A DNA stretch of 64,000 nt from positions 333,480-397,479 of the forward strand of contig NZ_JAANNP010000001.1 in NCBI RefSeq assembly GCF_011250635.1, given 5' to 3'. This DNA comes from Motilibacter deserti (GTDB taxonomy: Bacteria > Actinomycetota > Actinomycetes > Motilibacterales > Motilibacteraceae). Positions within the stretch are counted from its first letter, which is position 1; the number at the start of each line of letters is the position of its first letter. The position numbers and the translations under genes are program-made. Positions 1 to 64,000 of this stretch are shown here, one piece after another. The notes beneath the pieces were generated by a model. It was not told the DNA's origin. It was given only the letters and a program-made list of their open reading frames with translations, and did not search any database.

Positions 1-116
1 CCCCGCAGTCGGGTGCTCCGCAGCGGCGTACGCCCACCGGTGGCGAGGCCGCTCCGGCCGCCCGTCGTTCGCGCAGCCGTCGTGGTGGCCAGGGCGGGCG
101 CGTCGCCACCGGGTGA
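1..116 (+). CDS. C-terminal tail of an upstream protein (partial)
   Basis: An open frame enters from the left edge and stops at TGA 114-116. Only about 37 residues are visible; they are rich in Arg, Gly and Ser and end RGGQGGRVATG. Basic RG-rich tails like this close DEAD-box helicases and RNase E/G-type proteins in actinomycetes, but the domain needed to decide lies outside the window. A strong hairpin 23 bp downstream supports this as a true gene end. Identity is inference. Confidence 0.5.
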   Translation, partial: PQSGAPQRRTPTGGEAAPAARRSRSRRGGQGGRVATG

Positions 117-138
117 CGTCCCCCCTCGTGATCTGACC

Positions 139-169
139 GTGGCCCGGCTCCTGCGAGGAGCCGGGCCAC
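139..169 (+). terminator. Rho-independent-type hairpin
   Basis: A perfect 14-bp inverted repeat (139-152 with 156-169, loop GCG) follows the stop codon at 116. It lacks a U tract, as is common in very GC-rich actinomycetes. It probably ends the upstream transcript. Confidence 0.8.
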
Positions 170-303
170 GCGCATGTCGGGCCGGCTTCCGCGGCGCGTG
201 GCCCCTTCCCGCGAGTGTCCTGCGGCGCGACCATGGCGACGGGGTAGCTCCCGCCGTGACGGAGGTCCTCGATGCTCGTCTCGCCCACCTTGCGCGCCGA
301 CCG

Positions 304-1125
304 ATGCGTCCTGAACCGGTGAGCGCGGTGGCCGGGCGGGTGCCACGGCACAGCTTCGACGCCGAGCTCCAGCGGCACAACGCGATCCTGCGCGAGGCGT
401 GCGACATCGGCGCGCACGAGCACGTGCTCGACGTCGGGTGCGGGACCGGGCTGACCACTCGGGAGGCCGCCCGGGCGGCATCGTCCGGCAGCGTGTTGGG
501 GGTCGACACGTCGGAGGCCGCCATCGCGCGTGCCCGGTCGTTGGCCGACTCCGAGGGAATCCACAACGTCGGTTTCGTGTGTGCCGATGCCGAAGTCCAC
601 GACTTCGCAGGCCGGCGTTTCGATGTCGCCATCAGCCGGTTCGGCACGATGTTCTTCCGGGACCCCGTCGCCGCATTCACCAACATCGGACGGGCACTGA
701 AGCACGGCGGGCGGCTGGTCATGCTGGTCTGGCAGGCCGCGGAGCTCAACGAATGGGACGTTGAGATCCGCGGAGCGCTGGCCAGGCCCGAGGCCGCGGC
801 GCCTTCCCCTCCTGACCATCTGGACCCTTTCTCGCTCGGCGAGGCTGCGGTGCTCACCGAGGTGCTGCAGACGGCCGGGTTCACCGGCATTGGCCTTGCT
901 GACGTCCGCGAGCCCGTCTACTACGGCCCGGACGTAGGCGTCGCCCTCGAATGGGCCCGCGGGTTCGCCAGCACGCGGGCTGTCGTGCAGTCGCTCGATG
1001 CCGTCGCGGCAGAGCGGGCGGAAGCCCGCCTGCAGCGGGTGATCGCGGCGCACCTGTCCGACGAGGGAGTCTGGTTCGAGTCCCGGGCCTGGCTCGTCTC
1101 GGCCCGGATACCAAGCGGGACGTGA
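304..1125 (+). CDS. Class I SAM-dependent methyltransferase
   Basis: A 273-residue Rossmann-fold methyltransferase. The SAM-binding motif I reads VLDVGCGTGLTT near residue 45, followed by an acidic motif II (VLGVDTSEAAI) and motif IV around DVAISRFGTMFF. The pattern matches UbiE/COQ5-like methyltransferases; the substrate cannot be told. ATG 304 is preferred because the longer frame upstream has no methyltransferase similarity and crosses the terminator. No partner gene is obvious; the next gene is an acetyltransferase in the same direction. Confidence 0.85.
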   Translation: MRPEPVSAVAGRVPRHSFDAELQRHNAILREACDIGAHEHVLDVGCGTGLTTREAARAASSGSVLGVDTSEAAIARARSLADSEGIHNVGFVCADAEVHDFAGRRFDVAISRFGTMFFRDPVAAFTNIGRALKHGGRLVMLVWQAAELNEWDVEIRGALARPEAAAPSPPDHLDPFSLGEAAVLTEVLQTAGFTGIGLADVREPVYYGPDVGVALEWARGFASTRAVVQSLDAVAAERAEARLQRVIAAHLSDEGVWFESRAWLVSARIPSGT

Positions 1126-1232
1126 GCTGGGACTTCTGGCAATCGGGCCTCCCCGAGCCCGGCGTCCGTGCCTCGTGCCGAATCCGCCCGACCTTCTGTC
1201 AATGCCACCGACGCAGCTGCCATTCTGGCGTG

Positions 1233-1730
1233 GTGCGGACACCTGAGGAGCCGCTGCTCACCCTGCGGCCGATGACACTGCAGGAGTTCGAGCCGTGGCA
1301 GGCCGAGCTCTCGCGCGCGTACGCCGCCGAGCAGGTCGCGGCCGGCGTCTGGACGGCAGACGAAGCCTTGGACAGGGCGCTGGAGGGAAGCGCCGCGCTG
1401 CTGCCCGACGGGCTCGCGACGCCCGGGATGCTGCTGCTGCTCGGCGTGCTCCCGGACGGCACGCGGGTGGGCCGGGTGTGGATCGGGCTGCAGCACCCGC
1501 GGGGCATTGCCGGCTGCGCGTTCGTCTACGACCTCGAGGTCGAGCCCGAGCACCGAGGCCGCGGGCTGGGCCGGGAGCTGCTGTCGCTCGGCGAGAGAGC
1601 CGCGCGGGACCACGGGGCGCGCGCGGTCGAGCTCAACGTCTTCGGCACGAACGCCACGGCCATCGCGCTCTACGCGAGCGCCGGCTACCGAGTGGTCACG
1701 CAGCAGATGCGCAAGGAACTCGCGGACTGA
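1233..1730 (+). CDS. GNAT family N-acetyltransferase
   Basis: A 165-residue GNAT protein. The acetyl-CoA binding motif A is seen as VEPEHRGRGLGREL around residues 105-118, followed by the C-terminal NATAIALYASAGY segment typical of RimI-like acetyltransferases. GTG 1233 is chosen since LTLRPMT lies just after it, where GNAT domains usually begin. The N-terminal half has a helical insert (residues 20-60) seen in some actinobacterial GNATs. The acceptor is unknown. Confidence 0.85.
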   Translation: MRTPEEPLLTLRPMTLQEFEPWQAELSRAYAAEQVAAGVWTADEALDRALEGSAALLPDGLATPGMLLLLGVLPDGTRVGRVWIGLQHPRGIAGCAFVYDLEVEPEHRGRGLGRELLSLGERAARDHGARAVELNVFGTNATAIALYASAGYRVVTQQMRKELAD

Positions 1731-1802
1731 GCCCGGCGTACCTTCCCGGCGCCGCGCCAGAAGGTGGTCGCGGCGTCGAGGAACCGATGGTTGGGTGGCC
1801 GG

Positions 1803-2996
1803 GTGCAGTCGCAGGATTCGCGTCGGGTCACGCTCGTGCTGTGCACCTCGGAGGGTGTGCTGCTGGGCGCGCTGCCCGCCTTCGACGTGCCCGGTCGGTG
1901 GTGGCCCGACGTCGCGCCGGTCGTTGACGGGGCGCGGAAGGCCTTCGGCGTCGAGGTGACCGTGCTCCGGCTGCTGCGGACGGACGGCGGCCGCACCGGA
2001 GGCAGCGTGGACTATCTGGCGTCCACGCGCAGCACACCGGAAGTGCCGCTCGGCAGTTGGCCGGGCGACCCGTTGACTGCCGCGCCGCTCCGTCAGCCGT
2101 GGGCGCGGCCCGGCGGGCCGGAGGCGGACCTGGCGTGGGCGCTCGACGTCCTGGCGGCGCACGGGACGCCGCCGACCGGCCCCGCGCGTCAGCAGCGCAC
2201 CTGGAACCTGTCCAGCCTGTGGCGGGTCCCGACAGCGGGCGGCGCTGTCTGGCTCAAGGCCGTGCCCTCGTTCTTCGCCCACGAGGGGGCGCTGCTCTCC
2301 ACCCTCGACGCCGACTTCCTCCCGCGGCCGCTCGCCGTGGACGGGCACCGCATGCTGCTGCCCGAGGTGCCGGGCGAGGACCAGTACGACGCCGGCCCGG
2401 ACCTGCTGGCGCGCATGGTGCGGATGCTCGTCGGGCTCCAGGCCGAGCAGGCCGCGCGGCTGCCCGCGCTGCTCGCCCTCGGGCTACCCGATTGGCGCGC
2501 GGAACCGCTGGCCGCGATGGGGGCCGACGTGATGGAGCGGACCGCCTCCGAGCTCGAACCCGAGGCGGGAGGCCGCGTCGACGCGCTGATCGCCGGATTG
2601 GAGACGCGGTACGTCGCCGTCGCCGAGTGCGGCGTCCCCGACTCGCTCGTCCATGGCGACTTCCATCCCGGCAACTGGCGAGGCACGGCTGAGCGGCTCA
2701 CGTTGCTGGACTGGGGCGACAGCGGCGTCGGGGCGCCGCTGCTGGACCAGGCCGCCCTGGAGGAACGCCTCCCCCAGGCTCATCGCCACGTCGTGCGAGC
2801 CGAGTGGGTGCGCGCGTGGCGCGAGCACATCCCGGGCAGCGACCCCGCCCGCGCCGCGCAGCTCCTGCGGCCTGTCGCCGCCCTGCGCCAGGCGGTCATC
2901 TACCGCGGCTTCCTCGACCGCATCGAGCCCGACGAGCACGTCTACCACGCCGGTGACCCGGCGGTCTGGCTGCGGCGTACGGCAGAGCTCTGCTGA
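1803..2996 (+). CDS. APH-family phosphotransferase-like protein
   Basis: About 397 residues. The C-terminal two thirds carry the aminoglycoside/choline-kinase signature: VHGDFHPGNW (Brenner-type catalytic loop) and, 15 residues on, LLDWGDSGVGAPLLDQ (metal-binding DxD/DFG equivalent). The N-terminal 110 residues (VTLVLCTSEGVLLGALPAFDV) form a separate part I do not recognise firmly; its order of strands resembles a NUDIX-like fold. GTG 1803 is preferred over GTG 1764. A resistance role should not be assumed; many members act on small metabolites. Confidence 0.75.
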   Translation: MQSQDSRRVTLVLCTSEGVLLGALPAFDVPGRWWPDVAPVVDGARKAFGVEVTVLRLLRTDGGRTGGSVDYLASTRSTPEVPLGSWPGDPLTAAPLRQPWARPGGPEADLAWALDVLAAHGTPPTGPARQQRTWNLSSLWRVPTAGGAVWLKAVPSFFAHEGALLSTLDADFLPRPLAVDGHRMLLPEVPGEDQYDAGPDLLARMVRMLVGLQAEQAARLPALLALGLPDWRAEPLAAMGADVMERTASELEPEAGGRVDALIAGLETRYVAVAECGVPDSLVHGDFHPGNWRGTAERLTLLDWGDSGVGAPLLDQAALEERLPQAHRHVVRAEWVRAWREHIPGSDPARAAQLLRPVAALRQAVIYRGFLDRIEPDEHVYHAGDPAVWLRRTAELC

Positions 2997-3156
2997 CGGC
3001 ACGCGGGTTCTTGCGGACGCATTGTTGCCCTGCGGCATCTGGTTTCGTCGGTGGGGATGGCGCGTCGTCAACGAGACCCCATGCGCCAAGGCGGCGGCCC
3101 GTCGGCATGTCCGAGCAGCGCGCCCGCCCTACTGACAGGTGGCGCGAGCCGACAGG

Positions 3157-3513
3157 CTAGGCCGGCGGCGCGTACAGCTGCAGCGCGTTGCCCTCGGTGT
3201 CGGTGAACGCAGCGATGCGACCCCACGGGTGCTCGCTGATGTCACCGGCGAACTGCACGCCCTTGCCGCGCAGCTCCTCGACCTCGCTCTCGATGCTGCC
3301 GTCCGGCTGCAGCGTCACGACGGCACCGCCATTGGAGGAGGCCGAGCCGGTGCCCTCCCGAGCGTTCAGCCCGATCATGAGCCCGTTCGCGTCCAGCTCG
3401 CTCCACTGCGCCCGGGTCTGCTTCACCTCGAGCCCGAGCACGTCGCGGTAGAACGCCACCGCTCGGTCCATGTCGTCCACGGGCAGCCAGACCGACGCCA
3501 CACCGGAAGCCAT
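3157..3513 (-). CDS. VOC/glyoxalase-like protein
   Basis: A 118-residue single-domain vicinal-oxygen-chelate protein. It opens with VWLPVDDMDRAVAFYRDVLGL, the usual first beta-alpha unit, and ends with AFTDTEGNALQLY, which supplies the final strand. ATG 3513 is fixed by an AAGGAG ribosome site 6 nt upstream. Stand-alone gene; the substrate is unknown. Members include glyoxalases, bleomycin-binding and extradiol-like proteins. Confidence 0.85.
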   Translation of the reverse strand: MASGVASVWLPVDDMDRAVAFYRDVLGLEVKQTRAQWSELDANGLMIGLNAREGTGSASSNGGAVVTLQPDGSIESEVEELRGKGVQFAGDISEHPWGRIAAFTDTEGNALQLYAPPA

Positions 3514-3799
3514 GCCTTCTCCTTGTGCTACGACATCTCGGTTCGAACCGCGACGTACCCGGTCAGAAGTACCGCAACCCACGCGGTCAGCGGAGATCGT
3601 CTGGGCTGAGGTCATCGCCGAAGCCCCGCGGATGCCACCCTTCGGCGCCCCGAGAGGTGATGCTGAGGACTCGGCCGGTCGGACGAAGAGCGTTTGCCGT
3701 TCGAGAGCAGCCGCTATCAGCGAGTCGGAAGAGAGCGGACTGCTCGGTCCACTGGTGCTCGAGCGGCCGCGCATGGCGCACCGGACGAGTTCACGGGCC

Positions 3800-4669
3800 T
3801 CACTTCACCGCGGTCGGAAACCTCAAGGCGAGGTAGTCCGCCAGCGCCACACGGTCGTCGGGCCTCAGGTCCCCGTCGCGCTTGAGGAGCTTGGCCAGGC
3901 CTCGGCGCCCCACGAGCGGGACGCCGCGGATGCTCTCACCGAACCATGGCAGCTCCGTCCCGACGAAGCAGAGCACCCCGCGGACGGGCACGGGCGCGTT
4001 GACCGCCGCGAGCGCAGCGGTAACGTCGGCGACCTGGCCGTTCAACCCGTCCAGCAGCTTGGTCTGATCGCGACCGCGGATGTAGAGCCGTTCCCGTCGG
4101 GGCGAGAGGAGGCCACCGGAGCGGCGGACCTCGAGCTCGCCCCGGTGGGTCTTGGCGTCGATCACCCACACACCGTTGGCCGCCACTGCAATGTGGTCGA
4201 TGTTCGCCCGGGACAGCCGGCCGTCGGGCCGGCGGCGGGCTCGGTCGTTCAGGACCTCGACGTGCGTGCCCGCCAGCTCCTCGAGCTTGGCGCCCACTGC
4301 TCGCTCGCCACGCGCGCCCTGCGCCCAGACGCGCGTGCTCGTGGGCTCGTCGGTGAGCGCGAGGATCAGGCCGCCGAGCAAGGGGTGACGTGTGCGGACG
4401 CGCTGCTCACGCTGCTGTGACCGGCGCTCGTACTCACGCCTGGCGGATGCGCCGGCAGCGTCGGCGCCGCGCGCCCGAGAGGCGACGGCGGGGACGGCTC
4501 TGTCCGAGTCCGCGGTGGCGGGCGCGGGCTGCGGGGTGGACGACGAGGAGCTGCACCCCAGGCACGTCACCGACCGTGCGTCGCCGTCCCAGACAGCACG
4601 AGTCCCAGGCGCCAGCGCAGTGAGACAGACGCAGCAGGTGTCGGGCCGTCGCAGCGCCAGGACCTTCAC
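3800..4669 (-). CDS. NERD domain protein with N-terminal Cys-rich segment
   Basis: About 289 residues from GTG 4669 (GTG 4711 is also possible). The N-terminus holds CCVC and CLGC about 25 residues apart, a probable zinc ribbon. A low-complexity Ser/Ala linker follows, then a NERD (nuclease-related) domain from about residue 135: GERAVGAKLEEL, VLNDRARRRP, IDHIAVAANGVWVIDAKTH. The last motif is the D-x-K catalytic pattern of the restriction-endonuclease-like fold. Nuclease activity is inferred from the family. The gene stands alone. Confidence 0.8.
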   Translation of the reverse strand: MKVLALRRPDTCCVCLTALAPGTRAVWDGDARSVTCLGCSSSSSTPQPAPATADSDRAVPAVASRARGADAAGASARREYERRSQQREQRVRTRHPLLGGLILALTDEPTSTRVWAQGARGERAVGAKLEELAGTHVEVLNDRARRRPDGRLSRANIDHIAVAANGVWVIDAKTHRGELEVRRSGGLLSPRRERLYIRGRDQTKLLDGLNGQVADVTAALAAVNAPVPVRGVLCFVGTELPWFGESIRGVPLVGRRGLAKLLKRDGDLRPDDRVALADYLALRFPTAVK

Positions 4670-4864
4670 GCCCTGCTGTCGGCTACGCGTCGACCAGTCT
4701 GAGTGGAACACGCTGGGACGAGCCGCTCGTCGCAGTCCGCGCTACGACTCGGGCGAGCGACCGAGGGCACCAACAGCATCCGGGTCTCAGGGTCGTCAGC
4801 ACGACCCTGGGACCCGGATGCGCCTGCCGCCCGGGTCGTGGCGGACGCAGCAGACTGCGATCGA

Positions 4865-6328
4865 TCAGGTCCCGCAGAACGTCCGGTACGGCCCGGACCC
4901 CTCCGGCGCTGGCTCGGTGTAGCGCTCCAGCCCGGGCCGGACCTCGTACGGCCGCCGGACCACGTCCACCAGCTGCTCGAACGGCGCCGGGTCCCCGGCC
5001 GTCGCGGCGGCCAGCGCCTCCTCCACGAGGTGGTTGCGCGGGATGTAGACCGGGTTGACCCGGTCCATCGCGTCCGCGTCCGGCCCGAGCGCACGCCACC
5101 GGTCGAGCCAGGCGTCGATGCCGGCCAGGTCGAGGAACACGCCCCGCACGGGCTCGGCGTCGCCGCGGGCGGCCGCGGCCAGGTCGCGGAAGAACGAGGT
5201 GAGGTCGACGCGGGCGGCCTGCAGCAGCGGCAGCAGGTCGTTGGCCAGCGCCGAGGCCTCCGCGTCGTCGGCGGACGACGGCAGGCCGAGCTTGACTCGC
5301 ATCCCGGAAGTCCAGGCGGCGGCGTACTGCGGACGGAACTGCCCGAGCGACTCGACGGCGAGCTCGATCGCCCGCTCCTGGTCGTCGGCAAAAAGCGGCA
5401 GCAGCGCCTCGGCGAGCCGGGCGAGGTTCCACTCGGCGGCCAGCGGCTGGTTGCCGTAGGCGTAGCGGCCGCCCTCGTCGATCGAGCTGTAGACCGCGCG
5501 CGAGTCGAAGCCCTCCAGGAACGCGCAGGGCCCGTAGTCGATCGTCTCGCCGGAGATCGTCATGTTGTCGGTGTTCATGACGCCGTGGACGAAGCCGACG
5601 AGCATCCACGACGCGACGAGCGACGCCTGCGCGGCGACGACCGCCTCGAAGAGCGCGCGGTAGGGGTGCTCCGCCGACGCGGCCTCCGGGTAGTGGCGAG
5701 CGATCGCGTGGTCGGCGAGACGGCGAAGCAGGTCGATGTCAGCGGTGGCGCGGGCGTACTCGAAGCTCCCGACGCGCAGGTGGCTGCTCGCGACGCGGGC
5801 GAGCACGGCACCGGGCAGCACGGTCTCGCGGCGTACGCCCCGGCCCGTCGCCACCACGGCGAGCGAGCGGGTGGTCGGGATGCCGAGGGCGTGCATGGCC
5901 TCGCTGACGACGTACTCGCGCAGCATCGGGCCCACGGCGGCCAAGCCGTCGCCGCCGCGCGCCCACGGCGTACGCCCTGAGCCCTTGAGGTGCAGGTCGC
6001 GGACGCGGCCGTCGGCGTCGACGAGCTCGCCCAGGAGCAGCGCCCGCCCGTCGCCGAGGCGCGGGCTGTAGGAGCCGAACTGGTGGCCGGCGTAGCCCTG
6101 CGCGACGGGGGCCGCGCCGGGCGGGACTCGCGTGCCGGTCAGCAGGCCGAGGCCGTCCGGCCCGCGCAGGGAGCCCGGGTCCAGGCCGAGCTCGACGGCC
6201 AGCGGCTCGTTGAGCACGAGCAGGCGCGGGTCGGGCGCCTCCTCGGCCCGCCAGCTCACCGCGAGCTCGGGGAGGTCTCTGGCGAAGCGGGAGCCGAGGG
6301 CGATGGCCGGTGCGGATGCGACGCTCAC
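4865..6328 (-). CDS. selO: SelO/YdiU protein adenylyltransferase (AMPylator)
   Basis: A 487-residue SelO-family pseudokinase that transfers AMP to Ser/Thr/Tyr of target proteins. Seen motifs: [23 protein letters not shown] (nucleotide pocket), [20 protein letters not shown] and [21 protein letters not shown] (catalytic/metal loop). Full family length. Eukaryotic SelO ends with Sec near the C-terminus; here the protein ends FCGT, so a Cys stands close to the end. GTG 6328 fits the usual family start; ATG 6361 would add 11 residues. The role in redox stress is family knowledge. Confidence 0.93.
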
Positions 6329-6385
6329 GTCGAGTCCAACACGGTGTCCGCTTCGCGGCATTCCGCCGGTGGCACGACCGGCGCC

Positions 6386-8092
6386 CTATGCGCGGGCACG
6401 GCCGTTGCCGCGCCCCTCGAACCGCTCCCGGCGCACCGTCGGCTTGCGCCCGCGCAGCGTGGTCGAGCGCAGGCTCGTGATCACCGTCTCGGCCATCTCG
6501 GACGGCACTTCCACGAGGGAGAACTTGTCGGTGATCTCGATCGCCCCGACGTCGCGCCCGGTGAGCGAGGTCTCCCCCGCGATGGCGCCGACGAGGTCCT
6601 GCGGGCGGATGCCGGCGCTGCGCCCGACGCCGACGTAGAGCCGCGTCATGGGCCGCGTGCCCGACCGCGGGCTCCGGTCGGGCCCACGCCCGCGCTCGGG
6701 ACGGGTGCCGCGGTCACTGACGTCGCGCTTGCTGGGCAGCCGCTCCTCGGGGATCTCGTCCTCGTCGCCGTCGCGCCCGACCGTCGACTCGTGCGCCAGC
6801 TTCACGGCCGCCAGCGCGACCTGCACGATGTCGAACTCGTCGCTGAGCGTCTCGACGACGCTGCGGTAGCGCTCGAGCTCGTCGGTGAGCAGGCTCTCGC
6901 GCAGCGCGGCCCGGGTCAGCTCGAGCCGGCGGGCCTGCAGGTCCGCGATCGTCGGCAGCGTCTCGACCGAGATGCGCTGCCCGGTGACCCGCTCGATCGT
7001 CTTGAGCATCCGGTGCTCGCGCGAGCTGACCAGGGTGATGGCGACGCCCTCACGCCCAGCGCGGCCGACCCGCCCGATCCGGTGGACGTACGACTCCGGC
7101 GCGCTCGGCACGTCGTAGTTCACGACGTGGGTGAGGTGCTCGACGTCGAGCCCGCGCGCGGCGACGTCGGTCGCGACGAGCAGGTCGGCGGTCTGGGCGC
7201 GCAGTCGGCCCATCACGCGGTCGCGCTGGTCCTGGCTCATCCCGCCGTGCAGGGCCTCCGCCCGGTAGCCGCGCCCGTTCAGGCTCTCGGTGACGTCGTC
7301 GACCTCGTCCCGCGTGCGGCAGAAGACGATCGCCGCCGTCGGAGCCTCCAGGTCGAGCACGCGGCCGAGCGCGGCGGTCTTGTGCGCCCGGGAGACGAGG
7401 TACGCGCTCTGCCGGACGCGCGGCACCTCCCCCGCGGCGACGGGCGCCTTCTCGATCTGCACGTGCACGGGGTCCTTCAGGTGGCGGCGCGCGAGCGACG
7501 CCGTGCGCGCCGGCATCGTGGCCGAGAAGAGCACCGTCTGCCGTCCGTCGGGGGCGGCATCGAGCAGCGCGTCGATGTCCTCGACGAAGCCCATGTCGAG
7601 CATCTCGTCGGCCTCGTCGAGCACGACCGTCCGCAGCGCGTCGAACCGCAGCGCGCCGCGCCCCAGCAGGTCGAGCGCCCGGCCGGGCGTGGCGACGACG
7701 ACGTCGACCCCGCGCGAGAGCGACCGCAGCTGCTGGCCGATCGGCGTCCCGCCGTAGACGGGGAGCACGCGCGCGCCAAGCTCCCGGCCGTACTTGTACA
7801 TCGCCTCCGACACCTGCACCGCGAGCTCGCGGGTCGGTGTGAGCACGAGCGCCGTGGGCGTGCCCGGCCGCTCGTCCAACGGCGCGAGCGCTTGCAGCAG
7901 CGGCAGCGCGAACGCGGCGGTCTTGCCCGTGCCGGTGGCCGCCACGCCGAGCACGTCGTGGCCGGCGAGCAGCGGCGGCACGGCCTCGCGCTGGATCGGC
8001 GTGGGCTCCTCGTACCCGAGCGCAGCCAGCGGCCGCAGCAGCTCTTCGCGCAGCTCGAGGTCGGCGAACACGGGCCCGTCGGAGATGCTCAT
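6386..8092 (-). CDS. deaD: DEAD-box ATP-dependent RNA helicase with DbpA-type RNA-binding domain
   Basis: A 568-residue RNA helicase. In order: Q motif (GYEEPTPIQREAVP), Walker A ATGTGKT, motif Ib/GG region, DEADEMLDMGF, SAT, and helicase C motifs ending YVHRIGRVGRAG. The C-terminus carries a DbpA/RRM-like domain (TRLYVGVGRSAGIRPQDLVGAI) and a short basic tail ending RGNGRARA, as in CsdA/DeaD proteins that remodel rRNA and mRNA. The ATG at 8092 gives a typical start; a CAGACT -10-like box 6 nt upstream suggests a leaderless mRNA. Confidence 0.93.
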   Translation of the reverse strand: MSISDGPVFADLELREELLRPLAALGYEEPTPIQREAVPPLLAGHDVLGVAATGTGKTAAFALPLLQALAPLDERPGTPTALVLTPTRELAVQVSEAMYKYGRELGARVLPVYGGTPIGQQLRSLSRGVDVVVATPGRALDLLGRGALRFDALRTVVLDEADEMLDMGFVEDIDALLDAAPDGRQTVLFSATMPARTASLARRHLKDPVHVQIEKAPVAAGEVPRVRQSAYLVSRAHKTAALGRVLDLEAPTAAIVFCRTRDEVDDVTESLNGRGYRAEALHGGMSQDQRDRVMGRLRAQTADLLVATDVAARGLDVEHLTHVVNYDVPSAPESYVHRIGRVGRAGREGVAITLVSSREHRMLKTIERVTGQRISVETLPTIADLQARRLELTRAALRESLLTDELERYRSVVETLSDEFDIVQVALAAVKLAHESTVGRDGDEDEIPEERLPSKRDVSDRGTRPERGRGPDRSPRSGTRPMTRLYVGVGRSAGIRPQDLVGAIAGETSLTGRDVGAIEITDKFSLVEVPSEMAETVITSLRSTTLRGRKPTVRRERFEGRGNGRARA

Positions 8093-8244
8093 GCCACGAG
8101 TCTGCCCCGCGCTGCCGCTGCCATTGCGCGGAGCCTCGCCCCGGGCGCTGCAGCTCCGAGCCCGGGGCGGCCACGCGGCCACCGGCGCAGGGAAGACGGA
8201 CGATCAGCTCTTCGCCGAACCGGCCTTCGCCGAAGCCCCGGCGC

Positions 8245-8556
8245 TCAGGCCGACAGCGGGCGTACGAACCCGCCGAGCACCGCGTGCACCTCGGCCCGCG
8301 CGGTCCCCGACGTGACAGCGGGGTCGCGCTCGCGTACGGCGTGCACGTCCTCCAAGGAGTCGGCCTCGACGACCCCCAGCCCCCACACTCCGGCGGGGTC
8401 GTCCACCGGGCCGAAGAACACCGCCGTCCCGCGCGCGAGCAGCTCCTGCCAGTACGTGCTGTGCCGCTCCATGGCCTCGGCCTCCGCCGGGCTCATGTCG
8501 AAGGCGAAGCCCGGCCGCGGGGGCAGCAGGCGGTAGACGAACAACTGCTTGCTCAT
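8245..8556 (-). CDS. YCII-related domain protein
   Basis: A 103-residue protein of the YciI-like ferredoxin-fold family. FVYRLLPPRP forms the first strand, MERHSTYWQELLARG the helix with the conserved His, and GVWGLGVVEADSLEDV the later core. Last gene of the ArsR operon, 23 nt after the SRPBCC gene. Such proteins are often paired with SRPBCC and ArsR genes; the substrate is unknown. Confidence 0.85.
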   Translation of the reverse strand: MSKQLFVYRLLPPRPGFAFDMSPAEAEAMERHSTYWQELLARGTAVFFGPVDDPAGVWGLGVVEADSLEDVHAVRERDPAVTSGTARAEVHAVLGGFVRPLSA

Positions 8557-8579
8557 GGGGTGTCCTTCCGGTCGTCGGA

Positions 8580-9071
8580 TTAGTCCTCGACGGCCGACAC
8601 GAGCCGGCCGAGGATCGTCGCCCAGCCCTGGGCGAAAGCGCCGCCGGCGTAGCCGCCGGGCAGTGCGCACGCCGCGGTGAGCTGTGCCTCGCTCAGCGCT
8701 TCCCAGCCGCGGTGCTCGACGGCGACGCGCGTCAGGGACTCGGCGAGCGAGCTGAAGGTCAGCTCCACCTCGGTGGCGGCGCCGGTGACCAGCCAGCTCA
8801 TCGCGAAGCGCTCCGGCGGCTCCCAGGCCAGCACGGTCCCCCAGTCGCGCGTGGTCGCGTCCTGCCAGGTCTCGTAGACCCGCCCGCCGACCCGCTGCTC
8901 GAAGGTCACGTCGCGGGCCTGCTCCTGGCCGAAGGAGAAGGGCTGCAGCGGCCACCATGCGCCGATCGTCCGCACGAAGACGTCGAAGGTGTGCTCCCGC
9001 CCGCTGCGGACCACGACCGACTGCCGCACTGGCGGCCGCCGTAGCGGGAGGACCGTGGTGTCATCCGGCAT
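8580..9071 (-). CDS. SRPBCC/AHSA1-like domain protein
   Basis: A 163-residue SRPBCC (START-like) protein of the AHSA1 type. Seen: FDVFVRTIGAWWPLQPFSFG at the first strand/helix, GGRVYETWQDATTRDWGTVLAWEPP, and a C-terminal amphipathic helix. The start is ATG 9071, overlapping the ArsR stop by 11 nt, so the two are probably translated together. Hydrophobic-ligand binding is family knowledge; the ligand is unknown. Confidence 0.87.
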   Translation of the reverse strand: MPDDTTVLPLRRPPVRQSVVVRSGREHTFDVFVRTIGAWWPLQPFSFGQEQARDVTFEQRVGGRVYETWQDATTRDWGTVLAWEPPERFAMSWLVTGAATEVELTFSSLAESLTRVAVEHRGWEALSEAQLTAACALPGGYAGGAFAQGWATILGRLVSAVED

Positions 9072-9450
9072 CACGCACCTCCTGCCCGCCGCCGACCAGC
9101 TGGGCCCGGTCGGCCTCGACCAAACGGCGGGCCACGTCGAGTGACGCTGTCCAGGCCTCGTCGAGAAAGTCCCGGAGCCCTGCGAGCCCTTCGGGCCGCG
9201 CCCGGTAGAGCCGGCGCGTGCCCTCGCGCCGCTCCACGAGCAGGCCGGCCCCCTTCAGCACCGTCAGATGTTGGCTGACAGCGGTGCGGCTCACCTCGAA
9301 GGCAGCGGCGATCTCGCCCGCCGCCAGCTCCTCGTGGGCCACCAGGCGCAGGATCGCGCGCCGCCGCGGCTCCGCCAGTGCCCGCATGGTCTCGTCCAGC
9401 GCCTGCTCGTCCCGCGCCCGCTCGTCCTGGTCCGCCGGCACGCCGTTCAT
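9061..9450 (-). CDS. ArsR/SmtB-family transcriptional repressor
   Basis: A 129-residue winged-helix protein. The domain runs RALAEPRRRAILRLV - AGEIAAAFEVSRTAVSQHLTVLKGAGLL - RREGTRRLYR, the standard ArsR HTH and wing. No CxC metal site is visible, so this is likely an AHSA1-linked ArsR that senses a non-metal cue or only autoregulates. ATG 9450 overlaps the upstream VOC stop as ATGA. The palindrome at 9839-9852 is the likely operator. Confidence 0.92.
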   Translation of the reverse strand: MNGVPADQDERARDEQALDETMRALAEPRRRAILRLVAHEELAAGEIAAAFEVSRTAVSQHLTVLKGAGLLVERREGTRRLYRARPEGLAGLRDFLDEAWTASLDVARRLVEADRAQLVGGGQEVRDAG

Positions 9451-9803
9451 CCCCACAGGCCCACCGTGTTGCCGTCCGGGTCGGCGAACAGCGCGAAGCG
9501 GCCCCAGCCCGCGGGCAGGTCGGTGGGCGGGACGAGCGCCGTGCCGCCCAGCTCCTCGGCCCGTCGCAGGCTCTGCTCCAGGTCGTCCACCCGGACGTAG
9601 ATCCGCACCCCCGGCGAGTCGGACTCCTCCACCGGGCCGATCCCCCCGCCGATCGCGCCCTCACCCGCGGCCGTGTCCACCAGCCCGTAGCCGCCCATGG
9701 CGGGGTCGGCGGCGACCTTCCAGCCGAACAGCTCGGCGTAGAACTGCTGCGCCCGCTCGTGGTCCGGGCTGCTGACCTCGAAGAACGCGACCGGAGCTCC
9801 CAT
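9447..9803 (-). CDS. VOC family protein, first gene of the ArsR operon
   Basis: A 118-residue glyoxalase-fold protein: VAFFEVSSPDHERAQQFYAELFGWK, then GIGPVEESDSPGVRIYVRVDDL and a terminal FADPDGNTVGLW. It belongs to the 'glyoxalase-like, predicted enzyme' VOC group and is coupled by ATGA to the ArsR gene. ATG 9803 is 20 nt after the -10-like GATACT (9823-9828). Confidence 0.87.
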   Translation of the reverse strand: MGAPVAFFEVSSPDHERAQQFYAELFGWKVAADPAMGGYGLVDTAAGEGAIGGGIGPVEESDSPGVRIYVRVDDLEQSLRRAEELGGTALVPPTDLPAGWGRFALFADPDGNTVGLWG

Positions 9804-9822
9804 GGCTGCCTGCCTCTCGTGG

Positions 9823-9862
9823 AGTATCTGTCGGTGTTCGCTAACGTTAGCGCGAACTGACA
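9823..9862 (-). promoter_or_regulatory. ArsR-operon promoter and palindromic operator
   Basis: A perfect 14-bp palindrome CGCTAACGTTAGCG (9839-9852) is flanked by GTTC/GAAC arms (one extra C on one side) and TGTC/GACA at the outer ends (9829-9832, 9859-9862). A -10-like GATACT lies directly downstream on the minus strand (9828-9823), so a bound repressor would cover the -35 region. Repression by the operon's own ArsR protein is inference. Confidence 0.7.
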
Positions 9863-9991
9863 CTCGAAGGAAGAGGCATTCGGCGCGGACTCCAGGGAGC
9901 TCGGCCCGCGGTCCCCTACGATTCCGGCCGTGGCGCTGCAGGGAGCCCTCGTCGACCGGCATCCGGACCTGTCGGTCGGGGAGACGGCGCC

Positions 9992-11389
9992 GTGGCGATG
10001 AGCCCCGATGGGCCCCTGGCCCGAGCCCGCCGCAGGCTCCTGCCCGGCGGGCTCGAGGTCGACCTCAGGCCCCGCCACCCGGCCCAGGTCATCAGCATCG
10101 CCTTCGCACTGGGGATCGGCCTCGGCACGCTGCTGCTGCGCCTCCCGGTCTCCGCCACGGACGACGAGGGCACGAGCTGGCTGCAGGCGCTGTTCACGGC
10201 CACCTCGGCGGTCTGCGTCACCGGGCTCGCGGTCGTGGACACGGGCACCCACTGGACCCCCTTCGGGCAGGCGGTGATCCTCGCGGGCATCCAGGTCGGC
10301 GGCATCGGGATCATGACGCTGGCCTCGGTGCTCGCCCTGCTCGTGTCGCGGCGCCTCGGGCTGCGCAGCCGGCTGCTCACACAGACCGAGACCGCGGCGT
10401 TCGGGCTCGGCGACGTACGCGGTGTCGTGCTCGCGGTGCTGCGGACCTCGCTGCTGATCGAGGGCGTCGTCGCAGCCCTGCTCACGGCACGCTTCGCCCT
10501 CGCGTACGACATGGGCTTCGGCACGGCGCTGTGGCAGGGCGTCTTCCACTCGGTCTCCGCCTTCAACCAGGCCGGGTTCACGCTTCCCGCGACCGGGCTC
10601 ACCGAGTACGTCGGCGACCCGTGGGTGTGCCTGCCCATCGCGCTCGCCGTCGTGCTCGGCGGGCTCGGCTTCCCCGTCCTGGTCGAGCTGCTGCGCGAGC
10701 GTCGCACGCCGCAGAGCTGGAGCCTGCACACGAAGATCACGCTGGCGGGGTCGGCGGTCCTGCTCGTCGGCGGGTTCCTGATGATCACCGCGTTCGAGTG
10801 GTCCAACCCGGGGACCTTCGGGCCGTTGTCCTGGCCGCAGAAGGTGCTGGCCGGGGTCTTCCACACCGTGCAGCCGCGGTCGGCCGGCTTCAACACCCTG
10901 GACTACGGCGAGATGCGCGACGTGACCTGGCTCGGCACGGACGCGCTGATGTTCATCGGCGGCGGCAGCGCGTCGACCGCCGGCGGCATCAAGGTGACCA
11001 CGTTCTTCGTGCTGCTCTTCGCCATCGTCGCGGAGGCGCGCGGCGACGCGTACGTCCAGGCGTTCCGCCGCCGGATCCCGGCCGCGACGCTGCGCCTGGC
11101 CGTGTCGGTCGCCCTGCTCGGCGTGGCCTGGGTGTTCCTGGGGACGCTGCTCCTGCTCGCCCTCACCGAGCAGCCGCTGGACCGGGTGCTCTTCGAGTCG
11201 GCTTCCGCGTTCGGCACCGCCGGGCTCTCCACGGGCATCACCGCCGACCTCCCGCAGCCCGCGCACTACGTGCTCGTCGTCCTGATGTTCGTCGGACGGG
11301 TCGGTATCGTGACCGCCGCCTCGGCCCTCGCCCTGCGCGAGCGCAAGCAGCTCTACGCCTATCCCGAGGAGCGCATGCTGATCGGCTGA
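9992..11389 (+). CDS. ktrB: Ktr/Trk potassium uptake channel subunit
   Basis: A 465-residue SKT-superfamily K+ channel. All four pore loops can be read: VCVTGLAVVDTG, FNQAGFTLP, PRSAGFNTLDYGE and FGTAGLSTG, each with the selectivity-filter Gly; the GGGSASTAGGIKVTTF segment is the intramembrane gate. About eight membrane spans with the usual M1-P-M2 repeats. GTG 9992 is chosen over ATG 9998 because GGGGAG (9978-9983) lies 8 nt before it. The RCK gene ktrA follows 39 nt later. Confidence 0.92.
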   Translation: MAMSPDGPLARARRRLLPGGLEVDLRPRHPAQVISIAFALGIGLGTLLLRLPVSATDDEGTSWLQALFTATSAVCVTGLAVVDTGTHWTPFGQAVILAGIQVGGIGIMTLASVLALLVSRRLGLRSRLLTQTETAAFGLGDVRGVVLAVLRTSLLIEGVVAALLTARFALAYDMGFGTALWQGVFHSVSAFNQAGFTLPATGLTEYVGDPWVCLPIALAVVLGGLGFPVLVELLRERRTPQSWSLHTKITLAGSAVLLVGGFLMITAFEWSNPGTFGPLSWPQKVLAGVFHTVQPRSAGFNTLDYGEMRDVTWLGTDALMFIGGGSASTAGGIKVTTFFVLLFAIVAEARGDAYVQAFRRRIPAATLRLAVSVALLGVAWVFLGTLLLLALTEQPLDRVLFESASAFGTAGLSTGITADLPQPAHYVLVVLMFVGRVGIVTAASALALRERKQLYAYPEERMLIG

Positions 11390-11428
11390 GGTAGGCGAAG
11401 AAGCCTTCGGTGAAGGGCGGTACCGGCA

Positions 11429-12097
11429 ATGGGTCGCAACATCCTCGAGGGCGGCGTGCTCGTCGTCGGGCTCGGCCGCTTCGGCAGCGCGCTCGCCGAG
11501 TCGCTCGCACGCTCCGGCACCCAGGTCCTCGCGGTCGACCCCCGCCACGAGGTGGTCCAGGAGATGGCCAACCGGCTGACGCACGTGGTCGAGGCGGACT
11601 GGACGAGCGAGGAGGCGCTGCGACAGCTGGGCGCGGCGGACTTCGAGGTCGCTGTCGTGGCGATCGGCACCGACATCGAGGCGAGCATCCTCGCGACGTC
11701 CGTCCTCGTGGACATCGGCGTCCCGCACATCTGGGCCAAGGCGGTCACGCACGCCCATGGTCGCATCCTCACGCGCGTCGGCGCGCACCACGTCGTCTTC
11801 CCGGAGCAGGACGCCGGCAAGCGGGTCGCCCATCTGCTGACCGAGAAGATCCTCGACTTCATCGAGTTGGACAACGGGTTCGCCATCACCAAGATGCGGG
11901 CGCCCCAGGAGGCCTGGGGCAGGACCCTCGGCGAGGCCCGGCTGCGCTCGAAGTACGGGGTGACCGTCGTCGGCGTGAAGCGCTACGGCCAGACCTTCAC
12001 CTACGCCCAGGCCGACACGTACGTCGAGCAGGGCGACCTGCTCATCGTCGCGGCCCAGACCGAGGCGCTCGAGCGGTTCGCGGCCGAGACGTCCTGA
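11429..12097 (+). CDS. ktrA: KtrA/TrkA regulatory RCK subunit
   Basis: A 222-residue cytoplasmic gating subunit. RCK_N Rossmann domain with VVGLGRFGSALAESL (GxGxxG) and the acidic VLAVDPRHE end of beta 2; RCK_C (TrkA-C) from about residue 140 (ITKMRAPQEAWGRTL...DLLIVAAQ). It would bind ATP/ADP or NAD and control KtrB. It follows ktrB, with GAAGGG at 11412-11417 as a possible ribosome site. Confidence 0.92.
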   Translation: MGRNILEGGVLVVGLGRFGSALAESLARSGTQVLAVDPRHEVVQEMANRLTHVVEADWTSEEALRQLGAADFEVAVVAIGTDIEASILATSVLVDIGVPHIWAKAVTHAHGRILTRVGAHHVVFPEQDAGKRVAHLLTEKILDFIELDNGFAITKMRAPQEAWGRTLGEARLRSKYGVTVVGVKRYGQTFTYAQADTYVEQGDLLIVAAQTEALERFAAETS

Positions 12098-12144
12098 GGG
12101 GAAAGGCCCTCGCGACCCGGGAGCCGGAGCGGCATGCTGCTGGG

Positions 12145-12639
12145 ATGGAGCCGACGACCTCCGCCGCCCCGCGGGTCTGCTCGGTCGAGGACGCCGGGGC
12201 CGTCGCCGCGCTGCTCGACGCGTTCAACCGGGAGTACGGCGACCCGACCCCCGGCGTCGGCGTCCTCGCGACCCGGCTGCGCCGCCTGCTCGCCGGCGAC
12301 GCCGCGATCGCGGTGCTGGCCGGCGAGCCCGCCGTCGGTGTCGCCCTGCTGAGCGTCCGTCTCAACGTCTGGTACGACGGCCCCGTCGCCGTGCTCGACG
12401 AGCTGTACGTCGTCCCCGGGCTGCGTGGCCATGGCATCGGCAGCGGGCTGCTGCGGGCGGCCGAGGCGGTGGTCATCGCCCGCGGCGGGGAGCTGGTGGA
12501 GATCAACGTCGACGGGGACGACGTCGACGCGCGCCGGTTCTACGAGCGGCACGGCTACAGCAACTCGGAGCCGGGCCGGGACGAGCAGCTCCTCTACTAC
12601 TACCGCGAGCTGACGGCCGGGCCCGTCACGCCGGCGTGA
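12145..12639 (+). CDS. GNAT family N-acetyltransferase
   Basis: A 164-residue GNAT protein with the strand VAVLDELYVVPGLRGHGIGSGLL (motif A, pyrophosphate loop RGHGIGSG) and VDARRFYERHGYSN near the end. Substrate unknown. It lies 48 nt after ktrA and runs into the convergent gene, overlapping it by 14 nt at the stops. Confidence 0.85.
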   Translation: MEPTTSAAPRVCSVEDAGAVAALLDAFNREYGDPTPGVGVLATRLRRLLAGDAAIAVLAGEPAVGVALLSVRLNVWYDGPVAVLDELYVVPGLRGHGIGSGLLRAAEAVVIARGGELVEINVDGDDVDARRFYERHGYSNSEPGRDEQLLYYYRELTAGPVTPA

Positions 12640-13678
12640 GCAGCTGGGCCGTGAGCCCGGAGTCCTCCTGCTGGATCCAGTACTCGGTGATGCGGCCGCC
12701 GCTCACCCGGTAGACCGCGCTCGCGACGACCGTCAGCGGGCGCCCCGTCGCCGCCACGCCGTCGATGGCGCCGACGTGCCGCCCGGCCTGGGTCCAGCGG
12801 ACGTAGACCCGGTCCCCGGCCGCCACGAGCTCGTCGATCGTCAGGTTGAACCGGCCGAACTGGCCGAGCATCTCCCGCACGTGGCCCGCGTAGCCCTCCG
12901 GCGTCCGCCGCACCGTCTCCGCGGCCCCCGACCGCACCTGGTGCGCGAGCACGACCGGGGCGAAGAACTCCCCCGCCCGGTCGGGCTCGCGGCCGGACCG
13001 CACGACGCGGAAGAACTCCCGGACCAACTGCTCCCCCGACGACGGTGCGGCGTCGTCGCCGAGGGCGCGCATCACCGCCGCGCCACCGAGCACGCCGGCC
13101 AGCGCCCCCACCGTCTGCAACGGACCGTAGGCGACGCCGAAGACTCCGATCAGCGGTCCCGAGGCCCCGAGCAGCAGCGCGGCCCAGCGCGGGACCGTGG
13201 CCGTGCCGGCGGCGGCGAGCGCCAGCAGGACGCCGCCGACGGCCCACAGCAGCGCGCCGCCGAGGAGGGTGACCAGGGCCGGGGCGGCGTACACGTCGTC
13301 GTAGACCGCTTCCGCGACGGCCGGCGCCGTGGCGTGCAGGCGGCCGATCGCCGGCTGGGCGAAGGCGGCGACGCCGAACCCGGCGAGCAGGCCCGCGCCG
13401 CCGAGGACGGTCGCGGCCAGGCCGGCCACGGCGTACCCGGGACGCCGGGTCGCGGGCAGCACAGCAGCGACGAGGGCGGCGGCGCCGAGCGTCCAGAGCG
13501 CCTGCCCGACGACGCTGCCGGCCAGGTGCTCGACCTGGAAGCGTCGCGTGGTCACGAAGCCGGACCAGCCGGCGAGATCGGCGGCCGGGTCCGGTTGGTG
13601 GCGCGCGGTCGTCCAGAGCAGGAGCGCCGCGGCGACCGGGAGGAGCCAGCCGGCGCGGGCGACGAACGCGCGGCTCAT
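12626..13678 (-). CDS. Membrane protein with C-terminal SnoaL-like ester-cyclase domain
   Basis: A 350-residue two-part protein. The first ~215 residues hold about six hydrophobic spans (WLLPVAAALLLWTTA, GQALWTLGAAALVAAV and so on). The last ~130 residues form a SnoaL/NTF2-like domain: LVREFFRVVRSG, FFAPVVLAHQ, GHVREMLGQF, AGDRVYVRWTQAGRHVG, VYRVSGGRITEYWIQQE. A SnoaL domain on a membrane anchor is unusual. ATG 13678 overlaps the 47-residue gene upstream as ATGA. Confidence 0.8.
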   Translation of the reverse strand: MSRAFVARAGWLLPVAAALLLWTTARHQPDPAADLAGWSGFVTTRRFQVEHLAGSVVGQALWTLGAAALVAAVLPATRRPGYAVAGLAATVLGGAGLLAGFGVAAFAQPAIGRLHATAPAVAEAVYDDVYAAPALVTLLGGALLWAVGGVLLALAAAGTATVPRWAALLLGASGPLIGVFGVAYGPLQTVGALAGVLGGAAVMRALGDDAAPSSGEQLVREFFRVVRSGREPDRAGEFFAPVVLAHQVRSGAAETVRRTPEGYAGHVREMLGQFGRFNLTIDELVAAGDRVYVRWTQAGRHVGAIDGVAATGRPLTVVASAVYRVSGGRITEYWIQQEDSGLTAQLLTPA

Positions 13679-13818
13679 CGCAGGCTCCCGTGCCGGGTGC
13701 GGGCGCTGGGCCGGGCGCGACGGCTTCCGGCGAAGCCGTCCGAGCGCACCCACGGAACGAGCGCGACGGAGGAGGCGAGCAGGGCGAGGGCGGAGACCAG
13801 CTCCGGTATCGTGTTCAT
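13675..13818 (-). CDS. 47-residue small membrane protein
   Basis: A short frame begins at ATG 13818 with one hydrophobic helix (IPELVSALALLASSVALVPW) and a basic Arg-rich tail. Its stop overlaps the next start as ATGA, so translation is probably coupled. It is the first gene of the unit divergent from the AraC-type regulator. No family recognised; the coupling is the main evidence that it is real. Confidence 0.55.
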   Translation of the reverse strand: MNTIPELVSALALLASSVALVPWVRSDGFAGSRRARPSARTRHGSLR

Positions 13819-13853
13819 GGCAGGAACTCTGCTCCCGCCGACTTCCCGCCACC

Positions 13854-13902
13854 AGTGGCAGAGATGCCACTCTCCCGCGATTTCCTGCCAACGTTTGTGG
13901 CA
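13854..13902. promoter_or_regulatory. Paired TGCCAC/GTGGCA inverted repeats in a divergent promoter
   Basis: Two inverted repeats lie between the divergent genes: AGTGGCA (13854-13860) with TGCCACT (13865-13871), loop GAGA; and TGCCA (13886-13890) with TGGCA (13898-13902). Four GTGGCA-type half sites in 49 bp next to a regulator gene suggest its own binding sites. This is inference from position and symmetry. Confidence 0.6.
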
Positions 13903-13912
13903 CTCTCGTCGC

Positions 13913-14863
13913 ATGCTGCGCAACGTCGTCGCGATCGCCCTCCCGGGAGTGGCTCCGTTCGAGCTCGGGGTGCTCTGCGAGGTCTTCGGCCTCGACCGCA
14001 CGGACCAGGGCGTGCCCGGCTTCGACTTCGACGTCGTCGCCCTCGAGCCCGGGCTCGTCGCCACCCCGATGGGGTTCTCCCTCGACGTCCGCCACGGCCT
14101 GGAGCGCGCCCGGAAGGCGGACCTCGTCGCCGTGCCGGCCTCCCCCCGTCACGCGCCGGCGCCCGAGCCGGTTCTCGAGCTGCTGCGGGAGACGGTCGCG
14201 CGCGGCGCCCGGGTGCTGTCGGTGTGCTCCGGGGCCTTCGTGCTCGGCCAGGCGGGGCTGCTCGACGGCCGGCGCTGCGCCACGCACTGGCGCTACGCGG
14301 ACGAGCTGCGTGCGCAGCAGCCGGCGGCACGGGTGGACGCCGACGTGCTCTACGTGGAGGACCGCGGCGTCGTCACCAGCGCCGGCACGGCGGCCGGCAT
14401 CGACGCCTGCCTCCACCTGGTGCGCACGGAGTTCGGCGCCCGCGTCGCGGCGACCATCGCGCGGCGCATGGTCGTGCCACCGCACCGGGACGGCGGCCAG
14501 TCGCAGTACATCGAGACCCCGATCGCCGCGACGCCGGCGGACACCCTCGGTGACCTCCTGGCATGGGCGTCCGCGAACCTCGACGCCGACCTCTCGGTGC
14601 AGGAGCTCGCCTCGCGCGCACACATGTCCGAACGCACGTTCGCCCGTCGCTTCCGTGCCGAGGTCGGGACGACGCCCCTGCAGTGGGTCACGGCTCAGCG
14701 GGTCGCGCTCGCCCAGCAGCTCCTCGAGGAGGGCGAGGACCCGGTCGAGGCCATCGCGGTGCGGTGCGGGTTCGGCACCGCCGCCCCGCTCCGCCACCAC
14801 TTCCTGCGGCTGCGGGGGACGACGCCCCTCGCGTACCGCCGGCAGTTCCGCGCGACCGCCTGA
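13913..14863 (+). CDS. GlxA/FtrA-type transcriptional regulator (DJ-1/PfpI-like domain plus AraC HTH)
   Basis: A 316-residue regulator. Residues 1-170 form a GATase1/DJ-1-like sensing domain (VAIALPGVAPFELGVLCEVFG; VLSVCSGAFVLGQAGLLDGR; TSAGTAAGIDACLHLV). Residues 215-316 carry the two AraC helix-turn-helices (LSVQELASRAHMSERTFARRF and PVEAIAVRCGFGTAAPLRHHF). The Cys in the VCSGA elbow is kept, as in GlxA. Divergent from the membrane/SnoaL pair, which it probably controls. Confidence 0.9.
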   Translation: MLRNVVAIALPGVAPFELGVLCEVFGLDRTDQGVPGFDFDVVALEPGLVATPMGFSLDVRHGLERARKADLVAVPASPRHAPAPEPVLELLRETVARGARVLSVCSGAFVLGQAGLLDGRRCATHWRYADELRAQQPAARVDADVLYVEDRGVVTSAGTAAGIDACLHLVRTEFGARVAATIARRMVVPPHRDGGQSQYIETPIAATPADTLGDLLAWASANLDADLSVQELASRAHMSERTFARRFRAEVGTTPLQWVTAQRVALAQQLLEEGEDPVEAIAVRCGFGTAAPLRHHFLRLRGTTPLAYRRQFRATA

Positions 14864-14899
14864 GTGGCGGCGCTCCCCGGGCTCGGGGAGCATCGCCGG

Positions 14900-15802
14900 G
14901 TGGACACGAACCGCGGCCCCGTCGCCGTCACCGGCGCCTCCGGCCTCATCGGACGGGCGCTGGTCGCAAGCCTCGAGGCCGACGGGCAGCGCGTGCTCCG
15001 GCTCGTCCGGTCGGCGCCGCGCTCGCCGGACGAGGTGCGCTGGGACCCCAAGCGCGAGACGGTCGACGTCGAGGCCCTGCAGGGCGTCCGCGCGGTCGTC
15101 CACCTCGCCGGAGCGGGGGTCGGGGACCGGCGGTGGACGGCGGCGTACAAGCGGGAGATCCTCGACAGCCGGGTCAAGGGCACCGTGGCGATCGCGAGCG
15201 CCATGGCGGCCCTCGACCCGCGGCCGGACGTGCTCGTCGCGGGGTCGGCCGTGGGCTACTACGGAGACACCGGCGACCGGCCGGTGGACGAGACGTCCCC
15301 GCGCGGGCAGGGGTTCCTCGCCGACGTCGTCGCGCAGTGGGAGGCCGCGGCGGACCCGGCGCGGGACGCCGGTATCCGCGTCGTGCACGCCCGGACCGGG
15401 ATCGTGGCGTCGCGCAAGGGCGGCGCGTTCGGACGGCTGCTCCCGGTCGTACGCCTCGGGCTCGGCGGGCGGCTCGGCTCCGGTCGCCAGTGGTGGAGCC
15501 TCATCTCGCTGCCCGACGAGGTCCGCGCCCTCCGGCTGCTGCTCGAGGACGAGCGGGCCGTCGGGCCCGTCAACCTCACCGCCGTGCCCGCGCAATTGGA
15601 CGGGATCTTGCACGCGCTAGGCCGGGAGTTCCACCGGCCGACCGTGATGCGCGTCCCTGCCGCAGCGCTGCGGCTCGGCCTCGGCGAGATGTCGAGCGAA
15701 GTGCTCGGCAGCACCCGCGTCGAGGGACGTCGCTTGCAGGAACTTGGATTCAGCTATGAGCACCCGACGCTCGAGGCGATCGCGGCCTACCTCCACGGCT
15801 GA
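14900..15802 (+). CDS. TIGR01777-type NAD(P)-dependent epimerase/SDR
   Basis: A 300-residue extended SDR: VAVTGASGLIGRALV (nucleotide loop), VVHLAGAGVGDRRWT, the GSAVGYYGDTGDRPVDE active-site region, then the DUF1731-like C-terminus with VPAAALRLGLGEMSSEVL. This matches the YfcH/TIGR01777 family (SulA homologues in plants). GTG 14900 has GGGGAG 9 nt upstream; GTG 14864 is less likely. The biological substrate is not known for the family. Confidence 0.88.
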   Translation: MDTNRGPVAVTGASGLIGRALVASLEADGQRVLRLVRSAPRSPDEVRWDPKRETVDVEALQGVRAVVHLAGAGVGDRRWTAAYKREILDSRVKGTVAIASAMAALDPRPDVLVAGSAVGYYGDTGDRPVDETSPRGQGFLADVVAQWEAAADPARDAGIRVVHARTGIVASRKGGAFGRLLPVVRLGLGGRLGSGRQWWSLISLPDEVRALRLLLEDERAVGPVNLTAVPAQLDGILHALGREFHRPTVMRVPAAALRLGLGEMSSEVLGSTRVEGRRLQELGFSYEHPTLEAIAAYLHG

Positions 15803-17292
15803 AGGCCCGGCCCGGCTTCGGCGACGAAGCTCAGGGAGGAGGCGTAGGCCTGGCGGGTGTGCGGGTGAGGCTCGGGCCCGCCCCCGGGCGCGGCGGCTCC
15901 GTCGCGCACGCCGAGGAGCGCGCGCGTCAGGCCCTGCGCGCTGTCGAGCAGGTCGTCGAGGGCGCGGATCAGGTGCTCGTCCTTGACGACGACGCCGTCC
16001 GGAGCGGCCTCGCCCTCGAGCGCCTCCAGCACGGCGCGGCGGAGCAGCTCCTTGACGAACGAGGCCGTGACCCCAGCCATCCGCTCGATCGCGTCGTCCT
16101 GCGTCGCGTCGGACACCTCGAGCCGGAGCCCGCGGGCATAGACGTCGAGCAGCCGCCGGCGGGCATCGGAGTCCGGGAGCCCGATCTCGACCGCGACGTC
16201 GACCCGGCCGGGCCGGGCCGCGAGCGCCTCCTCCAGCAGGTCGGCGCGGTTCGTCGTCAGCAGGAAGAGCAGGTCCGCGTCGGCCGCGGCCCCGTCCATC
16301 GCGTCGAGCAGCTCGAAGAGGACCGGGCTGGAGCCCGGGCCGAAGCCGCGGTCCTCGGCCACCAGGTCGACGTCCTCGAGCACGATTGCCGCCGGCTGCA
16401 GCTCGCGCGCCAGCTGCGTCACGGCACCGACGAGTTGCAGCGAGCGGCCGGACAGCATGAGAACCGTCGCGCCGGCCAGGTGCTGCACGAGGTAGCGGGT
16501 CGTGTGGGTCTTGCCGGTGCCGGGCGGGCCGTAGAGCAGCAGCCCGCGCTTGAGGTGGCGGCCCGCGGCGCGCAGGGCCTCGCGCCGGTCCGCGATGCCG
16601 ATGGCGTGGCGCTCGATCCGGGCGAGCACCGCGTCGGGCAGCACGACGTCGGCCCGCTCGGTGGCCGGCAGCTCGGGGAACACCACGCTCAGCCCGCCGT
16701 GCATCTCGGGGGCGAGCTCGACCGTCTGGCCGCGGTAGACGTTGTGCCGCGTCCGCAGCTCGTCGAGCTCGCGCAGCACCTTCTGCGCCTCGTCCGTCGG
16801 CAGCCCGGCCAGCTCGAGCTGGAGCACCGGCTCACCCTGGTGCGGCTGCGGCGCGCGGGCGAACAGCACGAAGCGGCCGCGGGCCTCGTCGTCGACGAGG
16901 AAGAGCCCGTTGCGCACGCAGGCGGTGGTGCGCCCCGGCCCGGACGGAAGGTCGACCAGCTCGGGTGCCGTGAGCCGCGTCGGAGGCAGCGCCTCGCCGT
17001 GCAGCAGCTGCTGCAGCGTGACGGGCCCGTAGTGCGGCGGCAGCGTCACGCCCTCGACGACGACCGTGCGCTCCGGCTGCTCGCTCCACCGGTCGAGGGC
17101 GACCTGCACGTTGACCTGCTCGAAGGGCGCGAAGCCGCGGCCCACGACCGAGTGGCGGCGCCCCTCCTCGCCCACGTGCTCCTGGACCCGGCGCACGACC
17201 TCGTTGCCCTCGCCGCGCCCCGCGAGCTCGTGCATCGACTCGAGGAAGCGGACGTAGGAGCGGGCGAACTCGCGGGCCTCGTCGGTGGTCAC
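15787..17292 (-). CDS. AAA+ family ATPase
   Basis: A 501-residue single-module AAA+ ATPase. The N-terminal 240 residues carry an unassigned domain (VTLPPHYGPVTLQQLL). The ATPase core has Walker A GPPGTGKTHTTRYL, Walker B AIVLEDVDLVAED, sensor 1 LLTTNRADLL and Arg-finger region ARPGRVDVAVEIGLPD. It resembles FtsH/Cdc48-like remodelling ATPases without a protease domain. The start GTG 17292 gives the expected N-terminus. Its stop overlaps the convergent SDR by 16 nt. The target is unknown. Confidence 0.87.
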   Translation of the reverse strand: MTTDEAREFARSYVRFLESMHELAGRGEGNEVVRRVQEHVGEEGRRHSVVGRGFAPFEQVNVQVALDRWSEQPERTVVVEGVTLPPHYGPVTLQQLLHGEALPPTRLTAPELVDLPSGPGRTTACVRNGLFLVDDEARGRFVLFARAPQPHQGEPVLQLELAGLPTDEAQKVLRELDELRTRHNVYRGQTVELAPEMHGGLSVVFPELPATERADVVLPDAVLARIERHAIGIADRREALRAAGRHLKRGLLLYGPPGTGKTHTTRYLVQHLAGATVLMLSGRSLQLVGAVTQLARELQPAAIVLEDVDLVAEDRGFGPGSSPVLFELLDAMDGAAADADLLFLLTTNRADLLEEALAARPGRVDVAVEIGLPDSDARRRLLDVYARGLRLEVSDATQDDAIERMAGVTASFVKELLRRAVLEALEGEAAPDGVVVKDEHLIRALDDLLDSAQGLTRALLGVRDGAAAPGGGPEPHPHTRQAYASSLSFVAEAGPGLQPWR

Positions 17293-17365
17293 GTCGGGAG
17301 CGTAGGAGCGGGCGGGCGCCGGTCGCTCGGAAATATCGCCCGGCCGGCATCTCGGGAAGCCCGGC

Positions 17366-19555
17366 TCACCGCCCTCCTCCCGGGCCCGCGGCGCGTACGT
17401 CCCAGTAGCGCCAGTCCCCGCTGACCCGTGCCAGGACGACCGTCCAGGTGCGCTCGCCGCGCCCGGCGACGGGCTGGGCAACCCCGTCGGAGCTCACGAC
17501 GGAGTAGCCCGGCATCCGGTCGGTGACCCGCAGCGCCACGCGGGACGCCGCCCCGCCGGTGCGGGCGACGGAGACGACCTGCAGCCGCAGGCCACGTGCC
17601 CGGTATCCGGCCGCGATGTGCCGGTCCAGCAGCTCCCGGTCACGGACGAGGGCCGGGGCACCGTCGGCGTACGCGGACGAGAGCAGGGCCTGGTCGGCCG
17701 ACGCGAAGGCCCGCGAGCGCAGCCCGTCCAGCCGGGCGAGGACGCCCGCCCACTCGGCGTCGCGGGCCGTGCCGGGCGCTCCCGCGGCCCTCTCCCCGGC
17801 GCCGGTCGCTGCAGCGCCGGCCGAGGAGGGCGGGCTCGACGTGGCGCCCGACGTGGCAGGCGAGGTCGCCGGGGCGGAGGCGTCCATGTCTCCCGACGCG
17901 CCCGTCTCTCCCGATGCGCCGGTCCCTGGCGCCGCGGCTGTCCCTGACGTGCCCGTCCCTCCCGATGTGCCCGTTCCTGCCGACGCGCCCGTCCCTGCCG
18001 ACGTGCCCGTCCCTGCCGAGCCGCCCGGACCGGCGGCGTCGCCCGATCCCGCGGCGGCCCGGCCGGCGGCTGCTCGCCCGTCCCCGGACGTTGCCGGCGC
18101 GCTCCCTGCGGCGGGTCGGCCGGTCGTCCCTTGCCCCGCGCTGCCCACGCCGTCGCCGGCACCCGCGGCCCCCGGCGACGGCTGCGTCTGCGTCCCGTCC
18201 GTGCCGACGCCAGGGGCTGCCACCCCGCCCGAGGACGGCTCCCGCGAGGACCCGCCGCGCGAGGAGACGCCGCCCGCGGACGCCCCGGCCGACGCCGCGC
18301 CGGCGCCCCCGGGACCGCCCGCTTCGGCGGTGCCTGTCCCCGAGGCCGAGCCGCTCGGAACGGCCGCGCTCGCGGCCGACCCGCCCGACAGCGCACCCTG
18401 CCCGACCGAGGGCGGCTCCCCCGCATCAGGCAGAAGCCCCAGGAGCACGCGGACGGTCAGGGCGACAGCGGCGACCCCTCCGCCGACGGCCGCGACCGCC
18501 ATCCGCCGCGAGCCGGGGCGCGCCGTGGCTCGCCGCCCAATCGCGCCGCCGCGGCCACTGGCGGACCGTCGGCCGAACGTGCCGCGGGCCCGGGGGTGCC
18601 CACCCCCGCGCGACGTCTCTCCCCGCGACGGCCGAGCGCGCCCGCCCCCGGCGGACGCCTCCCCCCGCGACGGCCGCGTGCGCCCTCCCGGCGAGCGGGG
18701 CGGGCCCGGCCGGTCGCCGGGGGTCGCGGACGGGTCACCGGCGAAACGCAGCGAGCCGACGGCCGAGGACGGCGCACCGGCTGGCTGGGCCGCGCTCGGG
18801 CCTGGCGGCGCCGGCAGCCGCAGGGGAACGGCGGTGCAGGTGTCGAACACGGCCGCGGCCAGCTGGGCGGCGGACGGACGCCGGTCCACCGGCGCGTCGA
18901 GCACCGAGGTCAGCAGCCCGGCCAGCGGCCGGGGCACCGCGGGGGCCAGCTCCGGCAGGGCGGTGCCGCCGGACGCCTCGTAGGGCTGGCCGGCGAGCAC
19001 CTGCCAGCCGACCGCCGCGAGCGACCAGACGTCACCGGACGCCGACCCGCCCGGCATGCCCAGCCCCTCGCCGAGTGCGGCCAGGACGGGCCGGCCGTCA
19101 TCGCCCACCCGCACCGAGTCCACGGAGACCCGGCCGTGCGGGAGTCCCAGCGCATGCACCGCGGCGAGCGCCTGCGCGATCGGCACGAGGAGGGTGACCG
19201 CCTCGCCCGCGTCGAGCCTCCCCCGCCCCGAGAGCAGGGCGGCCGCGGACAGCCCCGGCTCCTCGACGGCGACCAGGGCGAGACCGTCGCGGACCGGCAG
19301 TGCGGCGAGGACGGGCGCCAGGTGCGGGTGCACGGCGTCGGCGAGGACGGCGGCCGCGCGCCGGGCCTCCTCCACGCGGTCGTCGGCCAGCACCAGCCGG
19401 CGCACGGTCACGGCACCGCCGGTCGCTTCGTCCCGCGCCAGCCACACCCCGCCTCCGCCGCCCGGGCCCAGCCGCCGCACCGGCTCGTAGCCGGCCACGT
19501 CCCACGCCCGCCGCGCCGCCGACTGCTCCCGCGAACTCCGCCGTCCTGTCGCCAT
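17366..19555 (-). CDS. Membrane-anchored Ser/Thr pseudokinase with long low-complexity linker and C-terminal NTF2-like domain
   Basis: A 729-residue protein. Residues 20-270 have the protein-kinase fold but lack key residues: the VAIK Lys position is Arg (AVTVRRL), HRD reads HGR (LPHGRVSVDSV) and DFG is missing (AALGEGLG). A basic Pro/Arg linker leads to one membrane helix (MAVAAVGGGVAAVALTVRVLLG). Outside are about 220 residues of Gly/Ser/Thr/Ala repeats, then a 130-residue globular end (YRARGLRLQVVSVARTG ... WTVVLARVSGDWRYWDVRAA). A scaffold or sensor rather than a kinase is inferred. Confidence 0.8.
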   Translation of the reverse strand: MATGRRSSREQSAARRAWDVAGYEPVRRLGPGGGGGVWLARDEATGGAVTVRRLVLADDRVEEARRAAAVLADAVHPHLAPVLAALPVRDGLALVAVEEPGLSAAALLSGRGRLDAGEAVTLLVPIAQALAAVHALGLPHGRVSVDSVRVGDDGRPVLAALGEGLGMPGGSASGDVWSLAAVGWQVLAGQPYEASGGTALPELAPAVPRPLAGLLTSVLDAPVDRRPSAAQLAAAVFDTCTAVPLRLPAPPGPSAAQPAGAPSSAVGSLRFAGDPSATPGDRPGPPRSPGGRTRPSRGEASAGGGRARPSRGETSRGGGHPRARGTFGRRSASGRGGAIGRRATARPGSRRMAVAAVGGGVAAVALTVRVLLGLLPDAGEPPSVGQGALSGGSAASAAVPSGSASGTGTAEAGGPGGAGAASAGASAGGVSSRGGSSREPSSGGVAAPGVGTDGTQTQPSPGAAGAGDGVGSAGQGTTGRPAAGSAPATSGDGRAAAGRAAAGSGDAAGPGGSAGTGTSAGTGASAGTGTSGGTGTSGTAAAPGTGASGETGASGDMDASAPATSPATSGATSSPPSSAGAAATGAGERAAGAPGTARDAEWAGVLARLDGLRSRAFASADQALLSSAYADGAPALVRDRELLDRHIAAGYRARGLRLQVVSVARTGGAASRVALRVTDRMPGYSVVSSDGVAQPVAGRGERTWTVVLARVSGDWRYWDVRAAGPGGGR
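17883..18023 (-). repeat. 18-bp-unit tandem repeat inside the pseudokinase linker
   Basis: Imperfect units close to CCCGTCCCTGCCGACGTG (plus strand) repeat about six times. On the minus strand they encode GTGTSAGTGASAGTGTSGG-like residues. They code for a flexible spacer; unit number may vary between strains. Confidence 0.75.
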
Positions 19556-19622
19556 GGCAGGAGGATGGCCGAGGCGGGCGCCGGCGTGCCGGCGTCGTCC
19601 ACAGGCGGTAGCGTCCGACCCC

Positions 19623-20843
19623 ATGCCCGATGTCGTCGTCGTAGGAGCCGGGCTCGCCGGGCTGCACGCCGCTCGCCGGCTGCACGCCGCCGGCCTCGAC
19701 GTGCGCGTCCTCGAAGCCTCCGACGGCGTCGGCGGCCGGGTCCGCACGGACGTCGTCGACGGGGTGCTGCTCGACCGGGGCTTCCAGGTGCACAACCCCT
19801 CCTATCCCGAGGCGGCTCGGGCGCTCGACCAGGACGCCCTCGACCTGCGCCCCTTCGACGCCGGCGTAGTCGTCGCCGTCGGCGGCCGACGCGTCCGCGT
19901 CGGCGACCCGCGGCGCGTGCCCGGCTGGGCGCTGTCGAGCACTCTCGCTCCCGTGGGCGGCCCGCTGGCGAAGGGCCGGCTGGCGCAGTACGCGCTCACC
20001 ACCACGCGGACGCCGGTCGCGCAGCTGCTGTCGGAGCCGGACGCGACCGCGCGGCAGGCGCTCGCCGAGCGCGGGGTGAGCGGGCCGGTCCTGGAGAGAG
20101 TGCTCCGCCCGTTCCTCGCCGGCGTGCTGGGCGAGGAGGAGCTCGCGACCTCCCGTCGCTTCGTCGACCTCGTCGTCCGCTCGTTCGTCCGCGGCACGCC
20201 GAGCCTGCCGGCCGGCGGGATGGGCTCGATCCCCGAGCAGCTCGCCGCGGGCCTGCCGCCCGGCACGGTGGAGCTGGGGCAGCGCGTCGACGACGTCGGC
20301 ACCCTGCGCAGGACCACCCGTGCCGTCGTGGTCGCCACCGACGCGGCCGCGGCCCGCCGGCTGCTGCCCGGCCTCGCGCCTGCGCGGCAGCGGGCGCTGA
20401 CGACGTTCTACTTCCTGGCGCCGGAGCCGCCCTCGGACGTCCCGGCGATCCACGTCGACGGCGAGCGGCGCGAGCACGCCTCGCCGGTCGTCAACACCGC
20501 CGTGCTGACCAACGTCGTGCCCGAGTACGCCCCGGGACGCTGCCTGGTCCACGCCAGCGTGATCGGCGACCGGGCAGACGCGTCCACCGAGCGAGCGGTC
20601 CGTGACACCCTCGCCCGCGTCTACGGCTGCGGCACGACCGGCTGGGAGCTCGTGCGTGCCTACGCGGTCCCGCACGCGCTGCCGGCGATGCTGCCCCCGC
20701 TCGACGTCCGCCAGCCGGTCGCCCTCGGGGACGGCGTCTTCGTCGCCGGCGACCACCGCGACACCGCGTCCATCCAGGGCGCTCTCGTCTCCGGCCGCCG
20801 GGCCGCCGACGCCGTACTCGAGGAGCTGCATGCCCGCCGCTGA
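19623..20843 (+). CDS. FAD-dependent amine-oxidase/phytoene-dehydrogenase-like oxidoreductase
   Basis: A 406-residue flavoprotein. It starts with VVVVGAGLAGLHAARRLHAAGLDVRVLEASDGVGGRVRT in two motifs: the Rossmann GxGxxG and the GG-R-x motif. The C-terminus has FVAGDHRDTASIQGALVSGRRAAD, the second FAD motif. It resembles carotenoid/amine oxidases of the NAD(P)-binding-8 family. TAGCGT (19609-19614) ends 8 nt before ATG 19623, pointing to a leaderless mRNA. It overlaps peptidase E by 14 nt. Confidence 0.87.
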   Translation: MPDVVVVGAGLAGLHAARRLHAAGLDVRVLEASDGVGGRVRTDVVDGVLLDRGFQVHNPSYPEAARALDQDALDLRPFDAGVVVAVGGRRVRVGDPRRVPGWALSSTLAPVGGPLAKGRLAQYALTTTRTPVAQLLSEPDATARQALAERGVSGPVLERVLRPFLAGVLGEEELATSRRFVDLVVRSFVRGTPSLPAGGMGSIPEQLAAGLPPGTVELGQRVDDVGTLRRTTRAVVVATDAAAARRLLPGLAPARQRALTTFYFLAPEPPSDVPAIHVDGERREHASPVVNTAVLTNVVPEYAPGRCLVHASVIGDRADASTERAVRDTLARVYGCGTTGWELVRAYAVPHALPAMLPPLDVRQPVALGDGVFVAGDHRDTASIQGALVSGRRAADAVLEELHARR

Positions 20844-21558
20844 GCCCACGATCGTCGCGACCTCCATGGGCTTCCGCCCGGGGCGCCGGTCCTACCTCGC
20901 CCCCGGCCCCGTCTTCGACCTCATGGTCGACCTGGCGGGGCGGCCGGCGGCGCCGAAGCTGTGCTACATCGGCACGGCCAACGGGGACCAGCTGCACCGC
21001 CGGCAGCAGGTGCGAGAGGCATTTCAGGGAACGTCGATTCAGGTGACGGACCTCGCGCTCTTCACGATGCCGAACCACGACGACATGCGCGCCCACCTGC
21101 TGGACCAGGACGTGGTCTGGGTGGACGGCGGAAGCGTCGCCGGGCTGCTCGCGATGTGGGAGCTGCACGGCCTGGGTGACGCCCTGCGCACCGCCTGGGA
21201 GGCCGGCGTCGTGCTCGGCGGGGTCAGCGCGGGCTCGATCTGCTGGCACGTGGGCGGCACCACCGACTCCTTCGGCCCCGACCTGCGCCCGGTGACGAAC
21301 GGGCTCGCGTTCCTCCCCTACGGCAACGGCGTGCACTACGACAGCGAGGCGCAGCGCCGGCCGCTGCTGCAGCGGCTGGTCGGTGAGGGGTCGATGCCCT
21401 TGTCGTACGCGACCGACGACGGTGTCGGCCTGGTCTACCGCGGCACGGAGCTGGCCGAGGCGGTGGCCGACCGCACGAGGGTGGCGGCGTACCGGATCGA
21501 GCAGGTCGCGCAGGGACGGGCCGAGGAGACGCGGATCGAGCCGCGCCTCCTCGGCTGA
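20830..21558 (+). CDS. Peptidase E-like S51 family dipeptidase
   Basis: A 242-residue S51 peptidase. The nucleophile elbow is VLGGVSAGSICW (GxSAG), preceded by VWVDGGSVAGLL and LCYIGTANGD in the expected places. Family members hydrolyse Asp-Xaa dipeptides or act in cyanophycin breakdown. ATG 20830 has GAGGAG upstream and lies inside the FAD gene's end, so the two are probably co-translated. Confidence 0.9.
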   Translation: MPAAEPTIVATSMGFRPGRRSYLAPGPVFDLMVDLAGRPAAPKLCYIGTANGDQLHRRQQVREAFQGTSIQVTDLALFTMPNHDDMRAHLLDQDVVWVDGGSVAGLLAMWELHGLGDALRTAWEAGVVLGGVSAGSICWHVGGTTDSFGPDLRPVTNGLAFLPYGNGVHYDSEAQRRPLLQRLVGEGSMPLSYATDDGVGLVYRGTELAEAVADRTRVAAYRIEQVAQGRAEETRIEPRLLG

Positions 21559-21571
21559 GCGGTCGTCGGGC

Positions 21572-23761
21572 TCAGGCCTCGACGGGCTCCCGGGCCGCCT
21601 CCCCCTGCCGCTCGTGCGTGCGCGGCCCCGGAGGAGCGAACGGCCACCACACCCTGTCGCCCAGCTGGTGGACGAGGGCGGGCACCAGCAGGGACCGGAC
21701 GACGAGGGTGTCCAGCAGCACCCCGAACGCGACCGCGAAGCCGAGCTCGGCGAGGAAGACCAGCGGCAGCACACCGAGGGCCGCGAACGTCGCCGCCAGG
21801 ACCACGCCGGCCGAGGTGATGACGCCACCGGTCACGGCGAGCCCGCGCAGCGTCCCTTCGCGGGTGCCGTGGCGTGCGGTCTCCTCCCGCACCCTCGTCA
21901 TGAGGAAGATGTTGTAGTCGATGCCGAGGGCCACGAGGAAGACGAACGCGAAGAGCGGGAACGACGGATCGGCGCCGGCGAAGTCGAAGAGGAACTCGAA
22001 GACCAGCGCGCACACGCCCAACGTCGCCGCGAACGACAGCACCACCGTCGCGACCAGCAGCAGCGGAGCGACGAAGGCCCGGAGCAGCACCGCGAGGATC
22101 ACGAAGATGACCAGCAGCACGACCGGGATGATGACCCGGGTGTCACGGGCGGACTCCTGCTTCACGTCGTAGGTGACGGCGGTGACGCCGCCGACCAGGA
22201 CGTCGGTGCCGACCTGGTCCACGGCGGACCGCAGCCGGAGCACGGTGTCCTCGGCCGCCGGGGAGTCCGGCGCGTCGGTGAGCACCGCCTCCACCTGGAC
22301 CTGCCCGTCGACCACCTTGGGCGGCCCCTCGGCCGTCGCGCCCTGCGCCGGCGGGGCCTCGGGGCGCAGCGCCGCGGAGGCCACACCCGGGTCCGCCCGG
22401 ACGACCTCCAGGATCCGTTCGCCCTCGTCCTGCGGGCCGATGACGCTGGCCGGGGTGCCGGTCCCACCGGGGAAGTGCTCCCCCAGGACCTCCTGGCCGA
22501 GGACGGAGGGCACCTCGTTGGTGAACTGCTCTTCGGTCGTCAGGCCGGTCGCGTCCAGCCGGAAGATCATGGCGGCGAGCGCGACGAGCACGATGGCGGT
22601 CGCAGCCCCCACCAGCCGCGTCCGGCTGCCGACCAGCTCGGCGACCCGGCCCCAGATCCCGCGGCCGGCGGTCGGCACCTCGTCGTGCCGGGGCACGAAC
22701 GGCCAGAACCAGTGCCGGCCGAGGGTCACGAGCAGCGCGGGCAGGAAGACGAGCATGGAGAGCATCGAGCACGCGATGCCGATGGCGGCGACGGGCCCGA
22801 GCGACTGGTTGCTGTTGAGGTCGGACAGCAACAGGCAGAGCAGGCCCAGGATCACGGTCACGCCGGAGGCGAAGATCGGGGGTGTGGCCCCGCGCAGAGC
22901 GCCCCTGATCGCCAGCCACGCCGAGTCGTGGGTGTGCAGCTCCTCCTTGTACCTGCTGATGAGCAGCAGGGCGTAGTCGGTCCCGGCCCCGACCACGAGG
23001 ACGGACAGGATGCCCTGGCTCTGCCCGTCCACCGTGATCCAGCCGGCGTCCGCGGCGAGGTAGACGACGGCCTGGGCGAGGAAGAGGGCTCCGAACACCG
23101 ACAGGAGCACCGGGATGAAGACGGGGCTGCGATAGATCAGCAGCAGGATCACGAAGACCACGCCGAGCGCGGTGAACAGCAGCCGGCCGTCGATGCCGGC
23201 GAACGCGGCGGCGAAGTCGGCGAAGCTGCCACCCGGGCCGGTGACGTAGGCGTCGGTGCCCTCGACGCCGTCGGCGATGGCCTGGATCTCGTCGACGACG
23301 TCGGGGAGCTCCTCGAACGCCGAGTTGTCGCCCGGCAGCGGGACGAGCGACTGCAGCGCCTCGCCGTCCTCGGACTCCCCGGCGGGCGACGGTGGCCCGG
23401 CCACGCCGTCGACCCGGCCGATCTGCTCGAGCGCGGACGCGACCGCGGAGCGGTCGGCGTCGGTGATGCCGCCCTCCCGCTCCCAGACGATGATCGCGGG
23501 GATGTCCTGGGCACCGGCGAAGCGCTCCTCGAGCAGGAGCGACTTGGTGGACTCCGCGGACTCGGGGAGGAATGCGGCCTGGTCGTTCTCCACCACCTCC
23601 CCCAGCTTGGCGCCGAGGCCTCCGGAGATGCCGATGACGACCAGGCCGACGAGCAGCACGATCGCGGGCGCGAGCCAGCGCACGATCCCCGGGCGTCTCT
23701 CCGGTGGGCGGCGGGCAGCAGGAACGGATGGGTCGGCGGGGTGGAGCGGCTTGGCAGGCAT
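21572..23761 (-). CDS. MmpL-family RND-like membrane exporter
   Basis: A 729-residue MMPL transporter. About 12 membrane spans in two halves, each with a periplasmic loop. Conserved transmembrane motifs GTDYALLLISRYKEEL (first half) and LGIDYNIFLMTRVREE (second half) supply the proton-relay Asp-Tyr pairs. GAGGAG 5 nt before ATG 23761 fixes the start. Substrates in the family are lipids or small hydrophobic compounds. No lipid-synthesis partner lies nearby. Confidence 0.92.
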   Translation of the reverse strand: MPAKPLHPADPSVPAARRPPERRPGIVRWLAPAIVLLVGLVVIGISGGLGAKLGEVVENDQAAFLPESAESTKSLLLEERFAGAQDIPAIIVWEREGGITDADRSAVASALEQIGRVDGVAGPPSPAGESEDGEALQSLVPLPGDNSAFEELPDVVDEIQAIADGVEGTDAYVTGPGGSFADFAAAFAGIDGRLLFTALGVVFVILLLIYRSPVFIPVLLSVFGALFLAQAVVYLAADAGWITVDGQSQGILSVLVVGAGTDYALLLISRYKEELHTHDSAWLAIRGALRGATPPIFASGVTVILGLLCLLLSDLNSNQSLGPVAAIGIACSMLSMLVFLPALLVTLGRHWFWPFVPRHDEVPTAGRGIWGRVAELVGSRTRLVGAATAIVLVALAAMIFRLDATGLTTEEQFTNEVPSVLGQEVLGEHFPGGTGTPASVIGPQDEGERILEVVRADPGVASAALRPEAPPAQGATAEGPPKVVDGQVQVEAVLTDAPDSPAAEDTVLRLRSAVDQVGTDVLVGGVTAVTYDVKQESARDTRVIIPVVLLVIFVILAVLLRAFVAPLLLVATVVLSFAATLGVCALVFEFLFDFAGADPSFPLFAFVFLVALGIDYNIFLMTRVREETARHGTREGTLRGLAVTGGVITSAGVVLAATFAALGVLPLVFLAELGFAVAFGVLLDTLVVRSLLVPALVHQLGDRVWWPFAPPGPRTHERQGEAAREPVEA

Positions 23762-23889
23762 CGACAGCTCCTCAACGGGGCGACGCGCGACGTCCCGAGC
23801 GTAGGGAAGAACGGTGATCCGGCGCACTAGGGAAAACGCCCTATTGCTCCGGAGGCCCGGCACGGCGGTGCCGGACGTACTCTGCAGAC

Positions 23890-24555
23890 GTGTCTGACCC
23901 CCTCCGACTCATCCGTGCCGGCCACGTGGGATTCGAGGAGGCCTGGGACATGCAGCGGCAGCTGCACGCGGCCCGGGTCGCGGACGAGGCGCCGGACACG
24001 GTGCTGCTCGTCGAGCACGACTCCGTCTACACCGCGGGCCGGCGCACGGCGTGGTACGACCGCCCGACCGACGGCACGGAGGTCGTCGAGGTCGACCGTG
24101 GCGGGCGCATCACCTGGCACGGGCCCGGCCAGCTCGTGGGCTATCCGATCCTGCGGCTGCCCGACCCCATCGACGTCGTCGCCCACGTGCGGCGGGTCGA
24201 AGAGGTCGTGATCCGGGCGTGCGCGGACTTCGGCCTCGCCACCGACCGCGTCGACGGACGCAGCGGGGTCTGGGTGCTCGGCGCCCCCGGCGAGCAGGAC
24301 CGCAAGGTCGCCGCCATCGGCTGCCGGGTCGCGCGCGGCGTCACCATGCACGGCTTCGCGCTCAACTGCGACAGCGACCTCTCGGCCTTCGACCGGATCG
24401 TGCCCTGCGGGATCACGGACGCCGGGGTGACGTCGCTGACCCGCGAGCTCGGGCGCCGGGTGACCCTCGAGGAGGCGCTCCCGGTCGTGGAGCGACACCT
24501 GGTCGAGGTCTTCGCACTGCCGGCGGCCGCGCTGACGTCGTCCGCCACGGCCTGA
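23890..24555 (+). CDS. lipB: Octanoyl-[ACP]:protein N-octanoyltransferase
   Basis: A 221-residue LipB, which moves octanoate from ACP to lipoyl domains. Conserved residues: [17 protein letters not shown] (70-86), the acyl-enzyme Lys139 in [10 protein letters not shown] and nucleophile Cys173 in [15 protein letters not shown] 23890 sits 6 nt after TACTCT (23878-23883), so the mRNA is probably leaderless. lipA lies 1.7 kb downstream on the same strand with two minus-strand genes between. Confidence 0.95.
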
Positions 24556-24577
24556 GCCCAGAAAGCAGCGCACTCAC

Positions 24578-25181
24578 TCACGAGCGTGCCGCCTCCGGCT
24601 CGGCCGCCCACGGCGTGACCCAGTCGCTCGCGGGCCACCCCTCGAGGCCGGCCAGCAGCTCGATCGCGTTCGCGCCGTCGACCGCCTCCCGCACGATGTC
24701 GGCGTGCCCGGCGTGCCGCCGTCTCCTGGATCAGGTGGAGCAGCACCCAGCGCACGGACCAGGCGTCCACGTCGTCGGGGAACCACGGCACGCCCTTCGG
24801 CACCGGCACCGGCCGGTCGAGGCTCTCCTCCGCACGGACCAGCCGCTCGGTCTCGGCGGCCACCGCGGCGTACCTGTCGAGGACCTGGGCGAGCGTCTCG
24901 TGGGCGCCGAGCCGGAAGCCGTCGTCGTACGACGCGGCCGCCGCCTCCATGTCGTCGTCGGCCTGCTGCGGCTGCCCGAGCATCGTGCGCATCCAGCCGC
25001 TCTCCATGTCGGCCAGGTGCTTGACCAGCCCTCCCACGCTCAACGTGCTCGGCGTGGGGGCAAGCCGGGCCTGCTCGTCGGTCAGCCCGAAGCAGGCTGC
25101 GCGCAGGTAGAGCCGCTGCTGCGCCAGGAAGGCGAGCAGCCCGTCGCGCTCGTCGCTGACCGGGCGGACGTTTCCGGGCAT
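24578..25181 (-). pseudogene. DinB-family protein, frameshifted
   Basis: ATG 25181 follows a good AAGGAGG site and opens a DinB/YfiT-like four-helix protein (LGLTDE-type turn, LVKHLADMESGWMRTMLG, WSVRWVLLHLIQET). After IQETA the frame breaks near 24713-24719: the expected ETARHAGHADIVREAVDG continues in another frame to TGA 24578-24580. The change fits loss of 2 bp in a GCG-rich run (or a 1-bp gain). Either a real disabling mutation or a sequencing error. Confidence 0.75.
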
Positions 25182-25258
25182 CGGGGCCTCCTTCGTCGGG
25201 GATGACGGAAGCCTCCTCGCCCAAGCGGTCAGATCCTGTCCGCTGCGCAGGTAGGTTC

Positions 25259-26191
25259 TCAGCGGACCCGCGGCATCACCTTCGACGCGACGAGCTCCAG
25301 GTGGTCCAGGTCGCCCAGGTCCAGGACCTGCAGGTAGGCGCGGGCAGCCCCTGCCGCCGCGAACCCCTCCAGCTTCGCGACCACTTCGTCCGGCGTCCCG
25401 GCCAGGCCGTTCTCGCGCAGCTCCGCGGGCTCTCGCCCGATCGCGGCGGCGCGGCGGCGTACCTCCTCCTCGTCCCGGCCCACGCAGAGCACCTGCGCGA
25501 CGGAGTACGTCATCGAGCCCGCGTCGCGGCCGGCGTCAGCGACCGCCTGCCGCACCCGGTCGAACTGCTCGCGCACCTCCGGCAGGTTCGCGAAGGGCAT
25601 GTTGAACTCGTCGGCATACGCCGCCGCCAGCCGCGGCGTGCGCTTCTTGCCCGCCCCGCCGATGAGCACCGGCGGGCCCGGGCGCTGCGCCGGCTTGGGC
25701 AGCGCGGGCGAGTCGACGAGGCGGTAGTGGTCGCCGTCGAAGGAGAACGTCTCGCCCTCCGGCGTGCGCCACAGCCCGGTGATGACCGCGAGCTGCTCCT
25801 CGTAGCGGTCGAAGCGCTCCTTCAGCGACGGGAAGGGCAGCCCGTACGCGGTGTGCTCCTCCTCGTACCAGCCGGACCCGAGGCCGAGCTCGACCCGCCC
25901 GCCGCTCATCTCGTCGACCTGCGCGACCGAGATCGCGAGCGGGCCGGGGTAGCGGAACGTGGCGGCGGTCATCAGCGTCCCGAGCCGGATCCGCGAGGTC
26001 TCGCGGGCGAGCCCGGCGAGCGTGACCCACGCGTCCGTGGGCCCGGGCAGGCCGCTGACGCCGCCCATCTTGAGGTAGTGGTCCGAGCGGAAGAAGGCGT
26101 CGAAGCCAAGGTCCTCGGCCGCCTTCGCGACCCGCAGGAGCGTGGAGTAGGTCGCGCCCTGCTGGGGCTCGGTGAAGATGCGCAGGTCCAT
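25259..26191 (-). CDS. LLM-class F420-dependent oxidoreductase
   Basis: A 310-residue luciferase-like TIM-barrel protein of the F420-dependent subgroup. Seen: FDAFFRSDHYLKMGG, RIRLGTLMTAATFRYPGPLA, GRVELGLGSGWYEEEHTAYG and PPVLIGGAGKKRTPRLAAAYADEFN. These are typical TIGR03560/Rv-type F420 proteins. The substrate is unknown. It lies between lipB and lipA on the opposite strand, separated from the DinB gene by 77 bp. Confidence 0.9.
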   Translation of the reverse strand: MDLRIFTEPQQGATYSTLLRVAKAAEDLGFDAFFRSDHYLKMGGVSGLPGPTDAWVTLAGLARETSRIRLGTLMTAATFRYPGPLAISVAQVDEMSGGRVELGLGSGWYEEEHTAYGLPFPSLKERFDRYEEQLAVITGLWRTPEGETFSFDGDHYRLVDSPALPKPAQRPGPPVLIGGAGKKRTPRLAAAYADEFNMPFANLPEVREQFDRVRQAVADAGRDAGSMTYSVAQVLCVGRDEEEVRRRAAAIGREPAELRENGLAGTPDEVVAKLEGFAAAGAARAYLQVLDLGDLDHLELVASKVMPRVR

Positions 26192-26296
26192 GGCCGTCGA
26201 GCGTAGGCAGCGGCGCGGGCCGATCACCGCCCGGGACCGACGTACGCTGTCCGGGCGGGGTTCTCCCGTGCGGGTCAGGGATCAAGGAGGCGGCGG

Positions 26297-27238
26297 ATGA
26301 CGGCGGTCGCACCGGACGGGCGCAAGCTGCTCCGACTCGAGGTGCGCAACGCGCAGACGCCGATCGAGAAGAAGCCCTCCTGGATCAAGACGACGCTGCG
26401 CACCGGCCCGGAGTTCACCGAGCTCAAGGGCCTGGTCCGGCGCGAGGGGCTGCACACGGTCTGCGAGGAGGCCGGCTGCCCCAACATCTACGAGTGCTGG
26501 GAAGACCGCGAGGCGACCTTCCTCATCGGCGGCGACCAGTGCACCCGGCGCTGCGACTTTTGCCAGATCGACACCGGCAAGCCCCAGGCGCTGGACCGGG
26601 ACGAGCCGCGCCGCGTGGCCGAGTCCGTGCGCACGATGGGGCTCCGCTACGCGACGGTGACCGGCGTGGCCCGCGACGACCAGCCCGACGGCGGGGCGTG
26701 GCTCTACGCCGAGACCGTCCGCCAGATCCACGAGCTCGTCCCGGGCACCGGGGTCGAGGTCCTCATCCCGGACTTCAACGGCCTGCCCGACCAGCTCGGC
26801 GAGGTCTTCTCCGCCCGCCCCGAGGTGCTCGCGCACAACCTTGAGACGGTGCCGCGCGTCTTCAAGCGCATCCGCCCCGGCTTCCGCTACGAGCGGTCGC
26901 TGGACGTGCTGACCCAGGCACGCGCCGCCGGCCTCGTGACGAAGTCGAACCTCATCCTCGGCATGGGCGAGACCCGCGAGGAGGTCGTCGAGGCGCTGCG
27001 CGACCTGCACGCTGCCGGCTGCGACCTCGTCACGATCACGCAGTACCTCCGCCCCAGCCCCCGCCACCACCCGGTCGAGCGCTGGGTGAAGCCGGAGGAG
27101 TTCGTCGAGCTGGCGGCCGAGGCCGAGGCGATCGGGTTCGCCGGCGTGCTGAGCGGGCCGCTGGTCCGCTCCTCCTACCGCGCCGGGCGGCTCTACGCCC
27201 AGGCGCGCGAGCGGCGGGCGGTCCCGGCGCAGCACTGA
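26297..27238 (+). CDS. lipA: Lipoyl synthase (radical SAM)
   Basis: A 313-residue LipA, inserting two sulfurs into octanoyl groups. The radical-SAM cluster is C82-x3-C86-x2-C89 (CTRRCDFC); the auxiliary sulfur-donor cluster is C56/C61/C67 ([12 protein letters not shown]), closed by the RSSY motif near the end. AAGGAGG lies about 7 nt before ATG 26297. lipB is upstream and DUF4191 downstream, as in other actinomycetes. Confidence 0.97.
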
Positions 27239-27562
27239 GCCGCCGGTTCGGACGGCCAACCGGTCCGCTCGTTACCCGGGTGACCGTGACGTCCGTTCTT
27301 GCCCTGCTTGTCACCTGGCCGCAACATCGGGCTGCTTGCCTGGACGGCATGACGACGACGACTTCCACGCCGCCGGTCGTAGCCACCACCGGCACCCGGC
27401 CCGGCGCCCCGTTCCGGGTCGTGCTCACGACCGCGGTCCGTGCCCTGTCCGCCCGGGCGCCGCAGCAGCGGCCGGCCCTCCTCCTGCACGTGCGCCCGCC
27501 GCGCTGACGCTGCGCGCGAACCTGGTCCGACCCAGGCGGCCGGGGACCGTACCCTGTGCGGC
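27239..27562 (+). other. Intergenic region between lipA and the DUF4191 gene
   Basis: About 320 bp with no convincing gene. A 52-codon frame from ATG 27349 (rich in Thr, then Arg/Pro) has no ribosome site and no recognisable fold, so it is left unannotated. TACCCT at 27550-27555 is the likely -10 for the next gene. Confidence 0.5.
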
Positions 27563-28264
27563 ATGGCCCGCAGTTCTTCCGAGTCCGCCACGCCCAAGCC
27601 CCGCAAGCAGCGCTTCGGGTGGGTGCGCCAGCTTGCGCAGGCCTACAAGCTCACCGCCAAGAACGACTCGCTGATCGGGCTGCTCCTCGCAGCCGTCTTC
27701 GTGGTCGTCCTCGCGGTCTTCGTCACGATCGGCCTCTGGGTCGACCACCCGATCTACTTCACCGTCGTCGGCCTGCCGTTCGCCGTGCTCGCGGCGCTCA
27801 TCGTGTTCGGCCGCCGGGCGCAGAAGGCGGCGTACGCCTCGGCGGAGGGCCAGCCCGGCGCGGCCGCGGCGGTGCTGCAGACGCTCAAGCGCGGCTGGAC
27901 GGTCACGCCCGGCGTCGCGGTGACGCGCCAGCAGGACATCGTGCACCGCGCGACCGGGCGGGCCGGCGTCGTCCTCGTGGGCGAGGGGGCCCCGGCGCGG
28001 CTCGGCCCGCTGCTGGCGCAGGAGCGCAAGAAGCTCGGCCGCGTCGCCCCCGACGTCCCGGTCTACGACTTCCAGGCCGGCCAGGAGGAGGGGCAGCTCA
28101 GCCTCCACGAGCTCCAGCGCAAGGTGGCCAAGCTGCCGCGCACCCTCTCCCCCGGCCAGGTCGACGAGATCGAGAAGCGGCTCGCGGCGCTGGGCTCGCT
28201 CAACCTGCCGATCCCGAAGGGCCCGCTGCCGCGCAACATGCGGCCTCCGCGCAGCATGCGCTGA
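27563..28264 (+). CDS. DUF4191 membrane protein
   Basis: A 233-residue actinobacterial protein. Basic N-terminus, two membrane helices close together (LIGLLLAAVFVVVLAVFVTI and YFTVVGLPFAVLAALIVFG), then a cytoplasmic domain with TLKRGWTVTPGVAVTRQQDIVHRATGRAGVVLVGEG. It matches DUF4191, normally found between lipA and the RDD/glnA genes. Function unknown. ATG 27563 lies 7 nt after TACCCT, so probably leaderless. Confidence 0.85.
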   Translation: MARSSSESATPKPRKQRFGWVRQLAQAYKLTAKNDSLIGLLLAAVFVVVLAVFVTIGLWVDHPIYFTVVGLPFAVLAALIVFGRRAQKAAYASAEGQPGAAAAVLQTLKRGWTVTPGVAVTRQQDIVHRATGRAGVVLVGEGAPARLGPLLAQERKKLGRVAPDVPVYDFQAGQEEGQLSLHELQRKVAKLPRTLSPGQVDEIEKRLAALGSLNLPIPKGPLPRNMRPPRSMR

Positions 28265-28288
28265 GAATTTGGCGCAGCATGCGCTGAG
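28249..28288 (+). repeat. Direct repeat duplicating the DUF4191 stop region
   Basis: A 17-bp unit GCGCAGCATGCGCTGAG occurs at 28249-28265 and again at 28272-28288 (23-bp period). Each copy contains the TGA. The duplication sits at the left edge of the 28.3-37.2 kb block. Confidence 0.85.
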
Positions 28289-28292
28289 CTGA

Positions 28293-28308
28293 TTACCGAA
28301 CCCTGACG
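28293..28308 (+). promoter_or_regulatory. Box 1 (TTACCGAACCCTGACG) upstream of the epimerase
   Basis: First of three near-identical 16-bp boxes in this block. It ends 38 bp before a -10-like CAGGAT (28347-28352), which is 6 nt before ATG 28359. The half sites TTACC and TGACG are 11 bp apart, the spacing of direct repeats bound by OmpR/PhoB-type regulators. Binding by the response regulator at 35330 is inference. Confidence 0.65.
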
Positions 28309-28358
28309 TCGCGCCGCCCGTACGCATGGGCCGGCCGCGCGGGCGACAGGATCGCGTC

Positions 28359-29417
28359 ATGCGGGTCCTGCTCACCGGCGGTGCCGGGTTCATCGGCTCA
28401 CACGTCCTCGAGTGCCTCCTCGACGCGGGGCACGAGGTGCGCGTGCTCGACGTGCTGCTCCCCGCCGCGCACGGCCCGGCGGCGAGCCCCCGCCTGCCGC
28501 GCGACGTCGAGCTGGTCCGCCGCGACGTACGGGACGCCGATGCCGTGGCGCAGGCGCTGTCCGGCGTCGAGGCCGTCGTGCACCAGGCGGCCATGGTCGG
28601 GCTCGGGACCGGGATCGGAGACCTGCCCGACTACGTCGGCGTCAACGACCTCGGCACTGCGGTCCTGTTGACGCAGATGGCGCGCAGCGGGGTGCACCGG
28701 CTCGTCCTGGCCAGCTCGATGGTCGTCTACGGCGAGGGGCGCTACAGCTGCGCGGAGCACGGTGACGTGCCGGCTCCCCCACGACGGCCGGAGGACCTCG
28801 AGGCCGGGCGGTTCGAGCCGTGCTGCCCGCAGTGCGCGCGCGAGCTGACGCCGGGGCTGGTGTCCGAGGAGGCCCCCGTGGACCCGCGCAACGGCTACGC
28901 GGCGACGAAGCTCGCCCAGGAGCAGCTGGCGGCCGTCTGGGCCCGTGAGACCGGCGGCGTCGTCGCGGCGTTGCGCTACCACAACGTCTACGGGCCGAGA
29001 ATGCCGCGGGACACGCCGTACGCAGGGGTGGCGGCGATCTTCCGGTCGGCGCTAGAGCGGGGCGAGGCACCTCGCGTCTTCGAGGACGGTCGGCAACGGC
29101 GCGACTTCGTGGAGGTCGGCGACGTGGCGCGGGCCAACGAGGCGGCGCTCGCATGGACGACGCGTGCTTCCGGAAGTGGGTTGCGTGCGTTCAACATCGG
29201 TAGTGGGAGCCCCCGGACGGTCGGGGACATGGCGGGCGAGCTCGCGCGCGCGATCGGCGGCCCGGCGCCGGTCGTCACCGGCGCCTTCCGGCTGGGGGAC
29301 GTCCGGCACGTCACCGCGTCCAGCGCCCGGGCCGTGGCCGAGCTCGGGTGGTCGGCTCGTGTCCCCTTCGCCGACGGCGTCAGCCGTTTCGCCGTCGCCG
29401 CGCTGCGCGGCGGTTGA
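28359..29417 (+). CDS. NAD-dependent nucleotide-sugar epimerase with Cys-rich insert
   Basis: A 352-residue extended SDR. VLLTGGAGFIGSHVLE binds NAD; SSMVVYGEG holds the Ser, and NGYAATKLAQEQ has the YxxxK pair. Between them is a ~55-residue insert with Cys-x2-His-type and CCPQC residues (YSCAEHG ... FEPCCPQCARELTPG), likely a zinc site, as in some dTDP-rhamnose 4-epimerase-like enzymes. RYHNVYGPRMPRDTPYAGV supplies the sugar-binding loop. It is under box 1. Confidence 0.87.
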   Translation: MRVLLTGGAGFIGSHVLECLLDAGHEVRVLDVLLPAAHGPAASPRLPRDVELVRRDVRDADAVAQALSGVEAVVHQAAMVGLGTGIGDLPDYVGVNDLGTAVLLTQMARSGVHRLVLASSMVVYGEGRYSCAEHGDVPAPPRRPEDLEAGRFEPCCPQCARELTPGLVSEEAPVDPRNGYAATKLAQEQLAAVWARETGGVVAALRYHNVYGPRMPRDTPYAGVAAIFRSALERGEAPRVFEDGRQRRDFVEVGDVARANEAALAWTTRASGSGLRAFNIGSGSPRTVGDMAGELARAIGGPAPVVTGAFRLGDVRHVTASSARAVAELGWSARVPFADGVSRFAVAALRGG

Positions 29418-29847
29418 CCTCGACGACGAACGCCGTGAGGACGGTGACGCCGAGGACGAGGGCGAGCGCGGCCGCCAGCCCGCGCGGATAGTCCCGCGGC
29501 AGCACCGTCGGGTTCGAGCTCCCCGGCGCCAGCAGGAGCGGCAGGCCGACGAGAGCGAGGACGGCGGCCACCCCGAGCCCGGCCTGCACCACGACCCGCG
29601 TGGGCTGGGGCAGCAGGCGGTGGGCAGCGGCGGCCACGGCACAGGCCGTCGGGGCGATCACCAGGTCGTGCACGAGGACCGGGCCCACGAGCCACTTCAC
29701 GAGGCTGCCGGGCGCCGTCAAGGCGCCACCGGTGCCGACCGACCAGGCGGCGGCCACCATGACGCAGACCCCTGTGCAGCCGAGCAGGAGACGGGCCACG
29801 CGGGCAGGCGAGGCCCCGGAGCCCGTGCTCGGCCCGCCGCGCGTCAC
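29380..29847 (-). CDS. Small four-helix membrane protein
   Basis: A 155-residue protein with about four membrane helices (LLLGCTGVCVMVAAAWSV; VLVHDLVIAPTACAVAAAAHR; VVVQAGLGVAAVLALVGLPLLL; LALVLGVTVLTAFVVEV). GTG 29847 overlaps the oxidoreductase stop as GTGA, so it is co-translated with it and may be a membrane partner. The 3' end overlaps the convergent epimerase by 38 nt. No known family recognised with confidence. Confidence 0.75.
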   Translation of the reverse strand: MTRGGPSTGSGASPARVARLLLGCTGVCVMVAAAWSVGTGGALTAPGSLVKWLVGPVLVHDLVIAPTACAVAAAAHRLLPQPTRVVVQAGLGVAAVLALVGLPLLLAPGSSNPTVLPRDYPRGLAAALALVLGVTVLTAFVVEVNRRAARRRRNG

Positions 29848-31013
29848 AGCACCTCCAGCCGCGCGAGCCACTTCGTCTGCAGCACACCCGGCCGGTTCGG
29901 GGCGATGAGCCGGGCGGGGAAGCCGTGCTCGAGGTGCAGGGGCTCGCCCTCCAGGTCGAGGGCGACCAGCGTCAGCGGGTCGGCGGCGTGATGCCGCTGC
30001 ACCAGGGACTCGCGGTAGTTCCCCTCGCGCTCCAGAGACACCGCGCGGACCTCGGCGCCCGCAGGCGCGCCCACCAGCTCGAGCAGGTCCCGCAGCCTCA
30101 CCCCGCTCCAGCGGCCCGATGCGCTCCACCCCTCGACGCACGCGATGGGGAGCGTCGCTGCGTGCTGGGGCAGCGCCCGCAGCTCCTCCAGCGTCAGGCT
30201 GGCCGGGCGCGGCCCGCGCACCTCGAGCCGCCAGCCGGGGTCGAGCGCGGCCCGCTCGACGTGCGCCTGCCTCGACGTGCGGTTCACCGGCAGGCCCTGC
30301 GGGCCGACGGAGGGCCGGCGCGGAGCCAGCACCGCGAGCCGCTCCAACGGCGCCACGGTCTGCCCGACCGTGGCGACGGTGACGGCGCCGACCGCGCCCG
30401 TGACCCCCCAGAGGAAGCGCCGGCGCGAGAGCGCGTCCTCGCGCGGCTCCGCCGCACGGTGACGCCCGAGCGCTGCGGCGATGACCGGCCACTTCACCGC
30501 GAGGTGCAGCAGGACCGCGCCGAGGAGCAGCCACGCGACCTCGTAGTGCGCGGCGGGGAAGAAGAACGCCCACGGGTACCACTGCAGGGTGTTGAGCAGG
30601 CCGCTCACCACCTCGAACGAGGCCGCGCCGATGAGCACGAGCACCGACAGCCGTTCTGCGACGTCGCGCACGGTGCGGAACGGCGGCCAGCCGAAGAGCC
30701 GCGGATAGACGACCCAAAGCTTCGCCAGCAGCAACGGGATGACGGCGATGCCGGCCGCGACGTGCAGCCCCTGGGTGACGCGGTAGAGCTGGACGGGCCG
30801 GCTCGGCCAGGCCTGCCCTCCCGGCGGGTGCTGCACGAAGTGGCTGAACACGCCCGTGACGAGGCAGACGAGCAGCGCCAATCCGAGCGCCCGCCCGACC
30901 ACCGCGGCGGTGCGCGGCCGGTGGACCGGAGAGCGGAAGAAGCCTTCACGGAAGGGCCCTACGCGCGACGTGTCCGGTGGCGGAGTCAGCGGCAGGTCGA
31001 TCGGGTTCCGCAT
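29844..31013 (-). CDS. Cytochrome b561-like membrane domain fused to a sulfite-oxidase-fold molybdopterin domain
   Basis: A 389-residue two-part protein. Residues 35-200 form a four-helix cytochrome-b-like domain with His residues in helices (LHVAAGIAVIPLLLAKLW; HYEVAWLLLGAVLLHLAVKW). After SRRRFLWG comes a molybdopterin domain with PIACVEGWSASGRWSGVRLRDLL, where the Cys would bind Mo, and LEREGNYRESL. The substrate is unknown; heme-to-Mo electron flow is inferred. ATG 31013 lies 6 nt after TACCGT on the minus strand. Confidence 0.85.
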   Translation of the reverse strand: MRNPIDLPLTPPPDTSRVGPFREGFFRSPVHRPRTAAVVGRALGLALLVCLVTGVFSHFVQHPPGGQAWPSRPVQLYRVTQGLHVAAGIAVIPLLLAKLWVVYPRLFGWPPFRTVRDVAERLSVLVLIGAASFEVVSGLLNTLQWYPWAFFFPAAHYEVAWLLLGAVLLHLAVKWPVIAAALGRHRAAEPREDALSRRRFLWGVTGAVGAVTVATVGQTVAPLERLAVLAPRRPSVGPQGLPVNRTSRQAHVERAALDPGWRLEVRGPRPASLTLEELRALPQHAATLPIACVEGWSASGRWSGVRLRDLLELVGAPAGAEVRAVSLEREGNYRESLVQRHHAADPLTLVALDLEGEPLHLEHGFPARLIAPNRPGVLQTKWLARLEVL

Positions 31014-31060
31014 CCTTGGACGGTAGGCACGCCCTGGCGTCGTACCGGGGCTGCGCGGCC

Positions 31061-31076
31061 TTACGGAATCCTGACG
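31061..31076. promoter_or_regulatory. Box 2 (TTACGGAATCCTGACG) between divergent genes
   Basis: Second copy of the 16-bp box. It ends 37 bp before a weak -10 GACCCT (31114-31119), 6 nt before GTG 31126. On the other side it lies 35 bp from the minus-strand -10 TACCGT (31020-31025) of the oxidoreductase. It could serve both directions. Confidence 0.65.
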
Positions 31077-31125
31077 TGCGGCGCGCTCCGGCGGTCACGG
31101 CCGCCACGGTGGGGACCCTGGGAGG

Positions 31126-32466
31126 GTGCGGAGAGCACTCGCCTGCCTGAGCCTGCTCGTCGTCGCCATGACGGCGGTCGTGCACATCGGCGTGCCCAAC
31201 AACGCCCGGTGGCATCTCATCGCCGCGCTCGCCGTCGCCTTCGCCGCGTACCTGCTGGCGCTCGGGGCGCTGCGCCATGTGCCACGCCACGCCGCCGCGG
31301 GGGTGGTCCTCGGCGGCGCCGTCGTGCTTCAGGCGGTGGCGCTGACCCAGCCGCCGCGTTCCACGGACGACTTCCTGCGCTACGTCTGGGACGGCCGGGT
31401 GCAGGCCGCGGGCATCGACCCCTACCGCTACGCCCCGGTCGACCCCGCGCTCGCCTCGCTGCGCGACCCGTGGCTCTTCCCCGAGCACTGCCGGGAGTCG
31501 GCGTGCACCCGGATCAACCACCCGACCGAGCACACGATCTACCCGCCCGTGGCGCAAGCAGCGTTCGTCGCCGTCCACGCGGCGAGCCCGCCGGGGACGC
31601 GCGCCGGGCCGCTGCAAGCCGCGGCAGCCCTGTGCGGGCTGCTCGTGACGCTGCTGCTCCTGCGGCTGCTGCGCTCCGCCGGCCGGGACCCGCGGTGGGC
31701 CGCGCTCTGGGCGTGGTGCCCGTTGACCGTCTACGAGACGGCGAACAACGCGCACGTCGACGTGCTCGGGGTCGTCCTCGCCGTCGGCGGGCTCGCCCTC
31801 GCCGCGCGCCGGCGCTCCGGCTGGGCCGGCGTCGTCCTCGGCCTCGCGGTGGCGGTGAAGGTGCTTCCGGGGCTCGTCGTGCCCGCCGCGGTCCGGCACC
31901 GGCCCGTACGCCTCCTCCTCGCGATGCTCGGCACGCTGGTGCTCGTCTACGTGCCGCACGTGCTCGCGGTGGGGACGGGCGTCCTCGGCTTCCTGCCGGG
32001 CTACCTGTCGGAGGAGGGCTACTCCGGGGCGACGCGCTGGGCGCTGCTGCGCCTCGTGCTGCCCGACGCGGCGGCGCCGGTGGCCGGGGCGCTGGTGCTG
32101 CTCGCCGTCACCGCGTACGTCGTGCTCCGCGGCGACCCCGCGCAGCCGTGGGACGGCGCGCTCCTGGTCACGGGGACCGCGTTCGTGCTGGCCGGCCCAC
32201 CGTACCCGTGGTACCTCCTGCTGCTCGTCGCCCTCGCGGCCCTGGGCCGGCGCCCGGAGTGGGTGGCGGTGGGCGCCGCCGCGTACCCGGTCTACCTGGC
32301 GCCGGCGCTGGGGATGGACCCGGTGCTCACGCAGCGGTGGGCGTACGGGGCGGCGGCGGTCGTCGTCCTCGTCGCCGCCGCCGCGCGCGTCAGGGCAGCG
32401 CGTACGGCAGCCGCTGTCCCTCCACCGCAGCCGCGCACGAGCACGTCGGCGCCGACGGCAGGGTGA
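31126..32466 (+). CDS. GT-C-fold glycosyltransferase (DUF2029/GT87-like)
   Basis: A 446-residue polytopic protein with about 11-13 membrane helices. The first extracytoplasmic loop has the acidic motif RSTDDFLRYVWDGRVQAAG, the proposed catalytic Asp pair of GT-C mannosyltransferases, followed by GIDPYRYAP. GPPYPWYLLLLVALAAL near the end is also typical. It probably adds a sugar from a polyprenyl-phosphate donor outside the membrane. GTG 31126 is downstream of box 2. It overlaps the convergent MTA phosphorylase by 77 nt. Confidence 0.8.
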   Translation: MRRALACLSLLVVAMTAVVHIGVPNNARWHLIAALAVAFAAYLLALGALRHVPRHAAAGVVLGGAVVLQAVALTQPPRSTDDFLRYVWDGRVQAAGIDPYRYAPVDPALASLRDPWLFPEHCRESACTRINHPTEHTIYPPVAQAAFVAVHAASPPGTRAGPLQAAAALCGLLVTLLLLRLLRSAGRDPRWAALWAWCPLTVYETANNAHVDVLGVVLAVGGLALAARRRSGWAGVVLGLAVAVKVLPGLVVPAAVRHRPVRLLLAMLGTLVLVYVPHVLAVGTGVLGFLPGYLSEEGYSGATRWALLRLVLPDAAAPVAGALVLLAVTAYVVLRGDPAQPWDGALLVTGTAFVLAGPPYPWYLLLLVALAALGRRPEWVAVGAAAYPVYLAPALGMDPVLTQRWAYGAAAVVVLVAAAARVRAARTAAAVPPPQPRTSTSAPTAG

Positions 32467-33217
32467 CGACGACGTCGGCCAGGAGCGCGCGCACGCGCTC
32501 GACATTGGCCGCCATGACACGGAAGACCTCTTCCTGCGTCACGAAGTCGTCCTCCCCGACGCCCGCGTCGAAGTCCGTGACGAGCGCGATGCCGGTGTAG
32601 CAGAGCGCGAGCTCACGGGCGAGCGCCGCTTCCGGCATCGCCGTCATGCCCACGACGTCGCCGCCACTCGCGGCGTGCCAACGGGACTCGGCGCGCGTGG
32701 AGAACCGTGGCCCGTTGACCACGACGAGGGTGCCGCCGTCGACAACGTCGTCCCCGCGAAGGCTGCCGGCTGCCAGCACCGCGCGCCGCCCGTCCGGGCA
32801 GTACGGGTCGGCGAAGGGGACGTGGACGACGCCGTCGCTGCCGTCGGCGTAGGTGTGCTCACGCCCCCAGGTCCGGTCGATGAGCTGGTCCGGGACGACG
32901 AAGCGGCCAGGTGCGAGGTCGGCCCGCAGCGAGCCGACCGCGTACGGCGCGAGGACCTGGCGTACGCCCAGCGCCCGGAGCGCCCAGAGATTGGCCCGGC
33001 TCGGCACCCGGTGCGGCGGGAAGCGGTGCCCCGGCCCGTGGCGGGGCAGGAACGCGACCGGCACGCCGCGGACCTCCCCGACCGCGAGCGGCCCGCTCGG
33101 GCTCCCGTACGGGGTGTCGGCCTCGACCACGCTCGCGTCGTCCAGGAAGCGGTAGAAGCCCGATCCCCCGATCACGCCGATGTGCGGCACCCGGCCCGCC
33201 ACAGCCTCAGTCGACAT
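32390..33217 (-). CDS. mtnP: S-methyl-5'-thioadenosine phosphorylase-like enzyme
   Basis: A 275-residue purine-phosphorylase-fold enzyme. GVIGGSGFYRFL and PRHGPGHRFPPHRVPSRANLWALR form the phosphate site; NGPRFSTRAES and GMTAMPEAALARE the ribose site; LVTDFDAGV keeps both Asp residues that favour 6-aminopurines. It splits MTA, a by-product of SAM use, to adenine and a sugar phosphate. It overlaps the methyltransferase end by 11 nt. A related nucleoside cannot be ruled out as substrate. Confidence 0.87.
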   Translation of the reverse strand: MSTEAVAGRVPHIGVIGGSGFYRFLDDASVVEADTPYGSPSGPLAVGEVRGVPVAFLPRHGPGHRFPPHRVPSRANLWALRALGVRQVLAPYAVGSLRADLAPGRFVVPDQLIDRTWGREHTYADGSDGVVHVPFADPYCPDGRRAVLAAGSLRGDDVVDGGTLVVVNGPRFSTRAESRWHAASGGDVVGMTAMPEAALARELALCYTGIALVTDFDAGVGEDDFVTQEEVFRVMAANVERVRALLADVVVTLPSAPTCSCAAAVEGQRLPYALP

Positions 33218-33872
33218 GCGAACCCTCCTTCTCCCATACGACCACGGCCCGCCGGCTCCGGCCGACGGTCCGAACCGAGCGCAGGCGCAGGCCCGCCTGC
33301 TCCCCCAGCTGCGCGACGGCGTCGCAGCCAACGGCGGCCCAGCGCAGCGGGCCGCCCACCGTGCCGGAGGCCGTCGACGCCTCCAGCCGGTAGACGGCGC
33401 GACGCACGCCGGTCACGGTCGTCGAGACGTCCGCGACGACGCGCCCGCCTGGCCGCAGGAGCTGCGCGCACCGGGCGAGCAGGGCCGTCGGGTCGCCGCC
33501 GATGCCGATGTTGCCGTCCGCGAGCAGGATGCAGCCCCAGGCGCCGGTGTCGGGCACGGGCCCGAACACGTCGAGCTGCTCGGCGTACGCGCCGCGGAAC
33601 CGCGCCAGCGCGACCGCCGCTCCCGACAGGTCGAGGCCGAGGGTAGGCACCCCGCGCGCGACTAGCTCGGCCGCCAGCCGGCCCGGCCCGCACCCCACGT
33701 CGAGGACGGGGCCGCCGGTGACGGCGCACGCCTGCAGCAGGTCCTCGTCGGCCGGGCCCGCCGCCTGCATCCAGCGCGCGACCGGCAACGCCAGCTTGTC
33801 GGCCCTCGCCCCGCGCACCACGCAGTCGACCCCGTGCAGGAGCGCCTGCTCGTACGCCGCGAGCGCGCTCAT
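33207..33872 (-). CDS. Class I SAM-dependent methyltransferase
   Basis: A 221-residue methyltransferase. VLDVGCGPGRLAAELVARGVPTLGLDLSGAAVALAR is the SAM site (motifs I and II). ADGNIGIGGDPTALLARCAQLLRPGGRVVADV covers motifs IV-VI. ATG 33872 overlaps the DUF2064 stop as ATGA. It is part of a tightly coupled run GT2-DUF2064-methyltransferase-MTA phosphorylase. The acceptor is unknown; the Cys pattern of ArsM is not seen. Confidence 0.87.
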   Translation of the reverse strand: MSALAAYEQALLHGVDCVVRGARADKLALPVARWMQAAGPADEDLLQACAVTGGPVLDVGCGPGRLAAELVARGVPTLGLDLSGAAVALARFRGAYAEQLDVFGPVPDTGAWGCILLADGNIGIGGDPTALLARCAQLLRPGGRVVADVSTTVTGVRRAVYRLEASTASGTVGGPLRWAAVGCDAVAQLGEQAGLRLRSVRTVGRSRRAVVVWEKEGSHVD

Positions 33873-34558
33873 CGGCCGGCCGGCGCGGGAAGCGTGCGAG
33901 CCGCCTCGGCCACGGCGTGCGCGAACCGCGTGCCCGCGGAGCCGGCGGCGACCGCGACCGCGTCCTCCCAGTGGTCCACGTCGCGGTACGTCGCCAGCAG
34001 CCGCGGGGTCACCCCGCCGTCGACGAGGGCGTGCCGCGTCGCCTCCCCGGTGTCGGGCGTGGACATCTCGACGTCGCGGACGAGCGCCATGTCCCGGGCC
34101 TCGCGCAGCGCGAGCGCCCACCAGCCCCCGTCCACTGCCGGCCCGAGCGCCGCGGGCGCCGCCCCCAGCGCGGAGGCGGCGTCGAGCAGGGCGTCAGCGC
34201 CCGCCTGGGGCGTGTCCATGCCGACGAGCACGAGCGGGCCGCTCGGCACCCCGTCCCGCTGCGCGTTGAGCAGCCGCTCCCCCAGCGCCCCGCCGCGCTG
34301 GCGCACCACCCGGAACGCGGTGAACGCCGGCTGCAGCTCGTGCGCACGCACGGCCCGCCGCGGGTCGCCGGCGAGCGCGAGGACCGGCCGCGGCGCCGCG
34401 AGCAGGCGAGCGGCTAGGAGCACGTTGTCGAGCGTGTCGAGCAGTGCGGCGGCCGCAATCTCGGCCGCGCTCGTCGGGTGCAGCGGCGGCGACAGCCTCG
34501 TCTTCACGGTCCCGGGCACCGGAGCTTTGGCGACGACCATGAGGGCGGGCGCGGTCAT
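33869..34558 (-). CDS. DUF2064/TIGR04282-type GT-A-fold transferase
   Basis: A 229-residue nucleotidyl/glycosyl-transferase-like protein. VVAKAPVPGTVKTRLSPPL is the N-terminal signature (KTRL binds phosphate), VLVGMDTPQAGADALLDAA the DxD-like motif, and GPAVDGGWWALAL the conserved Gly-Trp turn. Databases name such proteins 'arsenosugar biosynthesis glycosyltransferase' by HMM, but most members have no tested function. Coupled by ATGA on both sides. Confidence 0.85.
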   Translation of the reverse strand: MTAPALMVVAKAPVPGTVKTRLSPPLHPTSAAEIAAAALLDTLDNVLLAARLLAAPRPVLALAGDPRRAVRAHELQPAFTAFRVVRQRGGALGERLLNAQRDGVPSGPLVLVGMDTPQAGADALLDAASALGAAPAALGPAVDGGWWALALREARDMALVRDVEMSTPDTGEATRHALVDGGVTPRLLATYRDVDHWEDAVAVAAGSAGTRFAHAVAEAARTLPAPAGR

Positions 34559-35214
34559 CGCAGGGCCGCGGTGAAGTCGACGGCGGCGAGCACCGACCCG
34601 CGCAGGGAGCCGCTGACCTTCGACCGCGTCCCGCTCGCCCGCGGGCCGTAGGCGATGTGCACTTCGCTGAACCGCAAACCCTGTTCTGCAGCTCGCCGCA
34701 GCAGCTCAACCGGGTAGCCCATCCGGCGGTCGGCGACCCCGAGCGCGAGCAGCGTCTCCCGGGCGGCGAAGCGCATCGGGGCGATGTCGTGGACCGGGGC
34801 GCCCCTGCGGCGCAGCCGCGCGGCAGTCAGTGCCGTCCCGGCGCGCGCGTGCCAGGGCCAGGCACGGCCGTGCACGGGCACTCTCCGGCCCACTCCGATG
34901 TCCGCCCGGCCGGCCAGGACCGCGGCCGCGACGCGGGCGAGGTCCGAGCCCTCCATCGACCCGTCGGCGTCCATCGTCGCCACCCATCGGCGTGACGCGG
35001 CGAGCAGCCCGGCATGGACGGCCGCGCCGTACCCGGGCACGGGCTCGGAGACGACGAGCGCGCCCAGCCTGCGCGCGACCTCGGCCGTCCCGTCCCGCGA
35101 CCCGTTGTCCACCACGATCGGGCGCCACCCCTGCGGCAGGCCGCGCAAGGCCCTCGGCAGGGCAGCCGCCTCGTCACGGCAGGGCAGGATCACGTCGACG
35201 TCGCGGGACTCCAC
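34555..35214 (-). CDS. Glycosyltransferase family 2
   Basis: A 219-residue GT2 enzyme without membrane helices. VDVILPCRDEAAALPRAL is the nucleotide-binding start, IVVDNGSRDGTAEVARRLGA follows and TMDADGS is the metal-binding DxD. GTG 35214 is fixed by GGGGAGGG about 8 nt upstream on the minus strand. First gene of the four-gene coupled run. The acceptor may be a lipid carrier or small molecule. Confidence 0.88.
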   Translation of the reverse strand: MESRDVDVILPCRDEAAALPRALRGLPQGWRPIVVDNGSRDGTAEVARRLGALVVSEPVPGYGAAVHAGLLAASRRWVATMDADGSMEGSDLARVAAAVLAGRADIGVGRRVPVHGRAWPWHARAGTALTAARLRRRGAPVHDIAPMRFAARETLLALGVADRRMGYPVELLRRAAEQGLRFSEVHIAYGPRASGTRSKVSGSLRGSVLAAVDFTAALR

Positions 35215-35261
35215 GGCGAGAACCCTCCCCGCCGTGAGGCCCGCTGGGGCCGGACAACGCC

Positions 35262-35277
35262 TTACGGAACTCTGACG
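35262..35277. promoter_or_regulatory. Box 3 (TTACGGAACTCTGACG) between GT2 and the response regulator
   Basis: Third copy of the box. It ends 39 bp before TAGGCT (35317-35322), which is 7 nt before ATG 35330. Here the direct repeat is clearest: TTACGG and TGACGG, 11 bp apart. Placement before the regulator gene suggests autoregulation. Confidence 0.65.
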
Positions 35278-35329
35278 GCTCCTCCGCGTTCGGGCCCGGG
35301 GCGGCCCCGGCGGCCCTAGGCTCGGACGC

Positions 35330-36082
35330 ATGCGGGGGCGTGTGCTGGTGGTGGACGACGACGAGACCGTCGCCGGCGTGGTCGTGGACTACCTGCGCCG
35401 CGCCGGGTTCGACACGGTCCACGTGACGGACGGGCTGTCCGCGCTCGCGGCCGCCGCACCGACCGCAGGCCCTGCGCCCGACCTCGTCATCCTCGACGTG
35501 ATGCTGCCCGGGCTCGACGGCATCGAGGTGTGCCGACGGCTGCGGGCGGTCGAGCCGGCGTGCCCGGTCATCATGCTGACCGCCCTCGGCGAGGAGGAGG
35601 ACCGCGTCCTCGGCCTCGAGGTCGGGGCCGACGACTACGTGACGAAGCCGTTCAGCCCCCGCGAGCTGGTGCTCCGGGTCGAGTCGGTCCTCCGTCGAGC
35701 ACGCCCGCTGCCCGCGCAGCGCCCCGCCGGCCGGCTCGCCGGCGGGCCGGTCGAGGTGGAGCTCGAAGGCCGGCGCGCGTTCCGCCACGGGGTCGAGCTG
35801 GCCCTGACGGTGCGCGAGTTCGACCTCCTCGTCCACCTGCTGAGCCACCCCGACCGCGCCTTCAGCCGCGAGGACCTCCTGCAGCAGGTCTGGGGCTGGA
35901 CGTTCGGCGACCAGTCGACCGTCACGGTCCACATCCGCCGGCTGCGGGAGAAGGTCGAGAACGACCCGTCCCGCCCGGAGCTCATCCAGACCGTGTGGGG
36001 CGTCGGCTACCGGTGGAGCGCCGGCGCGCCCGCGCCGGAGGAGGAGCCGGTGGGCCCCGCCGACGATCTCGCACCGGCGTGA
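35330..36082 (+). CDS. OmpR-family two-component response regulator
   Basis: A 250-residue regulator. Receiver domain: VLVVDDDE (acid pocket), phospho-acceptor Asp56 in LVILDVMLPGLDG, LTALGEEED and Lys106 in YVTKPFSPREL. C-terminal winged helix: LTVREFDLLVHLLSHPDRAFSRE and VTVHIRRLREKVE ... VWGVGYRW. The -10 TAGGCT 7 nt before ATG suggests a leaderless mRNA. Its stop overlaps the kinase start as GTGA. Confidence 0.95.
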   Translation: MRGRVLVVDDDETVAGVVVDYLRRAGFDTVHVTDGLSALAAAAPTAGPAPDLVILDVMLPGLDGIEVCRRLRAVEPACPVIMLTALGEEEDRVLGLEVGADDYVTKPFSPRELVLRVESVLRRARPLPAQRPAGRLAGGPVEVELEGRRAFRHGVELALTVREFDLLVHLLSHPDRAFSREDLLQQVWGWTFGDQSTVTVHIRRLREKVENDPSRPELIQTVWGVGYRWSAGAPAPEEEPVGPADDLAPA

Positions 36083-37248
36083 GCGCTCAGTCGGTCGCGG
36101 TCCCCGCGGTGCTGGCGGACCCGCTCGCCAACACCTACGTGTGCGTCGCCGTCTACTCCGTCGTCGGCGCGGCGGCCGTCGCGCTCGCCAGCCTCGCGGT
36201 GGGGCGCGCGGTCCGGCAGCTCTCGCTCCGGGCGAACCTCGCGCTGGTCGTGCTGACGACCGTGCTGGCCGTCGTCGCCGGGACGGCCTTGGCGGTGCAC
36301 AAGATGGTGCTCACCCCGGAGCAGATGCGGGTGGTGGTCGTCGTCTGCGCGGTCTCGGGGACCGTCGCGGCGCTGGTCGGGCTCGTCCTGGCACGCGGGG
36401 TCGTCCTCGACGCCCGTCGGGTGCGCACCCTCGCCACCTCCCTCGCGGAGGCCCCGGTCCGCCGGCCTGCCGCGCGGCAGCGGCCACTGCGTACCAAAGA
36501 GCTGGAGCAGATCGCCGGCGAGCTCGAGCTCAGCGCCGAACGGCTCGCCGAGTCCGCCGCCCGGGAGCGCACGCTCGAGGCCGCCCGGCGTGAGCTCGTG
36601 GCGTCGGTGTCGCACGACCTGCGCACGCCGCTCGCCGGGCTGCTCGCGCTCGTCGAGGCGCTCGAGGACGGGCTGGCGGACGACCCCACGCCCTACCTGA
36701 AGTCCATCCGGGTCGAGGTCGACTGGCTCTCGCGCATGGTGACGGACCTGTTCGAGCTGTCCCGGCTGCAGGCCGGGAGGGCGACCAGCCGGGCCGACGC
36801 GCTGCCCGTGCACGACCTGGTCAGCGACACGATCGCCAGCGCCCAGCCGCTCGCCCAGGGGCTCGGCATCGAGCTCGACGGCACCGCGCCGCCGAGCCTC
36901 GTGGTCTCGGGCGACGCGGCGGCCCTGATGCGCGCGCTGGCGAACCTCGTGGCGAACGCGATCCGCTACACCTCGCCCGGAGGGCGCGTCTTCGTCGCGG
37001 CCGAGGAGCGGGAGGGCTCGGCGGCGGTCACCGTCTGCGACACCTGCGGCGGGATCCCGGAGGCCCACCTGCCGCGCGTCTTCGACGTCGGCTTCCGCGG
37101 GGACTCGGCGCGTACGCCCGGGGCCGACGCCGGCGCCGGGCTGGGCCTGGCCATCGTGAAGGGCATCGCCGAGGCCCACGGCGGCAGCGTCACGGCCTCC
37201 AACGTCGAGGGCGGGTGCTGCTTCACGCTGCTGCTCCCGCTGGGGTGA
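36079..37248 (+). CDS. Two-component sensor histidine kinase
   Basis: A 389-residue kinase. Three or so hydrophobic segments within the first 110 residues (CVAVYSVVGAAAVALASL; LALVVLTTVLAVVAGTALAV; VVVVVCAVSGTVAALVGLVL) with only short loops, then a coiled segment, H-box LVASVSHDLRTPLAG (His179), N-box ALANLVANAIRYTSPGG, CDTCGGIP in place of the usual D-x-G-x-G, and GAGLGLAIVKGIAEAHGG. No external sensor domain is visible, so it may sense the membrane or work with another protein. Confidence 0.92.
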   Translation: MSAQSVAVPAVLADPLANTYVCVAVYSVVGAAAVALASLAVGRAVRQLSLRANLALVVLTTVLAVVAGTALAVHKMVLTPEQMRVVVVVCAVSGTVAALVGLVLARGVVLDARRVRTLATSLAEAPVRRPAARQRPLRTKELEQIAGELELSAERLAESAARERTLEAARRELVASVSHDLRTPLAGLLALVEALEDGLADDPTPYLKSIRVEVDWLSRMVTDLFELSRLQAGRATSRADALPVHDLVSDTIASAQPLAQGLGIELDGTAPPSLVVSGDAAALMRALANLVANAIRYTSPGGRVFVAAEEREGSAAVTVCDTCGGIPEAHLPRVFDVGFRGDSARTPGADAGAGLGLAIVKGIAEAHGGSVTASNVEGGCCFTLLLPLG

Positions 37249-37361
37249 CCGCGCCCCCGCGGGACTGCTTCGGTGGCCCACCGAGGGCGTGACGACTGTC
37301 AGTGGGCGGTGGCATGGTCGGCACGACCGCGACATCCGGCCGCACCCTCCGAGGAGGAGCT

Positions 37362-38120
37362 ATGCCCACTCGCGACACCCCATGGCCCGCCGGCACGCCC
37401 TGCTGGATCGACTACGGCGCCGCCGACCTCGACGCAGCGAAGACGTTCTACGCCGACGTCCTCGGCTGGAGCTACGACGGCGGCTCCGAGTCCGGGGGCT
37501 ACCTCAACTGCCAGGTCCGGGGGCGCAACGCCGCCGGGATCGCCGCCCAGCAGGACCCCGACGACCCGCCGCGCTGGACGACGTACTTCGCCACGGACGA
37601 CGCCGCCGCCTCCTGCGCGCGCGTGACCGGGGCCGGCGGCACGGTCATCGTGGAGCCGATGAGCGTCGGCCCGTCCGGCACGATGGCGATGGCCCTGGAC
37701 CCGCAGGGCAACGTGTTCGGGCTCTGGCAGGGGGCCGCGCACATCGGCGCCCAGATCTACAACGAGCCCGGCTCGCTGGTCTGGAACGAGGCCGCGGTGG
37801 ACGACCCTGCGGCCGCGCGGGAGTTCTACTCGGCCGTGTTCGGCTTCGGCTGGAACGCGGTCGACGAGCTGCCGGGCTACTGGACGTTCGCCGTCGAGGA
37901 GCGCCCGCTCGGCGGTCTCGGCGGCCCGAGCGAGGGCTCGCCGAAGGGCTGGTCGACCTGCTTCTCGGTCAGCTCGACCGACCAGGCCGTCGCGGCCGCC
38001 GAGCGCGGCGGCGCCAAGGTCACGCTGCCCGCCGAGGACACGTCGTTCGGCCGTTTCGCCGTGCTGCAGGACCCGTGGGGCGCGAGCTTCTCCGTCATGG
38101 CCGAGCCGGGCGAGGGCTGA
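37362..38120 (+). CDS. Two-domain VOC/glyoxalase-like protein
   Basis: A 252-residue protein with two VOC modules: WIDYGAADLDAAKTFYADVLGW and, about 120 residues on, WNEAAVDDPAAAREFYSAVFGFGW. Each ends with a DPxG(N/A) turn. It matches the actinobacterial 'hydroxylase/glyoxalase-like' pair group (CFP-30B-like). GAGGAGGAG before ATG 37362 is a strong ribosome site. Substrate unknown. Confidence 0.88.
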   Translation: MPTRDTPWPAGTPCWIDYGAADLDAAKTFYADVLGWSYDGGSESGGYLNCQVRGRNAAGIAAQQDPDDPPRWTTYFATDDAAASCARVTGAGGTVIVEPMSVGPSGTMAMALDPQGNVFGLWQGAAHIGAQIYNEPGSLVWNEAAVDDPAAAREFYSAVFGFGWNAVDELPGYWTFAVEERPLGGLGGPSEGSPKGWSTCFSVSSTDQAVAAAERGGAKVTLPAEDTSFGRFAVLQDPWGASFSVMAEPGEG

Positions 38121-38123
38121 CCC

Positions 38124-38144
38124 CGCCGCCGCTCCTCGGCGGCG
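38124..38144. terminator. Short GC hairpin between convergent genes
   Basis: An 8-bp perfect stem (38124-38131 with 38137-38144, loop CTCCT) lies between the VOC stop and the RDD stop and could act in both directions. Confidence 0.5.
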
Positions 38145-38154
38145 CCAGGGAACG

Positions 38155-38646
38155 TCAGACGCGGACGACCGCGGTGCCGGCGGCCTTGTCGTGCAGGCCG
38201 CGGCCGTCCGCGTCCCAGATCGCCGCGGGGACGACGAGCGTCAGCAGCACGGTGCGGATCGCGGTGCGCACGCCCCAGACGGTGCGCGGCTCACCCGGCC
38301 GCGCCATCTCCAGCCGCAGGCCAAGGGCGAGATAGCCCGGCGTACGCCCGGTGGCGGCGAGCGTGCCCCAGCTCACTGCGGCGAAGACGCCGAGCACCAG
38401 CAGGTCCCAGGCCTGCCCGTCGACGTCCGCCCCGATCGTCGCGATCCGGGTCAGCGCGAGCGCGAGCACCCAGTCCAGGAAGAGCGCGACGAGGCGGCGC
38501 CCGAAGCCGGCGACGGCCCCCGACCCTTCGACAGGGCGGCCCAGCCGCTTGCCCCGCGGCGGCAGCTGGACGCCCTGGGCCTCGAGGGTGGCGCGCGGCC
38601 CGTTCAGCCACGACCCGAGCGTGCGGCGGTCCAGGCTCGAAGGCAT
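38155..38646 (-). CDS. RDD family membrane protein
   Basis: A 163-residue RDD protein. AGFGRRLVALFLDWVLALAL carries the Arg and Asp of the first helix, followed by two more helices and TGRTPGYLALGLRL with the second signature. The N-terminus is a 45-residue cytoplasmic lead. Divergent from glnA, the usual place for this gene in actinomycetes. Function unknown; some RDD proteins are ion exchangers. Confidence 0.88.
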   Translation of the reverse strand: MPSSLDRRTLGSWLNGPRATLEAQGVQLPPRGKRLGRPVEGSGAVAGFGRRLVALFLDWVLALALTRIATIGADVDGQAWDLLVLGVFAAVSWGTLAATGRTPGYLALGLRLEMARPGEPRTVWGVRTAIRTVLLTLVVPAAIWDADGRGLHDKAAGTAVVRV

Positions 38647-38745
38647 GGCAGCAGGCTATCCCGGGTAGCTGGGCACCACCTCTTCGTCAGCGGCCGCCTA
38701 CGCCCCGCGTCCAGAGCGCGTGCCCGACCCCTGGGTCACGTGCCC

Positions 38746-38782
38746 GTAACACCGGCGTGAGATCCCGTAACACTGGTGAAAC
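38746..38782 (+). promoter_or_regulatory. GlnR-type box upstream of glnA
   Basis: Two a/b site pairs are seen: GTAAC-n6-GTGAG and GTAAC-n6-GAAAC, separated by 5 bp (38746-38761 and 38767-38782). This closely follows the actinobacterial GlnR consensus gTnAC-n6-GaAAc. TAGGGT at 38785-38790 is a possible -10 just downstream. Nitrogen control of glnA by GlnR is therefore likely; glnR itself is outside the window. Confidence 0.75.
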
Positions 38783-38863
38783 AGTAGGGTCATGGCCGGG
38801 TAACGGCACGTGCTTAGCCTGCGGCAAGGCGGCAGTCCCGCGCCGCAGCGACCAGGAGGGTGC

Positions 38864-40288
38864 ATGTTCAACAACGCGGACGAGGTCCTGCGGTTCATCA
38901 AGGACGAGGGCGTCAAGTTCGTCGACGTCCGGTTCTGTGACCTGCCGGGCGTGATGCAGCACTTCAACGTGCCGGCGGACTCGGTGGACGAGGCGTTCTT
39001 CACCGAGGGCCAGATGTTCGACGGATCCTCGATCCGCGGCTTCCAGGCCATCCACGAGTCCGACATGAAGCTCATGCCGGACCTCGACACGGCCTACGTC
39101 GACCCCTTCCGCGTGCAGAAGACGCTCAACATCAACATGAGCATCGTCGACCCCTACACGGGGGAGGCCTACAGCCGCGACCCGCGCCAGATCGCGGCGA
39201 AGGCCGAGGCCTACCTGCGCGGCACCGGCATCGCGGACACCGCCTTCTTCGCCCCCGAGGCCGAGTTCTACATCTTCGACGACATCCGCTTCGAGACGAA
39301 GCAGAACGCCGGCTACTACTTCATCGACTCCATCGAGGGCGCCTGGAACACCGGGCGCGTCGAGGAGGGCGGCAACCGCGGCCACAAGACCCCCTACAAG
39401 GGCGGCTACTTCCCGGTCCCGCCGGTCGACCACTACTCGGACCTGCGCGACGCGATGGTCACCGAGCTCGACAACCTCGGCCTGCAGGTCGAGCGCTCGC
39501 ACCACGAGGTCGGCACCGCGGGCCAGGCGGAGATCAACTACCGCTTCGACACGCTGCTGAAGTCGGCCGACAAGGTCATGCTCTTCAAGTACGTCATCAA
39601 GAACGTCGCGCACGCGGCGGGCAAGACGGTGACGTTCATGCCGAAGCCGATCTTCGGCGACAACGGATCGGGCATGCACTGCCACCAGTCGCTGTGGAAG
39701 GACGGCGCGCCGCTCTTCTACGACGAGCTCGGCTACGGCGGCCTCTCCGACATCGCCCGCTGGTACGTCGGCGGCCTGCTGCACCACGCGCCGTCGCTGC
39801 TGGCGTTCACCAACCCGTCGGTGAACTCCTACCACCGCCTGGTGCCGGGCTTCGAGGCGCCGGTCAACCTGGTCTACTCGGCCCGCAACCGCTCGGCCTG
39901 CATCCGCATCCCGGTCACGGGGTCGAACCCGAAGGCCAAGCGCATCGAGTTCCGCGTGCCGGACCCGTCGAGCAACCCCTACCTCGCGTTCGCCGCCATG
40001 CTCATGGCCGGCATCGACGGCATCAAGAACAAGATCGAGCCGCCGACGCCCGTCGACAAGGACCTCTACGAGCTCCCGCCCGAGGAGCACGCCGAGATCG
40101 CGCAGGTGCCCGGCTCGCTCGCCGAGGTCCTCGACGCCCTCGAGGCCGACCACGACTACCTCACCGAGGGCGGGGTCTTCACGCCCGACCTCATCGAGAC
40201 GTGGATCGCCTACAAGCGCGCCAACGAGATCGACCCGATCCGCCTGCGCCCGCACCCGCACGAGTTCGAGCTGTACTTCGACATCTAG
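38864..40288 (+). CDS. glnA: Glutamine synthetase type I (beta)
   Basis: A 474-residue GSI that makes glutamine from glutamate, ammonia and ATP. Motifs: FDGSSIRGF (N-terminal latch), [20 protein letters not shown] (ATP/ammonia), [10 protein letters not shown] (glutamate loop). The adenylylation Tyr is kept in [10 protein letters not shown], which fits with glnE in the same window. AGGAGG 7 nt upstream of ATG 38864. Preceded by a GlnR-like box and followed by a terminator. Confidence 0.97.
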
Positions 40289-40309
40289 GCCTTCCTTCGG
40301 TCGAGCCGG

Positions 40310-40346
40310 ACGGCCGCTCCCTGCGCAAGACGCAGGGGGCGGCCGT
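40310..40346 (+). terminator. glnA terminator hairpin
   Basis: A 16-bp stem with one G-U pair (40310-40325 with 40331-40346, loop CAAGA) lies 22 nt after the glnA stop, followed by TCGTCGTT. Confidence 0.85.
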
Positions 40347-40431
40347 TCGTCGTTCGGGGGTTCAGGACGCGTCCGCGGCCTGCGCCTCGCCTCCCAGCTG
40401 AAGGCAACGGCGTGGGCACAATGGCACCGCC

Positions 40432-40893
40432 ATGACGAACCCCAGGCTCCCCCAGCTCGAGGCCCTCGCCCGCCACCTCGCCGACCTGCGCGACGGCGTG
40501 CACGACGGCGTGGCCGGCCGCGGCGACAAGGAGCGCTCGTTCGCGCGCACGGTCGACCTGCTCGACCCCGTCGCGCGGCAGGCACTCGCCGAGGTCGACG
40601 AGCAACTGCTGCACGGCACCGGAACCGTGACCGCGTCCGGAGTCGTCCGCTCGTCCGACGGCGGCACTGAGGCGAGCTGGACGCTGCACTGGCCCGAGCA
40701 GCAGCGGCGCGGCCTGCCGGGCGTGACGCTCCAGGCGCACTTCGAGCGGTCGTTCCACCACCCGCACCTGCGCGGCACGACGGTCGGGGAATGGCCGCTG
40801 AACGTGTTCAGCGCCGCCGACGCGGAGGACCTGCACAACCTCGTCTACCGCAGCGACTGGTCGCTCGTGCCCGAGGCGCTCCACGAGCCGTGA
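40432..40893 (+). CDS. Conserved hypothetical protein
   Basis: A 153-residue soluble protein with no clear family. It has a charged helical first half ([16 protein letters not shown]) and a beta-rich second half ([35 protein letters not shown]). No signal peptide. Its stop overlaps the beta-lactamase start as GTGA, so the two are co-translated. Codon use is normal for the window. Confidence 0.7.
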
Positions 40894-41819
40894 GACGCCT
40901 TCTCCGCGCCACTGCGACCGCTGCGGTCCTTCTCCTGCCTGCCACCGGCTGCTCATTGACGCCGGGCGCCGGCGCCACGGCGTCGTCGACGCCATCCCCG
41001 ACCGCCACCGCGCCGACGCCTGCGGCCGCGCCCCCGACTGCGGACGAAGAGTTCGGCGAACTAGAGGACGCCTATCAGGCCCGCCTCGGCGTCTACGCCG
41101 TCGACACCGGCACCGGCCGAGAGCTGACGTACCGGGCCGACGAGCGCTTCGCCTTCGCCTCGACCGTCAAGGCGCTCGCGGCCGGCGCGCTCCTGCAGCA
41201 GCTCTCCGACGCCGAGCTCGACGCGACGGTCGAGTACGACACGGCGGACCTCGTGCCGCACTCCCCCGTCACCGAGCGGCACGTCGTCACCAACTTGCCC
41301 TGGCGCACGGTGCTCGCAGCGGCGCTGCAGCAGAGCGAAAACACCGCGGCGAACCTGATGTTCGCCCGGCTCGGCGGCCCGGCCGGGCTGCAGCAGGCGC
41401 TGCGCGCCCTCGGCGACCGCGTCACCCGCTCCGACCGGGTCGAGCCGGCCCTCAACTCGGCCGTCCCAGGCGACGTCCGCGACACCACGACTGCGCGCGC
41501 CATCGCCCACGACCTGCGCGAGCTGCTGCTCGGCGACGCGCTGCAGGCCGATCGGCGCGCCCTGCTGCGTGCCTGGATGACGACCAACACGACAGGCGGC
41601 CCGTACGTCCGGGCCGGGCTCCCCGCGGGCTGGGAGGCCGCTGACAAGACGGGGAGCGGGGGCCATGGCACCCGCAACGACATCGCCGTCGTCTGGCCGC
41701 CGGGCGGCGGGGCGCCGTACGTCATCGCCCTCATGTCGGACCGGGGCGTCGAGGGCGCCCGCTCGGAGGACCGGCTGCTCGCCGACGCCACCCGCGTCGC
41801 CCTCGAGACGCTGCGCTGA
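40890..41819 (+). CDS. Class A beta-lactamase-like lipoprotein
   Basis: A 309-residue serine hydrolase. The lipobox LPATGC puts the lipid on Cys21, then a Pro/Thr/Ala linker. Active-site parts are all present: S91-T-V-K94, S149-E-N151 (normally SDN), general-base Glu185 in RVEPALN, and K253-T-G. The SDN-to-SEN change is the one departure. It probably hydrolyses beta-lactams outside the membrane; activity on a given drug cannot be read. Coupled to the upstream gene by GTGA. Confidence 0.88.
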
Positions 41820-41854
41820 GCAACGCCGATCCGCGTCGCCCTCGAGGCGCTGCG
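41792..41854 (+). repeat. Duplicated 3' end of the beta-lactamase gene
   Basis: A 24-bp segment (41792-41815, starting CCGCGTCGCCCTCGAG) recurs at 41831-41854 with one mismatch (39-bp period). The second copy lies after the stop codon and codes for nothing. Confidence 0.85.
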
Positions 41855-41963
41855 TCGTGCGACGCCACCCGACCGAAGGTTCACGAGCGCAACCAAGCTT
41901 GTGGGACACCGATATCGGGAGGAACCTCGACGGACCCGGAAGGACCGAGCGGAGAGAAGGCCC

Positions 41964-43811
41964 ATGAGACTCCTGCGCCGACCATCGACCCGCGCCCTGC
42001 TCGTGGCCACAGCTGCCACAGCAGCGGCCATTACCGGAACGGCCGCCCCTGGCGCGTGGGCAGCGGCGTCCGCTCCCGCGGCGGCACCGCCCGTCGCCCA
42101 GGTCGCACCCAACCATGGGATCCCGGCCCTGATCGCGCTGGTCAACGAGCTGCGCGCGGACGGCAGCATCGGCGCCAACGCGACCGCCAGCCTGCTCGAG
42201 CGGCTGCAGCGGGCGCTACGCGAGGAGCAGGGCGGCAGCGAGGCCCGCCCGATCGCGTACCTGCGGCACTTCATCGCCCGCGCCGAGAACCAGGTGCGTG
42301 ACGTGGCCGCGCGCGCCGAGCTCGTGGCCGCTGCGGAGTACGCGATCGCGTGGCTGCAGGAGGACGACGACGCGGAGATCAGCGGGTCCGCCCAGCTGCA
42401 GCAGGACGTGACGCTGGCCGGCGTGATGCGCCATCTCGAGGCGTTCCAGGAGATCGCCGACGCCAACGGCGGCAACCGCTTCGCCGGCAGGCCGGGCCAC
42501 GACGACTCAGCCGAGCACGTCTACGAGCTGCTCGACGCGGCCGGCTACGACGTGAGCTACCAGCAGTTCCCCTACTCGATCGCGAACCCCACCTTCCAGC
42601 AGATCACGCCGGACGCGGTGACCTACACCCCGGTCGCGCAGTACAACCCCGCGACGAACACCGGCTACGGCGACGTCACCGGGCGGGTCGTCCCCGTCGA
42701 CGTGAACAACACCCCGACGTCGGTCCCGAGCAGCAACACCTCCGGCTGCGAGGCCGGCGACTTCGCGGGCTTCCCCGCCGGGTCCATCGCGCTGCTGCAG
42801 CGCGGCACCTGCGATTTCGTCGTCAAGGCGGCCAACGCCCAAGCGGCGGGGGCCGCGGCCGCGATCATCTACAACGAGGGGACGCTCGGCGTCCCCGACC
42901 GCAACAACACGCTGAACCCCACGGTCGCCGGCCAGAACATCGCCATCCCGGTGATCGGCATCAGCTACCTGCTCGGCCGCGACCTGATGGAGCCCGCTAG
43001 CACGACGGTCCGGATCAAGACCGAGATCGTCAACCTCGTCACGAACAACGTCATCGCCGAGACGCCCGGCGGCAACGGCGAGAACGTCGTCATGCTCGGT
43101 GGGCACCTCGACTCGGTCGAGGAGGGGCCCGGCATCAACGACAACGGCACCGGCACCGCCGCACTGCTCGAGACGGCGCTGCAAATGGCTGGCGACCCGG
43201 TCAACAACAAGGTGCGCTTCGCGTTCTGGTCCGCGGAGGAGTCGGGCCTGCTCGGGTCGAACTACTACGTCAACAACCTGCCCGTCGCCGAGCGCGAGAA
43301 GATCGCGCTCTACCTCAACTTCGACATGGTCGGCTCTCCCAATTACTTCCGCGGCGTCTACGACGGCAGCGGAACGCTCGGCGGCACCGCACCGCGGCCT
43401 CCGGGCTCGGCCGCGATCGAGCAGCTCTTCAACTCGCATTTCGGCTTCAACGGGCTGCCGTTCGAGGACACCGAGTTCAGCGGGCGCTCGGACTACCAGG
43501 CCTTCATCAACACCGGCATTCCTGCCGGTGGCCTCTTCACCGGCGCGGAGGGCGACAAGTCCGCCGCCCAGGTCGAGCGCTACGGCGGCGTGGTCGCCGA
43601 CTACGACCCCTGCTACCACCAGGCCTGCGACAGCTTCACCCCGACCGCCGACGGCGCAGACGCCGCGCTCTACGCCCAGCTCGCCACGGCGTACGGGCCC
43701 CAGCTCGTCGGCAACGTGAACACGTACGCACTGGACACCAGCGCCGACGCCATCGCTCACGCTGCGGCTACGTACGCCTACAGCACGGAGTCGGTGAACG
43801 GTGTCGGCTAA
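41964..43811 (+). CDS. Secreted M28 zinc aminopeptidase with PA domain
   Basis: A 615-residue exported enzyme. Signal peptide residues 1-34, probably cut after AWA. A helical ~130-residue lead (ALREEQGG..., FIVAR-like) precedes a PA domain (AGFPAGSIALLQRGTCDFVVKAANAQAAGA). The M28 catalytic domain shows the metal ligands: His/Asp in GGHLDSVEEGPGINDNGTG, Glu in WSAEESGLLGS, Asp in LNFDMVGSPN and a late His in CYHQACD. It resembles Streptomyces aminopeptidase. The start follows a weak GAGAGAAGG site. Confidence 0.93.
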   Translation: MRLLRRPSTRALLVATAATAAAITGTAAPGAWAAASAPAAAPPVAQVAPNHGIPALIALVNELRADGSIGANATASLLERLQRALREEQGGSEARPIAYLRHFIARAENQVRDVAARAELVAAAEYAIAWLQEDDDAEISGSAQLQQDVTLAGVMRHLEAFQEIADANGGNRFAGRPGHDDSAEHVYELLDAAGYDVSYQQFPYSIANPTFQQITPDAVTYTPVAQYNPATNTGYGDVTGRVVPVDVNNTPTSVPSSNTSGCEAGDFAGFPAGSIALLQRGTCDFVVKAANAQAAGAAAAIIYNEGTLGVPDRNNTLNPTVAGQNIAIPVIGISYLLGRDLMEPASTTVRIKTEIVNLVTNNVIAETPGGNGENVVMLGGHLDSVEEGPGINDNGTGTAALLETALQMAGDPVNNKVRFAFWSAEESGLLGSNYYVNNLPVAEREKIALYLNFDMVGSPNYFRGVYDGSGTLGGTAPRPPGSAAIEQLFNSHFGFNGLPFEDTEFSGRSDYQAFINTGIPAGGLFTGAEGDKSAAQVERYGGVVADYDPCYHQACDSFTPTADGADAALYAQLATAYGPQLVGNVNTYALDTSADAIAHAAATYAYSTESVNGVG

Positions 43812-43899
43812 AGCCGAGGAGCGACCGACGATCTTCTATGTGTGAAGGCCGCCTGGATCGGGGATCAGTAGGCCTGCAACGACACGTCGGGAGGTCTCA

Positions 43900-44175
43900 A
43901 TGTTCTTCATCATCGGGATGATTATCGTGGCCCTGATCGCGGGGTTCATCGCCCGCGCGGTGGTTCCGGGCCGTGACCCGATGGGACTGGGCGGCACGCT
44001 CCTTCTGGGGGTCGTCGGCTCGTTCATCGGCGGGTTCCTCGGATTCCTGCTCTTCGGGCGTGACTTCGAGGACGGCGCGGCGCAGACGTCGGGCATCATC
44101 GGCTCGATCATTGGCGCCGTCATCGCGCTGCTGATCTACCGCCAGGTGCGCGGGAACTCGCACGCCCGCATCTGA
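43900..44175 (+). CDS. GlsB/YeaQ/YmgE-type small membrane protein
   Basis: A 91-residue transglycosylase-associated protein with three helices (FIIGMIIVALIAGFIARAVV; LGGTLLLGVVGSFIGGFLGFLLF; SGIIGSIIGAVIALLIY). GGGAGG precedes ATG 43900. The family is often stress-induced; the biochemical role is unclear. Confidence 0.92.
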   Translation: MFFIIGMIIVALIAGFIARAVVPGRDPMGLGGTLLLGVVGSFIGGFLGFLLFGRDFEDGAAQTSGIIGSIIGAVIALLIYRQVRGNSHARI

Positions 44176-44193
44176 CCTGCGGCACGCTCGTCG

Positions 44194-44224
44194 AGGGCGC
44201 CGCGGCCACCGGCCGCGGCGCCCT
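44194..44224. terminator. Strong bidirectional hairpin
   Basis: A perfect 14-bp stem (44194-44207 with 44211-44224, loop ACC) lies between the GlsB gene and the convergent gene ending at 44272. Confidence 0.85.
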
Positions 44225-44271
44225 TCGCGTGTCTGCAGATCTGAGATGGCCCCGAGCGGAGCGATACTCGC

Positions 44272-45120
44272 TCAGAGCCCCGGCCCGGCGCCCCGCGCCA
44301 GCCCCGAGCGCACCCGCGCGGCTGTGACCGCCTCCACCGGCAGCTCGGGTAGCAGCGACTCGATCTCGGCCGGCTCCAGCCCGTCAGCGAGCAGCCGGTC
44401 GAGGAGGGCGTCCGCCTCGTGCGGCGGCACCGGCAGCGTCAGCCCGGCGTCGGCGAGCGCCGCCTCGGCGAGAAACCGCGCCGTGGCCAGGTCCGCCTGC
44501 TCGGCCGGCGGCTCGACCGCGGGCACGGCGGCTCGCGCGGCCGACTCCGCCGCCCGCACCAGCGAGAGCGGCAGCCCTTCGTTCTCCACCTCGAGCAGCG
44601 GCACGTCCCCCAGGGCCGCGAGCACGAGCTGCTCGGCCTCCACCTGCAACGGGTCGGACCACTCGGCCGCACGTACGACGGCGACCAGGTCGTCCTCGTC
44701 CTCGCCCACATCACTGGCCAGCTCGGCCCACGCCTCGGGACAGGTCTTCCTCGCCCGGTCGGCCGCCTGGACGCACGTCTCGAGCACGAACGGGACCAGC
44801 ACCTGCTCCTCGAGCCGCTGGGCGTAGACCCCGCCCTCCGGCATCAGCGCCCCGAGCGCATCGCGGAAGGTGCCCGGCCGGGCCTCCCCCAGCTCCAGCG
44901 GACGGTCCTCCTCGCCTCCGAGCGGCAGCTCCGCCGCGGCCCGTGAGCCCAGCGTCTCCCCGCTCGGCGCCACGCGCCCGTGGCGCCGCTGCTGGTGCGG
45001 ACGGTCCGACAGGCCGACCGCCCACGCGCACACCTCGACGATGAGCGCCGCACCCCGCTCGCGCAGCACCTGCCGCGTCAGCGGGCCCAGCTCCCCGTCG
45101 AACACCACGTCGTCGAACAC
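44272..45120 (-). CDS. Hypothetical protein downstream of glnE
   Basis: A 282-residue acidic, Leu/Ala/Glu-rich helical protein with no signal peptide or membrane span. No catalytic motif is visible. Seen stretches: AALIVEVCAWAVGLSD, YAQRLEEQVLVPFVLETC, ADALLDRLLADGLEPAEIESLL. GTG 45120 has GGAG upstream and starts 31 nt after the glnE stop, so it is likely in the glnE operon. Function unknown. Confidence 0.7.
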   Translation of the reverse strand: MFDDVVFDGELGPLTRQVLRERGAALIVEVCAWAVGLSDRPHQQRRHGRVAPSGETLGSRAAAELPLGGEEDRPLELGEARPGTFRDALGALMPEGGVYAQRLEEQVLVPFVLETCVQAADRARKTCPEAWAELASDVGEDEDDLVAVVRAAEWSDPLQVEAEQLVLAALGDVPLLEVENEGLPLSLVRAAESAARAAVPAVEPPAEQADLATARFLAEAALADAGLTLPVPPHEADALLDRLLADGLEPAEIESLLPELPVEAVTAARVRSGLARGAGPGL

Positions 45121-45151
45121 CGCTCCAGAATGCCCTGCGACCCGGGCGGGG

Positions 45152-48100
45152 TCAGCCGAAGAAGACCCGGTCGAAGGCCGCCCGCGCCCGTCGCGTGGTG
45201 CGCTTGTGGTCCTCCAGCAGCTGCCCGCCGCCTCCCGGCGGGTAGCCGAGCAGGCGGGCCACCGCGGACACCTCGCGCAGGTCCTTGGGCAGCTCCGACC
45301 CCGTGCGCCCGCGGACGAGCACGACGGCATCGCGCAGCCGGGACGCGAGCACCCACGCCGTCCGCAGCGCCTCGGCGTCCTCGGCGTCCAGCAGGCCCGC
45401 CTCGGCCGCGGCAGCCAGTGCAGGCAGCGTCTGCGGAGTGCGCAGCCCGGGCACGTCGGCCGCGTGCCGCAGCTGCAGCAGCTGGACCGCCCACTCCACG
45501 TCGGAGATGCCGCCCGGCCCCAGCTTGAGGTTGCGCGACCGGTCCCCGCCGCGGGGAAGCCGCTCCGCCTCGACGCGCGCCTTGATCCGGCGGATCTCGC
45601 GCACGTCGTTCTCCGGCAGCCCGTCCGCCGGCCAGCGCAGCGGCTCGATCATCTCGAGGAAGCCGCGCCCGAGCTCGGCGTCCCCCGCGACCGGCGCGGC
45701 GCGCAGCAGGGCCTGTCGCTCCCAGACGGCCCCCCAGCGGGCGTAGTACGCGGCGTAGGAGCCCAGCGTCCGCACCAGCGGCCCCTGCCGGCCCTCCGGG
45801 CGCAGGTCGGCGTCGACGACGAGCGGCGGGTCGGGGGCGGGCAGCGCGAGCACGCGGCGCAGCTCGTTCGCCACGGCGTACGCCGCCTCGGCCGCGTCGT
45901 GGTCGTCCGCCCCCGGCACGGGCGAGTGCACGAACATCACGTCGGCGTCGCTGGCGAATCCCATCTCGCCGCCGCCGAGCCGGCCCATGCCGATCACGGC
46001 GATGCGTGTGGGCAGGGGGCCGCGGCGCTCGCCGGCGACGAACCGCATGGCAGCGTCGAGCCCGCCGGCGAGCGTGGCGGCGGCCACGTCGCTGAGCGCC
46101 GTGCCCACCTGCTCCACGTCGAGCAGGCCGAGGACGTCGGCCGCAGCCACGCGGAAGAGCTCGCGGCGGCGGACCGCACGGGTCACGGCCGCCGCGATCG
46201 TGGGGTCCTCGTGCCGGCGGACGCTCGCGAGCACCTCCTCGCCGAGCTGGAGCTGCCGCCGCGGCTGCAGCTCGGCGTCGTCGCCGAGCATGCCGACGGC
46301 CTCGGGCGCGCGTAGCAGCAGGTCCGCGGCGTAGCGGCTGGAGGCGAGCACGAGGGCGAGCCGTTGGGCCGTCTCACCCTCGTCGCGCAGGGTCCGGAGA
46401 TACCACGGCGTGTCCCCCAAGGCGTCACTCACCTGGCGGAAGGCGAGCAGGCCGGCGTCGGGATCCGCCGCGTCGGCGAACCAGCCCAGCAGGGCCGGCA
46501 GCAGCGCGCGCTGGATCGCCGCCCGGCGGCGCACGCCGGTGGTGAGGGCCTCCAGGTGGCGCAGCGCTCCGGCGGGGTCGGCGTAGCCGAGCGCCTCGAG
46601 CCGGGCCCGCGCGGCCTCGGGTGCCAGCCGGGCCTCGCCCGGGGAGAGCCGGGCGACGGCCTGCAGCAGCGGGCGGTAGAACAGCTTCTCGTGCAGCCGC
46701 CGGACCTCGAGCGCGTGCCGCTTCCACTCACGCACGAGCTCCAGGGCCGGGTCCCCGCCGAGCCCGAGGGACCGGCCGATGCGGCGCAGGTCCGCCGAGT
46801 CCTCCGGCACCAGGTGGGTGCGCCGCAGCCGGTGCATCTGGATGCGGTGCTCGAGGGTGCGCAGGAAGCGGTACGCCTCGTCCAGCTTGGCGGCGTCCTC
46901 GCGCGCGACGTAGCCGCCGTCCGCGAGGGCCGCGAGGGCGTCGAGCGTCGTCGGCGAGCGCAGCTCCTCGTCGCCGCGCCCGTGCACGAGCTGGAGGAGC
47001 TGCACGGCGAACTCGACGTCACGCAGCCCGCCGCGGCCGAGCTTGAGCTGGCGGTCGGCCTGCGCCCGGGGCACGTGGTCCTCGACCCGCCGGCGCATCG
47101 CCTGCACGTCCTGGACGAAGTCGGGCCGCGCCGCCGCCTGCCACACCAGGGGTGAGACGGCGTCGACGTAGTCCTCGCCGAGCCGCCGGTCACCGGCCGA
47201 GGGCCGAGCCTTGAGCAGGGCCTGGAACTCCCATGTCTTGGCCCAGCGCTGGTAGTAGGCGAGATGGCTGCGCAGGGTGCGGACCAGCGGGCCCTGCTTG
47301 CCCTCCGGTCGCAGCGCCGTGTCGACCTCCCACAGCGGACCCTCGGGAGACGGTGCCGAGCAGGCCTTGAGCAGCCCCTGGGCGAGCCGTCCGGCCACCC
47401 GGAGGGCGTCCGCCTCGTCGGCGCCGGGGGCCGGCTCCGCGACGAAGACCACGTCGACGTCGCTGACGTAGTTGAGCTCGCGGCCGCCGCACTTTCCCAT
47501 CCCGATCACTGCGAGCCGGGCGGAGCGGCCGGCGTCCGGCTCGCCGGCCCGAGCGATCGCCAGTGCGGCCTCCAGCGCGGCGTCGGCCAGCTCGGCCAGG
47601 TCTGCGGCGGTGCCCGGCAGGCCGCGCTCGGCGACGAGGTCGCGGGCCGCGACGACCAGCAGCGCCCGGCGGTACGCCGCCCGCAGCGCGTCCACCGCGT
47701 GGTCCGCAGTGGCGACGGGCAGCTCGTCCGTCGCGCGGGCGCCGACCGCGGAGAGGAGCTGCTCGCGCAGCGGGCGCAGCGTGAGCGGAGCGGCCCCGCG
47801 CAGGAGGCGCCAGGCGTCGGGGCTGCGGGTGAGCGTCTCGCCGAGGGCAAGGCTGGCGCCGAGCACCGCCAGCAGGCGGCGGCGCAGGGCCGCGTCGTGC
47901 TGCAGCTCGGCGAGCAGGGCGGACGCGTCCGGCTGGGCGGCGACGACGGCCGAGAGGCCCGCGAGGGCCTGGTCGGGGTCGGGGGCGGCCCCGAGGTCGG
48001 ACAGCAGCCGTCCGTCCTCGGCCAGCGGCGCGAGCGGGCCGGTCTCCAGGGACTGCGCTGCGCGCTCGGCGTCGGTGAACCCCAGCCGCGCCAGGCGGGT

Positions 48101-48157
48101 GCGGCGGTCCCCGCCGGTCGGGCGGGCCGGCGGTGGCTGGGCCGGCACCGTGGTCAC
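45152..48157 (-). CDS. glnE: Glutamine synthetase adenylyltransferase/deadenylylase
   Basis: A 1001-residue enzyme that adds and removes AMP on GS. Two nucleotidyltransferase domains are seen: IGMGKCGGRELNYVSDVDVVFV (about residue 205) and IGMGRLGGGEMGFASDADVMFV (about residue 700), each with the G-G-x-E/D and D-x-D signature and followed by VDTALRPEGKQGPLVRTL or VDADLRPEGRQGPLVRTL. Each has its own helical GlnD_UR-like domain (RDVEFAVQLLQLVHGR; SDVEWAVQLLQLRHAA). GTG 48157 has GGAGGG upstream. Substrate GlnA is in the window. Confidence 0.97.
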   Translation of the reverse strand: MTTVPAQPPPARPTGGDRRTRLARLGFTDAERAAQSLETGPLAPLAEDGRLLSDLGAAPDPDQALAGLSAVVAAQPDASALLAELQHDAALRRRLLAVLGASLALGETLTRSPDAWRLLRGAAPLTLRPLREQLLSAVGARATDELPVATADHAVDALRAAYRRALLVVAARDLVAERGLPGTAADLAELADAALEAALAIARAGEPDAGRSARLAVIGMGKCGGRELNYVSDVDVVFVAEPAPGADEADALRVAGRLAQGLLKACSAPSPEGPLWEVDTALRPEGKQGPLVRTLRSHLAYYQRWAKTWEFQALLKARPSAGDRRLGEDYVDAVSPLVWQAAARPDFVQDVQAMRRRVEDHVPRAQADRQLKLGRGGLRDVEFAVQLLQLVHGRGDEELRSPTTLDALAALADGGYVAREDAAKLDEAYRFLRTLEHRIQMHRLRRTHLVPEDSADLRRIGRSLGLGGDPALELVREWKRHALEVRRLHEKLFYRPLLQAVARLSPGEARLAPEAARARLEALGYADPAGALRHLEALTTGVRRRAAIQRALLPALLGWFADAADPDAGLLAFRQVSDALGDTPWYLRTLRDEGETAQRLALVLASSRYAADLLLRAPEAVGMLGDDAELQPRRQLQLGEEVLASVRRHEDPTIAAAVTRAVRRRELFRVAAADVLGLLDVEQVGTALSDVAAATLAGGLDAAMRFVAGERRGPLPTRIAVIGMGRLGGGEMGFASDADVMFVHSPVPGADDHDAAEAAYAVANELRRVLALPAPDPPLVVDADLRPEGRQGPLVRTLGSYAAYYARWGAVWERQALLRAAPVAGDAELGRGFLEMIEPLRWPADGLPENDVREIRRIKARVEAERLPRGGDRSRNLKLGPGGISDVEWAVQLLQLRHAADVPGLRTPQTLPALAAAAEAGLLDAEDAEALRTAWVLASRLRDAVVLVRGRTGSELPKDLREVSAVARLLGYPPGGGGQLLEDHKRTTRRARAAFDRVFFG

Positions 48158-48170
48158 CTGTGCCCTCCGT

Positions 48171-48704
48171 TCACGGGCGCATCGTCGCACCCGGCGCGGG
48201 CCCGGTGGGGCGGGCGGGTCGGGCCCGGCCGGCGCGGCGCAGCAGCCGGACGTACGGGCTCCAGCGGGCCGGGCTGTGCACGCTCCCCTCGACCGCGAGC
48301 TCGGCCCGGTCGAGCAGGTCCTCGATGAGCGCGTCGTGCAGGTTGCGCAGCGCCAGCGACCACACCAGCCGCGTCGTCCCGTGCACCTCGGCCTCGAGCG
48401 TGTGGCGCAGGACCGTGCCGACGCGCTCGCGGCGCTCCACCTCGAACCGGTGCACGCCGACGACGCCCGCCGGGGACCGGAACCGGAAGACCGCGCTGCG
48501 CGCCGGCTGGTGCGCAACCACGGCGTACCGGATCCGGCCGTGGCCCCCCACGGCGCCGGCCCGGAGCGGGCGGTCGAGGCGCAGCGCGGGCCAGCGGTCC
48601 GACGGCCAGAGCACGTCGCTCTCGCCGCCGAGCGCGTCGACCAGCGCACCGACCGCGTCCGGGTCGGCGAGCAGCAGCCGCTCGTGAACGTTGCGGATCA
48701 GCAT
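48171..48704 (-). CDS. SRPBCC-like hypothetical protein
   Basis: A 177-residue protein starting MLIRNVHERLL, with GHGRIRYAVVAHQPARSAVFRF and LEAEVHGTTRLVWSLALRNLHDALIEDLLDRAE as in SRPBCC/polyketide-cyclase folds, and a basic Pro/Arg tail. ATG 48704 has GGGGAG upstream. It sits between glnA2 and glnE with 13- and 31-nt gaps, so it is probably in the same transcript. Ligand unknown. Confidence 0.75.
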   Translation of the reverse strand: MLIRNVHERLLLADPDAVGALVDALGGESDVLWPSDRWPALRLDRPLRAGAVGGHGRIRYAVVAHQPARSAVFRFRSPAGVVGVHRFEVERRERVGTVLRHTLEAEVHGTTRLVWSLALRNLHDALIEDLLDRAELAVEGSVHSPARWSPYVRLLRRAGRARPARPTGPAPGATMRP

Positions 48705-48735
48705 CCGCGCGCTCCCCCGGCCGGCAGTGCGTCCG

Positions 48736-50073
48736 TCAGAGCACCGGCAGGTAGCGGTTCAGCTCGAACGGCGTGACCTCGCGTCGGTACTCGACCCACT
48801 CCTGGCGCTTGTTGCGCAGGAAGAAGTCGAACACGTGCTCGCCGAGCGTCTCGGCGACGAGCTCGCTGCCCTCCATGACGCGGATCGCCTCGGCGAGGTT
48901 CGAGGGCAGCGGGTTGATGCCCAGCGCCCGCCGCTCGGCGTCGGTCAGCGACCAGACGTCGTCCTCGGCGCCCTCCGGGAGCTCGTAGCCCTGCTCGATG
49001 CCCTTGAGGCCAGCCGCCAGCAGCACCGCGAAGGTCAGGTAGGGGTTGCACGCGGTGTCGGGAGAGCGGATCTCGATGCGCGTCGACCCGCCCTTGTTGG
49101 GCTTGTACATCGGGACGCGCACGAGCGCGGAACGGTTGTTGTGGCCCCAGCAGATGAAGGCCGGCGCCTCGTTCTCGCCCGACAGCCGCTTGTAGGAGTT
49201 CACCCACTGGTTGGTGACCGCCGTGATCTCGGAGGCGTGGCGCAGCAGCCCCGCGATGAACGAGCGGCCCACCTTCGACAGCTGGTACGGCGCCCCGGCC
49301 TCGTGGAAGGCGTTGCGGTCGCCCTCGAACAGCGACAGGTGCGTGTGCATGCCGGAGCCGGCGTGCTCGGTGAACGGCTTGGGCATGAAGGAGGCCTGCA
49401 CCTCCTGCTCGAGCGCGACCTGCTTCATCACGAGGCGGAACGTCATGAGGTTGTCGGCCGTCGTCAGCGCGTCGGCGTAGCGCAGGTCGATCTCCTGCTG
49501 GCCTGGGGCGCCCTCGTGGTGGCTGAACTCCACCGAGATGCCCATCGACTCCAGCATCGTGATCGCCGCGCGCCGGAAGTCGTGCCCGATGCTGTGGGGC
49601 GTGTTGTCGAAGTAGCCCGCCCGGTCCACCGGCACCGGCCGGCCGTCCGCCGCGAGCTCCTTCTCGAAGAGGTAGAACTCGACCTCGGGGTGCGTGTAGA
49701 AGCTGAAGCCGAGGTCGGCCGCCTTGCTCAGGGTGCGCTTGAGGACGTAGCGCGGGTCCGCGAACGACGGCGACCCGTCCGGCATGAGGATGTCGCAGAA
49801 CATCCGGGCGACGCCCGGGGACTCCGCGCGCCAGGGCAGGATCTGGAACGTCGTGGGGTCGGGCTTGGCGAGCATGTCCGACTCGTAGACGCGGGCGAAG
49901 CCCTCGATCGCCGAGCCGTCGAAGCCGATGCCTTCGTTGAAGGCGGCCTCCAGCTCGGCCGGGGCCACGGCCACCGACTTCAAGAAGCCGAGGACGTCGG
50001 TGAACCACAGCCGTACGAAGCGGATGTCGCGTTCCTCGATCGTCCGGAGGACGAACTCTTCCTGCCTACCCAT
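48736..50073 (-). CDS. glnA2: Glutamine synthetase family protein GlnA2 (GSI-alpha type)
   Basis: A 445-residue GS-fold enzyme. It starts MGRQEEFVLRTIEERDIRFV like actinobacterial GlnA2, with FDGSAIEGF, EVEFYLFE, GSGMHTHLSLF and NRSALVRVPMY. It lacks the adenylylation Tyr motif found in the GlnA of this window, so GlnE should not act on it. In Streptomyces a GlnA2 is a gamma-glutamylpolyamine synthetase; whether that holds here cannot be told. AGGAGGA before ATG 50073. Confidence 0.93.
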   Translation of the reverse strand: MGRQEEFVLRTIEERDIRFVRLWFTDVLGFLKSVAVAPAELEAAFNEGIGFDGSAIEGFARVYESDMLAKPDPTTFQILPWRAESPGVARMFCDILMPDGSPSFADPRYVLKRTLSKAADLGFSFYTHPEVEFYLFEKELAADGRPVPVDRAGYFDNTPHSIGHDFRRAAITMLESMGISVEFSHHEGAPGQQEIDLRYADALTTADNLMTFRLVMKQVALEQEVQASFMPKPFTEHAGSGMHTHLSLFEGDRNAFHEAGAPYQLSKVGRSFIAGLLRHASEITAVTNQWVNSYKRLSGENEAPAFICWGHNNRSALVRVPMYKPNKGGSTRIEIRSPDTACNPYLTFAVLLAAGLKGIEQGYELPEGAEDDVWSLTDAERRALGINPLPSNLAEAIRVMEGSELVAETLGEHVFDFFLRNKRQEWVEYRREVTPFELNRYLPVL

Positions 50074-50160
50074 GGCCGCATCCTCCTATGAACCGTGTGT
50101 CGCCGAGGTTACGGGTCCTCCGCGTGTCACGGAGGGAGCTCTCGCCCCTACGCTCGTGTC

Positions 50161-52005
50161 GTGCCTCAGATGCGAATCGCGCTCGCTCAGGTCAACCCCG
50201 TGGTCGGCGCCGTCTCGGCCAACGCCCAGCTCGTGGTCGACAGCGTCCGGGAGGCGGCCGCGCAGGGAGCGCACCTCGTCGCCCTGCCGGAGCTCGCCCT
50301 GACGGGCTACCCGGTCGAGGACCTCGCCCTGCGCAAGACGTTCCAGACGGCCTCCCGCACCGAGCTGGCCCGGCTCGCCACGCGGCTGGCCGACGAGGGC
50401 CTCGGCGACACCGTCGTGGTCGTCGGCTACCTCGACGCGCTGCCCGACGCGGTGCCCCAGCTCGGCAAGCCCGCCGGCTGCCCGCAGAACGCCGCGGCGT
50501 TCCTGCACGGCGGCCGGGTGGTCGCCCGCTACGCCAAGCACCACCTGCCGAACTACGGCGTCTTCGACGAGTTCCGCTACTTCGTCCCGGGCAACTCGCT
50601 CGCCGTCGCGCGGGTGCACGGCGTCGACGTCGCGCTCGTGATCTGCGAGGACCTCTGGCAGGACGGCGGCCCGGCGGCGGTCGCCCGCGAGGCCCAGGCC
50701 GGCCTGCTCCTCGTCGTGAACGCGTCCCCCTACGAGCGCAACAAGGACGACGCCCGCTGCGGCCTGCTGCGCCGGCGCGCCGCCGAAGCCGGCTGCACCG
50801 CCGCGTACGTCAACATGGTCGGCGGCCAGGACGAGCTGGTCTTCGACGGGGACTCGATGGCCGTTGCGGCCGACGGCGCCATCCTCGCCCGCGCACCGCA
50901 GTTCGACGAGACGATCCTCTACGTCGACCTCGACCTGCCGGCGGCGACCGCGCCGGTCGACGACGCCGAGAGCCACCTCGAGGCGCCCGACGGCAGCCAC
51001 GTCCGCATCGAGCGGGTCGTCATCTCCGCCGACCCGGTGCCGGCGTACGAGGCGGTGCAGGCGCCGATCGCCGAGCGGACCTCCGACGAGGCCGAGGTCT
51101 ACGGCGCCCTCGTGCTGGGGCTGCGCGACTACGTGCGCAAGAACGGCTTCCGCTCGGTCGCGCTCGGCCTGTCCGGCGGCATCGACTCCGCCCTCACCGC
51201 GGCCATCGCGTGCGACGCCATCGGCGCGGAGAACGTCTACGGCGTCTCGCTGCCCAGCAGCTACTCCTCGGGCCACTCGAAGGACGACGCGGCCGACCTC
51301 GCCGAGCGCACCGGAGCGCACTACTCCACGGTGGCCATCGCCCCGATGGTCGAGGCGTTCCTGTCCCAGCTGGAGCTGACCGGCCTGGCCGAGGAGAACC
51401 TGCAGGCACGCGTGCGCGGCACGACGCTGATGGGGCTGTCCAACCAGCACGGCCACCTCGTGCTGGCGACCGGCAACAAGAGCGAGCTCGCAGTCGGCTA
51501 CTCGACGCTCTACGGCGACGCGGTCGGCGGCTACGCCCCGCTCAAGGACGTGCCGAAGACGATGGTCTGGGACCTCTCGTGGTGGCGCAACCGCGACGCG
51601 GAGGAGCGCGGCGAGCGTCCGCCGATTCCGGAGAACTCGATCACGAAAGAGCCTTCTGCCGAGCTGCGGCCGGACCAGCGCGACACCGACTCGCTGCCGG
51701 ACTACAAGCTGCTCGACGCCGTGCTCGACCACTACGTCGAGCAGGACCTCGGGGTGGCCGACATCGTCGCCGCCGGCTTCGACCCCGACCTGGTCGAGCG
51801 CATCCTGCGGATGGTCGACGCGGCGGAGTACAAGCGCCGGCAGTACCCGCCGGGCCCGAAGATCTCTGCACGCAACTTCGGCCGTGACCGGCGGCTGCCG
51901 ATCACCAGCCGGTGGCGCGAGACGGCGCCGGGAGCGCATGCCGAGACGGCGCCTCCGGCTGTGACCTCGCCGCCCGGGGAGGGCTCGGCCGTCACCGGCG
52001 CCTGA
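50161..52005 (+). CDS. nadE: Glutamine-dependent NAD+ synthase
   Basis: A 614-residue two-domain enzyme. The N-terminal nitrilase-like glutaminase has the E-K-C triad: Glu in LVALPELALTGYP, Lys in YAKHHLPNYGVFDE, Cys in LVICEDLWQ. The C-terminal synthetase domain has the P-loop LGLSGGIDSAL and NKSELAVGYSTLYGDAVGGYAPLKDV. A 40-residue Pro/Ala tail is extra. GTG 50161 lies 6 nt after TACGCT (50149-50154), so probably leaderless; ATG 50170 is an alternative. Divergent from glnA2. Confidence 0.96.
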   Translation: MPQMRIALAQVNPVVGAVSANAQLVVDSVREAAAQGAHLVALPELALTGYPVEDLALRKTFQTASRTELARLATRLADEGLGDTVVVVGYLDALPDAVPQLGKPAGCPQNAAAFLHGGRVVARYAKHHLPNYGVFDEFRYFVPGNSLAVARVHGVDVALVICEDLWQDGGPAAVAREAQAGLLLVVNASPYERNKDDARCGLLRRRAAEAGCTAAYVNMVGGQDELVFDGDSMAVAADGAILARAPQFDETILYVDLDLPAATAPVDDAESHLEAPDGSHVRIERVVISADPVPAYEAVQAPIAERTSDEAEVYGALVLGLRDYVRKNGFRSVALGLSGGIDSALTAAIACDAIGAENVYGVSLPSSYSSGHSKDDAADLAERTGAHYSTVAIAPMVEAFLSQLELTGLAEENLQARVRGTTLMGLSNQHGHLVLATGNKSELAVGYSTLYGDAVGGYAPLKDVPKTMVWDLSWWRNRDAEERGERPPIPENSITKEPSAELRPDQRDTDSLPDYKLLDAVLDHYVEQDLGVADIVAAGFDPDLVERILRMVDAAEYKRRQYPPGPKISARNFGRDRRLPITSRWRETAPGAHAETAPPAVTSPPGEGSAVTGA

Positions 52006-52100
52006 CCGGCTCCGCGCCGCGCGCGGGGACCGCCGCGAGTGGCACGATGGCGGCAGTCCGGGGACGCGTCAGAGCGCCTCGAGATGCGCAGGGAGACCTC

Positions 52101-52934
52101 ATGTCCGAGCAGAGCTACTTCTCCACCTTGCCGCCGGGCCGCCGCGTGACGGTGCGCGACGTCGCCGAGGCGAAGGCCCGCGGCGAGCGCTGGCCGATGC
52201 TGACGGCGTACGACGCGCTGACGGCCGGGGTCTTCGAGGAGGCCGGCGTGCCCGTCCTGCTCGTCGGGGACAGCGCGGGCACGACGGTCTTCGGGCACGC
52301 CACGACGGTCCCGGTCACCGTCGACGACCTGCTCCCCCTCGTCGCCGCCGTCGTACGCGGCACCTCCCGTGCGCTCGTCGTCGCCGACCTGCCGTTCGGG
52401 AGCTATCAGGCGTCGCCGGCGCAGGCGCTGGGCTCGGCCGCCCGCTTCCTCAAGGAGGCGGGCGCGCACGCGGTCAAGCTCGAGGGGGGCCGCCGCGTCG
52501 TCGCGCAGGTCGAGGCGCTGGTCGAGTCCGGCGTCCCGGTGATGGGCCATCTGGGCCTCACGCCGCAGTCGGTGAACGCGTTCGGCGGCTACCGGGTGCA
52601 GGGCCGGGGCGAGGCCGGCGACCGGTTGCTGGAGGACGCGCTCGCGCTCGAGGCCGCCGGCGCCTTCGCGGTGGTGCTGGAGGTCGTCCCGGCCGAGCTG
52701 GCGGAGCGCGTGACGAAGTCGCTGACGATCCCCACGGTCGGCATCGGAGCGGGCGCCGGGACCGACGCCCAGGTGCTCGTCTGGCAGGACATGGCGGGGC
52801 TGACCCCTGGCCGCCCGCCGAAGTTCGTGAAGCGCTACGCCGACGTGCGCGGCGTGCTCACCGACGCCGCCCGGCGCTTCGCCGACGACGTCCTCGCGGG
52901 CGCCTACCCGCCCGAGGAGAACACCTACCACTGA
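52101..52934 (+). CDS. panB: 3-methyl-2-oxobutanoate hydroxymethyltransferase
   Basis: A 277-residue PanB, the first enzyme of pantothenate synthesis. Motifs: MLTAYDALTAGVFEEAGVPVLLVGDSAG (split by active-site Asp), PFGSYQASPAQAL, AVKLEGG, MGHLGLTPQSVNAFGGYRVQG and IGIGAGAGTDAQVLVWQDM-like end. GGGAG lies 7 nt before ATG 52101. panC/panD are not in the window. Confidence 0.96.
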   Translation: MSEQSYFSTLPPGRRVTVRDVAEAKARGERWPMLTAYDALTAGVFEEAGVPVLLVGDSAGTTVFGHATTVPVTVDDLLPLVAAVVRGTSRALVVADLPFGSYQASPAQALGSAARFLKEAGAHAVKLEGGRRVVAQVEALVESGVPVMGHLGLTPQSVNAFGGYRVQGRGEAGDRLLEDALALEAAGAFAVVLEVVPAELAERVTKSLTIPTVGIGAGAGTDAQVLVWQDMAGLTPGRPPKFVKRYADVRGVLTDAARRFADDVLAGAYPPEENTYH

Positions 52935-53068
52935 GTCTCCCGTCACACCGAGCCGCTTGCGCTCCGGTCCTCCGGGCACACTCGTCGTTCGTGGCGAGTT
53001 CGCACGCCGCACGCCTCGACACTGCACAATGACGCGGCACGCCTCGACGACACGCCCGGAGGACCGAG

Positions 53069-54511
53069 TTGGCAGCTGAGATCACCGCACTAGCAGGCCC
53101 CGTCACAGGCCTTCCGCTTGAGAAGGGTTTGCGCCGCAACGCGATATCGGCGTTCGGAAGCGCGGTGATCGGCCTCGCGTCGACCGCGCCCGCGTACAGC
53201 CTCGCAGTGACCGTGGGGCTGCTCGCGGACGAGGCCGGCGGCCACGCTGCCGGCATCATGCTGCTGGCCGTGGCGCCCATGCTGCTCGTGGCGCTCGCCT
53301 ACCGAGAGCTCAACGCCCACGAGCCCGACGCGGGGACGACGTTCGCCTGGGTGGCGCGCGCCTTCGGCCCGCGCACCGGCTGGCTCGGCGGCTGGGCCGT
53401 GGTCGTGTCGTCCCTGTTCGTGATGGCGAGCCTCGCCCAGGTCGCCGCGCAGTACCTCTTCCTCCTCGTCGGCGCCGACGGGCTGGCCGACTCGCGCGGC
53501 GCCCAGCTCGTCGCCGGGCTGGTCTGGATCGGCCTGCTGACGTGGCTGTGCAGCCGCGGCATCACGACGACCGCGGCGACGCAGACCGCCCTGCTGCTGA
53601 TCGAGCTCGTGCTGCTCCTCGTCTTCACCGTGAAGGCGCTTTGGGAGGTCGTGGTCGTCGGGCACCAGGGGTCGACCACGCCGGAAGCCTCCTGGCTGGA
53701 CCCGTTCGGCGCCGGCATGAGCGCCACCTGGACCGGCCTGCTGCTCGCCGTCTTCCTCTACTGGGGCTGGGACAGCAGCTTCTCGGTCAACGAGGAGACC
53801 GCCGCCCCGCGCCGCGGGCCGGCCATCGCCGCGCTCGCGGCGATCGGCGTCCTGGTCGTCGTGCTCGTCGGGTCGACGGTCGCCGTCATCGCCTGGGGTG
53901 GCGTCGAGCGCACGGCGGCCCTCGGCGACGAGGACGTGCTCGCGGCCTTCGCCCAGGAGGTCCTCGGCGGGCAAGGCGGAAATCTGCTGCTGCTGTGCGT
54001 GCTGTCCAGTGCTGTCGCGGGGACCCAGACCACGATCGTCCCGATGGTGCGCACCGTGCTGTCCATGGGCGCCCACGGCGCGATGCCCGCGCCGCTCGCC
54101 CGCGTCGAGAAGGACAGCGGCTCGCCCGCGCTCGCCACCTGGGTGATCGGGGCGGTCTCGGCGGCGCTCTTCGTCGCCTTCCTGATGTCGAGCGAGAACG
54201 CGCTCGCGGACTCCGTCGAGGCCACCGCGCTGGGCATCTGCGCCTACTACGGGCTCACCTGCGCCGCTGTCCCGGCCTATTTCCGCGGCCACCTGTCCGG
54301 CCGCCGGAACATCGTCTTCCGGCTGATCGTGCCGATCGCCGGCTCGGCCTGGATGGTCGCGCTGCTGATCGGGTCGGTCAGCTCGCTCCTCGGCGGCGAG
54401 TCGAAGGTCTTCGGCATCGCGACGCCTGTGCTCTTCGCGGCGGCCGCGTTGCTCGCCGGGCTGGTCCTCATGGCCACGCAGCGGCGAGGGGCCTACTTCA
54501 CAAGCCGGTGA
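53069..54511 (+). CDS. APC-superfamily amino-acid permease
   Basis: A 480-residue transporter with about 12 membrane helices. The first helix holds the unwound substrate motif STAPAYSLAVTVG; ELNAHEPDAGTTFAWVARAFGPRTGWLGGW is the classic APC loop after helix 2. The TTG start at 53069 is fixed by GGAGGA (53058-53063), 5 nt upstream. Its stop overlaps the convergent F420 reductase by 14 nt. The substrate is likely an amino acid or amine. Confidence 0.88.
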   Translation: MAAEITALAGPVTGLPLEKGLRRNAISAFGSAVIGLASTAPAYSLAVTVGLLADEAGGHAAGIMLLAVAPMLLVALAYRELNAHEPDAGTTFAWVARAFGPRTGWLGGWAVVVSSLFVMASLAQVAAQYLFLLVGADGLADSRGAQLVAGLVWIGLLTWLCSRGITTTAATQTALLLIELVLLLVFTVKALWEVVVVGHQGSTTPEASWLDPFGAGMSATWTGLLLAVFLYWGWDSSFSVNEETAAPRRGPAIAALAAIGVLVVVLVGSTVAVIAWGGVERTAALGDEDVLAAFAQEVLGGQGGNLLLLCVLSSAVAGTQTTIVPMVRTVLSMGAHGAMPAPLARVEKDSGSPALATWVIGAVSAALFVAFLMSSENALADSVEATALGICAYYGLTCAAVPAYFRGHLSGRRNIVFRLIVPIAGSAWMVALLIGSVSSLLGGESKVFGIATPVLFAAAALLAGLVLMATQRRGAYFTSR

Positions 54512-55181
54512 CCCGGATGCCGGCGTGCGCCCGGTGGCGGCGGTTCACCGAGATGAGGTTGGCGGTCAGCGCCTCCACCTGGCCCGAGGAACGCAGCCGT
54601 CCGGCATAGATGCCGCGTACGCCCGGCAGCCGGGAGGCGAGCGCCTGCACGGTGTCCGTCGCCTCCCGGTCGTCGCCGACGACCATCACGTCGAGCTCGA
54701 GGCTCTGCACCTCGGGGTCGAGCAGCACGACCGCCGACACGTGATGGAACGCCCCGACCACCCGGCTGCCGGGCAGCAGCTGCTGCGCCTGCAAGCAGGC
54801 GCTGCCCTCCGGCACGGGCAGCGCGAACGCTCCCCGCTCGTCGAAGCCGAGCGGGTTCACGCAGTCGATCACCACCTTGCCGTCGAGGGCCTCGCGGCAC
54901 TCCTCGAGGAGTGCCGCGTGCCCTTCCCATGGCACTGCGACGAGCACGACGTCCGCCGACCGAGCGCACTCGATGTTGTCCAGCCCGCGCACCTTCTCCT
55001 TGTCCCCCAAGGGAAGCGTGTCGACGGCAGCCACGGCGCGCTCGCGGTCGCGGGAGCCGAGCAGCACCTGTTGCCCCGCCGCTGCGAACCTCGCTGCGAG
55101 GCCGCGACCGAGGTCGCCGGTCCCTCCCAGCACTCCGAGGACGGCACCGCTCACATCGGGAAGCTCGAAAGACTTCGGCAT
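54498..55181 (-). CDS. npdG: NADPH:F420 oxidoreductase
   Basis: A 227-residue F420-dependent NADP reductase. GVLGGTGDLGRGLAARFAAAG binds NADP, GSRDRERAV its phosphate; VLVAVPWEGHAALLEECREALDGKVVIDCVNPL and GAFHHVSAVVLLDP form the F420 side. It links NADPH with the F420 pool used by enzymes such as the LLM protein at 25259-26191. ATG 55181 is the only good start. Confidence 0.9.
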   Translation of the reverse strand: MPKSFELPDVSGAVLGVLGGTGDLGRGLAARFAAAGQQVLLGSRDRERAVAAVDTLPLGDKEKVRGLDNIECARSADVVLVAVPWEGHAALLEECREALDGKVVIDCVNPLGFDERGAFALPVPEGSACLQAQQLLPGSRVVGAFHHVSAVVLLDPEVQSLELDVMVVGDDREATDTVQALASRLPGVRGIYAGRLRSSGQVEALTANLISVNRRHRAHAGIRVTGL

Positions 55182-55505
55182 GGGTCGATCGTCCCACCCG
55201 CGCACGCCGAGGCCGTCATCGCCGTCGAGGCTCGGGCCTGCGCGGGCCGAGCCCTCGACGAGCACGATCTCGGACGGACGTCGTCAACGCTGATGCGACG
55301 AATCGACGGACTCGACGACCAAAGTCCGCTTCAGGTACGGCTCATGCCAATCACAGGCGCCTGACGCAGACGTGATGACCGTCGGCACGACGACGACTTC
55401 GGGCATCGATGTTGGCAAGTTGAGCGCTGAAGTGCGATCTTTGCGGGTAAAGGTGCGTCCGGGCCCGCCGGGCGGTCCGCCAAACGCGAAGCTCAGGAGG
55501 CACTC

Positions 55506-56498
55506 GTGCCAGCAACGTTCGTTCTCAAGAAGGACCGAGCAGGCAGGTTCAAGTTCGAGGTCGTCAACCGCAACAAGGTCATCGCGTCCTCGACCAACAC
55601 CTACAGCGTGAAGACCCTCGCGCAGAACGCCATCCGCGCGATCGCCCCGGACGCGAGCATCGACGACCAGACGCTGGTGGCGCGCAAGACCGCCGCGGGC
55701 GGTGTCTCCGGCGCCAAGAAGGCCGCCTCCGCCGTCGCGAAGAAGACGGCTGCGACCGCCAAGAAGACCGCGGCCACCACTGCGAAGAAGACCGCTGAGA
55801 CCGCGAAGAAGGCCGCTGCCGGCGCGAAGAAGGCGGCGCCGGCGGCGACCAAGAAGGCGCCTGCCGCTCCGCGCGGCGTCGCGGCGCGAGCGACGACGCG
55901 CGCCACCGGCGTGCGGTCCGCCACTCCGCGGACCACGAAGGCCGCCCCCGCGAAGGCGGCCGCCACCAAGACCACGGCGACCAAGACCACGGCGACCAAG
56001 ACCACGGCGACCAAGACCGCCGCCACGAAGGCTCCGGCCACCAAGACGGCAGCCAGCAGGACGACGGCCACCAAGACGGCCAAGGCGGCGCCGGCGAAGG
56101 CCACCGCGACGAAGGCTGCGGCCACCCGGGCGACCACGAAGAGCACTGCGGCGAAGAACACTGCTGCGAAGAGCACAGCGGCGAAGTCCGCTGCCGCAAA
56201 GCCGGCGGCGCGGGCGGCGACGACCCGGCCGGCCGGTCGCAGCGCGGGCGCCGAGGCGCCTGCCGCGGCGCGCAAGGCCGCCACGACGCGTACCCGCGCC
56301 GCCTCCAGCGCCAGCGCCCGCGGCACCACGTCCACCGGCCCGGCGAAGCGCCCGGCGAAGCAGGCCGCACCGGACGACACGGCGCCCGCATCGACCCCGG
56401 CGCCCGTGGCCGCGCCCGAGGAAGCCACTCCCGCTCCCGCTCCCGTCGCGGCGTCGCCCGCCCCGACGGCTCCGGAGCAGACGACCTCCGAGTCCTGA
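55506..56498 (+). CDS. YegP/DUF1508-like domain fused to a histone-H1-like Lys/Ala-rich tail
   Basis: A 330-residue protein. Residues 1-60 resemble the UPF0339/YegP domain (FVLKKDRAGRFKFEVVNRNKVIASS). From residue 70 it turns into Ala/Lys/Thr repeats (AKKTAATAKKTAATTAKK, then ATKTTATKTT units) like bacterial H1-like proteins and the tails of actinobacterial HU. The last 60 residues are acidic and Pro/Ala-rich. DNA or RNA binding by the basic tail is likely. GTG 55506 has AGGAGG 6 nt upstream. Confidence 0.85.
   Translation: MPATFVLKKDRAGRFKFEVVNRNKVIASSTNTYSVKTLAQNAIRAIAPDASIDDQTLVARKTAAGGVSGAKKAASAVAKKTAATAKKTAATTAKKTAETAKKAAAGAKKAAPAATKKAPAAPRGVAARATTRATGVRSATPRTTKAAPAKAAATKTTATKTTATKTTATKTAATKAPATKTAASRTTATKTAKAAPAKATATKAAATRATTKSTAAKNTAAKSTAAKSAAAKPAARAATTRPAGRSAGAEAPAAARKAATTRTRAASSASARGTTSTGPAKRPAKQAAPDDTAPASTPAPVAAPEEATPAPAPVAASPAPTAPEQTTSES
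55965..56018 (+). repeat. 15-bp tandem repeat coding TKTTA units
   Basis: Three perfect copies of ACCAAGACCACGGCG (55965-55979, 55980-55994, 55995-56009) plus part of a fourth. They lie inside the H1-like tail and could expand or contract by slippage without a frame change. Confidence 0.9.
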
Positions 56499-56513
56499 GC
56501 CGTCGCCCGACGG

Positions 56514-56547
56514 CTCCGGCCCCGTCACTGGTGTGACGGGGCCGGAG
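56514..56547. terminator. Strong bidirectional hairpin
   Basis: A perfect 15-bp stem (56514-56528 with 56533-56547, loop TGGT) between the H1-like gene and the convergent 58-residue gene. A second hairpin, AGCCGTCG/CGACGGCT, lies just before it and partly overlaps. Confidence 0.88.
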
Positions 56548-56556
56548 GCCGGACGG

Positions 56557-56733
56557 TCAGTCGTCGTTCCAGCGCGGGTCGTTGTCCCACGCCTCGGTCC
56601 GCTCCGCCGCGCTCGCAAGCGCGTTCTCCGCCTCCTGCCGGGTGGCGTACGGGCCCATGCGCTCGGAACCCGGGCAGACCTGCTCGGTCTCGACGCTCTG
56701 GTGACGCAGGCAGTACCAGTACTCGGCGGCCAT
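56557..56733 (-). CDS. 58-residue conserved small protein
   Basis: A small protein with [18 protein letters not shown] (Cys/His residues that might bind metal) and [24 protein letters not shown], which resembles a shortened SPOR-like fold. It is found beside map in other actinomycetes as far as I recall. Function unknown. Confidence 0.75.
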
Positions 56734-56788
56734 CGCCCTTCCCTTCGGCAGCGGGGCGCCTGCGCGCCGCTCGCCTAGACTCGACGGT

Positions 56789-57652
56789 GTGACAGTGCTC
56801 GTCCCGGGGACCGTCTCCCCGCTGCGCAACGTCCCCACTCGCATCCCGCGTCCGGAGTACGTCGGCAAGCCCCGCCCGTCGCGCTACACCGGCCCTCATG
56901 TGATGGACCCGGAGACGGTGGAGCGCATCCGCCGCGCCGGGCGCATCGCCGCCGACGCGATGGCAGAGGCCGCGCGCCACATCCGGCCGGGCATCACGAC
57001 CGACGAGCTCGACCGGATCGGCCACGAATACCTCGTGGCGCACGACGCCTACCCCTCGACGCTGGGCTACCGCGGCTTCCCGAAGTCGATGTGCACATCG
57101 CTCAACGAGGTCATCTGCCACGGCATCCCGGACTCGACAGTGCTGCAGGACGGCGACATCATCAACATCGACGTCACGGCGTACGTCGACGGCGTGCACG
57201 GCGACACGGACGCGACCTACCTCGTGGGCGACGTGGACGAGGAGTCCCGGCTCCTCGTCGAGCGGACGCGGGAGGCGTTGAACCGCGCGATCAAGGCGGT
57301 CCGGCCCGGGCGCGAGGTCAACGTCATCGGCCGCGTCATCGAGTCCTACGCCAAGCGCTTCGGCTACGGAGTCGTCCGCGACTTCACCGGCCACGGGGTA
57401 GGGCCCGTGTTCCACTCCGGGCTGATCATCCCCCACTACGACGACCCGTCGGCGACCACCGTGATGGAGCCGGGGATGACGTTCACGATCGAGCCCATGC
57501 TCACCCTCGGGACGATCGAGTGGGAGATGTGGGACGACGGGTGGACGGTCGTGACGCGGGACCGGAAGCGCACTGCGCAGTTCGAGCACACGCTCGTCGT
57601 CACCGAGGACGGGGCGGACGTCCTGACGCTGGACAGCAGCGCCGCCGGCTGA
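56789..57652 (+). CDS. map: Methionine aminopeptidase type I
   Basis: A 287-residue MetAP with an N-terminal extension rich in Pro ([14 protein letters not shown]) as in actinobacterial MetAP1c. Metal ligands: Asp in [18 protein letters not shown], His in [11 protein letters not shown], Glu in TIEPML and Glu in [11 protein letters not shown] 56789 follows TAGACT (56776-56781) by 7 nt, so probably leaderless. A terminator follows. Confidence 0.96.
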
Positions 57653-57681
57653 CCCTCCCGCCGCCGGCCTCCGCACACAGC

Positions 57682-57715
57682 ACGGCCCGCCCCGAGGCTT
57701 GTCGGGGCGGGCCGT
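57682..57715. terminator. Bidirectional hairpin after map
   Basis: A perfect 14-bp stem (57682-57695 with 57702-57715, loop GGCTTG) between map and the convergent PRC-barrel gene. Confidence 0.88.
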
Positions 57716-57734
57716 CCTCGTGTTGTCCCCGCGG

Positions 57735-58091
57735 TCAGCGGCGCGCGAGCCTGCGCTCACCCGACGCACCCGTGGAGTAGGCCAGGTCGTAGTGCGCGAA
57801 GATCGCCGGCTCCGCGTCGGCCAGCAGCTCGCCGTCGGTCTCGATGCCCGGGGCGTTCTTCACCGTGTCCTTGTCGAACCGCACCTTGACGTAGTCCGGG
57901 CCCACCACGGCGCCCGTCAGCGGGACGAACACGATGCGGTGGCGGCCGATGATGCCGACCTTCACGCCCGCGAACGACGGCTGGTCCGTCGCGGTGTCGA
58001 CGTAGATGGACTCCAGCGAGCCGATCTTCCCGCCCTGCGGGTCGACGACGTCGTGGTCCCGCCACAGATTGATGCTCTCGGCCTCGAACAC
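57735..58091 (-). CDS. PRC-barrel domain protein
   Basis: A 118-residue single PRC-barrel protein: VVDPQGGKIGSLESIYVDTATDQPSFAGVKVG is the core. GTG 58091 is fixed by GGAAGGGG about 8 nt upstream. Such proteins are common stress or RNA-related proteins in actinomycetes; the role is unknown. Confidence 0.85.
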   Translation of the reverse strand: MFEAESINLWRDHDVVDPQGGKIGSLESIYVDTATDQPSFAGVKVGIIGRHRIVFVPLTGAVVGPDYVKVRFDKDTVKNAPGIETDGELLADAEPAIFAHYDLAYSTGASGERRLARR

Positions 58092-58150
58092 GTCTGCGTC
58101 CCCTTCCTGTTCGGATCGGTACGCCCCTCCCCCGGGCGCCGGACGGTGAA

Positions 58151-58447
58151 TCACGCGTCGACGGCGGGGCGGCGTACGTCCTCGGCCCATCGCGCCTGCT
58201 GGAACTGGCTCCCAGCCCCGGTGTAGTAGCGCACGACCGCACGCCAGCGCTCACCCACGCGGTAGGCGTGCAACAACGTGGCGGGGACCCACCGCCCCTC
58301 GTGCAGGACCTCGACGGGACGGGCCCCCTCGGTCGCGTCCGGTACGCCAGCCGCACCGGCGGCGCCAGGCACCGGCAGGGGCGGCAGGGGCAGCGAAGGC
58401 ATGGGCGGAGCGGGCACGGACGGAATGGGCCCGGGCGGAAGGTGCAT
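58151..58447 (-). CDS. 98-residue hypothetical with Pro-rich lead
   Basis: The first 40 residues are Pro/Leu/Ala-rich (SVPAPPMPSLPLPPLPVPG). A compact domain follows: VEVLHEGRWVPATLLHAYRVGERWRAVVRYYTGAG, ending FQQARWAEDVRRP, a pattern seen in short actinobacterial proteins. GGAGG precedes ATG 58447. Function unknown. Confidence 0.65.
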   Translation of the reverse strand: MHLPPGPIPSVPAPPMPSLPLPPLPVPGAAGAAGVPDATEGARPVEVLHEGRWVPATLLHAYRVGERWRAVVRYYTGAGSQFQQARWAEDVRRPAVDA

Positions 58448-58585
58448 GGGTCGGCCTCCATTGACGAAGCTCGACCCGAGGCGATCCTGCCCCAGCAGCA
58501 CCCGGGGCGAACGCACCGGGCCCCACGTCACCCGCACGGTTCCGACCGCGATCGGCACTGGCCGCCCGCGATAGACTCGACCGTC

Positions 58586-58792
58586 GTGAGCCGCCTCGGA
58601 GCTGTGCGTCCCAACAACGGCCAGCCGGCCTTCGGCAAGGTCAGCGTCCGGCAGGCGGGCGCGCCCAAGGCCGAGTGGAGCCGCGAGCAGGCGCTGGCCC
58701 TCCTCAACCAGGGCTACAGCGTCTCCCACGTTGCGAGCCGAACGGGATACGACGAGCGCTGGCTCTCCGCCCAGCAGCGCAAGGCCGACTAG
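58586..58792 (+). CDS. 68-residue protein with a helix-turn-helix-like end
   Basis: A small basic protein. WSREQALALLNQGYSVSHVASRTGYDERWLSAQQ reads as a helix-turn-helix in two parts. GTG 58586 lies 8 nt after TAGACT (58572-58577), so probably leaderless. 10 bp before the endonuclease gene, so co-transcription is likely. DNA binding is inference. Confidence 0.7.
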   Translation: MSRLGAVRPNNGQPAFGKVSVRQAGAPKAEWSREQALALLNQGYSVSHVASRTGYDERWLSAQQRKAD

Positions 58793-58802
58793 GCGTCCGG
58801 CG

Positions 58803-59648
58803 ATGGCCACCCCCGATGAGGGGACGTCGGGGCAGGGCGGCTACGACCCGTCCTTCCTCGGGCCGGAGGCGCCCTTTCCGCACCTGCCCGGCGTGGACCT
58901 CGCCCGGTTGGACTACACGCACTTCTCGATCGCCGTGCACCCGGAGCGCCGGCTCGCCGCGGTCACCGGGGTCGTCATCGACGGCGCGCGGATGGTCGAC
59001 GTCGAGCGCTCCGGCGACACGTGGGTCCTGGACCCGCGGCTGCCGGCCACGGCACAGACCGGCGAGGCGGTCTATGCCGACAACGACCTCGACCGCGGCC
59101 ATCTCGTGCGCCGACGGGACCCGGCGTGGGGGACGCAGGAGGAGGCCGAGCGCGCCAACGCCGACACCTTCCACTACACGAACGCCGCACCGCAGGCCTC
59201 GCGGTTCAACCAGGGGCTCGAGCTGTGGAACGGGCTCGAGAACTACCTGCTCGACAATGCTGTCACCGGGCAGCGGAGGCTCGCCGTCCTGACCGGGCCG
59301 GTCCTGGCGCCGGACGACCCGCCCTACCGCGGGACGCTGATCCCCCGCCGGTTCTACAAGGTCGCCGCATTCGTCGACTCCGAGCAGCTGGCCGCTACGG
59401 CGTACGTGCTCGACCAGACGCCCCAACTGCCGGACCTGGAGACCGCCGCCGCCACCCGCGCGGCCGCCGGCGAGACGCCGCCGCTCGGGCCGTTCCGGAC
59501 GTTCCAGGTGCCGGTCGCGGACGTCGCGGAGCTGACCGGGCTTGAGCTCGGGGCGTACGTCGCGGCCGACCGCTACGTGCCGGCGTCGGGTGTGCGTGAA
59601 GAGCGGTGGCGGCTGCTCTCCGGCTACGCGGACGTCGTCCTCAGCTGA
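58803..59648 (+). CDS. DNA/RNA non-specific endonuclease (NUC1 family)
   Basis: A 281-residue beta-beta-alpha-Me nuclease. The catalytic motif is DNDLDRGHLVRRRDP (His of DRGH) and the Mg-binding Asn lies in NAAPQASRFNQGLELWNGLENYLLD. No signal peptide is seen, so it may act inside the cell or leave by another route. ATG 58803 is right after the small HTH gene. The end overlaps the minus-strand gene by 8 nt. Confidence 0.88.
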   Translation: MATPDEGTSGQGGYDPSFLGPEAPFPHLPGVDLARLDYTHFSIAVHPERRLAAVTGVVIDGARMVDVERSGDTWVLDPRLPATAQTGEAVYADNDLDRGHLVRRRDPAWGTQEEAERANADTFHYTNAAPQASRFNQGLELWNGLENYLLDNAVTGQRRLAVLTGPVLAPDDPPYRGTLIPRRFYKVAAFVDSEQLAATAYVLDQTPQLPDLETAAATRAAAGETPPLGPFRTFQVPVADVAELTGLELGAYVAADRYVPASGVREERWRLLSGYADVVLS

Positions 59649-59907
59649 AGGCTCCGCCGTCGCCCGGCTGGCGCAGGCTCTCCAGCTGCTTGATGCCGAT
59701 GGCCTGCTCGAGGAAGTCCAGCTCGCGCCAGATCTTCTCCCGGTTGGCCTTGCTCCGGGACACCGCGTGGCAGAGCATCACGGTCTGGCGGGCCTTCTTC
59801 TCCTGCAGCTGCGCCTCGCTGAGCTCGAGCAGCCGGGCCATCGCGGCCCGGAACTCCAGGACCGTGTAGGGCAGCACGTCGGGCGGGCAGTCCGGGTAGT
59901 AGGTCAC
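59641..59907 (-). CDS. 88-residue hypothetical protein
   Basis: A frame from GTG 59907 (ATG 59988 is possible) encodes YYPDCPPDVLPYTVLEF and a long charged helix (RLLELSEAQLQEKKARQTVMLCHAVSRSKANREKIWREL). No family recognised. No good ribosome site. The neighbouring 1.2 kb is decayed, so it may be a remnant, though its frame is intact. Confidence 0.5.
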   Translation of the reverse strand: MTYYPDCPPDVLPYTVLEFRAAMARLLELSEAQLQEKKARQTVMLCHAVSRSKANREKIWRELDFLEQAIGIKQLESLRQPGDGGAFS

Positions 59908-60220
59908 GGTGGTAGCTGAGCAGACGGCACTGACAGTCCCCGTGGCCCGAGCGGCCGCCGGGTGCCCGAGCACGCCCGACGCGCACATCGTCCCGACAGG
60001 CCTCTTCTCTGAAGGCAACGAGGCGCGATCGGCACGGTGCGCTACCGGACGGCGGCCGTCGGGCCGATGGCGCGAGGCCGGGGAGCTGTGCTCGACGTCC
60101 GCGCCGGCGCGCGCAGCAGGTCGGTCAGCATCCGGGTGCCGGAGCTCTCCGGCCCCACACAGTGAAGGCGCATGCCTGTGGCTCGGCGGCCGGCGAGCTG
60201 GATCGGAGTAGCCTCGGCGC
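59908..60220. other. Gene-free stretch
   Basis: About 310 bp with no credible frame. The plus-strand end has TAGCCT (60209-60214), a -10-like box 6 nt before ATG 60221. Confidence 0.5.
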
Positions 60221-60436
60221 ATGGCGTACATGCAGGGCGAGTAGTACATCGCGCGCACCAGCGAGGGCATCATGATCGCCGGCCCCGATGCCACCGTCAC
60301 GCTGCCCCAGGACGTCGCCCTGGCGTTCGCCGCGATGCACTGGCATCGGGTACCCCCGGAGGAGCGCCGGGGCCTCCTCGAGTGCGTACCCGAACGTCGA
60401 GTCGGGCGTGTTCGCGAGCAGCAGCTGGAAGATTGA
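60221..60436 (+). pseudogene. Short gene remnant interrupted by TAG
   Basis: ATG 60221, 6 nt after TAGCCT, opens MAYMQGE, then TAG (60242-60244), then a clean frame YIARTSEGIMIAGPD...DVALAFAAMHWHRVPPEE up to TGA 60434. Third-position G/C bias is high until about 60360. It looks like a gene broken by one nonsense change. No family recognised; it could also be chance. Confidence 0.4.
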
Positions 60437-60885
60437 CTTGGACTCGCGCTGCTCGACCTCGGCGCGCAGGTCGTCGAGCCGGTCGTTCTCGTCGAGCTCC
60501 GTCGGTCGGCCTCGTCGACGTGGTCCCTGATCCACGCCTGCGCGTTGTGCACGCGGTTGTCGAGCGAGGACTCGTCGATCTCGCCGTAGACCTCGGACTC
60601 GGTGTCGTCGCCGAGCAGCCTGGCGACCTGGTGCGGGTGCAGCTGCTCGTCGTAGGAGATGTAGTGCAGGTCGATCTTTTTGGGCAGCGCCGCCACGACA
60701 CGGTCGTACGTCTACTGCACGGTCTCCGGCAGCGACAGCTTGTACGTGCCGATCGTGTTGCCGTCGGAGTCGATGACCTTGCCGTCGAGCTGACGCGCGA
60801 GCCATTCGAGGATCTCCTGGACCTCGCTGATGCCGTTCGGCTCGTGGAACGCGTCGTTGTCGGGGGCGAAGGTGAGCGAGAACAT
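60350..60885 (-). pseudogene. Decayed gene with an amber codon and a frameshift
   Basis: ATG 60885 opens MFSLTFAPDNDAFHEPNGIS...LSLPETVQ, then TAG (60714-60712). The same frame goes on TYDRVVAALPKKIDLHYISYDEQLHPHQVARLL...RDHVDEAD, then breaks near 60499-60506; RTELDENDRLDDLRAEVEQRESKS follows one frame over and fades near 60350. A CAG-to-TAG change plus a 1-bp loss would explain it. Family not recognised. The first 57 codons might still be made as a short peptide. Confidence 0.6.
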
Positions 60886-60902
60886 GCGGACTACCTCACA
60901 AG

Positions 60903-61241
60903 CTAGAGACCGAGGATCTCGCGGAGAATGCTCTCGATGCGAGTCATGTGCATGCCGTTGGCGGTGCCCAGCCTGCGCGAAATGCGGCTGGTGCTGATGG
61001 CGCGCACCTGCTCGCATTGCAGGTACGTGGTTTCGAGCAGCCCGGACTCCTCGGGCGTGACCTCGACGTGCGTGACCCATCCCAGGCGGGTGCGCGTTCC
61101 GGGAACGACGATGGTGACCTGCTCGGGCATGAGGTAGTGCGCCGAGAGGACCAGGGCCGGGCGCGTGAAGGCTGCCTCGTGGCCCTCGGGCGTGTCGCCC
61201 AGGTTGACGTGATGGATCGCGCCGCGCGAGAGGGGGATCAC
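60903..61241 (-). CDS. MazF/PemK-type toxin (mRNA endoribonuclease)
   Basis: A 112-residue protein of the MazF fold: IPLSRGAIHHVNLGDTPEGHE, FTRPALVLSAHYL, VTIVVPGTRTRLGWVTHVEV, LLETTYLQCEQVRAI and a last helix IESILREILGL. The RG and RP residues of the active site are kept. GTG 61241 overlaps the antitoxin stop as GTGA. Cleavage of mRNA is family knowledge. Confidence 0.85.
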   Translation of the reverse strand: MIPLSRGAIHHVNLGDTPEGHEAAFTRPALVLSAHYLMPEQVTIVVPGTRTRLGWVTHVEVTPEESGLLETTYLQCEQVRAISTSRISRRLGTANGMHMTRIESILREILGL

Positions 61242-61474
61242 TGCGCCGCCGGCAACGGCGTGATCGCGTGGCCCCACAGGGCCGCTTCCTCGGTGTACTG
61301 CTCCCACTGCTGCGGCGTCATGGCGGCCAGCGCAGCCTGCTGCTCACGCCGCAGCCGCTCGCGCTCGAGCGCGGCGAGCGCCTCGCTCAGCAGCTCGTCG
61401 GTGGATCGCTCACCCTTGACGGCGTTGATCCTGTCGCGGGTCTCTGTGCTGACTCGCAGCGTCGTGGTGCTCAT
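61238..61474 (-). CDS. Ribbon-helix-helix antitoxin (MazE-like)
   Basis: A 78-residue antitoxin. TTTLRVSTETRDRINAVKG is the RHH DNA-binding part, followed by a long charged helix (EALAALERERLRREQQAALAAMT) and the toxin-binding tail. GGGGAG is 1-2 nt before ATG 61474, and TAGGGT lies just upstream. First gene of the pair; it should repress its own promoter at 61493-61514. Confidence 0.83.
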   Translation of the reverse strand: MSTTTLRVSTETRDRINAVKGERSTDELLSEALAALERERLRREQQAALAAMTPQQWEQYTEEAALWGHAITPLPAAQ

Positions 61475-61481
61475 GCTCCCC

Positions 61482-61514
61482 ACCCTACGAGCGTGTAGAC
61501 GTGAGCGTCTACAC
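61482..61514 (-). promoter_or_regulatory. Toxin-antitoxin promoter and operator
   Basis: A perfect 9-bp inverted repeat, GTGTAGACG (61493-61501) and CGTCTACAC (61506-61514) with loop TGAG, stands 5 bp upstream of TAGGGT (61487-61482, minus strand -10). The antitoxin dimer would cover the -35 zone. Confidence 0.75.
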
Positions 61515-61526
61515 GCCCCTACCAGG

Positions 61527-61806
61527 TCAGTTCTCGGTGTAGATGCGCCAGTGCCCGGTGCCGGGCACCTGGGCGCGCTGGCGGTCCCCGTGTCGCACCA
61601 CGTCCGCTCCATCGACGTCGAAGGTCCACTGGTCGCCGGTCCAGTACTGCGTGGGGGCCGTCGCTGTGGTGCACGTACACGTACTGCGGCTGGGTGAGTT
61701 GGCGCGTCTGCAGTCCCTGCACGGATCGCGTCACTGCGTCCGTGTCGTCGGGCTTGATGTCGTGCTCGAGCGCATCCTGCGCGAGGGCCGGCAGGCCGGC
61801 GAGGGT
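61527..61806 (-). pseudogene. Frameshifted gene remnant
   Basis: One minus frame reads LAGLPALAQDALEHDIKPDDTDAV and TRQLTQPQYVYVHHSDGP; removing one C in a run of five makes it go on as TQYWTGDQWTFDVDGADVV...GHWRIYTEN to TGA at 61527-61529. No start codon is seen upstream. Likely a broken accessory gene of unknown function. 61810-61990 holds nothing I can name. Confidence 0.45.
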
Positions 61807-61996
61807 GACGCACCGTGAGGTCCGCCTGAGCGGGCTGACCCAGCACACCTGAAGTAGGCTTCGCTCAGACCCAGCAGAGACCCAGCACTGGACCCGCCAG
61901 ACCGTCTTCTTCACCCGCAGCACAACGAAGCACTACAGAGGCTTCAAGCCGCTGGCCCGGGCAAACGGTGAGTTTGTCCAGGTCAGCGAACCGGTC

Positions 61997-62388
61997 GGTG
62001 GACGAGCCGGCCTGTAAGCCGGATTCTGTCCCGCCGCCGGAGCGACGGGGGCGGCCATCCATCTAGGACCGCCGTTGCCGGCGGCCTCGTGCGGCCTACC
62101 CGGAAGCTCGGGCGGGCCGCCCTCCCCAGCTGACGCTGTGCGCTTCCTGTCTGGCCTTGCTCCGGGCGGGGTTTGCCGAGCCGCTCGGGTCACCCCGAAC
62201 GCTGGTGGTCTCTTACACCACCGTTTCACCCTTACCGGCGCTCGAAGCTCCGGCGGTCTGTTTTCTGTGGCACTTTCCCGCGGGTCGCCCCGGGTGGGTG
62301 TTGCCCACCGCCCTGCCCTGTGGAGTCCGGACTTTCCTCGGCGGGGCCCCGGAGGGACCCGTCGCGACCGCCCGGCCGGCTCGTCCGC
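61997..62388 (-). ncRNA. rnpB: RNase P RNA (class A)
   Basis: The catalytic RNA that trims tRNA 5' ends. On the minus strand the conserved core is clear: GAGGAAAGTCCGGACTCCAC near the 5' end (P4 strand, CR-I), AGTGCCACAGAAA, GGTAAGGGTGAAA (CR-II/III), and near the 3' end GACAGAATCCGGCTTACAG (CR-V). P1 is formed by a perfect 13-bp pairing of 62386-62374 with 62012-62000. Exact ends are within a few nt. About 390 nt, usual for actinomycetes. Confidence 0.95.
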
Positions 62389-62420
62389 GGCCAGGGTACC
62401 GGCACGTACAGTCCCTCCCC

Positions 62421-63551
62421 GTGCCCGCAGTAGTCGCCCTGGCCGGAGCCCTGGCCGTCCTGACCGGCTGGCTCTCCCAGGACGGGGCGCAGGACGTGCT
62501 CGAGCGCAGCGCGCCGGTCCTCGGCTTCCTCGTCGCGGTGACCGTCCTGGCCGAGCTCGCCGACGACGCCGGGCTCTTCGAAGCGGGCGCCAGCATCACC
62601 GCGCGGCTGGGCGGCGGCAGCGTGCGCCGGCTCTTCCTCCTGGTGTGCCTGCTCTGCACGGTGACGACGCTCGTGCTCAGCCTGGACACGACGGCCGTGC
62701 TGCTGACCCCGGTCGTGCTCGCGATGTGCCGGCGGCTCGGCCTGCCGGCGCTGCCGTTCGCGTTCGCCACGATCTGGCTGGCGAACACCGCGAGCCTGCT
62801 GCTCCCGGTCTCCAACCTCACGAACCTGCTGGCCGCGCACGAGCAGGGCCTCGACGCGTTGACGTACGCCCGGCACGCGGCCCTCCCGCAGGCCGCCGTC
62901 CTGGTCGTCACGGTAGCCGTCCTGCTGCTGCGGCACCGACGGGCGCTGCGCGGCACGTACGCCGTGGCCCCCCACCCGAGCGCCGAGGACCCGGTGCTGC
63001 TCCGTCTCGCGGCGGCCGTGACCGGAGTCGTCGCCGTGCTCCTCGTCCTGGGGCTGGCGCCGTGGGCGGTGGCGACGGGCGGGGCGGCCGTGCTCGTCGC
63101 CGCGTACGCCGGAAAGCGGCGCGACCGGCTCCGGCTGCGACTGCTGCCTTGGCGTCTGGTCGTGATGACCATCGGGCTCTTCCTCGTCGTGCAAGGCCTG
63201 CAGGAGCACGGGCTGACGCGGCTGCTGCACGACCTGGCCGGCGACGGGGAGGGCGGCGGCGCGCTGCTCCGGCTCACGGCCGTCTCCGCGGTCGCGGCGA
63301 ACGCCGTCAACAACCTGCCGGCCTATCTCGCGCTCGAGCCGATGGCGGGGACGGCGGACCGGCTGCTGGCGGTGCTCGTCGGGGTGAACGCCGGCCCGCT
63401 CGTCCTGCTGTGGGGCTCGCTGGCCACGCTGCTGTGGCGCGAGCGCTGTGCGGCCCGCGGCGTCCGGGTCGGTGCCTGGCAGTTCGCCCGCGAGGGCCTT
63501 CTAGTGGTGCCAGCCGCGCTCGTGGCCGGGGCCCTCGCCATCGGTCGCTAA
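62421..63551 (+). CDS. ArsB/NhaD-type (ion transporter superfamily) permease
   Basis: A 376-residue polytopic protein with about 9-10 helices. FLVAVTVLAELADDAGLFE and LVLSLDTTAVLLTPVVLAM are the conserved DASS/ArsB helices; FATIWLANTASLLLPVSNLTNLLA and VAANAVNNLPAYLALEPM form the two re-entrant Asn/Pro motifs. It may move arsenite, Na+/H+ or a dicarboxylate. GTG 62421 lies 8 nt after TACAGT (62407-62412). No arsR/arsC neighbour, so arsenic is not shown. Confidence 0.83.
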   Translation: MPAVVALAGALAVLTGWLSQDGAQDVLERSAPVLGFLVAVTVLAELADDAGLFEAGASITARLGGGSVRRLFLLVCLLCTVTTLVLSLDTTAVLLTPVVLAMCRRLGLPALPFAFATIWLANTASLLLPVSNLTNLLAAHEQGLDALTYARHAALPQAAVLVVTVAVLLLRHRRALRGTYAVAPHPSAEDPVLLRLAAAVTGVVAVLLVLGLAPWAVATGGAAVLVAAYAGKRRDRLRLRLLPWRLVVMTIGLFLVVQGLQEHGLTRLLHDLAGDGEGGGALLRLTAVSAVAANAVNNLPAYLALEPMAGTADRLLAVLVGVNAGPLVLLWGSLATLLWRERCAARGVRVGAWQFAREGLLVVPAALVAGALAIGR

Positions 63552-63573
63552 CGCTCTAGAACTGATTAGCCCG

Positions 63574-63625
63574 AACGGGTGATGACGGAAACGCATCACC
63601 CAAAAGGCTCTGCGCTTCACCCGTT
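63574..63625 (+). promoter_or_regulatory. Overlapping inverted repeats upstream of the last gene
   Basis: GGGTGATG (63577-63584) can pair with CATCACCC (63594-63601), or, in a longer form AACGGGTGA (63574-63582), with TCACCCGTT (63617-63625). The two pairings exclude each other. Three TCACCC/GGGTGA sites, two of them 21 bp apart in direct orientation, could be protein sites instead. Confidence 0.5.
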
Positions 63626-63709
63626 GTGACCGACATGATGAGTGCGTAGTCAACGCAGGGTCGCGAGGAAGTAGCGGTCCGTGACCTCCAACCGCCGCAG
63701 GAGCCTCTC

Positions 63710-64000
63710 ATGTCGCGCAACGTCACCCGTCGTCACGTCGCTTCGCTCGCCCTGGTCACGGTCGGGGTCACGGCCGGCCTCGTCGGGACCGCGACCACGG
63801 CCTCGGCCAAGCGGCTCCCCGTCGCCACCCTCACCCCCGACGTGGTCACGACCGCGAGCGCCCCCGCGGCGCCGACGGTCACCGGGTCCGCGGTCAGCTC
63901 GGCGGGCTACACCCTCCGCTTCACGGACAACGCGGACGACGAGACCGGCTTCCGCATGCAGAAGTCGACGGACTACGGCACCACGTGGGTGGACGTCGAG
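63710..64000 (+). CDS. Secreted fibronectin-III-like protein (partial)
   Basis: The first 97 codons of a gene cut by the window edge. A signal peptide (VTRRHVASLALVTVGVTAGLVGTATTASA) is followed by a Pro/Ala-rich joint and the start of an FN3-like beta domain (PTVTGSAVSSAGYTLRFTDNADDETGFRMQKS). AGGAG lies 7 nt before ATG 63710. Catalytic or binding parts would lie outside the window. Confidence 0.75.
   Translation, partial: MSRNVTRRHVASLALVTVGVTAGLVGTATTASAKRLPVATLTPDVVTTASAPAAPTVTGSAVSSAGYTLRFTDNADDETGFRMQKSTDYGTTWVDVE

Follow-up and report, generated by a model that had tools for sequence, protein, structure and literature searches.

In Motilibacter deserti we find a gene in which a divergent relative of the DUF1508/UPF0339 (YegP) domain is joined to a histone-H1-like tail and an acidic, Pro-rich end (Table 1). 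We see the same kind of head with a Lys/Ala tail in about 15 further genomes, in several of which the gene has the same chromosomal place, and we therefore regard the fusion as a real architecture. It seems reasonably probable to us that the product is a YegP-family protein tethered to nucleic acid and acting under stress. DUF1508/YegP proteins are widespread, occurring in E. coli, in archaea and in many phyla, and we know of no biochemical function for any of them. Positions are those of the window, by which we mean the whole 64,000-nucleotide stretch of DNA that was analysed.

The open reading frame considered in the first-pass annotation holds up as a coding gene; its start, its stop, its ribosome-binding site and its GC content at third codon positions (0.92 in the domain and 0.91 in the tail, typical of a coding frame) all fit. 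We take the long ORFs in the other reading frames and on the opposite strand to be, most likely, shadows cast by the high-GC repeats. The hairpin beyond the stop codon resembles a terminator but lacks a T run, and it lies between two convergent genes. Because npdG is divergent upstream and a convergent 58-aa gene, for which a longer 103-aa ORF is probably over-extended, separates the fusion gene from map, the fusion gene probably has a promoter of its own and forms a transcription unit by itself.

Table 1. Features of the fusion gene and its surroundings in the window, with the genomes carrying the same fusion
Feature	Position	Strand	Basis or remark
Whole gene: DUF1508-like domain, H1-like tail and acidic Pro-rich end	55506..56498	+	330 aa, computed pI 11.6; GTG start, TGA stop at 56496-56498, read from sequence
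DUF1508/UPF0339 (YegP-like) domain, residues 1-57	55506..55676	+	predicted beta-beta-beta-alpha-beta; profile, AlphaFold2, fold matches
Lys/Ala/Thr-rich tail, residues 61-285	55686..56360	+	composition, tandem repeats, charge-hydropathy
Acidic Pro/Ala-rich C-terminal end, residues 286-330	56361..56495	+	net -6; kept in sister species G003
Ribosome-binding site CAGGAGG	55494..55500	+	5 bases 5' of GTG start; read directly
GC-rich hairpin, 14 bp, 3' of stop codon	56515..56546	+	56499-56565 folds at -48.5 kcal/mol, z -4.7
npdG, NADPH-dependent F420 reductase, divergent neighbour	54498..55187	-	TIGR01915 223.5 bits; longest ORF to 55265
58-aa conserved protein between fusion gene and map, convergent	56557..56733	-	relatives in L113, L114
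map, type I methionine aminopeptidase, downstream neighbour	56789..57652	+	TIGR00500 303 bits; synteny
Fusion carriers, G set			G003, G014, G024, G025, G031, G037, G054 (a Frankiaceae MAG; L033 has the same sequence, one genome in the count), G060
Fusion carriers, L set			L037, L041, L043, L051, L055, L058 (Acidimicrobiales/Acidimicrobiia and Actinomycetes MAGs, an unplaced actinomycetota MAG and two Kineosporia)
Fusion carrier G749			another class of the phylum; MPATFVLQ... head, KKSAKKSAAKK tail

Curated models score the head too low for assignment. PF07411 gives it 11.4 bits against a Pfam cut-off of 22, and the HVO_2922 model NF041908 gives 18.6 bits against a cut-off of 90, so that residues 1-57 are a divergent DUF1508/UPF0339 relative and not a catalogued member of the family. 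A profile of 24 actinobacterial DUF1508 domains, from which the window was left out, scores the head at 49.5 bits, compared with at most 18.7 bits for about 20,000 shuffled sequences. The head also matches fusion relatives at one-genome E-values of 1e-8 to 1e-7, and the fusion relatives L004, L005 and L007 receive 64-75 bits from PF07411. With the head as query, phmmer returned four UPF0339 proteins from the PDB at E about 1-2, and the sole protein type returned by tblastn against plasmid records was a Leptospira 'YegP family protein' (E=1e-6). An AlphaFold2 model of the head, built with an alignment of relatives, has a mean pLDDT of 81, and its best fold matches are the solved structures of HVO_2922, YegP, NMB1088 and SO3888; in VIA, YegP is the top match (Z 8.2, rmsd 1.9 over 58 residues; the next has Z 5.8), and the first four Foldseek matches are all YegP-family structures (E 0.01-0.05). 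The first-pass annotation had likened the N-terminus to UPF0339 and proposed a structure prediction as a check; the relation is upheld by profile, by fold and by homologues. Compared with the family, the head has a shortened helix-to-strand loop, and its branch in the tree, about 2.3 changes per site, marks it as fast-evolving. Between the window and the sister species G003 it is nearly identical (dN 0.025, dS 0.39), showing that the domain is under purifying selection. A Pfam match to pP_pnuc_1 over residues 19-90 (17 bits, under its cut-off) was set aside as compositional. HIV RT connection domains and ribosomal proteins also came up in the structural comparisons, with middling Z or E, and were put down to common topology.

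What follows the head is, as had been suggested, a long, cationic tail of histone-H1 type. It consists of 38% Ala, 22% Thr, 16% Lys and 7% Arg, with a net charge of +48 over 225 residues, only 2% order-promoting residues, and 5 residues as the commonest spacing of Lys/Arg; its DNA is made of degenerate tandem repeats with units of 15, 21, 30, 45 and 75 bases. The acidic Pro-rich end was likewise recognised correctly, with 24% Pro and neither Lys nor Arg, and was observed in the genus of the window only. By charge and hydropathy, both segments fall on the disordered side of the boundary. The window genome has two HU genes, both away from the fusion gene. One of them, L032 (G000:C234:422559-422825, + strand), encodes an HU protein with an Ala/Thr/Lys tail of about 159 residues, whose composition (40% Ala, 20% Thr, 16% Lys and 6% Arg) is close to that of the fusion tail; the open frame that holds the other, L031, has 133 residues, which leaves no room for a tail of this kind. 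The fusion protein has no match to PF00216 in Pfam and does not count as an HU/HupB protein. When its own genome was searched with the fusion tail as query, only the query itself was returned and the HU tail was not recovered; as a low-complexity search of this kind misses even that tail, tails are compared here by composition.

The first-pass annotation knew of no such tail on this domain, a statement overtaken by the homologue search it had proposed: 15 genomes besides that of the window (16 with it) encode the DUF1508 head with a Lys/Ala tail. Most are Actinomycetes; others are Acidimicrobiia, and a single one belongs to another class. The relatives come mostly from environmental genomes. 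A scan of genome contigs with alignment A2, which holds closer relatives, recovered relatives; a scan of the contigs with the window domain alone gave no matches. Most other DUF1508 proteins sampled are single-domain proteins of about 60 aa or tandem ones of about 110-123 aa, without such a tail. In a tree of 61 columns, in which the window branch is very long, tailed and tailless proteins are strongly clustered, and at least two changes between the two states are needed. In the literature searched, by titles, abstracts and passages, we found no description of a basic tail on DUF1508, UPF0339, HVO_2922 or YegP proteins; the fusion is recurrent in public genomes and, within that literature, undescribed. 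Extensions of other kinds were also seen: L019 (G282, minus strand near 1674) joins DUF1508 to a short Cys-rich extension (GFGACTLCSCKGYNPS...), likewise an undescribed addition to this domain, and L040 (from 3992), from Acidimicrobiia, to a mostly non-basic extension of 227 residues (K+R 10%).

Gene order in the window is glnE-glnA-nadE-panB-permease-npdG-fusion-58aa-map, and parts of the order glnE-glnA-nadE-panB-npdG-fusion-map flank the fusion gene in five families, the genus of the window included. Shared flanks were seen in G003, G024 (58aa, map), G031 (panB, map), G025 (glnA, nadE, panB, npdG) and G060 (panB). In several families map lies downstream of the fusion gene; at all tailless DUF1508 loci examined, with flanks of differing length, a close map neighbour is absent. 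The copies in Frankiaceae, Kineosporia and G749 are at other places. Conservation of the locus in five families points to a gene that is old and has been passed on vertically within part of the Actinomycetes. Other genera of the window's own family have no detectable copy, from which it follows that the gene is dispensable; in these sister genera it has been lost or has become unrecognisable. The window further holds a DNA/RNA non-specific endonuclease gene (PF01223, 58731-59648, + strand) near the fusion gene, kept in G003, and a bacterial class A RNase P RNA (61999-62383, - strand, 286 bits).

Our consideration of function leans on published tails and on the regulation of yegP. AlgP and PhaF have tails that bind DNA and place granules on the nucleoid (PMC9239181). 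HbhA needs its tail to bind DNA, and the tail alone suffices for this; that of HupB serves DNA binding as well (PMC10665949). In E. coli O157, yegP depends on RpoS (PMC2907692); it forms a hub among the genes that go up under many kinds of stress, where it is listed under DNA repair (PMC9501238), and in 57 cases it is encoded after a DNA-damage-responsive capK/capS pair (PMC13373217). Taken together with the tail described here, the best reading would be a nucleoid-associated or nucleic-acid-tethered stress protein. Since other, unrelated heads are tethered to DNA by H1-like tails that bind it, the most likely arrangement would be a dimeric head tethered to DNA by two tails. The 57-residue head would fold as one DUF1508 unit and probably form a dimer or a strand-swapped dimer. 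Solved relatives contain several chains per entry (two in 6q2z and 2k7i, eight in 3bid), in line with multimers, and the structural match to tandem YegP places model residues 1-60 on YegP residues 17-129, one unit spanning both repeats, which would be in keeping with an exchange of strands and, where the protein has a single domain, with dimerisation. Each subunit would then contribute a cationic, disordered tail, about 225 residues long, which might bind DNA (or RNA) without sequence specificity through its regularly spaced Lys/Arg, and the two tails of a dimer could coat or bridge nucleic acid. A possible role of the acidic Pro-rich end would be to temper the binding by the tail or to interact with other proteins. 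A role in stress or stationary phase is suggested by YegP expression in E. coli. We infer the dimerisation, the DNA or RNA binding and the role in stress or nucleoid compaction alike, and the presence of the same head and tail in 16 genomes, with a locus shared by five families, argues for a selected function. More tentatively, the fusion might represent an Actinomycetota family of nucleoid-associated proteins with a DUF1508 core, in which the dimeric head and its two H1-like tails would bridge and protect DNA under stress.

The main rival to this proposal, which we consider rather unlikely, is that the tail binds RNA, ribosomes or polyphosphate and not the chromosome, in which case the product would be a stress protein associated with RNA or with granules. 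Disordered polycationic tails have no specificity for DNA, and cationic tails can bind RNA, polyphosphate or membranes too. AlgP, similarly tailed, localises to polyphosphate granules (PMC9239181). However, the close compositional twin of the tail in the same genome sits on HU, a DNA-binding protein. It appears improbable that the tail is a nearly neutral growth of GC-rich codon repeats with little function and that only the head matters, even though tail length ranges from about 28 to about 270 residues among the relatives, the tail DNA is repetitive, and between the window and G003 the tail (dN 0.21, dS 0.90) outpaces the head. Its dN/dS is still about 0.23, and, as sequence drifts and repeats are gained or lost between the two species, composition and charge are kept; moreover, this head repeatedly bears a tail rich in Lys, Arg and Ala in different families, and most sampled DUF1508 relatives are without one. 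We give very little credence to a surface adhesin resembling HbhA, whose tail, rich in Lys, Ala and Pro, first became known as a binder of sulfated glycoconjugates (PMC10665949). By inspection, the N-terminus of the fusion has no signal-like hydrophobic stretch, the head is a small domain that elsewhere forms stand-alone or tandem proteins, and, as noted, the relatives are mostly environmental.

Returning to the proposed nucleic-acid-tethered stress protein, we note that the existence of a lineage in which DUF1508/YegP is fixed to a tail of H1 type suggests nucleic acid as the place where this domain works. If a nucleoid family with a DUF1508 core is indeed present, it would provide the first biochemical handle on this widespread domain. 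DUF1508 would also be an added head type beside HU, phasin, AlgP and HbhA among the unrelated bacterial carriers of H1-like tails.

Among known systems, YegP, HVO_2922, NMB1088 and SO3888 (PF07411) have the head fold in common with the fusion, with clear profile similarity, but they are single- or tandem-domain proteins without a long basic tail, whereas the fusion head is divergent, with its shortened loop and a score under the Pfam cut-off. The actinobacterial HU proteins HupB, HupS and Hlp, with their Lys/Ala tails, nearly equal the fusion in tail composition and charge density and carry an HU head in place of DUF1508. The nearest functional models are AlgP and PhaF of Pseudomonas and HbhA of M. 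tuberculosis, each with an unrelated small head and an H1-like disordered tail (PMC9239181, PMC10665949); their heads are helical and their repeats KPAA or AKKA, in contrast to the beta-beta-beta-alpha-beta head, the ATK/AKK/TAK repeats and the acidic Pro-rich end of the fusion. The DUF1508 proteins with Lys/Ala tails of other Actinomycetota (Frankiaceae, Kineosporia and Acidimicrobiia) share the architecture of the window protein.
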